Shown piece after piece: positions 1 to 36,138 of a DNA stretch of 36,138 nt (the first letter of the stretch is position 1; each line of letters starts with the position of its first letter). The DNA is taken from IMG/VR virus record IMGVR_UViG_3300032362_000034, positions 1 to 36,138 of that record, one strand, 5' to 3'. Origin of the DNA: a virus. The position numbers and the translations under genes are program-made. Below the pieces are notes generated by a model that saw nothing but the letters and a program-made list of their open reading frames with translations, did no database searches and was not told the DNA's origin.

Positions 1-137
1 GTTTAGCTACTCCCGGAGCCGCTTCCCAGGGCGCTGGCGGAAGAGCCGGTTATGGCGGCGGCGGCGGCGGTGGTGGCGGCACCCCAGTCGTTGCCGGTGG
101 TGCCGGTAGTACAGGTGTAGTTATAATAGAGTGGTAA
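1..137 (+). CDS. Glycine-rich tail/fibre protein, C-terminal end (partial)
   Basis: An open frame enters from the left edge (codons at 3, 6, 9 and so on) and stops at TAA 135-137. The visible 44 residues are dominated by a run of nine glycines followed by a short hydrophobic end, GVVIIEW. Gly-rich tails ending in a VVIIEW-like strand are common at the C-terminus of phage tail-fibre and tail-spike proteins. It sits one base before the next tail gene, in the same direction. The N-terminus is outside the window, so the fold and true length are unknown. Confidence 0.7.
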   Translation, partial: LATPGAASQGAGGRAGYGGGGGGGGGTPVVAGGAGSTGVVIIEW

Positions 138-138
138 A

Positions 139-1635
139 ATGACATTACCAGAATATGCATTTAGATCGGTCGGAGAACCTAGATTTCTGATTGACATCGA
201 CATTACACAAATAAACTCACAATGGGTAAACGCCGGAGCTGGTGTCTGGTATGTTAACAATGATGCTATATATGCGTATGTAGATTCCACGCTTGCCAAT
301 TGGTTGACTGCACAAACAATGCCCAACGTCGGATCGGTGCTTGTAGACAATGAACAATTAGCCAAAGCCTCAACATTATTGGAATGTTCAGAAAACGAAA
401 ACACTTTCTATTGGGATAATTCTAACCTTTACGTTTATACGCCAAATGGTTCAAGTCCATATATACATACTATTTTGATTGGTATTGTTCATGGTTATTC
501 TAAGGAAGGATTTACACCAAGTGGGTCGAAAACATTTTACGAAGGTAGATTATTAAGCATCCCAATTATTTCACAATCTCGTGATCCGTTGTTTTTCGGT
601 AAGTTATCGTATGAAGGCGCTAGTATCGAATTAAATAACGGCGACGGATATTTTGACACATTCGGTGAAGATTACGATGTATATGGAAATCAAACCCGAG
701 TTTTGTTTGGGTATTCTGGTATGGATATTTCCGAATATGTATTGTTGTTTACTGGTTTTAACGAATCTCTCTCAATAAGCGAAGAAAAGGTTACAATTAA
801 TTTAGCCGACAAAAGAAAACAGTTAACTAAAGAAATTATATATTCATGTACATCTCAGAATGCTATGGACGCAATTGTTGATATTTTATATACTGAATAT
901 GAAATACCATACAATTCGGTATATTATGACACATATACGTGGGATTATTTTACGACTCTTGCTCCTGATATAACAATAAATATGCAAGAGTCGGAACCAG
1001 CAATAGATGTTATTCAAAATATATGCCTATCGTGTTTTGGGTTGTTTATAATAAATCCAGACGGGAAATATTCTTTTAATATTGTGCGCCCCGGAGATGC
1101 AGCTAAAGGAGAAATACCAGAATTAGATATATTAACTTCTCATTCAATTACTTATGATTCCACAGAAACTTTAACATCAACTAAAATAGGATATGATAAA
1201 GATTGGACAAAATCAGAAGCATCAGCATATACTTATTTAACTGATACAAGCAGAGAATCAGCAATATACTCTATTTATAAAACGTACAACCAGAAGACGT
1301 TTAACACATATTTAATTACCCTAACAGACGCACAAATATTTTCTGACGTGGTGCTAGATTTTTCCGGAGAACTTAGACCCACATTAACCATTACAGTTCC
1401 GCTTAAATATTATATGCTTGAAGTTGGGGATATGGTCGATGTAGAAATACGGCGACCAACGGTCAACTGGCTCGGATTGCGCAAATGTGAGATAATAGGA
1501 AAACAATATAAACTTGATAATTTAACAATTGAGTTTACCGTAAAAATATATTCCGGGCAATATTATTACCGTATTACTACTGATGGGTATTACCGTAGTG
1601 ATACTGATAGCAAGTTACGAAGGACAGGAGCATAA
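139..1635 (+). CDS. Tail/baseplate structural protein
   Basis: A 498-residue protein starting at ATG 139, immediately after the Gly-rich fibre gene; its stop overlaps the next ATG (TAATG). There is no signal peptide or membrane segment. It is rich in beta-type sequence and aromatic residues. The middle part (about residues 150-240) alternates short hydrophobic strands in a style seen in hub/baseplate proteins, and the end is rich in Tyr. Position between tape measure/tail genes and fibre/lysis genes is where baseplate or receptor-binding structural proteins lie in siphoviruses. I do not recognise a specific family, so the role rests mainly on gene order. Confidence 0.6.
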   Translation: MTLPEYAFRSVGEPRFLIDIDITQINSQWVNAGAGVWYVNNDAIYAYVDSTLANWLTAQTMPNVGSVLVDNEQLAKASTLLECSENENTFYWDNSNLYVYTPNGSSPYIHTILIGIVHGYSKEGFTPSGSKTFYEGRLLSIPIISQSRDPLFFGKLSYEGASIELNNGDGYFDTFGEDYDVYGNQTRVLFGYSGMDISEYVLLFTGFNESLSISEEKVTINLADKRKQLTKEIIYSCTSQNAMDAIVDILYTEYEIPYNSVYYDTYTWDYFTTLAPDITINMQESEPAIDVIQNICLSCFGLFIINPDGKYSFNIVRPGDAAKGEIPELDILTSHSITYDSTETLTSTKIGYDKDWTKSEASAYTYLTDTSRESAIYSIYKTYNQKTFNTYLITLTDAQIFSDVVLDFSGELRPTLTITVPLKYYMLEVGDMVDVEIRRPTVNWLGLRKCEIIGKQYKLDNLTIEFTVKIYSGQYYYRITTDGYYRSDTDSKLRRTGA

Positions 1636-2528
1636 TGGAAACAAAAACAATTGGGCAATTAAATTCAATAAGCAACCCCACGTCAGGCGATTTAGTTGAG
1701 GCGGAAAGCTTAGGTATTAGCGGAAAACTTACACTTTCCCAAATAGCGGCCCTGTCCAGACCATGCGGTGAAATATTTGATATGGCATACAAAAAAACTA
1801 TATCTTCAGATTTCCCGGCCGTAGCGCTTTGGGAATCAGATCAAACAATAAGTGCAACAAATTATCCTGTTTTGGTACCAGAATTGCGTTCGGCTGCGGC
1901 GGAAGTGAAATTGACTGCTGGAACTATAGTAACGTCGATAAACTGTAACGCAACGGGCGGATCTATTCTCTCAAGCGTTGATTCTGCATTTACAATTATG
2001 GTAAACGCATTGGCTGAAGAATATGCAATACAGGCGGCATATTCAATTGCGGTAACTATCGGAGGGACAGAATATACAATCGCTTCTGTTTCTTCAACTA
2101 TAACCATTTCCGGAACTATCGCAACAGGCGCAACTACATTGAGCGTATATCCGCATAGAATTGTGGGCACTTCTAATAGCGCCATAGTATTTTGTGATTC
2201 AGGACGGGCCACGCTTACCCATGATGGTAATACAAGGCTTGCAGGATTGCGCCGCAGAAACCGGATGCAGGGGTTCCAAGTTGGATCTACTGCGGATGGA
2301 ACTGGAGCTAGGAATTTATTTGGTGTATTGGATACCAGAGACTATAGAGCATCAACATCCGCACTGGCTAACAACGCCCCGCCAATATACGATACAACCT
2401 CACAAGGTGCAACTAATAAAATCACAGCAGTATCCGACGGTGTCAACGGCATCCCCCGCACCGGACCGAACACCGAGCCGGATTCCAACGTTGTCTATCG
2501 TTATATGTGGGCTCAGGTATATGTATAG
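1635..2528 (+). CDS. Tail fibre / receptor-binding protein
   Basis: A 297-residue protein preceded by AGGAG. The N-terminal 45 residues (TKTIGQLNSI onward) look like the short attachment segment often found on phage fibres. The middle is a Thr/Ser/Ala-rich beta region. The C-terminal third resembles tail-fibre tip domains: it contains GFQVGSTADGTGARN and a closing NVVYRYMWAQVYV strand close to the terminal strand of collar/fibre tips. It directly precedes the lysis genes, the usual place for a host-recognition protein. Which receptor it binds cannot be read from the sequence. Confidence 0.6.
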   Translation: METKTIGQLNSISNPTSGDLVEAESLGISGKLTLSQIAALSRPCGEIFDMAYKKTISSDFPAVALWESDQTISATNYPVLVPELRSAAAEVKLTAGTIVTSINCNATGGSILSSVDSAFTIMVNALAEEYAIQAAYSIAVTIGGTEYTIASVSSTITISGTIATGATTLSVYPHRIVGTSNSAIVFCDSGRATLTHDGNTRLAGLRRRNRMQGFQVGSTADGTGARNLFGVLDTRDYRASTSALANNAPPIYDTTSQGATNKITAVSDGVNGIPRTGPNTEPDSNVVYRYMWAQVYV

Positions 2529-2536
2529 GAATTTAA

Positions 2537-2884
2537 ATGGAATCGATGATATATAGCGCTCTAGGCGCGGCAATAACAGCCGTCATTATTTTGATATTTC
2601 AATCAGTGAGCAAAATTATTAATCGTGGAATAGCTATGCCTAAAAGAGTTGAAAGAGCAGAAATAGATATTAGCGTTATAAGCTCTGAAATTTGTTTGCT
2701 ACACGGGGCTGTGGCTGCACTGCTTGGAGGTATGGAAGTAATAATGCTCAATATTAAAAACAGGTGTGAAGACTGCCCAGCAAGTACGCCAGGAGCAAAT
2801 GAACAGCTAGATAACGCATTGCAATGCATACTGAAAAAGCATGAAGAAATGGATGAATATCTTCAGCGCAGGAGGGTGGTATGA
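2537..2884 (+). CDS. Small membrane-anchored protein of the lysis module
   Basis: A 115-residue protein starting at ATG 2537 behind AGGAA. Residues about 5-24 form a hydrophobic membrane segment, followed by a basic stretch (KRVERAE) and a mainly helical soluble part containing CEDC and a further Cys near the end. Its stop overlaps the ATG of the endopeptidase gene (ATGA), so the two are probably translationally coupled. The layout of one N-terminal membrane anchor and a helical tail beside an endolysin suggests a lysis or holin-accessory role, but no family is recognised. Confidence 0.5.
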   Translation: MESMIYSALGAAITAVIILIFQSVSKIINRGIAMPKRVERAEIDISVISSEICLLHGAVAALLGGMEVIMLNIKNRCEDCPASTPGANEQLDNALQCILKKHEEMDEYLQRRRVV

Positions 2885-3345
2885 CTGGGCAATTATTTTC
2901 TTGTCCGGCTGTTATTACGCAGAAGTTTGGTAGCAACAGTAAGTACTATAGACAGTTTGGGCTTTCAGGACATGAAGGAGTTGATTTTATTCCTAGCTGT
3001 GGTGATAAAACAGTTATTTCATTAACAGACGGAATTGTCACAAATGATAATGATTTAGAAACAAATAGATGTTATGGGAACCATATCAGAATATGGGATA
3101 AAAAAAGAAATCGCGTTTTCCTTTATGCGCACTTGGAATATAATAAAGTATCTGTAGGGGATTTTGTTAAAAAGGGGCAGGTAATAGGGAAAATGGGGAA
3201 TACCGGGAAAGTTGTGGCAATAAACGGTGATGGGGCTCATGTGCACGTATCGTGCTACTATGTAACGCAAGAAGGTAAAAAAGTAAATGCAACTAACGGA
3301 TATCTTGGATGCGTTGATCCATGTTTGGAGGAGTACAGTGATTAA
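2881..3345 (+). CDS. M23-family peptidoglycan endopeptidase (endolysin)
   Basis: A 154-residue protein with the zinc-peptidase M23 (LytM/lysostaphin) signature: His31 and Asp35 in GHEGVDF, His84 in YAHLE and the HVH pair at 120-122, together the expected zinc ligands and catalytic His. The GDFVKKGQVIGKMGNTG stretch before the HVH motif is the typical M23 beta-core. M23 enzymes cut peptide cross-links of peptidoglycan. There is no signal peptide, so release probably depends on the holin-like protein encoded just downstream. A strong AGGAGG lies before ATG 2881. Six Cys residues is high for an endolysin. Confidence 0.9.
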   Translation: MTGQLFSCPAVITQKFGSNSKYYRQFGLSGHEGVDFIPSCGDKTVISLTDGIVTNDNDLETNRCYGNHIRIWDKKRNRVFLYAHLEYNKVSVGDFVKKGQVIGKMGNTGKVVAINGDGAHVHVSCYYVTQEGKKVNATNGYLGCVDPCLEEYSD

Positions 3346-3544
3346 AATTGTTAAAGATATTTTCACCGACTCAAAAGGGCGCGCAGAAATTAAAATGCTG
3401 CTAGGGGTGCCCATTGTAATAGTTGCCGTTATTTATGGGTTTATGACTAAAGACTGGGTCGGATTTGCGGCAGTGGCAGGATTTGGCTCCAGTCTGTTTA
3501 TAACTACTGCTGTAGCAGATTCGGCACTAGATAAGGATGCATAA
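3338..3544 (+). CDS. Holin-like two-helix membrane protein
   Basis: A 68-residue protein. I chose GTG 3338 because GGAGGAG lies just upstream and the gene then overlaps the endopeptidase stop by 8 bases. An earlier in-frame ATG (3287) has no such site and would run deep inside the endopeptidase. Two hydrophobic segments (about residues 20-38 and 42-62) are separated by a short charged turn (MTKDW), and a basic N-terminus precedes them. Size, two-helix layout and position between endolysin and spanin-like genes fit a small holin. The stop TAA shares its last A with the next ATG. Confidence 0.7.
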   Translation: MIKIVKDIFTDSKGRAEIKMLLGVPIVIVAVIYGFMTKDWVGFAAVAGFGSSLFITTAVADSALDKDA

Positions 3545-3815
3545 TGTGGGTAAATTTAAGGCGGCGTGGATTATTGTTTCTGCTTTTGTCGGTGCTGTTA
3601 TCTCCTTTATTTTGTCAAGATTTTTCGGAAAAGGACAAAATAATAGCGGAACAAGCGCAACAGATAACAGAATTAAAGCAGCTAGTGACCGAGTGGCTGA
3701 CATGGTACGATCAGTTGACGCCGGATCTGAAAAGCTTGCTGGAACTCTGGAAACAGGAAAGGCTCTCGCGGATCGCTCTCGAAAGCTCCTTGTTGGGGAA
3801 AATAAAAAACCTTGA
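3537..3815 (+). CDS. Nested inner-membrane spanin-like frame
   Basis: A 92-residue frame from ATG 3537, or 89 residues from an in-frame GTG at 3546 that sits two bases after the neighbouring ATG. It is read one frame away from the 116-residue spanin-like gene and is almost completely embedded in it. Residues about 9-30 are one strong membrane helix, and the rest is soluble and helical (NRIKAASDRVADM). That matches an i-spanin (Rz-like) anchored in the inner membrane. The SD spacing suits the overlapping gene better, so this frame may be translated weakly, or may not be a gene. Confidence 0.4.
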   Translation: MHNVGKFKAAWIIVSAFVGAVISFILSRFFGKGQNNSGTSATDNRIKAASDRVADMVRSVDAGSEKLAGTLETGKALADRSRKLLVGENKKP

Positions 3816-3894
3816 ACAAGAACTTGTTTACTGGAAATGCGGATTTTTTATTGGGGCTGGGGCATTTGTTGGTTTTGCGATTTCGTGTAAATAG
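3544..3894 (+). CDS. Spanin-like protein (u-spanin architecture)
   Basis: A 116-residue protein with AAGGA six bases before ATG 3544. Residues 1-24 are a basic then hydrophobic signal-like segment ending at Cys24. The middle (about 28-92) is strongly helical with coiled-coil spacing, and a second hydrophobic segment lies at about 98-114 just before the stop. A lipoprotein-like N-terminus, a coiled-coil rod and a C-terminal membrane helix form the plan of unimolecular spanins, which link outer and inner membranes in the last lysis step. The residues before Cys24 (SPLF) are not a classical lipobox, so lipidation is uncertain. A second frame with its own membrane helix lies wholly within it. Confidence 0.55.
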   Translation: MWVNLRRRGLLFLLLSVLLSPLFCQDFSEKDKIIAEQAQQITELKQLVTEWLTWYDQLTPDLKSLLELWKQERLSRIALESSLLGKIKNLEQELVYWKCGFFIGAGAFVGFAISCK

Positions 3895-3914
3895 ACTTAT
3901 TCAGGTTAAGTTTT

Positions 3915-3940
3915 ACCGAGCCGGATGGCTCGGTTTTTTA
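3915..3940 (+). terminator. Rho-independent terminator after the lysis genes
   Basis: An 8-bp perfect stem (ACCGAGCC / GGCTCGGT) with a GGAT loop, followed by a run of six T. It lies 20 bases after the spanin-like gene and directly before a new promoter, so it closes the structural/lysis transcript. Confidence 0.9.
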
Positions 3941-3941
3941 T

Positions 3942-3970
3942 TTGACAAGTTATAGCCAAAGTAGTAAATT
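3942..3970 (+). promoter_or_regulatory. Sigma70-type promoter for the phosphoesterase operon
   Basis: A consensus -35 box TTGACA (3942-3947), exactly 17 bases, then TAAATT (3965-3970) as the -10 box. Transcription would begin near 3977, only about 16 bases before ATG 3993. Confidence 0.75.
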
Positions 3971-3992
3971 AGTTTAATTTATGGGGGTAGGT

Positions 3993-4910
3993 ATGATTGT
4001 ATGCCCTTTCTGTGATAGCAAAGAGGTGAGGAAAAAGGGGGTGCGTCGAGAAAAGCAGAGATACATGTGCAACAGTTGTGGGCAATATTGGCAAAATAAC
4101 ATATTGGGCGGGCATTTGAGTAAAATTAAAAACCAGTATTCCGAGGCCGAGCTGAAAGTACTTGCACACGGCGGTGCCATGGCAAAATACAAAGGCTCGG
4201 CCCCAATAACATATTGTGGAGATATATATAAACTGCTGGTTTTTTCTGATCCGCATTGGGGAAGTCAGTGGGTAGAAGACGCGTGGTATGATGCCGCAAT
4301 AGTAGAGGGCAAAAGGCAGGGTGTAAATTTAGCGCTTGTTGCGGGTGATATCACGGAGGGGATGTCTGGAAGAGACGGACATATATATGAACTCCGCGCT
4401 ATTGGGTATAAAGCCCAGCGAGACCTTGCAGTTTCAAAATTGCGGCAGTTAGAAATACCAGTAAAATGCATTTCGGGGAATCACGATTTATGGTATATGG
4501 CAAAGGGCAACATGGGCGGAGATATAGTCGAGGATATTTGTTCCCGGGTTCCAGGCGCTGAATATCTAGGACCGCATGAAGCCGACATTAGTATCAACGG
4601 AATTATTATACGTCTATTTCACGGAGAAGACGCAAGCAGTTATGCCTTATCTTATCGAGTCCAGAAAATTGTGGAGTCGTTTAGCGGAGGCGAAAAGCCG
4701 GAAATTTTGATAACTGGTCATGATCATAAGGCCGGATACTTTTTCGTTAGAAATGTGCATACAATCCTTTCCGGGTGTTTGCAAAAACAAACTCCATGGA
4801 TGAGGCGGAAAAAAATATCAGCCATGCCGGGGTTTTGGGTTATATCCATAAGCGTCCTAGATGAGGAAGTGAAATGGATTGAACCAAGGTTTTACCCATT
4901 TTATGAATAA
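3993..4910 (+). CDS. Zinc-ribbon calcineurin-like metallophosphoesterase
   Basis: A 305-residue protein. The N-terminus is a zinc ribbon: C4xxC7 and C26xxC29 around a basic stretch, as in the DNA-binding heads of IS1-type transposases. The rest is a calcineurin-like phosphoesterase with all metal motifs: D86xH88, GDxxE at 118-122, GNHD 162-165, His210 and GHDH 242-245. The family includes Mre11/SbcD-type nucleases and phosphodiesterases. The DNA-binding-like ribbon makes a nucleic-acid substrate plausible, but this is inference. ATG 3993 is preferred to ATG 3981 because the latter lies almost on the predicted transcription start. Confidence 0.8.
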   Translation: MIVCPFCDSKEVRKKGVRREKQRYMCNSCGQYWQNNILGGHLSKIKNQYSEAELKVLAHGGAMAKYKGSAPITYCGDIYKLLVFSDPHWGSQWVEDAWYDAAIVEGKRQGVNLALVAGDITEGMSGRDGHIYELRAIGYKAQRDLAVSKLRQLEIPVKCISGNHDLWYMAKGNMGGDIVEDICSRVPGAEYLGPHEADISINGIIIRLFHGEDASSYALSYRVQKIVESFSGGEKPEILITGHDHKAGYFFVRNVHTILSGCLQKQTPWMRRKKISAMPGFWVISISVLDEEVKWIEPRFYPFYE

Positions 4911-4917
4911 GGAGAGC

Positions 4918-5163
4918 ATGATGATTATTGCAGGGAAAATATCAATTGCGCCTACTGAAATTAAACATGCAACACTAGAGTATTGCCAGGAAAGTGAAAA
5001 ATATGTTGTTACAATAGTGCTAGCCGAAGAATCACCAATTAAGGTGCATTTCTTAAAATTGAGTGACGCGCAAAACGCTTTATCGCAAGTGGATTCGGCC
5101 GTGGAATATGCGTTAGACCATTCGCTTAAACTCGCATCTGCAAGTGCCGGGAATGAATTTTAA
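4918..5163 (+). CDS. Small conserved-looking hypothetical protein
   Basis: An 81-residue protein starting at ATG 4918 with AAGGAG five bases upstream; an upstream in-frame ATG (4879) lies inside the phosphoesterase gene and lacks a binding site. It looks like a compact alpha/beta protein: alternating strands in the first half (YVVTIVLAEE) and a helix near the end. No signal peptide or known motif is seen. It is co-transcribed with the phosphoesterase and ends just before a palindromic terminator. Confidence 0.7.
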   Translation: MMIIAGKISIAPTEIKHATLEYCQESEKYVVTIVLAEESPIKVHFLKLSDAQNALSQVDSAVEYALDHSLKLASASAGNEF

Positions 5164-5180
5164 ACACTATGCATAGTTTG

Positions 5181-5216
5181 TATAAAGCCCTCACTATTAA
5201 TAGTGAGGGCTTTATA
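5181..5216. terminator. Bidirectional terminator, perfect 36-bp palindrome
   Basis: Two 18-base arms pair without mismatch across the centre at 5198/5199. The outer part of the arms is A/T rich on both sides (TATAAA and TTTATA), so it can act in both directions. It lies between convergent operons: the phosphoesterase genes from the left and the recombination genes from the right. Confidence 0.85.
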
Positions 5217-5228
5217 TTTCCTGCATCA

Positions 5229-5768
5229 TTATGGCAATTGCCCTTTCCCGGTATAATCATTGGCAAAAGTTTTCTTAAACATCACATTGGCCACATGATG
5301 GTAAATTACAATTCCTTCCGGATTCATAAATCCAGGGGCAGCCATGCTGCCATTTTCTAGTAAATACTCCATCACATCTTCTGCATTAAATAAATCAAAT
5401 GTTCCCCGCCAAATTGTAGGGACCACGCTGCAACATGATGGGCATTCGCCATCCCAACGCAACACATTAAACAATGAAAACTTTTTTTCCCCGTTTGTTA
5501 GTCCGTACCCGCGCTGTATTCCGCTGCCCCACCATTCTCCAAAATGCCGCCCGACACCAAGAGCCATAAGGTCTTCCTTATGCTCGTAAGCCCACGTGGA
5601 AAATCCAAAATTATCATCTTCTGGAGATAGCCACCGGTTTCTGCTACCGGTAAAAAAACCTCCATCCTCGGTTATAAGAATTTGTGCATTAGTACCATCA
5701 AGCTTTTCAGTAACAATGATTTCCCGACTATACCGAGGTATCGAGGGAAAAGGTAAAAAAACAGACAT
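5229..5768 (-). CDS. RNA ligase family protein (Rnl2-like)
   Basis: A 179-residue protein of the covalent nucleotidyltransferase group. Motif I is EKLDGTN, with Lys22 as the predicted AMP acceptor. Further on come a GEWWGSGIQRGYG motif, PEGIVIYH (motif IV) and MFKK (motif V). It lacks the extra C-terminal domain of full-length T4 Rnl2, so it is a minimal ligase. The start at 5768 is chosen because GGAGG stands five bases before it; an upstream in-frame ATG at 5792 has none. It is the last gene of the leftward recombination operon. It may seal RNA nicks or repair cleaved tRNA, a known phage answer to host anticodon nucleases; substrate not shown. Confidence 0.8.
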   Translation of the reverse strand: MSVFLPFPSIPRYSREIIVTEKLDGTNAQILITEDGGFFTGSRNRWLSPEDDNFGFSTWAYEHKEDLMALGVGRHFGEWWGSGIQRGYGLTNGEKKFSLFNVLRWDGECPSCCSVVPTIWRGTFDLFNAEDVMEYLLENGSMAAPGFMNPEGIVIYHHVANVMFKKTFANDYTGKGQLP

Positions 5769-5818
5769 ATCAGCCTCCAGTACAAAAATCAAAAGTTACG
5801 GCGCGTCTATCCTTCTTA

Positions 5819-6289
5819 TCAGTAGTCGGTACCTCCTTTTTGCAAATGATGTGGGTAAACGCCTTCCTTAAAAATAATATTTTCCTCTGCTCCTATTTGG
5901 TGAATTACGTCAATTAAAATTGATGCTTGCTCAATAGAAATCCGAGTTTCGCTCCACGGAACAATAATTCCTTTCAAGGTGTCAAAAGGGTACCCCTTGT
6001 CTATAGCCACACACTTGCAATAATATTTCATAGTATCAAACTGGTTGCCGGTTTCAACACATAGCTGCTGTATGTGGCCATTAATGTGTGCGTTTTGACT
6101 TTCCGGCCCCGTGGTTCTGTGTTTAGTAGGCAAACTAATTGTCACATCATAGCAATCTGATGACGATTTTATTCCTTCCTCAAAAAGGCGTTGTGCATCA
6201 CGAATCATAAATGGGTCGAGATCGAACGCTATTTTTGTAGATGTCCCGAGCCTAATACGTTTAGCCGCAGGCAAAAAAACATCTGTCAT
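5819..6289 (-). CDS. NinB-like recombination-associated protein
   Basis: A 156-residue protein, start ATG 6289 behind GGAGGG and overlapping the previous stop (ATGA). A central SQNxHINGHIQQ segment and a later WSETRISIEQASILIDVIH segment resemble in order and spacing the conserved parts of lambda NinB, a mediator acting with the recombination system. Position among an exonuclease and an annealing protein supports a recombination role. The likeness is weak and seen by eye only; conserved phage protein of unknown function is the safe call. Confidence 0.5.
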   Translation of the reverse strand: MTDVFLPAAKRIRLGTSTKIAFDLDPFMIRDAQRLFEEGIKSSSDCYDVTISLPTKHRTTGPESQNAHINGHIQQLCVETGNQFDTMKYYCKCVAIDKGYPFDTLKGIIVPWSETRISIEQASILIDVIHQIGAEENIIFKEGVYPHHLQKGGTDY

Positions 6290-6888
6290 AAATATCCCTC
6301 CGCCGTCGCTATTGCCCTGGAAATAGATGCATTTAACCGGGAAATAAAATTCTCGTCTCTCGGTATACGAACAACCAATAGTTTTTCTTCAGCGTTAGGG
6401 TCAAAAGAGACTAAGTCCCACCATTCACGCCCTGTTACCATCATAGCCCCTTGAACCTGAGCCATATATCTATGAGAAAAAAAATCCACGTTTTGCAAGT
6501 ATTTTTTATGAGTTTTTGGCAGTGGGCATTTAAACTCAACGCCACCGGATTCACCTATTAACCCGTCTGGAGACACCCCTACCCATTCGTTTAACTCAAC
6601 AAAACCTATCTTAACTACACTATTCCCTGTGGATTTTTCATATTCATCACAGGCATTTTCTTCTTGGGCTATCCCCCATAGCATGGGCCCGGAAGCGTAA
6701 CCACAAAGCACAGGCACCCCAGTTTTCTTTTCCTGTACAACCCTGGAAATAAGTTTTACTTGCGTGGCAGTAACTTTTTCTGGTGGTTTTGGGCAAACCA
6801 TTAGTGCGGAAAAATCTGAGCCAGTAAAATGCCCAGACCTAGCTAAATACCAGGCGGTGGAACGTTGTGGAACATTATGATATTTCAT
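6286..6888 (-). CDS. YqaJ / lambda-Exo family recombination exonuclease
   Basis: A 200-residue protein with the expected blocks in order: QRSTAWYLARSGHFTGSDF near the N-terminus, GIAQEENACDEYE near residue 72, then GVSPDGLIGESGGVEFKCP carrying the catalytic D...ExK, and YMAQVQGAMMVTG with the Gln typical of this PD-(D/E)xK subfamily. Members degrade one strand of duplex DNA and feed the product to a partner annealing protein, here encoded immediately upstream with a 14-base overlap. Full length for the family. Confidence 0.9.
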   Translation of the reverse strand: MKYHNVPQRSTAWYLARSGHFTGSDFSALMVCPKPPEKVTATQVKLISRVVQEKKTGVPVLCGYASGPMLWGIAQEENACDEYEKSTGNSVVKIGFVELNEWVGVSPDGLIGESGGVEFKCPLPKTHKKYLQNVDFFSHRYMAQVQGAMMVTGREWWDLVSFDPNAEEKLLVVRIPRDENFISRLNASISRAIATAEGYL

Positions 6889-7330
6889 CTGTGTATTTAG
6901 TTCCGTTCCAGCTACCCATATAAATGTCAGCCGCCACGCCGATCATTTTCATCGCTACCGACAAGGCGTCGGTGACAGCCATTTTATAGGCCTCGTCGTT
7001 TGAAAAAAAACCGCCGCTTTCTTTCGATACTAATTTGCTACCGCCTATTGCTGGAATCGGGGCGCTTGTTTTACTTCCGTCATTTATAAAAAGCCGGACC
7101 ATGGCAAAACACATTTTTTCTCCATCGGCCCCTGATTCAGTCCACAATTTTTCTATTTCGTAACTCCATCCAAAACCACAAAGGCCAAAGGCTTCGGTTA
7201 TAACCTTTATACGCCACTGCGGCTTAATATCGGTCATGCCGCGCAATCGCCCCCCGGAAATAGTCTTTAAAACTTCTTTAGGCGGGCGAGAAAGAAAATT
7301 GTAAACTTCGATGCTGGGGTTAATTTCCAT
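6875..7330 (-). CDS. Rad52-like single-strand annealing protein
   Basis: A 151-residue protein with LRGMTDIKPQWRIKVITEAFG near the start, GWSYEIEK, and a C-terminal NDEAYKMAVTDALSVAMK helix. This order is typical of Rad52/Sak-type phage recombinases, which anneal complementary single strands. Partnering with the downstream YqaJ-type nuclease gives a two-component recombination system like Exo/Beta. ATG 7330 has AGGAGG upstream. It is shorter than human Rad52 but normal for the phage Sak group. Confidence 0.8.
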   Translation of the reverse strand: MEINPSIEVYNFLSRPPKEVLKTISGGRLRGMTDIKPQWRIKVITEAFGLCGFGWSYEIEKLWTESGADGEKMCFAMVRLFINDGSKTSAPIPAIGGSKLVSKESGGFFSNDEAYKMAVTDALSVAMKMIGVAADIYMGSWNGTKYTDEIS

Positions 7331-7574
7331 GGTCGTCGCCTCCTATGCATTTAGCGCACACAGCTTTGTCGGTACAGCCGCATCTTGGACAGTTAGTGTC
7401 AGGCTGCCAAAAGCCGGTTCCGCACCTAAAACCATCAGGAGCCCAACAGTCCAAAATGTCCCGCTTAAAGAAAAAACAGTGGCGGCACGAACTACCATCA
7501 ATAGCCTCGACCAAAACAAGAGGTTTCCCAAAAAATTTCATAGTTTTCGTTATGCTAGTTGTTTCCTGAGCCAT
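7320..7574 (-). CDS. Cys-rich zinc-binding protein, first gene of the recombination operon
   Basis: An 84-residue protein with two Cys clusters: CRHC and DC around residues 30-43, then CPRCGC and CAKC near the C-terminus, suggesting two zinc sites. GGAGGTGA stands before ATG 7574, and a leftward promoter begins 18 bases upstream. Its end overlaps the annealing-protein gene by 11 bases. The first half has FGKPLVLVEAIDGSSC, a pattern I do not recognise. Function unknown. Confidence 0.7.
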   Translation of the reverse strand: MAQETTSITKTMKFFGKPLVLVEAIDGSSCRHCFFFKRDILDCWAPDGFRCGTGFWQPDTNCPRCGCTDKAVCAKCIGGDDHGN

Positions 7575-7591
7575 AGTTCACCTCCACAACT

Positions 7592-7620
7592 ACGATACTA
7601 ACATTTTATATTTCGGTCAA
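7592..7620 (-). promoter_or_regulatory. Leftward promoter of the recombination operon
   Basis: Read on the minus strand: TTGACC (7620-7615), 17 bases, TATCGT (7597-7592). The -35 box matches the consensus at five of six positions. Transcription would start near 7585, just before the ribosome binding site of the Cys-rich gene. Confidence 0.65.
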
Positions 7621-7653
7621 CAGGGGAAAGGCTGGGGGATTGAAAAAATTTAG

Positions 7654-7683
7654 TTGACGAAGGTGCGGCACTTTGTTTAGTAT
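7654..7683 (+). promoter_or_regulatory. Rightward early promoter
   Basis: TTGACG (7654-7659), an 18-base spacer and TAGTAT (7678-7683). It stands back to back with the leftward promoter and 18 bases before ATG 7702. Confidence 0.65.
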
Positions 7684-7701
7684 GGCGTTACGGAGGTTTA
7701 C

Positions 7702-7926
7702 ATGAACAACTCTATTGGCGCCTTGTGGAAAAGGTTGGGGAAAAACGGGGAGTACTTATCAGGTAATGTGGTTGTGGACGGTAAAAAAATAGAAATTGTT
7801 GTATTTTTAAATGATAAGGGCGAAAACGAAAAAAGGCCCGATTATAGAATATATTTATCTGATAAGAGTATAAGCCATGATACAAAAGCGAGTTATGACG
7901 TAGGAGGTGGCGAGGGAATATTTTAG
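7702..7926 (+). CDS. DUF736-like small protein
   Basis: A 74-residue protein behind GGAGG. It starts with IGALWKRLGKNGEYLSGNV and has a later KRPDYRIYLS motif. This pair, GxxxKxGxYxGxV followed by PDYRI, is the signature of the DUF736-like family common in phages and mobile elements. Its function is unknown; the fold is thought to be a small beta barrel. It is the only gene between the rightward early promoter and a terminator, so it is probably made early and in quantity. Confidence 0.7.
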   Translation: MNNSIGALWKRLGKNGEYLSGNVVVDGKKIEIVVFLNDKGENEKRPDYRIYLSDKSISHDTKASYDVGGGEGIF

Positions 7927-7949
7927 GTTTGTTTTGATATGAGTTTATT

Positions 7950-7988
7950 ACTTCCGGTATATAGGCGTGCTATACCGGAAGTTTTTTT
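7950..7988 (+). terminator. Rho-independent terminator after the DUF736-like gene
   Basis: A 12-bp perfect stem (ACTTCCGGTATA / TATACCGGAAGT) with a 9-base loop and a run of seven T. It lies between the first early gene and the replication genes, so expression of the latter needs read-through, antitermination or an unseen promoter. Confidence 0.85.
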
Positions 7989-8013
7989 CATTTCGCGGAT
8001 GGGGGTGAGTGGT

Positions 8014-8778
8014 GTGAAGTGGTTTAAGCATGATACTGATGCCAGCTTTGATGCGAAGGTAAAAAAACTTATTTTCCGCCACGGAGCAGTTGGGTATGCT
8101 GTATACTTTCACTGCCTCGAGCTTATAGCTGGGAATATAAGTGAAACTGACATAACATTTTCGCTGGAACATGACTATGAGACGATAGCTGACAACTTAA
8201 AAATTCCCGGGGACGAAAATAAAAATTCTGCGGACACGGTGGCCGAAATTATTGCAACACTTGTTGAACTTGGATTGTTTGAAGTAAAAAATGATAGAAT
8301 TTGCTGCTTAAAATTGTTGTCCAGGCTAGATACATCCATGACGTCTAATTCTTTACTTAGAAAGACTATATCAAGCGCAAAGGAGAGTCATGACTCAGTC
8401 ATGACTGAGTCATGCAAGAATAGAATAGATAAGAATAGAATAGATAAGATAAATATATACTTGAGCGAGTTTGATACCCTTTGGGACTTATGGCCAAGGA
8501 AGGTCGCAAAGAAGGCGGCCGAGAAAGCTTTTATTTCTGTCAGAAAGAAAGGAATTGAGTTTGATACATTATCCAGATGCGCTGACAGATATTTGACTGT
8601 TTGCAAGCGGGATATGCGACCAGAAAAATTTATTCTGCACCTTGCAACCTTTTTGAACTCGCGGTATATTGAGTATATGCAAGAACCTTGCGTGTACGAG
8701 CCTAAGCTGTGTGTGCCTGATGATGGCATGGCGGAAATTGTCGCCCGGCACAACGAGAGCATCGAGGAGGTTATATGA
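8014..8778 (+). CDS. Replication initiation protein (DUF4373 N-terminus)
   Basis: A 254-residue protein. Residues 1-110 match the DUF4373 (Lin1244/Lin1753) type: KWFKHDTDASFDAKVKKL, then GAVGYAVYFHCLELI, a winged-helix-like domain of phage replication initiators. A charged linker follows, with the repeat KNRIDKNRIDK. The C-terminal part (FDTLWDLWPRKVAKKAAEKA onward) resembles the helicase-loader end of phage O-like proteins. GTG 8014 is chosen because DUF4373 proteins usually begin at MKWFKHD and GGGGGTGAG stands just before; an upstream ATG lies inside the terminator. It likely loads the DnaB helicase encoded at 12.7 kb. Confidence 0.8.
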   Translation: MKWFKHDTDASFDAKVKKLIFRHGAVGYAVYFHCLELIAGNISETDITFSLEHDYETIADNLKIPGDENKNSADTVAEIIATLVELGLFEVKNDRICCLKLLSRLDTSMTSNSLLRKTISSAKESHDSVMTESCKNRIDKNRIDKINIYLSEFDTLWDLWPRKVAKKAAEKAFISVRKKGIEFDTLSRCADRYLTVCKRDMRPEKFILHLATFLNSRYIEYMQEPCVYEPKLCVPDDGMAEIVARHNESIEEVI

Positions 8779-9308
8779 CGCTCACCTACACTGCCGCTGA
8801 CATTACGGCACTACGACCCTGTCCCGACTGGACCCAGGTGCGTGTCGAACGGACGATGCGTGGCCGCGCGCTCACGCTCGCGCAGATGTTGCGCCTACGC
8901 TCCGTCCCCGCTGCCGACAGGGTCTGGCTCGGATGTCGATTGATGAGCCCAGCGCAACGGACTCGCTGGCTGACCGTTGTCGTACAACGCGCTGTTGAGA
9001 CGCACGCCCTCCACTGCGGGGTCCCGGAGGTCGAGACATGGGCACAGCTTTGGCTATCAGGAGCGGATCGTTCCGCAGGCTCCGCCTGGGACGCCTCCGC
9101 CGCCTCCACTGCCTTTGCCGCCTTTGCCGCCTTTGCCGCCTGCGCCGCCTGGGCCGCCGCCGTCTCAGCCTCAGCCTCCGCCGCCTCCACCGCCTGGGCC
9201 GCCGTCTCCGCCGCCAGGGCCGCCGTCTCCGCCTTCAGTGGCGCTGCCGCTGAGCGTAAGCGCCAGGTGCGCGACATGGTGGACATCCTTGAGGAGGCGG
9301 CAGCATGA
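8775..9308 (+). CDS. GC-rich Ala-repeat protein, probably recently acquired
   Basis: A 177-residue protein whose ATG overlaps the previous stop. Residues 1-100 resemble the N-terminal part of a phage/mobile-element family of unknown role (ALTLAQMLRLRSVPAADRVW). Residues about 100-160 are low complexity: Ala in runs broken by Phe, Trp or Ser. GC content and codon choice (GCC, TCC, CGC) differ sharply from the AT-leaning neighbours on both sides, which suggests transfer from another genome. Proline-rich and minus-strand open frames over the same bases are by-products of the repeat. Confidence 0.65.
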   Translation: MTLTYTAADITALRPCPDWTQVRVERTMRGRALTLAQMLRLRSVPAADRVWLGCRLMSPAQRTRWLTVVVQRAVETHALHCGVPEVETWAQLWLSGADRSAGSAWDASAASTAFAAFAAFAACAAWAAAVSASASAASTAWAAVSAARAAVSAFSGAAAERKRQVRDMVDILEEAAA

Positions 9309-9382
9309 CTATCCCCGAGGTGCTGGCGGTGTTTGTGCTTGTCATTGCAGTTTTTGTCATGCTTACAACCGGCCCCCGATGA
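9305..9382 (+). CDS. 25-residue single-pass membrane peptide
   Basis: Begins at ATG 9305, overlapping the stop of the Ala-repeat gene (ATGA), with GAGGAGG six bases upstream. It translates to a short polar start (MTIPE) and one hydrophobic helix up to MLTT, ending GPR. The good binding site and coupled start argue for real translation. No family is recognised. Confidence 0.5.
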   Translation: MTIPEVLAVFVLVIAVFVMLTTGPR

Positions 9383-9389
9383 GGGGCTT

Positions 9390-9473
9390 ATGCGGATGCG
9401 CATAAGAGATGTTAGGTCTATTCTTGCAAGGTTCAATAAATCGAACCTTGACTGCGAAAGGAGTTGTAAATGA
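9390..9473 (+). CDS. 27-residue basic peptide spanning the cassette junction
   Basis: ATG 9390 follows GAGGGG, and its stop overlaps the next ATG (ATGA). The peptide is Arg/Lys rich. The predicted cassette boundary (G9411) falls inside it, so its front half belongs to phage DNA and its back half to the cassette leader. It may be a junction by-product rather than a gene. Confidence 0.3.
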   Translation: MRMRIRDVRSILARFNKSNLDCERSCK

Positions 9474-9679
9474 TTGGAGATGTTACGATTAACGGGAATC
9501 AAGTCTACGTCGAAGTGAATGAAAAAGGCACTTTGCGAAAACTCCCAAAACCAAACCAGTGGAGGCTTCTCAGGCTTTTGGTATTGAAGGCTTTTGGAAA
9601 ATACAAGCATCCACAAGAGGTTATCGAGTACCTAACAACTGCTTCAACTGGACAGCCGGACAAGCCGTCTGCCAGTTAA
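9470..9679 (+). CDS. Cassette-1 hypothetical protein
   Basis: A 69-residue protein with AAGGAG six bases before ATG 9470. The first 22 residues look like beta strands (VTINGNQVYVEVNEKG), followed by a helix with KPNQWRLLRLLVLKAFGKY. It ends in a polar Ser/Thr/Pro tail. The tail and stop (9677-9679) fall inside the attC site, as is usual for integron cassettes. No known family. Confidence 0.6.
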   Translation: MIGDVTINGNQVYVEVNEKGTLRKLPKPNQWRLLRLLVLKAFGKYKHPQEVIEYLTTASTGQPDKPSAS

Positions 9680-9692
9680 GCAAATGTTCGTA
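9630..9692 (+). other. attC site 1
   Basis: R'' ACCTAAC (9630-9636), spacer AACTG, L'' CTTCAACTGG, a loop, L' CCAGTTAAG, spacer CAAAT and R' beginning GTT (9686). L'' and L' pair perfectly apart from one extra C in L'', the extrahelical base that IntI reads on the folded bottom strand. The R' after the cut (TTCGTA) belongs to the next cassette. Confidence 0.85.
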
Positions 9693-9749
9693 ACTGCGTT
9701 ACACCGACAAAGCGCCAAGTTTTTGGCACAGATTAAACGGAGGTAGAAG

Positions 9750-9926
9750 ATGCCTGTTTTCAGATCAGAAGATGTTAAAGATTGGAACGACAACAGAAAG
9801 AAAGAAGAGTGTTTATGGTGCTGGGGCCATGGCTACGGTAATTGTGACCTGTGTGTTTTACACAATGGTGCCAAAAACACCGAACAACAGGTTCAAGCGG
9901 ATAGTCCCTCCGGGCCTACCGCTTAA
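9750..9926 (+). CDS. Cassette-2 zinc-finger-like protein
   Basis: A 58-residue protein from ATG 9750 with GGAGG seven bases upstream. It has one compact Cys cluster, C21xxC24 and C32xxC35 with a Trp/Gly/His-rich turn between, likely a zinc site. An Asp/Asn/Lys-rich N-terminus precedes it. The stop (9924-9926) lies inside attC 2. A longer frame overlapping it (9772-10017) has no binding site and crosses the attC, so this one is preferred. Confidence 0.65.
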   Translation: MPVFRSEDVKDWNDNRKKEECLWCWGHGYGNCDLCVLHNGAKNTEQQVQADSPSGPTA

Positions 9927-9939
9927 CCAAATGTTGGAT
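9879..9939 (+). other. attC site 2
   Basis: R'' ACCGAAC (9879-9885), spacer AACAG, L'' GTTCAAGCGG, a loop, L' CCGCTTAAC, spacer CAAAT and R' GTTGGAT (9933-9939). The arms pair except for the one extra C, at the same place as in site 1. The G in R'' departs from the consensus but complements the C in this cassette's own start. Confidence 0.87.
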
Positions 9940-10017
9940 GGACGCTTTAACCGCATAAAACCTGCGGTTTTACACGGATACGCGCCAAGTTTTTGGCAGG
10001 GATTAAAGGGGGAATAA

Positions 10018-10290
10018 ATGAAGATAGAAATTGAAGTCACAGAAGATGAAGTAAAAAGTGCAATTGAGCGCAAAATCAAAACAGCAATAGCAGAACACGC
10101 AAACGGGTATTGGGTTGAACAGGGCATAAAGGACACAATAAAAAAGCATTGGCAGGATACGGTTGAAAAGCTTGTAAAAGAAGAGGTGGAAAACTCACCA
10201 AAAATGCGGGACATGATTCAAAAATCCCTTGAAAACAAGATCAGGGCGCAGTTGAATGTCATGTTAAAAGAGAAGAAACCTGACAACTGA
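10018..10290 (+). CDS. Cassette-3 helical protein
   Basis: A 90-residue protein behind AAGGGGG. Almost all of it is predicted helix with many Lys and Glu: EVTEDEVKSAIERKIKTAI, a central GYWVEQGIKDTIKKHW, then a coiled C-terminal half. No Cys and no membrane segment. Its stop is in the left half of a broken attC (10278-10299). Likely a small cytoplasmic dimer; function unknown. Confidence 0.65.
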   Translation: MKIEIEVTEDEVKSAIERKIKTAIAEHANGYWVEQGIKDTIKKHWQDTVEKLVKEEVENSPKMRDMIQKSLENKIRAQLNVMLKEKKPDN

Positions 10291-10299
10291 TTCAAGCCG
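10278..10299 (+). other. Broken attC, left half only
   Basis: R''-like ACCTGAC, spacer AACTG and L''-like ATTCAAGCCG are present in the right order, but no L' or R' follows. The DNA runs straight into the next gene leader (GTATTG...CAATAC hairpin, then CACGGA). A deletion between two cassettes would produce this, leaving them to move as one unit. Confidence 0.65.
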
Positions 10300-10350
10300 T
10301 GAACGCGTATTGCTTGATGCCAATACACGGACGGCGAACGGAGGGAAAGT

Positions 10351-10656
10351 ATGCATATAAACCAGAATGATCTGGAGCATCTAAAAGACATGATGCAACA
10401 AGGGAAACTGACAGCCGATGAAGCAAATATCCGCAAAGTGGAAATGCAGCGTGTTTTGTTAGTTATTGGAGCTGTGCCAGCAAGCGTTCGCAAGGCACTT
10501 AATGCAGGAGTAAAAGCCGGGAGGCTGGAACACAAAAAGCGAGACGGTAGAAAGCCGGAAGTGTTTTACAAAAAAGGGTTTGAATATATTGCAAATGCAG
10601 AGCGCAATCAATATGAGCGTGATTGCGTTAAGGCAATATCAGTAGTGTGCATCTAA
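10351..10656 (+). CDS. Cassette-3 second protein
   Basis: A 101-residue protein behind GGAGGG. It begins with an acidic/Gln-rich helix (NQNDLEHLKDMMQQGKLTADEA); a helical middle follows, ending VRKALNAGVKAGRLEHKKRDGRKPEVFYKKGF. That last stretch, a small helix and a basic turn before a strand, is reminiscent of a winged-helix nucleic-acid binder. This is only a visual impression. The stop (10654-10656) falls in the R'' box of attC 4. Confidence 0.65.
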   Translation: MHINQNDLEHLKDMMQQGKLTADEANIRKVEMQRVLLVIGAVPASVRKALNAGVKAGRLEHKKRDGRKPEVFYKKGFEYIANAERNQYERDCVKAISVVCI

Positions 10657-10700
10657 CAATGAGTTCAAGCGGACTAAAGCCGCTTAACTCAATGTTGGAT
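10651..10700 (+). other. attC site 4 (complete, textbook form)
   Basis: R'' ATCTAAC (10651-10657) fits RYYYAAC; spacer AATGA; L'' GTTCAAGCGG; 7-base loop; L' CCGCTTAAC; spacer TCAAT; R' GTTGGAT (10694-10700) fits GTTRRRY. Arms pair with a single extra C. The layout is very close to the attC of aadA-type resistance cassettes. Confidence 0.92.
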
Positions 10701-10758
10701 GGACGCTTTAGCCGCGTAACTTGTTACGCGGACACGCGCCAAATTGGTGGAGGATTTT

Positions 10759-10968
10759 ATGATGGAAATGTTTTGCCCAAAATGTGGTTCGATGTGTAGA
10801 AGTGTAAACCTTAGTTTTGGCGCTATTAGTAATGCTCCAGAAAAATGGGGTGAGGCGTGCATGAATGGATTATGTGGCTGGAAGAATTATCAAATACAAA
10901 CAAAAATTACTAATAACACCGGCGCGCTCGCGTACGTAGATGTGTCAATTTTTGATAACGACATCTAG
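10759..10968 (+). CDS. Cassette-4 zinc-ribbon-like protein with shared C-terminal tail
   Basis: A 69-residue protein starting at ATG 10759 (ATG 10762 is the alternative), with GGAGG five bases upstream. FCPKCGSMC at the start and ACMNGLCGW in the middle supply five Cys for a zinc ribbon. The last 12 residues (AYVDVSIFDNDI) are nearly identical to the end of the unrelated DUF4116-repeat protein at 21961, and the DNA likeness continues past the stop into the AGGAGG of the next gene. The tail was probably exchanged between the two genes. Confidence 0.65.
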   Translation: MMEMFCPKCGSMCRSVNLSFGAISNAPEKWGEACMNGLCGWKNYQIQTKITNNTGALAYVDVSIFDNDI

Positions 10969-10972
10969 GAGG
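10946..10972 (+). repeat. Stop/RBS module, copy 1
   Basis: 27 bases identical (in reverse complement) to the core of two copies at 21954-21984 and 22905-22935. It holds the last codons IFDNDI, a TAG stop and AGGAGG, which serves as the binding site for the gene at 10980. About 15 bases upstream of it are also alike in the 21.9 kb copy. Confidence 0.85.
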
Positions 10973-10979
10973 CCGGCGA

Positions 10980-11198
10980 ATGTTGGGGAAAGCAAAAGAG
11001 CAGCAAATTAGGGTGGTGTTACAAGAAATACTAATGTCGGCTCAAAACCATCCGCTTTTCTCCGGGTGGCAGGATGAAATTACTATAGAAAAAGTGATTG
11101 AAGCCGGCGGAGATACTTGTTTTGTTACTTGTGACGTCGCCTGGAAGGCAAAAGAAGCTTTGGAGCTGCTAACCCCAGAGCACCCGGAGGGGCTATGA
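10980..11198 (+). CDS. Small hypothetical protein
   Basis: A 72-residue protein; its ribosome binding site is supplied by the repeated stop/RBS module. Sequence is helical at the start (KAKEQQIRVVLQEILMSAQ) and then alpha/beta with two Cys (DTCFVTCDVAWKA). Its end overlaps the next ATG (ATGA). No family is recognised. Confidence 0.65.
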   Translation: MLGKAKEQQIRVVLQEILMSAQNHPLFSGWQDEITIEKVIEAGGDTCFVTCDVAWKAKEALELLTPEHPEGL

Positions 11199-11383
11199 CG
11201 TGTAAAAAGTGCGGGAGAGAAATGGATTGGTGCGGGGTTAGTCGAAAATTAATAACTCGTGGGAGAGAAAAAGGGCATAGCCGCATAATTGATTTTTATA
11301 CTTGTGTTTGTTTTTCTAAAAACCAGGAGGAGGAGGGGGATTGTGTTGTACAAACAGCTGAGAAACTACATGACACTGTATAG
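11195..11383 (+). CDS. Small zinc-ribbon protein
   Basis: A 62-residue protein with GGAGG before ATG 11195. CKKCGREMDWC at the N-terminus and CVC with a later Cys suggest one zinc site; between them is a basic stretch (SRKLITRGREKGHSR). Likely a small nucleic-acid or protein-binding early protein. Its last 14 bases overlap the next small frame. Confidence 0.6.
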   Translation: MTCKKCGREMDWCGVSRKLITRGREKGHSRIIDFYTCVCFSKNQEEEGDCVVQTAEKLHDTV

Positions 11384-11453
11384 GCTGGGTCGCATATCGC
11401 GCCTGGAACTTGTCGCGGCAATTGCGCTATGGCAGCGAGGGTGCGGAAAATGA
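11370..11453 (+). CDS. 27-residue microprotein with ELVAAIALWQR motif
   Basis: ATG 11370 to TGA 11453, whose ATGA overlaps the next gene. The core SRLELVAAIALWQRG nearly repeats the core of a 37-residue frame on the other strand at 21770-21883. Conservation at two distant loci in one genome argues that it is translated, although the binding site here is weak. Confidence 0.5.
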   Translation: MTLYRLGRISRLELVAAIALWQRGCGK

Positions 11454-11788
11454 AACTGACCGCAAAAAAAGCAAAAGAGCGCGAGCTTTTAATTTGGAAT
11501 TATTGTAAGGAGCATCCAGTTTTTTCTATAGACCATTTACCGTATGCAATAAAAAAGCTAATTAAAAATTATCCAAACAAGTCTCCCTTGTGTGCTTTTT
11601 TTAGGCCATCAATTAATGTTAGGGGCAGTTGCCGGAACTGCCCTATTTTTAAGCCACACACATCTACGCTTAGCTGCGCATATTATTCAGCCTGGGTTTC
11701 AGCCAAAACTCCGCAGGCACGTATTAAAGCGGCTGAAGTTCTTGCAAGCCTTCTTTTGGCTTGGGAGGCGCCTGATGATGAAGCCTAG
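11450..11788 (+). CDS. Hypothetical early protein with Cys pairs
   Basis: A 112-residue protein. ATG 11450 overlaps the preceding stop and is preferred to an in-frame ATG at 11429 without binding site. N-terminal helix with KKAKERELLIWNYCKEH, then a central CAFF...GSCRNCPIF...SCAYY block that could bind metal, and a helical end (AAEVLASLLLAWEA). The codons for GSCRNC coincide with a terminator-like hairpin (11623-11650). Function unknown. Confidence 0.6.
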   Translation: MKLTAKKAKERELLIWNYCKEHPVFSIDHLPYAIKKLIKNYPNKSPLCAFFRPSINVRGSCRNCPIFKPHTSTLSCAYYSAWVSAKTPQARIKAAEVLASLLLAWEAPDDEA

Positions 11789-12089
11789 TGATGCAAAAAT
11801 ATACGTAGTAACGATGTACCGAGGCGGTAACCGCGAGCGCCACTCTTATGTGCTTGGAGTATTTTCGACACAGCAGAGAGCTATTACTGCCGCGCGCCGC
11901 GAGCTAAGTTTTCGATCAGGGAAATATGTCCCGGAAATACTTGAGATGCTTATAAACAATGTGAGTGAAGCATACAGTTTACCCTTATTGCCAAAAGATT
12001 TTCCAATAGTATACAGTTATATTGACTATTTTGAAATAGAACACTATCTTTGCGATGGAGAAGTTGGTGATAAAACGGAGGAAATATGA
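11775..12089 (+). CDS. Hypothetical early protein
   Basis: A 104-residue protein beginning at ATG 11775 (next ATG 11778), with GGGAGG six bases before it and a 14-base overlap with the previous gene. It starts with a strand (KIYVVTMYRGG), then YVLGVFSTQQRAITAARRELSF, which looks like a small alpha/beta fold. The C-terminal part is acidic. It overlaps the next ATG by four bases. No family recognised. Confidence 0.6.
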   Translation: MMKPSDAKIYVVTMYRGGNRERHSYVLGVFSTQQRAITAARRELSFRSGKYVPEILEMLINNVSEAYSLPLLPKDFPIVYSYIDYFEIEHYLCDGEVGDKTEEI

Positions 12090-12289
12090 ATTTGCTATTT
12101 ATGGTAGCTAATATTCTAGCGGTTGCGTGGCTATTCTGTATGTGCATTTCGATGAAAATTATTTACCTAGCTCAACTGAGCCGTGTAACCTGGAGGAATG
12201 TTATTTTGTGTTTTGGGACACTCATAGCAGAGATTGCGATTTTAGTTGCTTATTTTATTACAGCGTTTGTGGCAATTCAATTGCTGTAG
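12086..12289 (+). CDS. Two-helix small membrane protein
   Basis: A 67-residue protein behind CGGAGGAAAT. Residues about 3-27 and 38-66 are hydrophobic, with a short basic loop (SRVTWRN) between, so both ends are probably on the same side of the membrane. In a block of early genes such proteins often act in superinfection exclusion or host takeover, but nothing here shows that. Confidence 0.6.
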   Translation: MNLLFMVANILAVAWLFCMCISMKIIYLAQLSRVTWRNVILCFGTLIAEIAILVAYFITAFVAIQLL

Positions 12290-12341
12290 CGTGGGTTTTC
12301 ACAGTGGCGATATTTGTAAACTACAAAGGAGACCTGAGAAT

Positions 12342-12638
12342 ATGAGCAACACAGTTGCAACCGAGGATAGTAGCGATGATGGACCTCAGTGGCTTGAGTG
12401 GATGATCGAAGACGATGTAGACGAGCGGATTATGTGGGAATTAAAGGATCGAGCAAATGGGTGTGCTAAATGTTCACACCTAATGGGGAGTAAAAATCCT
12501 GCGGTGTTTTCTTGCATCAAATTAAAGATTAAATTGATGCTTGAATCAGATATGTGTTTTTGTCATTACGTCAGACAGCGCGGGGCGTTTCAAAAAATTA
12601 TTGTCCGGCCAGGATGTTTGGGCTATAATGCTCGGTGA
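12342..12638 (+). CDS. Hypothetical Cys-containing protein
   Basis: A 98-residue protein from ATG 12342, preceded at some distance by AAAGGAGA. The first 40 residues are acidic (TEDSSDDGPQWLEWMIEDDV). The rest has CAKC, then three more Cys (FSC, MCFC) and ends with a basic strand. It could bind zinc or an iron-sulfur cluster; the spacing is not diagnostic. It lies directly before the helicase gene. Confidence 0.6.
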   Translation: MSNTVATEDSSDDGPQWLEWMIEDDVDERIMWELKDRANGCAKCSHLMGSKNPAVFSCIKLKIKLMLESDMCFCHYVRQRGAFQKIIVRPGCLGYNAR

Positions 12639-12672
12639 GAACAGAACAGTTCATGGAGGGCGGGGGAATACC

Positions 12673-13914
12673 ATGGTTGGCGAATTTGAAGATATGGTTT
12701 TGAGCCAAATGATCCTAACTCCGGCAATAGTCCATGAAACAATACTAACAAAGGAAATGTTTTCAGATAGTGAAAATAGATTAATATTTAGTTCCATTGT
12801 TGAAATAGTCAATAAAGGAATACGCCCCGATCTTATTACTGTAAAAGATTTTTGCACCTCTGTTAGCTCTATAAAATTAGCTAGATTAACCGATTTAGCT
12901 CCATCGTCAGCAAACTGGGGGTACTACGAAAAAAAAATAGTCTCCGAGTGGAAAAAAAGAAGCCTTTATAAACTTGGTCAGATATTAACAGATTCTTCCG
13001 AGGAATATGAAATACTTGTCCAGGTAATTGAATCTACACTGGCAGAACTTTCTTACGCTACAGGACGTAAATCGGTAGAGAAAATATCTGATCACCTCAT
13101 GGCGTATATTAACGAGTTGAAAGGCAGATATGAAAACAGAGGCGTTATTGCAGGGCTGGCCACTGGAATAAATAATTTAGATGTTATTACTCAAGGATTA
13201 AGACCAAGGTTATTGTATGTAATTGGTGGCAGGCCATCTCAAGGCAAATCCGCACTTGGGCTGAATATAGCCGCGCACATTGCGACAAAGGAAAAAAAAC
13301 CTGTCGGAATACTTTCTCTCGAATCTGGAAGAAGTGAGTTGATCGGAAGGCTTCTTTCGTCTGAGGCTTGTGTTGACGGTAGAAATATTATATCAGGCTA
13401 TTTATCATCTGCCAATATGAGCAACATAGTGGATGCTGGCGGAAAGTTATTTAACGCACCTTTATATTTTTGGGACCAGCCAAATGGGAGGCTATTAGAC
13501 GTTTTAAGTGTTTCCAGGGTTATGAAACGGCAACATAAGATAGAGTTGCTTGTGCTGGATTATTTGCAGATAGTAACAGTTCCTGGAGCTGTTGATCGTA
13601 GAGACGCCGCGGCACAAACATCCATGGCTATGAAACAACTAGCAAGAGAACTCGAAATTCCTGTTTTAGTTCTTGCTCAATTAAACAGGGACAGCGAAAA
13701 CAGACGGCCATCACTTTCAGATTTTCAATGGTCGAGCCAAATTGAGCAGGATGCCGATGTGGCAATTTTGCTTTTCCACAAAATGTCCGGAGATGAAGAA
13801 AACCAAATCATTGACAAATCGTGGCTTTTGGTAGATAAGTGCCGTGATGGGCGGCGTGGCAGCGTGCCTATAGTTTTCAGGCAAGAGTACGTAAAGTTCG
13901 AGGAGGCCAGGTAA
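12673..13914 (+). CDS. dnaB: DnaB-like replicative helicase
   Basis: A 413-residue SF4 helicase. N-terminal domain about 1-100 (FEDMVLSQMILTP is the usual DnaB opening). Walker A GGRPSQGKS at 185-193. LSLESGRSELIGRL is motif H1a, Walker B LLVLDYLQIV has Asp296, and LAQLNRDSE and QIEQDADVAILL follow as later motifs. It is slightly shorter than bacterial DnaB (about 470). Start ATG 12673 follows a GGAGGGCGGGGG stretch; an ATG at 12628 overlaps the previous gene. Probably loaded by the initiator at 8.0 kb. Confidence 0.92.
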   Translation: MVGEFEDMVLSQMILTPAIVHETILTKEMFSDSENRLIFSSIVEIVNKGIRPDLITVKDFCTSVSSIKLARLTDLAPSSANWGYYEKKIVSEWKKRSLYKLGQILTDSSEEYEILVQVIESTLAELSYATGRKSVEKISDHLMAYINELKGRYENRGVIAGLATGINNLDVITQGLRPRLLYVIGGRPSQGKSALGLNIAAHIATKEKKPVGILSLESGRSELIGRLLSSEACVDGRNIISGYLSSANMSNIVDAGGKLFNAPLYFWDQPNGRLLDVLSVSRVMKRQHKIELLVLDYLQIVTVPGAVDRRDAAAQTSMAMKQLARELEIPVLVLAQLNRDSENRRPSLSDFQWSSQIEQDADVAILLFHKMSGDEENQIIDKSWLLVDKCRDGRRGSVPIVFRQEYVKFEEAR

Positions 13915-14012
13915 TGGTTATCAAATTGAAAGACCACGAAGATAGTATAGTAAATATACCAGATAATATATTTTATACAATTGGAGATGAAATGGAGGAG
14001 TTTGAAAGATGA
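13914..14012 (+). CDS. 32-residue acidic microprotein
   Basis: ATG 13914 shares its A with the helicase stop (TAATG), with GAGGAGG seven bases upstream. The stop overlaps the NinG start (ATGA). The peptide is acidic (DHEDSIVNIPDN, then EEFER). Its tight coupling on both sides is the main evidence that it is a gene. Confidence 0.6.
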   Translation: MVIKLKDHEDSIVNIPDNIFYTIGDEMEEFER

Positions 14013-14374
14013 AAAAGGAAAAACTTAGTACGCTGATTAGAAAACTGCGCATGGTTTTTAACCGGTACATAGTGCTAAAGGATAAACGGTGTGTTACTTG
14101 CGGCAGCACTAAAGAACTTCAGGCGTCACATTTTTACAGTTTTGGAAGACATTCTAATGTTAGATTCGACGAAGAAAATGTCCATTGCCAGTGTTGTGGG
14201 TGCCATATGGAATATCATCGAGGATGCGGGCGATCATACGTTGAATGGATGCAAAAAAACGTTGATATTGATAATTTGGCAAGGAAGGCAAAAATATCTG
14301 AAAAGAAAGATTCCGAGTGGTACCATAAAATGATTGACAAGTATAAAAACCTGTGTATAGAATTATCCCGGTAG
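14009..14374 (+). CDS. ninG: NinG-like recombination endonuclease
   Basis: A 121-residue protein behind GGAGG. RKLRMVFNRYIVLKDK, CVTCGS (Cys28, Cys31), LQASHFYSFGRHSNVRFDEE and a CQCCGCH block match in order the Cys/His core of lambda NinG (Rap), a Holliday-junction-resolving nuclease of the HNH-like group. Lambda NinG is about 200 residues, so this is a short version lacking part of the N-terminal region. It works on recombination intermediates during replication. Confidence 0.75.
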   Translation: MKKEKLSTLIRKLRMVFNRYIVLKDKRCVTCGSTKELQASHFYSFGRHSNVRFDEENVHCQCCGCHMEYHRGCGRSYVEWMQKNVDIDNLARKAKISEKKDSEWYHKMIDKYKNLCIELSR

Positions 14375-14383
14375 GAGGATACT

Positions 14384-14512
14384 ATGAAACTGGTATGTCC
14401 GTCATGTTTTAGCATTGTGGCGATGGAGAAAATTTACTTCTTGCAGGTAAGCAAAATAAAAAATCATTACCGGTGCCCCAAGTGCAATAAGGTATTTACA
14501 TATGTCAGATGA
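14384..14512 (+). CDS. 42-residue zinc-ribbon protein
   Basis: ATG 14384 with GGAGG five bases upstream. C5xxC8 and C31xxC34 (LVCPSCF, YRCPKCNKVF) form a complete Cys4 zinc ribbon, as in Com-like translational regulators and other minimal ribbons. It overlaps the next gene by 11 bases. Confidence 0.7.
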   Translation: MKLVCPSCFSIVAMEKIYFLQVSKIKNHYRCPKCNKVFTYVR

Positions 14513-14747
14513 AACAGTACTCAGCCGCCATAATCTGAGTAGGGATGAGGCGTATGAAAAATTGAGAAACCTTGATATTTCCCCCGAGGTATCAGATGCA
14601 GTGGCTAGCAAGATGGAAGTTATGGGTTACGGATACCAAGCGGCTATTTTAATGTGGATTTCGGGGTGGTCTCAAAAAGACGCAGCCACCAATTCCGGAA
14701 TAAGGCAGCGAGACCTTTCGCGCGCTATTGATTCCATGAGGCATTAA
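14502..14747 (+). CDS. Helix-turn-helix-like small regulator
   Basis: An 81-residue protein starting at ATG 14502, within the end of the zinc-ribbon gene. The C-terminal part (ISGWSQKDAATNSGIRQRDLSRAI) has the spacing of a helix-turn-helix. The front half is helical and acidic (RDEAYEKLRNLDIS). It precedes the sigma-region-2-like gene, so a role in late-gene control is possible. Confidence 0.55.
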   Translation: MSDETVLSRHNLSRDEAYEKLRNLDISPEVSDAVASKMEVMGYGYQAAILMWISGWSQKDAATNSGIRQRDLSRAIDSMRH

Positions 14748-14803
14748 GCTATGCTTACAACTAGCCCGCTAAAAACTAATTCTCATTACGATGTTATATA
14801 TAT

Positions 14804-15103
14804 ATGAGCAACAAGGAAATGCTTTCGGAAATATATTTTGACCCCGAAATCACAATTTTTTTAGAAACCCTTTCTAAAAAGGCCTATAACAGGGAGAGGG
14901 AGTATTTTAAAGACCAGGGCATTGATGTTGATGATTTTATTCAGGAAATGTGGTGTGAGCTTTTTGAGGAAAAGGGTCTTACCAATAATAGAGCATTGTG
15001 TTTTAGGATGATTGAATGTAATATTTTAGACTGGGTAAGGAATGTAAAAAGAAGAGCGGGAATAGCGTCGATGTTATGCCTAGACGAGATTGGAGAACTT
15101 TAG
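14804..15103 (+). CDS. Sigma70 region-2-like protein
   Basis: A 99-residue protein. DVDDFIQEMWCELFE corresponds to the core-binding region 2.2 of ECF/sigma70 factors (DLxQExF pattern), and RMIECNILDWVRNVKRRAG to region 2.3-2.4, which melts and reads the -10 element. There is no region 4, so it cannot contact a -35 box itself. There is no Shine-Dalgarno before ATG 14804, only TATATATAT, so translation may be low. It could redirect host polymerase to late promoters, though this is inferred. Confidence 0.6.
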   Translation: MSNKEMLSEIYFDPEITIFLETLSKKAYNREREYFKDQGIDVDDFIQEMWCELFEEKGLTNNRALCFRMIECNILDWVRNVKRRAGIASMLCLDEIGEL

Positions 15104-16368
15104 TGACAGAGGCTGAGCTTAGGACAAATTCCAGCGACTATAACGCGGCAACCTCGGTCACTATGGGGTACCAAGAAATACGAAACTCTGCTGAAAACTG
15201 GCGCACCATAATGGGGTACATAAAATCTGGCAAAGCCAGGGATTTGAACGATGAGCCCAAGAAAAGAGGAGAGCCGGTAATACTGACTGGGTCAGGGCCA
15301 TCACTTGATGCCGCCATCTTGCCCATGAAATCGTGGCGTGGTGGTGTTATCGCTCACTACTCTCAGGCCCCAACCCTAATGCATTATGGAATCGAGCCGG
15401 ACTACATAGTGGCCTTAGACGCAGTTTGTAACTGGGAAGGTCTTATGGGGCCCGAATGGGGAAAAAGCAAAACAAAACTAATTTGCCATCCCGGCATATG
15501 GCCGTCGCTCATCGAAAACTGGCCCAACGAAATTCTGCTTTACCGACAAAACTTAGGTGTTAAAGATGGGTTTGGAGTAAGTGAACAGCGGGTGATGTAT
15601 GCTGAGAGGCACGGAACACTTGAGGACGCGCTAGCATCAAGAGTGATGCTGGAACCTAAGATCAAAACCGAGTTGACTAGTTTTGCTTGCACTCCTCCAA
15701 TGCAATTGTTTGCTGCTCATTTGCTTGGCTATGGGCCCGTATTTCTTTCCGGGTGCGACTTTGCATATCTTGAAGACAGGGAGAGGTTTTCGGCATACAA
15801 TTGGGCGACAAACCAGCTGGAAAAGAGAGTACTACCCGAAAGGGAATATATAAGAACGATTAACGGGCTCAAAACAGACCCCCTCCACATGTACTACAAG
15901 AAGAATTTTATATCTGCTTGTAGGCTGTCCATGCAACAGGTATACACTACAGACCATGGGGCCGTTACCGAGGTGCCGTTTTATGAAATAGAGTATGTCG
16001 TAAAGACCAATGGGAAAGTAAAAAGCATCGCATCCGAGCTAAGAGCCCGGAGATATGAGAGATATTTGGCCATCGTAGGGCTTTATGTTGTCGAGTTTGC
16101 TCAAGGGTATACATTTGTGGAAGTAAACAACCCTTTTCCGGACTTGGAGAATTATTTAGATAGTGCGAATAGGAAGCTCAAATGCACCACCTGCGGAATT
16201 GAGCTTACATCAAGCGGGCAAGGAGACCACACAAAGGGGAATTGTCCAAAGTGCCAAAAGAAGACGTTGGTTTTTGCATCGCCGGTTGATAAAGAGAAAA
16301 ACATGAAACGATTTCGGGAACTCTGCGCATATGTAGAGTGGTGGAAAGACCAGCAAGCTCCGAGGTAA
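15103..16368 (+). CDS. DUF115/MptE-like protein, Maf-type glycosyltransferase candidate
   Basis: A 421-residue protein. GTG 15103 is chosen: it overlaps the preceding stop (TAGTG) and has GGAG upstream. The core has LTGSGPSLDAAILPM, AHYSQAPTLMHYGIEPDY and VALDA, the signature of DUF115, found in MptE and in Maf motility accessory factors that transfer pseudaminic or legionaminic acid to flagellin. FLSGCDFAY follows in the second half. The C-terminus carries a zinc ribbon (CTTCG...CPKCQ, about residues 365-395), unusual for Maf. It heads an operon making CMP-pseudaminic acid, which favours the glycosyltransferase reading over pterin metabolism. Confidence 0.7.
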   Translation: MTEAELRTNSSDYNAATSVTMGYQEIRNSAENWRTIMGYIKSGKARDLNDEPKKRGEPVILTGSGPSLDAAILPMKSWRGGVIAHYSQAPTLMHYGIEPDYIVALDAVCNWEGLMGPEWGKSKTKLICHPGIWPSLIENWPNEILLYRQNLGVKDGFGVSEQRVMYAERHGTLEDALASRVMLEPKIKTELTSFACTPPMQLFAAHLLGYGPVFLSGCDFAYLEDRERFSAYNWATNQLEKRVLPEREYIRTINGLKTDPLHMYYKKNFISACRLSMQQVYTTDHGAVTEVPFYEIEYVVKTNGKVKSIASELRARRYERYLAIVGLYVVEFAQGYTFVEVNNPFPDLENYLDSANRKLKCTTCGIELTSSGQGDHTKGNCPKCQKKTLVFASPVDKEKNMKRFRELCAYVEWWKDQQAPR

Positions 16369-16373
16369 GACCT

Positions 16374-17249
16374 ATGGAAAGCCCGGTTAAAAGCGAGCAA
16401 ATGGTTGCAAGGCAGGAAAATAAACTGGTTGAAAATGGCAAAACGGTTCTAATAACCGGAGGAACCGGATTTTTGGGGCAAGCCCTCACTAAATGGCTTT
16501 TGGAATTTACAACTTACAACATAATAGTATTTAGCAGAGATGAATTTAAACAATGGGTAATGGAATCTGAAATAGCCGACCCTCGGGTGGAATATGTAAT
16601 AGGGGACGTTCGAGATAAAGAAAGAATAACTGATGTAGCTAAAGGAGTCGATTATATTATCCACGCAGCAGCATTAAAGCATGTTTGGTGTGGAGAACAG
16701 CATCCGTATGAAGTAGTTCAGACAAACATCACCGGGACATACAACGTTGTACAGGCTGCAAAAAAAAATGGCGCGCTGGTAATTTTTGTGTCTTCCGATA
16801 AGGCCGTTTTCCCGGCCAATCTTTATGGTGCTACTAAAATGGTGGCTGAAAAGATTGTATTACAATCAGGAAACAATGTTGTTCGGTACGGGAATGTTTT
16901 TGGGTCTCGCGGGAGTGTCTTGCACAAGTTTAATGAGTGGGCTGAAAAAGGTAAACATTTCCAAATCACTGACAAACGGATGACCAGATTTGTTATTACA
17001 ATAGACCAAGCCATAAAACTAATAATGCGGTCTATCGGCATGGCGAGGGGGAGCATAAATATTCCCGACCTGCCAGCTATCAGAATCGTGGATTTAGCAA
17101 TGGCCTTCGATCCAAGGGCCACAATCGAGGAGATCGGTATTCAGCCGGGGGAAAAGCTACACGAGATGCTAAGCGAGTCTCAGTCCAGTGAGCATGCTAG
17201 GAAATTATCAGTCTCCGAGATACAGGAGCTTATAAATGCAACCATGTGA
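16374..17249 (+). CDS. pseB: PseB: UDP-GlcNAc 4,6-dehydratase (5-epimerising)
   Basis: A 291-residue extended-SDR enzyme doing the first step of pseudaminic acid synthesis. NAD-binding TGGTGFLG at 28-35, then HAAALKHV, SSDKAVFPANLYGATK with catalytic Asp142/Lys143 and Tyr151/Lys155, VRYGNVFGSRGS, and GEKLHEML. All are diagnostic for PseB rather than generic epimerases. The start ATG 16374 follows GAGGT. It has an extra N-terminal polar lead of about 20 residues and a somewhat short C-terminus compared with Helicobacter PseB (about 330). Confidence 0.9.
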   Translation: MESPVKSEQMVARQENKLVENGKTVLITGGTGFLGQALTKWLLEFTTYNIIVFSRDEFKQWVMESEIADPRVEYVIGDVRDKERITDVAKGVDYIIHAAALKHVWCGEQHPYEVVQTNITGTYNVVQAAKKNGALVIFVSSDKAVFPANLYGATKMVAEKIVLQSGNNVVRYGNVFGSRGSVLHKFNEWAEKGKHFQITDKRMTRFVITIDQAIKLIMRSIGMARGSINIPDLPAIRIVDLAMAFDPRATIEEIGIQPGEKLHEMLSESQSSEHARKLSVSEIQELINATM

Positions 17250-17260
17250 ATGGAGCAAAA

Positions 17261-17902
17261 ATGTCACCGTATGATGTCGTGGCAGCCCTTGAGGAAAGGG
17301 TGGCCGAATATTCTGGAGCCCCATATGCGGTGGCATGCGATTCTTGCACTAATGCCCTTTTGCTTTCTCTCAAGTATCGGTTTTGGCAGGGATACGAAAA
17401 GGTTGTGTCTTTACCAAAACATACTTACGTTGGTGTAGCGTACGCGGTGGTGAATGCTGGCGGGGTATGTGAGTTTCACGATGAGCCATGGGAGGGGGCG
17501 TATGAACTTAAAAACGTTGATGTCATTGATTCTGCCAGACGTTTTACGAGTGATATGTTTGTACCTGGGACTCTATATTGTCTCTCTGCTCATTGGGGGA
17601 AACATTTAAAGATAGGCCGTGGCGGATTTGTTCTAACCGATGACATAGATGCTGCAACAGTATTGAGGCGAATGCGATTCGACGGACGCTGTGCAGGAGT
17701 TCCTCCAAGCGAGGACAAGTTTTTGTTTCCGGGGTTCCACTGCTATATGTTACCCGAAGAAGCTGCGAGAGGTCTCATGCTTATGAATTATATGCCTAGC
17801 GATAACGCCGATTTGCCGTGGGATAATTACCCTGATTTAAGCAAGTTCCAAATATTTACCCGTCAAGCAACACGATATGATAGTTACGAAGGATCATTTT
17901 AA
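17261..17902 (+). CDS. pseC: PseC-like aminotransferase, shortened
   Basis: A 213-residue member of the DegT/DnrJ/EryC1 PLP enzymes. CDSCTNALLLSL binds the cofactor phosphate region; DVIDSARRF occupies the place of the ring-stacking Asp segment; SAHWGKHLKIGRGG includes the expected Schiff-base Lys114. The family is about 370-390 residues; the C-terminal small domain is mostly missing, although the stop is clean and the next gene overlaps it. It may be a minimal enzyme, one that needs a partner, or an inactive remnant. Start 17261 (GGAG upstream) is preferred to GTG 17246. Confidence 0.75.
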   Translation: MSPYDVVAALEERVAEYSGAPYAVACDSCTNALLLSLKYRFWQGYEKVVSLPKHTYVGVAYAVVNAGGVCEFHDEPWEGAYELKNVDVIDSARRFTSDMFVPGTLYCLSAHWGKHLKIGRGGFVLTDDIDAATVLRRMRFDGRCAGVPPSEDKFLFPGFHCYMLPEEAARGLMLMNYMPSDNADLPWDNYPDLSKFQIFTRQATRYDSYEGSF

Positions 17903-18531
17903 TGGCAGAGATAATTCTTGACCTCGGCTCTGGTAATACGTGCCGCAATGATAAGAAAACTGTCGAAACCATGATACGCCAGATTGCAGAAGTCGATACC
18001 GGCAGACATGAGATTGTGCTAAAATGGCAGCTGTTCGAGAAGGCGGAACCGAATGTCCCCTTAGACAAACAGATATTTGAATATGCCTACACTTTGGCTC
18101 AGCATTTAGGGTATAAAACAACTGCAAGTGTGTTTGACTACAAAAGCATGCACCATCTTATGAAATATGATGTTCCATTTGTGAAAATAGCAAATAACCC
18201 GCAATATTACCATTTGATAGACAAAATTGCCCAAATGCAGCTTGATATTCCCGTGTATGTTTCAATTCCAACAAACGACGTATCTTTCTTTTATCTAAAT
18301 ATCACATACCTTGCGTGTATTTCTAAATACCCAGCCACGATACAAGATTACGCCGAAAAATTCCCACAGTTGGCGCTAAGACACGTTTCTGACCATACCG
18401 TGGGGTGGGACTTGTATAATACTCACAAGCCTAAAATCATAGAAAAACACTTTGTGCACAAAAGACTGGAAGGGAATCCAGATGCCGGAATGTTTGCGGT
18501 AACGCAGAAGGAACTTGCTGAAATACTATGA
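17902..18531 (+). CDS. pseI: PseI/NeuB-like nonulosonic acid synthase, barrel only
   Basis: A 209-residue protein with the NeuB TIM-barrel signature. It has DLGSGNTCRND at the start, LKWQLF (the substrate-loop KxQ), TASVFD, VKIANN and, near the end, SDHTVGWD and IIEKHFVHKRLEGNPD, the metal and PEP-binding strands. NeuB enzymes condense PEP with a 2,4-diamino-hexose. Full-length members (about 340) carry a C-terminal SAF domain that completes the partner active site; it is absent here, as in some short phage homologues. ATG 17902 shares its A with the preceding TAA. Confidence 0.8.
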   Translation: MAEIILDLGSGNTCRNDKKTVETMIRQIAEVDTGRHEIVLKWQLFEKAEPNVPLDKQIFEYAYTLAQHLGYKTTASVFDYKSMHHLMKYDVPFVKIANNPQYYHLIDKIAQMQLDIPVYVSIPTNDVSFFYLNITYLACISKYPATIQDYAEKFPQLALRHVSDHTVGWDLYNTHKPKIIEKHFVHKRLEGNPDAGMFAVTQKELAEIL

Positions 18532-19022
18532 TTACTTTGCGTGAATTGAAAATTGATGACATGGAGTTGATCAGAAAGTGGCGGAACATGTGCCTGTCTA
18601 CTTTGAGGACGTCGTTCCCACTTACAAAGGAACAACAAGAAGAGTGGTATATAAACGAAATTTGCAATCGAAATAGCAGGACAAGGTTTTGGGGGATAGA
18701 AGCAAACGACGAATTGATTGGATATGGCGGTATAGAGAATATACAGTGGGAAAACAGGATAGGAGAAGTATCGTTGTTAATTAACCCAGACAAGCAACAT
18801 ATGGGTTATGGCAAAGAAGCAGCTCATGCAATTATTAAACAAGCCTTTAGCACAATAAATTTGCATACAGTATTTGCGGAATGTTATGCAGACAATTTTG
18901 CTACGCATTTTTGGGATGATATATTTGCGGATGGATATAAAACCGTTATGCCAAACAGAAAATTTAGCGGTGGCAAATACGTCCACTCGATCTACTATTC
19001 AGTGAGCAATCCACATGCGTAA
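18528..19022 (+). CDS. pseH: PseH-like GNAT N-acetyltransferase
   Basis: A 164-residue GNAT enzyme. The N-terminal LRELKIDDMELIRKWRN is typical of RimJ/PseH-type members; GYGGIENI and GEVSLLINPD form the central strands, and the acetyl-CoA loop is HMGYGKEAA. In the Pse pathway PseH acetylates the 4-amino group of the PseC product. Overlaps neighbours on both sides by a few bases. Confidence 0.82.
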   Translation: MITLRELKIDDMELIRKWRNMCLSTLRTSFPLTKEQQEEWYINEICNRNSRTRFWGIEANDELIGYGGIENIQWENRIGEVSLLINPDKQHMGYGKEAAHAIIKQAFSTINLHTVFAECYADNFATHFWDDIFADGYKTVMPNRKFSGGKYVHSIYYSVSNPHA

Positions 19023-19581
19023 TGTGTGTTATATTCAGGCAAGAGGCGGATCAAAAAGGTTTCCAAACAAGAATATAGCTCTATGGAACGGAGTCCCAGT
19101 ACTTGGAAAAACAATAGTAACAGCAATTGGAACCGGATTATTTGACCATGTCTGTGTCTCAAGCGACTCTGAACAGATTTTGTCCATCGCTCAGCAGTTT
19201 GGCGCTATGCCTATCTGGCGGACACCCGAAAACAGTAACGACACGGCGATTGACACCGATGTCGCCATGGAGGTAATGGAATATTTCAAAAACTATGATT
19301 ATGCATGCAAATTATACCCATGCGCCCCTCTCCTTACTGGCGAGGAAATTATTTTATCGTACGGGAAACTACTTGCGTGCAAGTGCGAGGCTGTTAAAAG
19401 CGTCGATGAAGACAGAAATGATGCTGGGGCAATATACTGGTTTGATGTGGAAAGATTTAAACGTGTCGGGTGGGTGTTAGATTCTTTGCGCTGGGACGAA
19501 TATGTGTTACCGGTTTGTCAAGACATAAATACTGTGGAAGATTTTGAGGAAGCTCGAAGAAAGGCCGGGTATGACATCTGA
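19015..19581 (+). CDS. pseF: PseF-like CMP-nonulosonate cytidylyltransferase
   Basis: A 188-residue nucleotidyltransferase. IQARGGSKRFPNKNI is the CTP-binding signature; VCVSSDSEQI and LYPCAPLL follow as the metal/base-binding strands. It activates the nine-carbon sugar with CTP. A little shorter than Helicobacter PseF (about 230). The C-terminal DINTVEDFEEA is the usual end of the family. Confidence 0.85.
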   Translation: MRNVCYIQARGGSKRFPNKNIALWNGVPVLGKTIVTAIGTGLFDHVCVSSDSEQILSIAQQFGAMPIWRTPENSNDTAIDTDVAMEVMEYFKNYDYACKLYPCAPLLTGEEIILSYGKLLACKCEAVKSVDEDRNDAGAIYWFDVERFKRVGWVLDSLRWDEYVLPVCQDINTVEDFEEARRKAGYDI

Positions 19582-20224
19582 ACAGGAATGTTTTTGGGCA
19601 GGTGAGTTTGGGAATGACTACACAGCCAGAAACTGCGGCGACAAAATAGTAGAAAATAATATTGATTTTTTTAGCAACGCACTTACAAAATGTGGTGAAA
19701 TTAAAAGCATTCTCGAAATTGGGTGTAATAACGGAATGAACTTGATGGCGCTAGAATATATTATGCCATTTGCAACAAAAACGGGGATAGATGTAAATGC
19801 GCAAGCGCTATATGACCTTTCTAACAATTTTGAAATTCGAGAGCTAGACCAGCCTAAAACCTACAAAGAGGGAATACTTGGATTTAGCCCTAAAAAAGTT
19901 AATGATGACTGCTCCGTAGAGCAAGAAACATATGAGTTGGTTGTTACGAAAGGGCTGCTTATTCATTGCAGCCCAGATCACATGTGTGAAATATACGAAA
20001 AACTATACACGTTGACTTCTAGATATATACTTATTGCGGAATATTACAATCCAACGCCGGTATCCATCCCATATCGAGGCTATGGAAACAAGCTATTTAA
20101 GCGCGACTTTGCTGGCGAAATGCTAGCCAAATATAGCGATTTGAAATTGATAGATTACGGGTTTGTGTACCACCTTGACAAATACCCTCAGGATGATGTA
20201 ACTTGGTTTTTGCTGGGGAAATAG
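19571..20224 (+). CDS. Pseudaminic-acid-associated methyltransferase
   Basis: A 217-residue SAM methyltransferase of the type that accompanies Pse gene sets. The opening EQECFWAGEFGNDYTARN is the recognisable family start. LEIGCNNGMNL is the SAM motif I, GIDVNAQAL motif II and LVVTKGLLIHCSPDHM motif III-IV. It probably methylates the finished sugar or an intermediate. Start ATG 19571 lies inside the end of the cytidylyltransferase gene. Confidence 0.8.
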   Translation: MTSEQECFWAGEFGNDYTARNCGDKIVENNIDFFSNALTKCGEIKSILEIGCNNGMNLMALEYIMPFATKTGIDVNAQALYDLSNNFEIRELDQPKTYKEGILGFSPKKVNDDCSVEQETYELVVTKGLLIHCSPDHMCEIYEKLYTLTSRYILIAEYYNPTPVSIPYRGYGNKLFKRDFAGEMLAKYSDLKLIDYGFVYHLDKYPQDDVTWFLLGK

Positions 20225-20247
20225 GTGTACTTTTAATGGGGGGCATT

Positions 20248-20607
20248 ATGGGCACGGCATGGATCGAAGTGATTGCGCTAGACACTCGTACACGAGAGGC
20301 GAGCGCGGTGGGGACTGTAGACGCAGATGGACTTGCAAGGGTGGAAGATGCCTGCAAGGACCATATCGGCGGGATAGACCGCGCCCCAAATGGAAGTATG
20401 CTTCCCAAAAGGGATTTTTGCATATTATCTGCCTTTAGCGGATGTTCGCGCGACGACATATATGCAATGTCGGCCGACGATCTTCGGGAAGCGGTGATAC
20501 GCGTGTTTTCACTTCCTTGCGAAGAGTTTTCGCCTGGTGATCCGTGGTATGGGGTGTTCATGCTACCGGACGCCGCCGCCGCCGCCTTTCGTAGACGGGC
20601 CGTTTAG
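20248..20607 (+). CDS. GC-rich hypothetical protein inserted in the Pse operon
   Basis: A 119-residue protein; ATG 20248 with GGGGGG five bases upstream, or ATG 20236 with none. Acidic, with two Cys, and ending in a run of Ala followed by Arg (AAAAAFRRRAV). GC content and codon use (GAC, GCC, CGC) stand out from the Pse genes on both sides, so it was likely inserted into the operon. No family is recognised. Confidence 0.55.
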   Translation: MGTAWIEVIALDTRTREASAVGTVDADGLARVEDACKDHIGGIDRAPNGSMLPKRDFCILSAFSGCSRDDIYAMSADDLREAVIRVFSLPCEEFSPGDPWYGVFMLPDAAAAAFRRRAV

Positions 20608-20647
20608 GGCCAAGCAGAAATAGTGCAGTAATTTGCCAGGAGTGAGA

Positions 20648-21685
20648 ATGAGATTTTGCAGCACCTGCGGTTTTATCCTTGGGACGCGCCCAGGATTGTT
20701 GGAAAAAGATGGAGTTTGCCAAGCATGCATAAACTCGGAGAAGAAAAAAACCCCCGAGTATTTAGCTATGTTTGCCGATAGGCAGAGCTGGCTCACACAG
20801 TATATAACGGATAATAAAACAAACAATCGATACGACTGTGTTATAGCTGTGTCGGGCGGCAAAGACAGCCACATGATTGTGCGGCGGCTAATTGAAAACC
20901 ACGGGGTTAAAAACCCCTTGCTTGTTTCTGTCACAGATGAATTTACCCATACGGAAGCTGGGAAAAACAACATAACAAATCTCGTTACAAAATACGATTT
21001 GGACCTAATTACATTTAGATGCAAGCCGAAAACCTTTAAACGCGAAACAAAAAATGATTTTTTAGAATCTTTGCATCCGCTAAAATGGATTGAGTCGCAA
21101 ATATACAAAAAACCTGTGGAGATAGCTAAAAAGTATGGGATAAAGCTGGTGTTTTTTGGGGAAAATAGCGCATTTGAATATGGAACTAGCGAAGAGCTTG
21201 AAATATTCCACCCCGAAAGCGATGAGGAAACAAAAATAATTTTCCTTGGCTCTATTTATCCATATTCGATTTCAGATTCTCTAAAAGCGGCCAGGGAAAT
21301 TGGTTTTAAAGACCTTGACGAGTTCCGGGAATGGGAGCGCGAGGGGAGCATCGAGCAATTTACGCAAATTGATTCTGTTGGGTACATTATCCAGTTATGG
21401 ACAAAGTTTGTGAAATACGGATTCCAGCGCGTCTCAGATATAGCATGTCGGTTTGTTAGGGAAGGGAAACTTACTAAAGAGCAGGCCGCAAAGCTTATTA
21501 CCGAGCATGATTATAAAGTTGACCCTGAAGCAAAAATGGATTTTTGCAAAACCATCGGGCTAACCCCGGCTCAGTTTGATGATGCGGTTGACATGCATGC
21601 AAACCCCAGCTTGGTTTGCAAAGATGCAAAGGGCCGGTGGAAAAGAATAGAGGCATTGCGGCCAAGGTTTGTACGTCGCCCGTGA
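20648..21685 (+). CDS. pseA: PseA/WbpG-like N-acetyl-sugar amidotransferase
   Basis: A 345-residue protein. Cys4, Cys7, Cys24 and Cys27 make an N-terminal zinc site. An ATP-pyrophosphatase PP-loop AVSGGKDS stands near residue 70. FFGENSAFEYG and the later helical region are typical of the WbpG/PseA group. PseA turns a Pse acetamido group into acetamidino; WbpG does the like in lipopolysaccharide. AGGAG lies five bases before ATG 20648. Its last codons overlap the 5' end of the tRNA gene. Confidence 0.85.
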   Translation: MRFCSTCGFILGTRPGLLEKDGVCQACINSEKKKTPEYLAMFADRQSWLTQYITDNKTNNRYDCVIAVSGGKDSHMIVRRLIENHGVKNPLLVSVTDEFTHTEAGKNNITNLVTKYDLDLITFRCKPKTFKRETKNDFLESLHPLKWIESQIYKKPVEIAKKYGIKLVFFGENSAFEYGTSEELEIFHPESDEETKIIFLGSIYPYSISDSLKAAREIGFKDLDEFREWEREGSIEQFTQIDSVGYIIQLWTKFVKYGFQRVSDIACRFVREGKLTKEQAAKLITEHDYKVDPEAKMDFCKTIGLTPAQFDDAVDMHANPSLVCKDAKGRWKRIEALRPRFVRRP

Positions 21686-21749
21686 AGCTCTACGGTAGAG
21701 CGGCTGGCCTGTAACCAGCGGGTACCGGGTTCAATTCCCGGTGCGGGCT
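21678..21749 (+). tRNA. tRNA-Thr (anticodon TGT), atypical
   Basis: A full cloverleaf folds: acceptor arms 21678-21684/21742-21748, D-stem GCTC/GAGC, anticodon stem GCTGG/CCAGC, T-stem CCGGG/CCCGG with loop TTCAATT. The 7-base anticodon loop CCTGTAA reads TGT, but base 33 is C rather than the near-invariant U. Bases 8 and 14 are A and T in place of T and A, a covarying swap of the core tertiary pair. No CCA is encoded. Eight bases overlap the end of pseA. Confidence 0.8.
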
Positions 21750-21769
21750 AATGGGGGTTTAATAAGGCA

Positions 21770-21883
21770 TCATAAAACAGCCCCATTCCTTTGCCACACG
21801 GCAATGGCCGCAACAAGTTCCTGCCGCGACAAATCGTGAATGGCGTATAAAATGAAGTAAATTTTCAGATCGCGGTATGTCAT
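21770..21883 (-). CDS. 37-residue microprotein with ELVAAIAVWQR motif
   Basis: Minus-strand ATG at 21883 with AAGGAC upstream, stop at 21770. An N-terminal aromatic stretch (YRDLKIYFILYAIH) is followed by LSRQELVAAIAVWQRNG, the same core as the 27-residue frame at 11370 on the other strand. It follows the duplicated end of the neighbouring 115-residue gene, overlapping its stop. Confidence 0.55.
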   Translation of the reverse strand: MTYRDLKIYFILYAIHDLSRQELVAAIAVWQRNGAVL

Positions 21884-21957
21884 ATAGTGTCCTTTTGGGC
21901 GTCCTCAAACTCATAAATGGCCAGCACCACGGCGTGCTCAACCAAGACCTCGCCGAC
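21884..21957 (-). pseudogene. Duplicated 3' end of the 115-residue gene
   Basis: Minus-strand codons for VGEVLVEHAVVLAIYEFEDA followed by QKDTI and a stop overlapping the next ATG. The first 59 bases (21957-21899) are identical to bases 22996-22938 inside the intact gene. Having no start of its own, it looks like the original end of that gene, cut off by the DUF4116 gene now lying between. Confidence 0.65.
21899..21957. repeat. 59-bp direct repeat, left copy
   Basis: Identical to 22938-22996. Together with the 31-bp module copies it brackets the DUF4116-repeat gene. Confidence 0.95.
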
Positions 21958-21984
21958 CTCCTAGATGTCGTTATCAAAAATTGC
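21954..21984 (-). repeat. Stop/RBS module, copy 2
   Basis: 31 bases identical to 22905-22935; the 27-base core also occurs at 10946-10972 in reverse complement. Here it encodes the IFDNDI end and stop of the DUF4116-repeat protein. Confidence 0.92.
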
Positions 21985-22902
21985 CACGTCCACGTACGCG
22001 ATAGCCACCGCGTTCTGCCGCACGGCAGCAAGACACACCGCCTCGGTTTGGTCCATTACGTACTCAAGAGCGTAACCGTTTTGCTGCACGGCAGCAAGAC
22101 AAACCGCCTCGGTCTGGGCATTAACGTGCTTGAGTGCGTAACCGTTTTGCTGCACGGCCGCGCGACACACCGCCTCGGTTTGGTCATTGACGTACTCAAG
22201 CGCGTGCCCGTTCTGCTTAACGGCCGCGAGACACACCTCCTCGGTTTTGTCCTTGACGCACTGAAGCGCGTAACCGTCCTGCTTAACAGCAGCAAGGCAC
22301 AGTGCCTCTGTCTGGTCATTGACGTACTCAAGCGCGTGCCCGTCCTGTTGCACGGCAGCGAGGCACATCGCATCGGTTTTGTCCTTGACGTACTGAAGCG
22401 CGTAACCGTTCTGTTGCACGGCAGCAAGACACACTGCCTCGGTTTGGGCATTGACGTACCGGAGCGCGTAACCGTCCTGCTGAACGGCAGCGCGACACAC
22501 CGCCTCGGTTTGGTCATTGACGTACTCAAGCGCATAACCTTTTTGCCGCACGGCAGCAAGGCACACCTCCTCGGTCTGGTCCTTGACGTACCGGAGCGCA
22601 TAGCCGTCCTGTTGCACGGCTGCAAGACACACTGCCTCGGTTTGGTCCTTAACGTGCTTGAGCGCGCACCCGTCCTGCTTAACGGCAGCAAGGCACAGTG
22701 CCTCTGTCTGGTCCTTGACGTACTCAAGCGCGTGCCCGTTTTGCCGCACGGCCGCGAGACACAGTGCCTTGGTCTGGTCCTTGACGTACCGGAGCGCATA
22801 GCCGTCCTGCTTAACGGCTGCGAGTGCCCGGGCTCCAGTTTTGTGCCGGGGCAAATCTGTTTCGTTAGCATTGACTGCTGCCAAAAATTCTGAAAGTTTC
22901 AT
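21961..22902 (-). CDS. DUF4116-type repeat protein, 12 units of 22 residues
   Basis: A 313-residue protein with a 28-residue lead, then twelve 22-residue units on the pattern AVxQxGxALxYVxxQTEAxCLA and a partial thirteenth ending in the exchanged tail AYVDVAIFDNDI. DUF4116 repeats form helical-pair solenoids in bacterial and viral proteins of unknown function. Each unit carries one conserved Cys. The gene is much richer in GC than the phage backbone and points against its neighbours. Its AGGAGG comes from copy 3 of the stop/RBS module. Probably a protein-binding scaffold acquired by transfer. Confidence 0.75.
   Translation of the reverse strand: MKLSEFLAAVNANETDLPRHKTGARALAAVKQDGYALRYVKDQTKALCLAAVRQNGHALEYVKDQTEALCLAAVKQDGCALKHVKDQTEAVCLAAVQQDGYALRYVKDQTEEVCLAAVRQKGYALEYVNDQTEAVCRAAVQQDGYALRYVNAQTEAVCLAAVQQNGYALQYVKDKTDAMCLAAVQQDGHALEYVNDQTEALCLAAVKQDGYALQCVKDKTEEVCLAAVKQNGHALEYVNDQTEAVCRAAVQQNGYALKHVNAQTEAVCLAAVQQNGYALEYVMDQTEAVCLAAVRQNAVAIAYVDVAIFDNDI
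22027..22818 (-). repeat. 66-bp tandem repeats (12 units)
   Basis: The coding repeats are also visible as DNA repeats. Neighbouring units are not the most alike: pairs such as 5/10 and 6/11 share more, which hints at block duplication of five units. Confidence 0.8.
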
Positions 22903-22904
22903 AT

Positions 22905-22935
22905 CGACCTCCTAGATGTCGTTATCAAAAATTGC
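22905..22935 (-). repeat. Stop/RBS module, copy 3
   Basis: 31-bp copy that here supplies AGGAGG to the DUF4116 gene and a new C-terminus (CNF) to the 115-residue gene. Confidence 0.92.
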
Positions 22936-23272
22936 AAGCGTCCTCAAACTCATAAATGGCCAGCACCACGGCGTGCTCAACCAAGACCTCGCCGACGTCC
23001 TCGCCGCTCCCAACATCCGTGCCCCCAACGACAAGCACGCGGGTGCCCCTATAGTCACAGGGGATGCTACCACGCGACTTAATGTCAACAGCACTCGTGC
23101 CATCAAGCAGCTCGTCGGTAGGTTCGCCATCGACCCACCTGTACGATGGTGGCAACGTGTCGCCGCGTTGGATAGTGTTGTTTGATACGACCCGGAGGCC
23201 CACGCACGGGTAGCCCCAAGCCTCAGCTCTAACCTTAGCTCTCAACTCGTCTAGCTGCCTGCCCGTGACCAT
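22925..23272 (-). CDS. 115-residue hypothetical phage protein with altered C-terminus
   Basis: Starts at 23272 behind GGGAGG. VRAEAWGYPCVGLRVVSNN, the WVDGEPTDELLDGTSAVDI block and GEDVGEVLVEHAVVLAIYEFE look like a conserved small phage protein I have no name for. The final residues (ACNF) are encoded by the inserted 31-bp module; the duplicated end at 21.9 kb reads AQKDTI instead. GC-rich, as are its neighbours. Confidence 0.65.
   Translation of the reverse strand: MVTGRQLDELRAKVRAEAWGYPCVGLRVVSNNTIQRGDTLPPSYRWVDGEPTDELLDGTSAVDIKSRGSIPCDYRGTRVLVVGGTDVGSGEDVGEVLVEHAVVLAIYEFEDACNF
22938..22996. repeat. 59-bp direct repeat, right copy
   Basis: Identical to 21899-21957; part of the intact 115-residue gene. 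Confidence 0.95.
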
Positions 23273-23413
23273 GCAAAACCTCCCTCTGTATCAACGCATC
23301 TACTATATAGTATAGCGGAGAAAAAGGAAAAAACCAGCATAATAGAAAACCAAAGAGCCGTATGCAAGAGTTTTTCAGAAAACCACTACACACAGGTATA
23401 GTAGTTTATTTGC

Positions 23414-23442
23414 TTGCCATAAAACGGAAAAAAGGGTACTAT
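23414..23442 (+). promoter_or_regulatory. Promoter placing the start site on an ATG
   Basis: TTGCCA (23414-23419; five of six consensus bases), a 17-base spacer and TACTAT (23437-23442). The expected transcription start is about seven bases on, at or beside ATG 23449, so the message would be leaderless. Confidence 0.55.
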
Positions 23443-23448
23443 TGCCAC

Positions 23449-24219
23449 ATGCATGAGCTGTTGGAAGAGAGTATACAGGCTGCGGTACCGCGCATGCTGG
23501 AAAGGCCACACCTACTCCATATGTCAACCGGAGCTGACAGTCTCGCGTGTTGGCTGCGCATGCGCGAGTGGGGTATGGATGTGACACCGGTCTACATGTA
23601 CTATATGGAAGGACTGCCGTATATCGAGCGGTACCTTGAGTATCTGGAGACATTTTTCGGTTGTCGGATATATCGCCTCCCGTCCCCCCTTGGGTGGGAC
23701 GACCTTGGGAACGGTCTATACCAGGTGCCCGGAGTTGGTGCCAAACTACATGCCTGGATCGATGGGCTAGGGTGGTCGGCATACACTACCGACGTGTACA
23801 ACCGAGTGCTTGCCGATGTATGTCCGGACAAAATGCATGCGCTCGGGCTGCGTGTATCTGACGGGATAAACCGTGCCGCCGCGTTAAAGAAATACGGGGC
23901 AGTGCGCGATAAAAAATGGTTCCCCATTGGAAGTTTTTTCATCTCGGACGTTGTGGCGCTGATAAAAAAGCATAACTTAAAACTATCGCCAGACTATGAA
24001 CTTTTCGGGATGTCGTTTGAGTCGCCGAGGTACTGGATGATGCCTCTGATTAAAAAAAACCTACCCAAAACCTTTGCTCGCATAAAACAGCAATACCCAC
24101 TTGTCAATCTGTTAATCGGCCAAAACGAGGCGATAAATGTATCGCGCCCACCGAAAAGAAAAAACCAGCGTATAGCTATATATGCCGACTGCATTATAGA
24201 CTGGAGGGGGTGGGAATGA
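23449..24219 (+). CDS. PAPS-reductase-like PP-loop protein
   Basis: A 256-residue protein with an N-terminal adenylate-binding PP-loop, STGADS at 26-31, followed by LACWLRMREWGMDVTPVYMYYM, the usual strand-helix-strand of the PAPS reductase/ATP-sulfurylase-like group. Common phage members are annotated as PAPS reductase, yet lack the catalytic ECGLH Cys motif; none is seen here either. It may take part in nucleotide or DNA modification. ATG 23449 has no Shine-Dalgarno and coincides with the predicted transcript start. The front half is richer in GC than the back. Confidence 0.7.
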   Translation: MHELLEESIQAAVPRMLERPHLLHMSTGADSLACWLRMREWGMDVTPVYMYYMEGLPYIERYLEYLETFFGCRIYRLPSPLGWDDLGNGLYQVPGVGAKLHAWIDGLGWSAYTTDVYNRVLADVCPDKMHALGLRVSDGINRAAALKKYGAVRDKKWFPIGSFFISDVVALIKKHNLKLSPDYELFGMSFESPRYWMMPLIKKNLPKTFARIKQQYPLVNLLIGQNEAINVSRPPKRKNQRIAIYADCIIDWRGWE

Positions 24220-24485
24220 AATATAACTCCGAGCAAAAAAAGAAAACTCTTGCTGCCTTAGAAGCCGAGTCGAGGGAAGAAATTAAAACCGTAAGAGCAA
24301 AACAGCAATTGCTTTCTCGCCAGGCGGAAAGCGAGAGGCTTGACGCAGGTTTTTTCTTTTCGGTGGTTTTTGCGACTAGAACGGAACGCGACGAGTGGCT
24401 AAAAAAGCAAAAAGTTAATTTAGTAGATGACGAATATATTTTAGCAAGTAAGTATGAAATCACTATTCAAAGGAGCAAAATATGA
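24216..24485 (+). CDS. Small helical protein upstream of the terminase
   Basis: An 89-residue protein starting at ATG 24216 (GGAGG eight bases upstream), overlapping the previous stop. The first 50 residues are a charged helix (EQKKKTLAALEAESREEIK); then FFFSVVFATRTERDEWLKK, a strand-helix unit, and DDEYILASKYEITI at the end. No family recognised; conserved position just before terminase genes suggests a packaging or head role. Confidence 0.6.
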   Translation: MKYNSEQKKKTLAALEAESREEIKTVRAKQQLLSRQAESERLDAGFFFSVVFATRTERDEWLKKQKVNLVDDEYILASKYEITIQRSKI

Positions 24486-24556
24486 GATTTGCGTCGTCCA
24501 GATTTAGATCCACTAGAATAAGCCGTAGGCGTAGTGCTAGGGCCGCTACAGCATAA
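24482..24556 (+). CDS. 24-residue Arg-rich microprotein
   Basis: ATG 24482 with AAGGAG seven bases upstream. Its ATG overlaps the previous stop and its TAA overlaps the terminase small-subunit ATG. Eight of 24 residues are Arg (RFRSTRISRRRSAR). Coupling on both sides and the strong binding site argue for translation. It could bind DNA or RNA. Confidence 0.6.
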   Translation: MRFASSRFRSTRISRRRSARAATA

Positions 24557-24867
24557 TGTTTAAACCAGGACAGTCGGGGAATCCACACGGGCGGCCCAAA
24601 AAGGCCGAAGCCCTTACTGAGATATTGCGTTTGGAACTAGATAAATGCGATGTTGAATATGGTGAGGATGAGGTCATAAGCGGCAAAGAAGCTATCGCGC
24701 GAAGGCTGAAAGAAATGGCCGTCCGTGGTGACCCGGTAGCAATTAAATATATATATGACCGTCTCGATGGCAGGCCCAGGGAATCACTAGATATTGATCA
24801 AGCCGGGGAAATAGTCTATAAAATTATTCCAGCGGTTGTCCCTAATACAAACGATGCCCCTGATTGA
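24556..24867 (+). CDS. terS: Terminase small subunit-like protein (DUF5681)
   Basis: A 103-residue protein. It opens with FKPGQSGNPHGRPKK, the DUF5681 start seen on small terminase-like phage proteins, followed by helices (EALTEILRLELDKC, GKEAIARRLKEMAVRGDPVAIKYIYDRLDGRP). DUF5681 proteins regularly lie just before large terminase genes and are taken to recognise phage DNA. It overlaps the large-subunit gene. Confidence 0.75.
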   Translation: MFKPGQSGNPHGRPKKAEALTEILRLELDKCDVEYGEDEVISGKEAIARRLKEMAVRGDPVAIKYIYDRLDGRPRESLDIDQAGEIVYKIIPAVVPNTNDAPD

Positions 24868-26095
24868 TCTATCGGCCGTCACGACAACATTAAATAAAAC
24901 ATTTATTCCATTACTGTGGGATGATCATCGTAATAATGTTCTTGTAGGCGGGGCCAGTTCAGGAAAATCTTTTGATACCGCAATTAAAGTTGTCTATAAA
25001 GTACTAGCAGAACCCGGACATAGATTTCTGATAGTCAGGAAAGTAGGGCGCACATTAAAACATTCCGTCTACGATCAAATTAGGGCAATAATATTAAATT
25101 GGTCAATGTATGATCTATTTAATTTTAATTTAACTGATCTAACTATCACTTGCAAAATAAATGGGAACGAAATATTATTCACCGGGCTAGACGACGTAGA
25201 AAAACTAAAGTCTATTTATGGTGTAACCGATATATGGGTCGAAGAAGCAAGTGAAATTTTAGAAGCTGACTATAACCAGCTTGATCTTCGGCTGCGTGGT
25301 GAAACGAAATACAAAAAACAAATTATTTTAACAATGAACCCTATCTCTGCACTTCATTGGATTAAATCAAGGTTTTTTGATAAAGTAGAACCAGACACTT
25401 TAACGCATCGTTCTACCTATAGAGACAATAAATTCCTAGATAAAGATACAATTTCCAGGCTTGAAGGAATCACTGACCCATATTTTAAATCAGTCTATGT
25501 TGACGGAGAATGGGGCGTATATGGAAATATTGTTTTTAACAATTATATTATTCATGATTTCGATTTCGGCGAGAATGATCTAGAAAATATATGTGTTGGA
25601 ATGGACTATGGATATATACACGCATCAGCCATTATCCGATGCGGTTTTAAAGACGGAGAGTTATACATATTTGATGAACTATATGGAAAATCCTGGACAA
25701 ATGCCGATTTTATTGAAGCGGCACAAGACCAGTGGGGAGAAAATGCAAAACGCTGGCAGATAACAGCAGACAGCGCCGAGCCCGATAGAATAGATGAATG
25801 GAATCGCTATGGATATAGAGTCGATCCAGCGAAAAAAGGGAAGGGAAGCCTTAAATATGGCATTGATTACTTATGTCAGCACAGACTACATATACATGCT
25901 ACAAAATGTCCTAATCTAGCGCGCGAGGTACAAATGTTTAAACGGCGCGAAGACAAAAGCGGAGTAGTTATTGACGATTTCGTCGAGATTAACGACGACT
26001 GTATCGCGGCTTTAAGATATGCCACCGAATGGATATGGGGGCAATATCATGGTGTTGTGTCCGAATCTTGGGGCGTCGATGTGCTAGGGCTTTGA
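24854..26095 (+). CDS. terL: Terminase large subunit
   Basis: A 413-residue packaging motor. Walker A GGASSGKS at 32-39, Walker B DIWVEEASE near 125-132, coupling motif LTMNP, then the RNase-H-like nuclease with GMDYGY, ADSAEPDRIDEW and the closing NDDCIAALRYATE acid block. The motif set is of the PBSX/SPP1-like terminases, which usually package by headful. ATG 24854 lies inside the small-subunit gene; there is no Shine-Dalgarno, so coupled translation is likely. Confidence 0.95.
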   Translation: MPLIDLSAVTTTLNKTFIPLLWDDHRNNVLVGGASSGKSFDTAIKVVYKVLAEPGHRFLIVRKVGRTLKHSVYDQIRAIILNWSMYDLFNFNLTDLTITCKINGNEILFTGLDDVEKLKSIYGVTDIWVEEASEILEADYNQLDLRLRGETKYKKQIILTMNPISALHWIKSRFFDKVEPDTLTHRSTYRDNKFLDKDTISRLEGITDPYFKSVYVDGEWGVYGNIVFNNYIIHDFDFGENDLENICVGMDYGYIHASAIIRCGFKDGELYIFDELYGKSWTNADFIEAAQDQWGENAKRWQITADSAEPDRIDEWNRYGYRVDPAKKGKGSLKYGIDYLCQHRLHIHATKCPNLAREVQMFKRREDKSGVVIDDFVEINDDCIAALRYATEWIWGQYHGVVSESWGVDVLGL

Positions 26096-26187
26096 TCATC
26101 ATACGCCTAATTACTTTATTTCAATGGCCGGGCCACCGACGCATCATTACACCCGGCAAATATTTCGTCCATCGCCAAGAGGAAAAA

Positions 26188-27597
26188 ATGAATATTTGGA
26201 AAACTGATAAAGATAGGCTTAGCAGCAAAGAAATCATTGAATATATAAAAAAGCACGAAACCGAAGTTGTTCCCAAATATAACGAATTATGGGCGTACTA
26301 TATTGGCAAAAATCCAACAATTTTGGCGAGACAGAAAAACGATTTTAATAACCCAGACAATAGAACCCCGGTATCATATGGGCGAAAAATTGTGACGACA
26401 TACGTTGGATATGGATATAGACCTGGGTATATAACGTATAAAAGCGAGAATGCTGAATTTATTAAAGCCGTAAAATCAGTGTTTTCCGATAACAATGAAA
26501 ATATTAAAACATCACAGCACGGGAGAAACACGGCGGTATTTGGTGTATCTTATGAACTTGCGCATTTAGCTGAAAACAAAAATACAAATAAATCCGAATT
26601 TAGGTTTTCTGTTGTTGATCCTCGCGAGGTTGTTTTGCTTTATGACATTTCGCTCGAACCGACGGTAAAAATCGGGATTAGGTATTATCCCATATCCAAC
26701 GAACTAGTAAAAGTTTCTGTATACTACCATGACAAAATAGAACACTACGAAGTAAAAAGGGAATCTGGAATACTCCAAGATAAACTGGAAAAAAAACCAG
26801 AAGAAACTCATTATTTTTCTCGTGTTCCAATAATTGCATTTTACAAAGATTTCGGCGATATTATGGGAATTATAGAGCCCGTAAAAGAGTTAATAGATGA
26901 TTATGATTTTCTTGTATCTGACTCAATGAATGAGTTTGATAGGTTTGCACATGCATATTTAAAATTGGTTAAGATGTCACTTACAGACATGGCAAAAGTG
27001 AAATCTCCTGGAAATTTTATCGACTCTCTGTTTAATATAAAAAAAAGAAGGGTCTTTGAAAATCTTCCTGACAAGGATGCCGTCTCATTTCTTACAAAAG
27101 ATATTCCAACTGAATATATTGACTTTATGACGCGCCTCATCAGGGACCAAATACATATTCAGAGCCATGTGCCTGATTTAGGATCGGATGCCTTTAAAGA
27201 CGGGATATCAGGAGTGGCGGTACAAAGGCTAATGTTTGATTTCGAAAATGTTGTTAGCAGCGCAGAAGCGCAATTTGACATGGCCTTAATGGAACGAATC
27301 ATGCTTCTTGCGTCGTATTTTAAAATTACATCTAGGGCAACTGGCGATTATTCAGAAATAACCATATCTCACAAAAGAAACACCCCTCTTAACGTAAAGG
27401 AATTTGCAGATACAGCAAAAGTATTAAAGGAAACAGGGTTTAGCATGAAGTCCATAATTGAGTACATGCCAGACGATTTGTATCCGGACGTTGAGAAAGA
27501 ATTGAAGTTAGAAGAAGAAGAAAGGCAAGAAACAATTCCTGACATAGAAACTATGTTTGAAAATACAAACCAGGGAAAAACTGTAAATGACAATTGA
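26188..27597 (+). CDS. Portal protein (SPP1 gp6-like)
   Basis: A 469-residue protein; ATG 26188 with AAGAGGA six bases upstream (an earlier in-frame ATG lies inside the terminase gene). N-terminal YIKKHETEVVPKYNELWAYYIG, RTPVSYGRKIVTTYVGYGYRPG, VPIIAFYKDFGD and the helical GVAVQRLMFDFEN stretch fit SPP1 gp6-type portals. It forms the dodecameric vertex through which DNA is pumped. The C-terminus is acidic and probably disordered. Confidence 0.88.
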   Translation: MNIWKTDKDRLSSKEIIEYIKKHETEVVPKYNELWAYYIGKNPTILARQKNDFNNPDNRTPVSYGRKIVTTYVGYGYRPGYITYKSENAEFIKAVKSVFSDNNENIKTSQHGRNTAVFGVSYELAHLAENKNTNKSEFRFSVVDPREVVLLYDISLEPTVKIGIRYYPISNELVKVSVYYHDKIEHYEVKRESGILQDKLEKKPEETHYFSRVPIIAFYKDFGDIMGIIEPVKELIDDYDFLVSDSMNEFDRFAHAYLKLVKMSLTDMAKVKSPGNFIDSLFNIKKRRVFENLPDKDAVSFLTKDIPTEYIDFMTRLIRDQIHIQSHVPDLGSDAFKDGISGVAVQRLMFDFENVVSSAEAQFDMALMERIMLLASYFKITSRATGDYSEITISHKRNTPLNVKEFADTAKVLKETGFSMKSIIEYMPDDLYPDVEKELKLEEEERQETIPDIETMFENTNQGKTVNDN

Positions 27598-28495
27598 GGA
27601 ACTAGAAAATAAAAATCATGAGGGCTATATATTACGCGAAAAAAAATATGCAAGAAAAATAACAGAAATACTTAAAAATGCACTTGCCGGAATTAGAGCA
27701 GAAATGTCAAAACTATATGAAAAATATGCTATTAACGGAATATTAACTAAAGCGGAAATGACAAAATATAATAGGTTGGCGTCTTTAGAAAAAAACGTGT
27801 TAAACATATTGACACCAGCAATAAAAGAAACTATCAGGATGGTAGATAGGATTAAGCCTAAAGAGTATGGCGAAGGATTTTTTAGAAGCGGATGGGCAAT
27901 TGATAATGGGAATAGTGTTGAATTATCGTGGGGACCATTAAACAAGCCAGCAATTATTGAAAATCTTGATAATACATTTTTTGATACTGCTACTAAACGG
28001 TATTCGCTCAAGCAATTGGGCTCGATTAGAAATGTAATAAGCCAGGGGATATTAAACGGTCACGCATATCCACAAATGATAAAAGAATTAAAGAATGTGT
28101 TAAACATAGCCAATTGGGAAATATTGAGAATACTACGTACAGAAATGGGCGCCGCATATTCTGCTGGTAGTTCACATGCCTACCAATCAGCAATCAATCA
28201 GGGAATTAAGGGCCGGATAATTTGGGACGCTGCACTTGACGGAAGAACTAGGCCAACCCATGCAGAAATGGATGGGAAAGCAAGAAACGATGATGGTTAT
28301 TTTTATGGATCTGTGGGTAAAACGCCCTACCCGAGATGGGAAGGGATGGTCGCTGGCGAGAGAATAAATTGCCGGTGTAGTATTAGATTTGAAGCAGATG
28401 GATACGAACCAGGACTGCGGAGAATTAAGGGTGAAGGAATTATGCCTTATCAATCTTATGATACGTGGGTGGAAAATAAAAAATATTGGAAATAA
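27587..28495 (+). CDS. Minor head protein, Mu gpF / SPP1 gp7 type
   Basis: A 302-residue protein overlapping the portal gene by 11 bases. The N-terminal half is helical. The C-terminal MuF domain is clear: RILRTEMGAAYSAG, WDAALDGRTRPTHAEMDG, YPRWEGM and GERINCRCSIRF with its paired Cys. These proteins sit inside the head near the portal and assist DNA ejection. Confidence 0.9.
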   Translation: MTIEELENKNHEGYILREKKYARKITEILKNALAGIRAEMSKLYEKYAINGILTKAEMTKYNRLASLEKNVLNILTPAIKETIRMVDRIKPKEYGEGFFRSGWAIDNGNSVELSWGPLNKPAIIENLDNTFFDTATKRYSLKQLGSIRNVISQGILNGHAYPQMIKELKNVLNIANWEILRILRTEMGAAYSAGSSHAYQSAINQGIKGRIIWDAALDGRTRPTHAEMDGKARNDDGYFYGSVGKTPYPRWEGMVAGERINCRCSIRFEADGYEPGLRRIKGEGIMPYQSYDTWVENKKYWK

Positions 28496-28532
28496 TCCAT
28501 TAGGATTAAATATAACGTAATGAGGTATTATT

Positions 28533-29081
28533 ATGGCTGAAATACTTGACCAGACCGCGACGGTTGACCCGGCGAAGGATGGGCAGGAACATGGAATTGA
28601 TGTAAAGAGTCTTGTCGAAGAAATCCAGCAGATTAAACGGGCTCAAGCCGGATCGGACAAGGCTTATCAAGAAGCTGCAAAAAAAGCGGCTCAACTTGAA
28701 AAAGAAAATGCAGAATTAAAGATGGAAAAAATGACTGAGAAACAAAAAGCAGAGTTTGAGGCAAAACAAATGCTTGAAGAAGCTCAAAAGGCCAAGCATG
28801 AAGCAGCCGAGGCTATGCTAAATTTGGCAAAAATTAAAATTCTTGGGGAAAAAAATATTCCGGTGGATTTTTCTACAAGAATTATCGGTAGTACTGAAGA
28901 TGAATTGCGTGCCGATGCAGACACGTTTAACAAACAGATAGACAAGCTGGTTGGTGAACGGGTTGAAAAACGTCTTCTAACTTCAAAGCCGCCAAATTCT
29001 GCGGTAGAAGTAAATACAGAATCTGTGCCTGGAAGTTTAGCGGAAGCAAACGCAAAATACAGATCTGGTATTATAGGATAG
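28533..29081 (+). CDS. Scaffolding protein
   Basis: A 182-residue protein behind GAGGT. The middle is a long charged helix of Lys, Glu, Ala and Gln (AAKKAAQLEKENAELKMEK, EAKQMLEEAQKAKHEAAEA), followed by NIPVDFSTRIIGSTEDEL and a C-terminal tail. This is the standard layout of DUF4355-type scaffolds lying directly before the coat gene. It is removed from the head after assembly. Confidence 0.85.
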   Translation: MAEILDQTATVDPAKDGQEHGIDVKSLVEEIQQIKRAQAGSDKAYQEAAKKAAQLEKENAELKMEKMTEKQKAEFEAKQMLEEAQKAKHEAAEAMLNLAKIKILGEKNIPVDFSTRIIGSTEDELRADADTFNKQIDKLVGERVEKRLLTSKPPNSAVEVNTESVPGSLAEANAKYRSGIIG

Positions 29082-29091
29082 GAGTAAAAAT

Positions 29092-29934
29092 ATGGGTCTA
29101 GAAAATTTTACGCCAAGTATTTGGGCATCTACATATTTGGAGCAGTTTAACAAATCACTCGTTATGGGAAGTTTGTGTAATAGAAACTATCAGGGCGATG
29201 TAAGTTACGGGTCTTCGGTCCGCATAAATGAACTTGGCGATGTGACGATTAATGACTACACTCACGGGGCCACGTTGACATATCAGAGCCCCAATAGCGC
29301 GCAGAAAATTTTGTACGTGGATAAGGCTAAATATTTTGCTATATCCGTTGATAAAATTGATATGGTCCAAAATAACCCCAAAGTAATTGCAGGACTAACT
29401 CGTAAGGCCGCTTATAACATGGCTGATACTGTTGACCAGTTTTTGACAGGAATGTATGCAAGCGCTGGGAATACGGTTACTGCTGCATCAATATCTTCCG
29501 GGAATGTGCTCACAAATATTTCCGATTTTGCTCTGAAACTTGACGAAGCTAATGTTCCACGCGATGGCCGCTGGATGGTGGTATCGCCATGGTATCACCA
29601 AAAACTTTGGCAGGCTGCTTCCGGGGCTATTTTGCCGGACTCTCAGCCCAAAGTATTTGATGATGGCGTTCTACGAAGTGGTTTTGTTGGGTCTATTAAC
29701 GGGTTTAACATTTTTGTGTCTATGAATCTATACGAATCTACTGCTAAATCCGTTTCCTACATTATGGCCGGTACAAACGATGCTATTTCGTTTGTTTCTC
29801 AGCTTGACACTATTGAGCCAGTATTCCAGCGCGAAACCACATTTGACACTGCCGTGCGTGGGTTGCATATTTATGGTGCCAAGGTTGTAAAGCCCGATGC
29901 ACTGGCTTATTGTGTTTGCACTAAGACAGCATAA
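29092..29934 (+). CDS. Major capsid protein (P22-coat-like HK97 fold)
   Basis: A 280-residue protein with GGAG upstream. Begins FTPSIWASTYLEQFNKSLVMGSLCNRNYQGDV; then VRINELGDVTINDY, AQKILYVDKAKYFAISVDKIDMVQ (the spine-helix region), and GRWMVVSPWYHQKL with GSINGFNIFVSMNL in the A-domain. This order is typical of P22 gp5-like coats in siphoviruses. Position after the scaffold supports it. Confidence 0.92.
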   Translation: MGLENFTPSIWASTYLEQFNKSLVMGSLCNRNYQGDVSYGSSVRINELGDVTINDYTHGATLTYQSPNSAQKILYVDKAKYFAISVDKIDMVQNNPKVIAGLTRKAAYNMADTVDQFLTGMYASAGNTVTAASISSGNVLTNISDFALKLDEANVPRDGRWMVVSPWYHQKLWQAASGAILPDSQPKVFDDGVLRSGFVGSINGFNIFVSMNLYESTAKSVSYIMAGTNDAISFVSQLDTIEPVFQRETTFDTAVRGLHIYGAKVVKPDALAYCVCTKTA

Positions 29935-29949
29935 CGAGTGAGGTGAAAT

Positions 29950-30366
29950 ATGGCTTCGACTGCGTTTTCTGCAATGACTGCTACTTTTAGTTCTACTGGA
30001 ACCACAAAAACCTCTGGAACGGTTACGGCATCTGGAAACACTTGCACAATTTCCGGCCCAAATGGCGATGCTCTTGACTTGAGTTCAATGGTTATCAGAA
30101 TTGCCAACGAGGCTACCGGTGGAGGCGCACTGGCCACGTTTGAATCCGGGGGGTCTACATATTCCGGCATCAATGTTGGCGATTTCGCGGTGACTATTGG
30201 AACTGCCGCGACGGTATACGTGGGGGGCAAGGGCCTTGAATCGGCCCGCTTCCTTGATGCGTCAGACCAGACTTTGATTATAACCTTTACCTCAACTTCC
30301 GGGTCTGGCGCTACTTGTGCATGTGTTGTAGAGGCAATTCAAATGCCTTTCCAAATTACAGGATAA
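29950..30366 (+). CDS. Capsid decoration-like protein, Ser/Thr rich
   Basis: A 138-residue protein behind GAGGTG. Ser, Thr, Gly and Ala make up most of it and it looks all-beta (TATFSSTGTTKTSGTV, GDFAVTIGTAATVYVGGK). It lies directly after the coat gene, the usual place for head decoration or head-fibre proteins. Its many Ser/Thr make it a possible acceptor for the phage-encoded sugar pathway, but that is conjecture. Confidence 0.65.
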   Translation: MASTAFSAMTATFSSTGTTKTSGTVTASGNTCTISGPNGDALDLSSMVIRIANEATGGGALATFESGGSTYSGINVGDFAVTIGTAATVYVGGKGLESARFLDASDQTLIITFTSTSGSGATCACVVEAIQMPFQITG

Positions 30367-30379
30367 TTTATAAATTCTT

Positions 30380-30410
30380 GATACCCTGAGAGGTATATTC
30401 TCAGGGTATC
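30380..30410 (+). other. Strong hairpin between two head genes
   Basis: A 12-bp perfect stem (GATACCCTGAGA / TCTCAGGGTATC) with a 7-base loop. No T-tract follows, only CCCCAAGGGG and the next binding site. It may protect the coat message from decay, or reduce expression of the following gene. Confidence 0.7.
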
Positions 30411-30426
30411 CCCCAAGGGGAATGTG

Positions 30427-30969
30427 ATGGGTGTAATAGATTCTTTTCCAGACATTCTGCTCCCTAGAGACCACGAGTTTAATGATTTCCGCACTATAGA
30501 TAGTATACATTCGCGCATACACGAAGGGTGCCATTTTGTATGTGTTTACACAGGGAGCGTTTCTGCAAGTTCCGCCATTTCTATTGCTATTGTACCAACG
30601 GCAGCAACAGCCCAAAAAGTGCATTTTTCGTGTGCCGTTGAAGCCGATAATGCCGGAGTTTTTACCCTGTATGAAGGGGCTTCTATCAGCGCCGGGTCTG
30701 CATTAACAGCTACCAATAGCGATAGGAATTCTTTTGTGACAAGCGGAGCCGCGCTTACCGGAAAACCAGTTGTTACTACAACTGGCACACTGTTGGAAAC
30801 TCATTACATAGGTACATACACCCCTACGGTTAAAGCAGGCGGATTATCAGAACAGTCCAGAGTGGAGTACATTTTGACTCCTGGAACAACATACTTGGTT
30901 AAATTTACAGCGACCACTACAGCGCTAACGTCAATAATTGCCGATTATTATGTCGAGGGAATAACATAG
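30427..30969 (+). CDS. Virion accessory protein (head, beta-sandwich type)
   Basis: A 180-residue protein starting at ATG 30427 (AAGGGG six bases upstream). The region KVHFSCAVEADNAGVFTLYEGASI, then RNSFV, a GTLLETHYIG strand and EYILTPGTTYLVKFTA, is a pattern I know from a widespread phage structural family near coat genes. It is all-beta, with no membrane segment. Its exact place in the virion is unknown. Confidence 0.65.
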   Translation: MGVIDSFPDILLPRDHEFNDFRTIDSIHSRIHEGCHFVCVYTGSVSASSAISIAIVPTAATAQKVHFSCAVEADNAGVFTLYEGASISAGSALTATNSDRNSFVTSGAALTGKPVVTTTGTLLETHYIGTYTPTVKAGGLSEQSRVEYILTPGTTYLVKFTATTTALTSIIADYYVEGIT

Positions 30970-30983
30970 GACTTGGAGTTTAT

Positions 30984-31562
30984 ATGCCGGTATGCTCAGC
31001 TAACGACGTAGTTAATTACACAAATATCACTACTGGCTCATCAGGAATAACCGCGGCGGGGCTAATCCCTATTGTTCAAGACAGGATTAATTTAATAACA
31101 AATAATTATTTTACAACAGATATGTATTTGCATGGAACTATGACATTTACATCTGCATCAGGGGCTATTTCAGCCACTGCTAGTTTCGAGGATGAAGGAT
31201 TTCTGGCGACAGATGAAATTTACATTTATAACTCTTATAGAAATGATGGTTATAAGGCGCTTTCAGCTGTGTCGTCATCAACTTTGACTGTAGCATCTAC
31301 TGCGTCTGTTACTGCTGAACCATCAGGGAGATCAATATTAATTAGTGTTGTTAAATGGCCGGATTCGTTAGGATATATTGCAGCTCAAATGGTAAAATAC
31401 GACTACGATGATAGGAAAAACATGGTGCCTGGAATTAAGTCATATTCTTTAGGCCCATATAGTTATTCCCGTGGTGGAACAAGCATGAGTGATACTCCAT
31501 TTGGATATCCTCACGAAATAATTGATGCACTTGCGAGCTATACTATAGTAAGGTTAATGTAA
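30984..31562 (+). CDS. Head-tail connector (adaptor) protein
   Basis: A 192-residue protein with TTGGAG upstream. It starts MPVCSANDVVNYTNIT and has AAGLIPIVQDRINLITNNYF, the early helix typical of gp6/gp15-type adaptors; a beta insert follows and the end is helical (HEIIDALASYTIVRLM). First of four small genes in canonical neck order. It docks on the portal. Confidence 0.75.
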   Translation: MPVCSANDVVNYTNITTGSSGITAAGLIPIVQDRINLITNNYFTTDMYLHGTMTFTSASGAISATASFEDEGFLATDEIYIYNSYRNDGYKALSAVSSSTLTVASTASVTAEPSGRSILISVVKWPDSLGYIAAQMVKYDYDDRKNMVPGIKSYSLGPYSYSRGGTSMSDTPFGYPHEIIDALASYTIVRLM

Positions 31563-31891
31563 TGTTAAAAAGTTTGCTGAATCTAAAATCAATAACAGTA
31601 AACCGGGAAACTATTACTAGCGATGGATTTGGCGGAACTTCGGCGGCAACATCTGCCTATACTTTACCGCTAGGATCGATATGGTTGGCCAGTACTATTG
31701 ATGCTACTATATCAGATAAAATAACAAAAGATTCAACGCATGTTTTAGCGACATATTATGGAGCACACACCTTTACTGATTTGGACAAAGAAATTGTATA
31801 TAATGGGATTACCTATATAATAACCGGCCATGCTGATAATGTTGCTAATCGTAATGACTTAATCATAGTAGGATTAAAAAAGCTATCATGA
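31562..31891 (+). CDS. Head-closure (stopper) protein
   Basis: A 109-residue, all-beta protein sharing one base with the previous stop. ITVNRETITSDGFGGTSAA, STHVLATYYGAHTF, DKEIVYNGITYIITGHAD and the final IIVGLKKL follow the SPP1 gp16 / HK97 gp7-like stopper pattern. It would plug the DNA channel after packaging. Confidence 0.75.
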   Translation: MLKSLLNLKSITVNRETITSDGFGGTSAATSAYTLPLGSIWLASTIDATISDKITKDSTHVLATYYGAHTFTDLDKEIVYNGITYIITGHADNVANRNDLIIVGLKKLS

Positions 31892-32295
31892 TAAAAATGA
31901 AAGATGGTAATATAGAGTATGAATGGTATGGAGACGAAATACTAATAAAAGGAAAACGATTTATATCAAGCTCATTGTTTGAAATAGGTTTGGCAGTTGA
32001 AAGTCAGGCAAAAAGTTTGGCCCCTATAGATAGTGGGATGCTAAAAAATAGCATATCGACGCAATCTAAAACGGAAGGATCAAACACTGGAGAAGGCATT
32101 ATTAAAAAACCAGTTGATGAAAACATAGTTCTTGTTGGAACAGCCGTCGAATATGCCCCGTACCAAGAATATGGCACAAAAACTATGGACGCGCAACCAT
32201 TTCTTAGGCCTGCTTTAGATATGGTTCAGGGCAAGGCCGTGACACTGATTCAAAAAAACGGCAAATTCGAGTTTAAGGAATACATGAAGCCATGA
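31888..32295 (+). CDS. HK97 gp10-like neck/tail-completion protein
   Basis: A 135-residue protein overlapping both neighbours by four bases. The signature parts are ESQAKSLAPIDSGMLKNSI, VLVGTAVEYAPYQEYGT and AQPFLRPALD, as in HK97 gp10-type proteins at the head-tail joint. Confidence 0.88.
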   Translation: MIKMKDGNIEYEWYGDEILIKGKRFISSSLFEIGLAVESQAKSLAPIDSGMLKNSISTQSKTEGSNTGEGIIKKPVDENIVLVGTAVEYAPYQEYGTKTMDAQPFLRPALDMVQGKAVTLIQKNGKFEFKEYMKP

Positions 32296-32696
32296 AACCA
32301 TATCAAGTTATCGGTTGGACACTGCTAAATACTACTGCTATTACATCGATTACTAGTAGTATTTGGCATGGCCTTCGTCCTATCGGATCGGCAGTACCAT
32401 GCATAAATTATTATGAGCTTAGTCCAGCTCGAAGAAATAACGGAATAGGCAGTGTAACATTTTCAATTAATTGTAGAAGTACTACGGCTGATTTAGCCCG
32501 TAATTTGGCCGAAATTGTAATAGATACTTTTTGTGGAACATCCGGAACTGGTATGTATGGGGTACAAAATAATAGTTTTGAAATAACTAAAAGTTCTTTA
32601 TCAAACGATGGAGGATTGATACCAGAACCAGAAAATGAAATATATAATTGCCCTATTGATATTAGAATAGTTTATCCCGTTTCTACTGTTAGTTAA
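32292..32696 (+). CDS. Tail terminator (gp17-like)
   Basis: A 134-residue protein. The mixed alpha/beta order (helix, IWHGLRPIGSAVPCINYYEL, GSVTFSINCRS, helix DLARNLAEIVIDTF, closing strand PIDIRIVYP) fits SPP1 gp17/lambda gpU-type terminators. Location between gp10-like and tail-tube genes supports it. It caps the tail tube. Confidence 0.75.
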   Translation: MKPYQVIGWTLLNTTAITSITSSIWHGLRPIGSAVPCINYYELSPARRNNGIGSVTFSINCRSTTADLARNLAEIVIDTFCGTSGTGMYGVQNNSFEITKSSLSNDGGLIPEPENEIYNCPIDIRIVYPVSTVS

Positions 32697-32705
32697 GGAG
32701 AAAAT

Positions 32706-33293
32706 ATGGCTTTGTATCAAAACACAAGTGTTAATTCTGATGCTCTCGTAATTGGAAACTGGAAAATACAGGTAGCTTCGTATAATTCAGCGTTTGCATC
32801 TATCGCATCAGTTGCCAGCGCCGTTGATAATCTAGGAGCTGGCATGGTTTCGGCGTTTAAACACGAAATCACACCCATAAACGTGCAATCTGGTAATGCA
32901 CCAGACCCGCTCGAAGGGATTGCCGATGAAACATTTACAGTAACCGGCGAACTTATCGAAATAGATGTTGCAAAAATGGCAACGGCATGGTCAGGGATTT
33001 GCACAACAGCGACAACTATTACTACAACCATGTCTATTATGGCTGCTGGTGGTAAAACAACCATTCCGCCCAGAACAGTCTTGCTCACAAATAGGCGCAT
33101 CGTCGGGTCTGCATCAGTAGAAACAAATATTTGGGTGTATAAAGCCTATATGGTAAACGGACCATCCTTTACGGCAAAATCTGACAATGACGAAGACCCT
33201 ATCACTGTGTATAGTTTTGAACTCCGTGGCGAATTAGATGCATCAAGGACCGCCGGGGATCAGTTGTATTCCATCCACAAATGGCTTGATTAG
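32706..33293 (+). CDS. Major tail tube protein
   Basis: A 195-residue protein behind AAGGAG. The beta-rich sequence contains VSAFKHEITPINVQSGNAPDP, EETFTVTGELIEID-like strands and SFTAKSDNDEDPITVYSFELRGELD, typical of siphovirus tube subunits. Position before the chaperone pair and tape measure is canonical. Confidence 0.85.
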   Translation: MALYQNTSVNSDALVIGNWKIQVASYNSAFASIASVASAVDNLGAGMVSAFKHEITPINVQSGNAPDPLEGIADETFTVTGELIEIDVAKMATAWSGICTTATTITTTMSIMAAGGKTTIPPRTVLLTNRRIVGSASVETNIWVYKAYMVNGPSFTAKSDNDEDPITVYSFELRGELDASRTAGDQLYSIHKWLD

Positions 33294-33302
33294 GAGTAGC
33301 AA

Positions 33303-33665
33303 GTGAGTGACGTAATTGACCTTGATATTTTGCGCCCAAAGCCAGTATTGGTAAAACTTGGTGGCAAAACAATTGATGTGTCCTTTGTTCCATGTGCTAT
33401 AACATTTGATCTAGACAATATAATTCAAAATATAGCAAAACTAGATTCAGACAAAATAAAAAATAATGACAAAGAAGAGCAAAAAAAAGCCTTTGATTTT
33501 GGCATTAAACTCTGCTCCGTATTTTGCTCAGAACAACACCCAGATATGACGTATGATTGGTTTGTAAAAAACACCGACGCTGGGCAAGTCCAGCAGTTTT
33601 CTGGGCTGATTAAAAATGCTCTAATGAAATCTTATGCTGGGGTTGAAGCTTACGGAAAAAACTAA
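33303..33665 (+). CDS. Tail assembly chaperone, short form (G)
   Basis: A 120-residue protein starting at GTG 33303 (AGGAG six bases upstream). Acidic and helical, with VPCAITFDLDNIIQNIAKLD. The last codons GGA AAA AAC contain a slippery heptamer directly before TAA. It corresponds to lambda gpG, which works with its frameshifted form to wrap the tape measure and recruit tube subunits. Confidence 0.85.
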   Translation: MSDVIDLDILRPKPVLVKLGGKTIDVSFVPCAITFDLDNIIQNIAKLDSDKIKNNDKEEQKKAFDFGIKLCSVFCSEQHPDMTYDWFVKNTDAGQVQQFSGLIKNALMKSYAGVEAYGKN

Positions 33666-33934
33666 ATAGCGCCCCAGGAGAAAAGGTTAGCCTGGGGCGC
33701 TTATTCGTTGCAATGGCGCTGTTGTTTCCGTGGGCAACAAAAGAATATTTGTTGCATAACATGTCATATGGCCAAATTGTTATGTATTACAATCTTGGAG
33801 TAGAGCAAAAATACGGAAAGCAAGAACAGAAGAAGTCGTTAAAGGAAATGACTTATGAACAGTTGAAAACACTAAAAGATGAATTAAAAGCACAATATGG
33901 GAATATAGAACCATCCGGAGAAGAAGATGCCTAA
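33303..33934 (+). CDS. Tail assembly chaperone, frameshifted long form (GT)
   Basis: A -1 slip on AAAAAAC (33656-33662) lets translation bypass TAA 33663-33665. Reading then continues through an open frame (LNSAPGEKVSLGRLFVAM onward) to the stop at 33934, giving about 210 residues. The extension is aromatic at first (FPWATKEYLLHNMSYGQIVMYYN) and charged later (TYEQLKTLKDELKAQYG), a common T-domain pattern. The downstream part has no binding site of its own before ATG 33713, and 48 bases upstream of that ATG are open in the same frame, both as expected for frameshift expression. Confidence 0.85.
33656..33701 (+). promoter_or_regulatory. Programmed -1 frameshift signal
   Basis: Slippery heptamer A AAA AAC in the zero frame (33656-33662), a 5-base spacer including the stop codon, then an 11-bp perfect stem (33668-33678 with 33691-33701) and a 12-base loop. 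Heptamer, spacer length and stem strength are all classical. Confidence 0.92.
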
Positions 33935-35852
33935 TCTTGGTGATTTAGTTGTAAGAATAACGGGAGATATCTCACAATTTAATGCCTCGATTAGCGAAGC
34001 AGAAAAACGCTTTAGCGACACTGCTGGAAGTATTATGAAGTTGGGGAAAAACCTAACCACGTATGCTACGCTACCTATACTTGCTCTAGGAACGGCATCG
34101 GTAAAGGCTGCTGCTGATATAGAAATGACACAAGCAGCCTTTGAAACAATGCTTGGAAACGCCGAAGACGCAAAAAATATGATTGAAGACCTTCGGAAGA
34201 TGGCATCTAAAACACCATTCCAATTAAGTGATTTAGCAGACGCATCAAAAATACTTCTTCAATTCGGAATTGAGTCTGAAAAAATATTGCCGACGTTACA
34301 GCAACTTGGGGATGTTTCATTAGGTAATAAAGAAAAATTAAACTCCATGGCTATCGCCTTTGGGCAAATACAGTCTTCCGGCAGATTAATGGGCCAAGAC
34401 TTGTTGCAGTTAATAAATGCAGGATTTAATCCGCTTAAAATAATATCAGAAAAAACCGGACGCTCCATGAAAGACCTTAAAAAGGATATGGAAGCCGGTG
34501 CTATAAGTTCGCAAATGGTGGCTGACGCATTCAAAACAGCTACATCAGAGGGCGGGCAATTTTTCAATGGAATGGAGAAGGCATCAAAAACTTTTGCCGG
34601 TCAAATGTCCACATTAGCAGACGATGTTACAGCCCTCGGACAATCCATTGGAGAAATATTACTTCCAACATTAAAAGATATTGTTAAATTCCTTAGTGGT
34701 GTTGTGCAATCCTTTTCAATGATGAGCGAAGAAAACAAACGGCTTGTTATTCAGGTCGGGTTGCTTGTTGCTGCTATCGGTCCATGTATTGGTGTTGTGC
34801 TACAATTGAAAAAGGCATTTGATTTTCTTCTTACACACCCTGTCATCGCAGTAATTGGCGGAATTGCGGCCGGAATAACAGCAATAAGCATTGCTGCAAA
34901 TGAGGCACAAGAAAATCAAAAAAACTTAAATGCCGCTCTTCTTGGAACTGCAAATTACCAAATTACGGCTGACGCAATTGCCCAAGTAAATAAACAACTT
35001 GAGACATTGGCAGAAAAAAGAAGAATAATTTCCGGACAGGGTAGAGAAACAACTGATATAGACGCGTTAATAGCAAAGGTAAAAGAAGAACGCTCTATCC
35101 TTGTAAACAGGCTTTATTCTTTAAAGAGCAATACTGATGGGCAAAAGGCATTGGCAGCGGCCATTGCATCAACTTCTGCAAATATAGAAATAGTAGTTCC
35201 AAAAATTAAACAGACTGGCGACGCTTGGAAAGGGATAACTGGACACTTAACAAGTGTAATAGAATATACAAATTGGCTAAATGGGTATATTGAAAAAAAT
35301 GCAGAGACCATGGTTAATTGGGCCAGCGTAGCAGAAAGCGCCATGGCTATAGGACAGCAGGCATTCGGTGACGTTTTTAGCATGATGGGCCAGGCTCTTG
35401 TCGATAATAGCCTTGGGTGGGAAAGCTGGGCAAAAATAGCAATTAAAGCAGTTGCAAACATTATAAAGGCATTGGGGCAGCAACTAACAATAATGGCGAT
35501 AGCATCATTTCCCGACCCGGTTAAAATGCTTGCATATGGTGCAGGCGCAGTTGCAGCATACGTTGCGTCTGGAATTGTAGAAGGATATGCAAATAGTTTT
35601 GCGAAAGGAACTCAATTTGCCCCAGGGGGATTATCACTAGTACACAAGGACGAACTTGTGCAACTACCAGAAGGCGCGCAGGTTTTTACAAAATACCAAT
35701 CAGACAGCATGCTTGCAAATCCCACGGTGGGAAATCCCACAAACGAAATGACACATTTGGTTGTGCAAATAGATTCACGACCGATTCTGGAAAAAATATT
35801 TCCGGCAACAAGAAATAAAACAGTGCTAATAAGTGGTGGGGCAGTTGTATGA
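33927..35852 (+). CDS. Tape measure protein
   Basis: A 641-residue protein overlapping the chaperone by 8 bases. N-terminal LVVRITGDISQFNASISEAEKRF and the following TMP domain (ASVKAAADIEMTQAAFETMLG, ASKTPFQLSDLADASKILL, GQIQSSGRLMGQDLLQLINAGF, QMVADAFKTAT) are standard. Two hydrophobic stretches (about 275-300 and 310-330) probably enter the host membrane at ejection. The C-terminal GTQFAPGGLSLVHKDELVQLPEGAQVF is typical too. Its length predicts a tail of roughly 90-100 nm. Confidence 0.95.
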   Translation: MPNLGDLVVRITGDISQFNASISEAEKRFSDTAGSIMKLGKNLTTYATLPILALGTASVKAAADIEMTQAAFETMLGNAEDAKNMIEDLRKMASKTPFQLSDLADASKILLQFGIESEKILPTLQQLGDVSLGNKEKLNSMAIAFGQIQSSGRLMGQDLLQLINAGFNPLKIISEKTGRSMKDLKKDMEAGAISSQMVADAFKTATSEGGQFFNGMEKASKTFAGQMSTLADDVTALGQSIGEILLPTLKDIVKFLSGVVQSFSMMSEENKRLVIQVGLLVAAIGPCIGVVLQLKKAFDFLLTHPVIAVIGGIAAGITAISIAANEAQENQKNLNAALLGTANYQITADAIAQVNKQLETLAEKRRIISGQGRETTDIDALIAKVKEERSILVNRLYSLKSNTDGQKALAAAIASTSANIEIVVPKIKQTGDAWKGITGHLTSVIEYTNWLNGYIEKNAETMVNWASVAESAMAIGQQAFGDVFSMMGQALVDNSLGWESWAKIAIKAVANIIKALGQQLTIMAIASFPDPVKMLAYGAGAVAAYVASGIVEGYANSFAKGTQFAPGGLSLVHKDELVQLPEGAQVFTKYQSDSMLANPTVGNPTNEMTHLVVQIDSRPILEKIFPATRNKTVLISGGAVV

Positions 35853-36138
35853 GAATAGCTTATACAAATTTTTTGGACTCTCTTTCTTCTTCGTCTATTT
35901 TAGCTTCAAGCTATGACACTTCATATCCAGTTACTAATGTGCAAGATCAACGGCTAACTGTGAAATGGCATTCTGACGAAGCAACAACCCAAACAGTGGT
36001 GTTTGATCTAGGATCAACAACAACGACATCTATTTATGCTATTTTATCGCATAATTTAACGAGCACCGGGACGGTAACAGTTGTCGGAAATGATGACATT
36101 GCATCAGGATTAACATGGGTGACTTCTGGCGAATCATA
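35849..36138 (+). CDS. Distal tail protein, N-terminal part (partial)
   Basis: ATG 35849 overlaps the tape-measure stop (ATGA); the frame is open to the window end (96 full codons). YTNFLDSLSSSSILASSYDTS, PVTNVQDQRL and VVFDLGSTTTTSIYAILSHNL look like the N-terminal jelly-roll domain of phage tail proteins that follow the tape measure. The rest is outside the window. Confidence 0.7.
   Translation, partial: MRIAYTNFLDSLSSSSILASSYDTSYPVTNVQDQRLTVKWHSDEATTQTVVFDLGSTTTTSIYAILSHNLTSTGTVTVVGNDDIASGLTWVTSGES

Follow-up and report, generated by a model that had tools for sequence, protein, structure and literature searches.

Integron-type gene cassettes in a tailed-phage genome share a structured leader and a candidate attachment hairpin with cassettes of other phages

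Introduction

Integrons are familiar as tools of bacteria, and cassettes found in phages have been regarded as occasional strays. The 36,138-base virus record analysed here (referred to throughout, at its full length, as the window) holds a run of small genes that end in sites resembling the attC sites of integron cassettes. Are these genuine integron cassettes, and if so, how do they come to lie in a phage that shows no integrase of its own?

Phage cassettes have been published before. According to Qi et al. 2023 (PMC9892861), there are 17 CALINs (at least two attC sites with no nearby intI) in phages, so the suggestion of a first-pass annotation of this DNA that such cassettes are very rarely described needs some correction. 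The same paper reports complete integrons in Vibrio phage Va_90-11-286_p16 and Shewanella phage M16-3, and recombination by IntI1 of five of six tested attC sites of virulent phages, including both sites of phage TJE1. Off-target homologous or illegitimate recombination is suggested there as the route by which phages acquire CALINs. What is described here beyond the first-pass annotation is a structured leader, a candidate left attachment hairpin, the match of most cassettes' ends to their own starts and the sharing of cassettes between phages.

Results

A partly decayed cassette array among phage replication genes

The backbone genes of the window include those for large terminase, portal, head and tape-measure proteins and a replicative helicase. 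Replication genes of the same orientation surround the array, which comprises five small genes, one attC remnant and three intact attC sites, as follows (all on the + strand).

9388–9410, +: candidate attI-like left attachment hairpin, TTATGCG GATG CGCATAA with spacer GAGAT, then G/TT; DNA fold z = −4.7
9412–9686, +: cassette 1, from TTAGGT through the G of its R' box, delimited by sequence
9470–9679, +: cassette 1 ORF, 69 aa; no family match
9630–9692, +: attC of cassette 1; R' damaged through a deletion in the following leader
9687–9933, +: cassette 2; leader about 17 nt shorter than in contigs L014 and L026
9750–9926, +: cassette 2 ORF, 58 aa; C terminus encoded by attC, likewise in L026
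9879–9939, +: attC of cassette 2; filter scan, class 1 model (E = 5e-4) and fold
9933–9987, +: cassette 3 leader, structured; E = 2.6e-14 with model R1 (window excluded from training)
10018–10290, +: cassette 3 ORF, 90 aa; phage contig L003 has a non-cassette homologue (37%)
about 10277–10300, +: attC remnant, the R''-spacer-L'' half fused to a leader-like hairpin (repeat family D1)
10351–10656, +: cassette 4 ORF, 101 aa; 56% homologue in the attC-less phage contigs L001 and L002
10651–10700, +: attC of cassette 4; 84% identity to a stretch of TJE1 attC1; class 1 model E = 6e-8
10694–10741, +: cassette 5 leader, structured; E = 3.4e-17 with model R1 (window excluded from training)
10759–10968, +: cassette 5 ORF, 69 aa; CxxC motif
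10946–10972, +: right junction; 27-nt sequence recurring near 21954–21984 and 22905–22935 on the other strand

The three full attC sites that the first-pass annotation had placed at 9630–9692, 9879–9939 and 10651–10700 are canonical and lie within 1.1 kb. All have the order R''-spacer-L''-loop-L'-spacer-R' with RYYYAAC/GTTRRRY boxes (R' being damaged in one site), R'' ends in AAC and R' starts with GTT, and the L arms are fully paired (8/8) except for one extrahelical C in L'', exactly as had been noted. A filter requiring R'' ending in AAC, 8/8 L-arm pairs with one bulge and GTT at R' found these three sites, compared with a mean of 0.15 matches (maximum 1) when the entire window was dinucleotide-shuffled 60 times. 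Each bottom strand forms an attC-type hairpin with an unpaired (extrahelical) G (z = −5.4, −5.0 and −6.5). Three small genes (ORFs 9470–9679, 9750–9926 and 10351–10656) do terminate within the sites, and the L arms are similar to those of class 1 attC sites, in agreement with their supposed nearness to aadA-type cassettes.

An attC covariance model (R2) was trained on six short class 1 plasmid sites only, the long class 1 sites being left out because they were misaligned by MAFFT. This check, which the earlier annotation had proposed, placed two sites well above background (10651–10700, E = 6e-8; 9879–9939, E = 5e-4) and left 9630–9692 unmatched. We attribute the miss to the R' box of that site, GTTCGTA, which is part of the following cassette; about 17 nt are missing from the leader of that cassette when it is compared with L014 and L026. 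Rfam gave no family match across 9300–11000 at E values up to 1.

Cassette 1 has an R'' box, ACCTAAC, that exactly complements its own start, GTTAGGT, and the R'' of cassette 2, ACCGAAC, matches the start GTTCGGT of its intact relatives. The array is partly decayed. We read the attC remnant as the trace of a boundary that once divided cassettes 3 and 4, and the last cassette (from 10695) has no attC at its end; the right junction is a probable recombination joint that removed it. The C terminus of the cassette 5 ORF is common to DUF4116-type genes in the same phage. One of these, a repeat gene at 21961–22902, is built of 66-nt units, and its region holds two copies of a 31-nt end sequence that is found, near-identical and on the opposite strand, at the end of cassette 5.

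Neither the general tyrosine recombinase family (PF00589) nor the integron integrase model (TIGR02249) has a match in the window, which makes the array CALIN-like, as proposed. TIGR02249 was also absent from all pool records searched (0/29 and 0/8 further records; positive control 2.5e-150), and PF00589 matched one of 28 records. If the cassettes are still mobile by integron recombination, the enzyme would have to come from the host. No promoter-like site was found on the strand that encodes the array genes in the window. These genes, set among replication genes of like orientation, are probably read through. The first-pass annotation had named as a counter-case a related phage carrying the block as ordinary genes; none was found, and two cassette ORFs have distant non-cassette phage homologues.

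Elsewhere in the window we noted an RNA ligase family gene (5229–5792), an alanine-repeat-rich gene with no family match (8775–9308) that adjoins the attachment hairpin on its left, and a tRNA-Thr gene with anticodon TGT (21678–21749). A nonulosonic sugar gene set of the pseudaminic or legionaminic type occupies 15076–21685 and comprises MptE-like, Polysacc_synt_2 dehydratase, DegT aminotransferase, short NeuB, GNAT, CMP-transferase-like and methyltransferase genes.

A structured leader follows the R' box

Comparison of the block with 50,697 phage records by blastn returned a single convincing match, to Tetrasphaera phage TJE1, with 84% identity over an attC site. The likeness between the two phages continues downstream of R' beyond the recombination box, into a leader whose short outer stem has a single bulged A and is separated by an internal loop from an inner hairpin, the whole ending just 5' of the ribosome-binding site. 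The cassettes of the pool described below share this layout: TTRRRY, the double-stem leader, a ribosome-binding site, a small gene and attC.

A strict pattern for one leader subtype matched 10 viral contigs and had no match in 84,980 prokaryote species genomes. In viral contigs, 28 stretches fitted a pattern for the most frequent attC subtype, and at most of these sites the leader architecture follows. Stricter attC patterns found nothing in viral and genome contigs, unlike the leader pattern and the looser attC pattern, which matched viral contigs; plasmid searches gave no match or chance matches of 26 nt only. The leader model R1 matches the window twice, although trained without it, and matches 24 of 32 records searched, a set that includes three non-cassette records. 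In all, the leader is present in the window, in TJE1 and in more than 20 other phage records. Integron controls (class 1 and Vibrio) gave no match to the model, and neither did the Vibrio phage or four further phage records with published integrons or cassettes. No bacterial integron with this leader came to light. Judged from the one strict subtype searched for in bacterial genomes, the leader is likely confined to phages.

Of the 14 pairs in the alignment of 53 distinct leaders, 12 vary on both sides, with a covariation score of 0.502 versus 0.136 when shuffled; although this alignment had been fitted to the model, the starting alignment of 16 leaders shows the same picture. We propose that the leader probably helps to express each gene that stands behind an attC hairpin. 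G-U pairs are scarce in leader alignment A4, where they fill about 1–2% of paired cells. As this is unusual for RNA, the leader may act as a DNA hairpin or on both strands.

The cassettes belong to a pool found in diverse phages

R'' exactly complements the start of its own cassette in 45 of 53 pool cassettes (shuffled mean 3.9, maximum 13) and matches the downstream R' in only one of the 53, and insertion of a circular cassette should produce the own-start match, as opposed to a match with the next R'.

The phages that carry the cassettes are of diverse kinds. Virion genes are present in the pool records, their TerL matches are of many kinds, and records other than the window encode baseplate, podovirus-type adaptor, portal and tape-measure proteins, indicating diverse backbones. 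The backbone of the window is largely unrelated to those of the other carriers (best TerL identity 31%, to genome G001), and a query with DnaB found no relatives. The PF03354 terminase model was uninformative, having no matches even in TJE1, which phrog_2 does match. Since some records are duplicates or near-duplicates (G005/G027, G007/G008 and G011/G021), record counts slightly overstate the number of phages.

Most pool cassette products are small. Cassettes of the relatives encode the Mom DNA-modification protein, DNA methylases, the RNA ligase RtcB and phage-type DUF551 and DUF7448 proteins, and one encodes a possible radical SAM protein with a score under the curated cut-off. In L033 (2757–4441), Mom (E = 4e-63) and a DNA methylase occupy neighbouring cassettes. 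From such genes we conclude that the pool probably supplies counter-defence and host-takeover functions. The idea in the first-pass annotation that a host integron delivered cassettes to the phage stands in so far as these are integron cassettes in a phage, but a simple delivery to one phage misses a pool with its own leader and left hairpin.

A candidate attachment hairpin at the left end of the arrays

Arrays of the pool begin on the left at a 7-bp stem with a 4-nt loop and a 5-nt spacer, followed by G/TT. Twenty-one distinct sites give the consensus TTAGGCT-GAAC-AGTCTAA-NNTAT and then GTT, in which TTA...TAA is invariant. The copy in the window (TTATGCG-GATG-CGCATAA-GAGAT, then GTTAGGT; 9388–9417) is nearly the same as that in L084. 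A search of viral contigs with the hairpin pattern gave 28 matches, 19 of which have a cassette start directly after them and nine no downstream cassette. Five of the nine are near-identical copies of one sequence: the hairpin-like site TTATGCAGAACAGTATAATCTAT, followed by GTT, is common to L083, L088, L091, L096 and L098, and these cassette-less sites may be empty sites or coincidence.

Three phages have two arrays apiece, each array beginning at a left hairpin. The related genomes G001, G013 and G017 all retain the hairpin at the left and, at the right, a similar gene in the opposing orientation with its stop codon inside the last R' box; the cassettes in between differ in number and kind. 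We also noted in three related phages (L042 at 4886, L078 at 18787 and L072 at 7261) that the last R' box provides the stop of an opposing gene of the secreted or membrane type. At the spot in G001 orthologous to the second array of G013, both array and hairpin are missing; the hairpin may thus come in with the array instead of waiting as an empty target.

In the attI sites of integrons, an inverted box and a GTTRRRY box flank the crossover. The left hairpin also occupies the left end of the array and has the same pair of boxes on either side of its putative crossover; unlike attI, it is a very short palindrome, has no intI beside it and occurs in several copies per phage. From these sequence features we consider it a candidate site with an attI-like function.

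Alternative explanations of the array

One alternative is that the cassettes are shuffled today by the homologous recombination of the phages, with attC and leader serving as linkers between modules and an integrase active only in the distant past. The window does carry genes for an Erf-like recombinase and an exonuclease (6286–7330), attC and leader repeats are alike enough to recombine, and a 27-nt repeat joins the right end of the array. One cassette is 97% identical in G002 and G007, genomes that are otherwise unrelated. The two copies differ at the attC apex, suggesting exchange within attC; the shared cassette, at 11487–11899 in L044 and 12182–12589 in L060, differs mainly there, with equal outer boxes and a swapped inner stem. 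However, the homology between G002 and G007 has its left limit exactly at G/TT, and G007 has no attC upstream of the shared cassette. A first cassette that lies directly at the hairpin is also hard to obtain by homology. As a full account we regard homologous shuffling as doubtful, although part of the exchange may proceed by homologous recombination between repeated attC or leader sequences. The alternatives overlap in part, an integrase origin followed by later homologous exchange being one such combination.

Passive capture, in which illegitimate or homologous recombination brings in pieces of host chromosomal integron arrays that are then carried along inertly, appears to us unlikely, and slightly more so. 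It is the kind of route proposed by Qi et al. 2023 (PMC9892861), and it agrees with phages that have no integrase, with the partial decay of the window array and with the GC content of the TJE1 cassettes (0.468, versus 0.581 in the rest of that genome). Against it stand left ends that are non-random and set by a conserved hairpin of fixed geometry, two arrays in each of three phages that all begin at that hairpin, cassette-precise sharing between unrelated phages, and a leader whose tested subtype is absent from 84,980 genomes.

The left hairpin could instead be an ordinary transcription terminator or regulatory hairpin that adjoins the arrays by chance, and the palindrome in TJE1 has been annotated as a putative terminator. 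The hairpins have no T-run, keep a fixed 7/4/7/5 geometry that ends at G/TT, with TTA...TAA invariant over the 21 distinct sites, and 19 of 28 pattern matches lie exactly at cassette starts, and chance adjacency is accordingly improbable. That the sites are intergenic phage repeats merely resembling attC, for which one might cite the missing integrase and the two window ORFs with phage homologues outside cassettes, is effectively refuted by the class 1 model matches, the extrahelical base and box order, the own-start match in 45 of 53 cassettes and the recombination of TJE1 sites with IntI1 reported by Qi et al. 2023 (PMC9892861).

Discussion

We propose that the array consists of integron-type cassettes, that it is a sample of a pool circulating among tailed phages, and that the cassettes are moved in trans by host integron integrases, a reading to which we assign a probability of roughly 0.8. 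At the level of sequence, the units have attC anatomy and are cassette-precise, their leaders covary, the left hairpin recurs, cassettes have been exchanged between unrelated phages and every record searched has no integron integrase. In the infected cell, a host integron integrase, itself hypothetical, would recombine cassette circles through folded bottom-strand attC sites, and the circles would join the hairpin site or the attC sites of the phage at G/TT. Early transcription of the phage would read through the array, and the leader would support expression of the gene behind each attC hairpin. A more far-reaching version, which we hold with only slightly better than even confidence, is that unrelated tailed phages keep a dedicated integrase-less cassette system, made up of a docking hairpin, a leader that makes genes expressible in any slot, attC, and the integrase of whichever host is infected.

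Judged by its sequence, the closest known relative of the window array is the CALIN of TJE1 (Qi et al. 2023, PMC9892861). Both have attC sites (84% identical over the best stretch), the same leader (in three TJE1 cassettes), a start at a hairpin with inverted GTTRRRY boxes and no integrase, whereas the phage backbone and the genes of TJE1 are different. In the part of Qi et al. 2023 (PMC9892861) drawn on here, neither the leader nor a conserved attachment hairpin is discussed for TJE1. P12002L, H101/PH101, MW202573, Va_90-11-286_p16 and M16-3 also have attC sites in phage genomes, but the leader occurs in none of them, and Va_90-11-286_p16, unlike the window, has its own intI. Class 1 cassettes with attC sites of the aadA, catB and aadB type share with the window the box order, short sites of 50–60 nt and similar L arms. 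They differ in having no conserved double-stem leader, in the intI1 and attI1 that adjoin their arrays and in their resistance genes.

The hairpin, leader and attC are precise sequence targets and a search key for further phage cassettes. If phages do share a pool equipped with its own leader and docking hairpin, integron recombination would be a routine means by which they trade small accessory genes, among them DNA-modification and RNA-repair genes directed against host defences. The integrons of bacterial hosts would then serve as an exchange platform for the counter-defence genes of phages.
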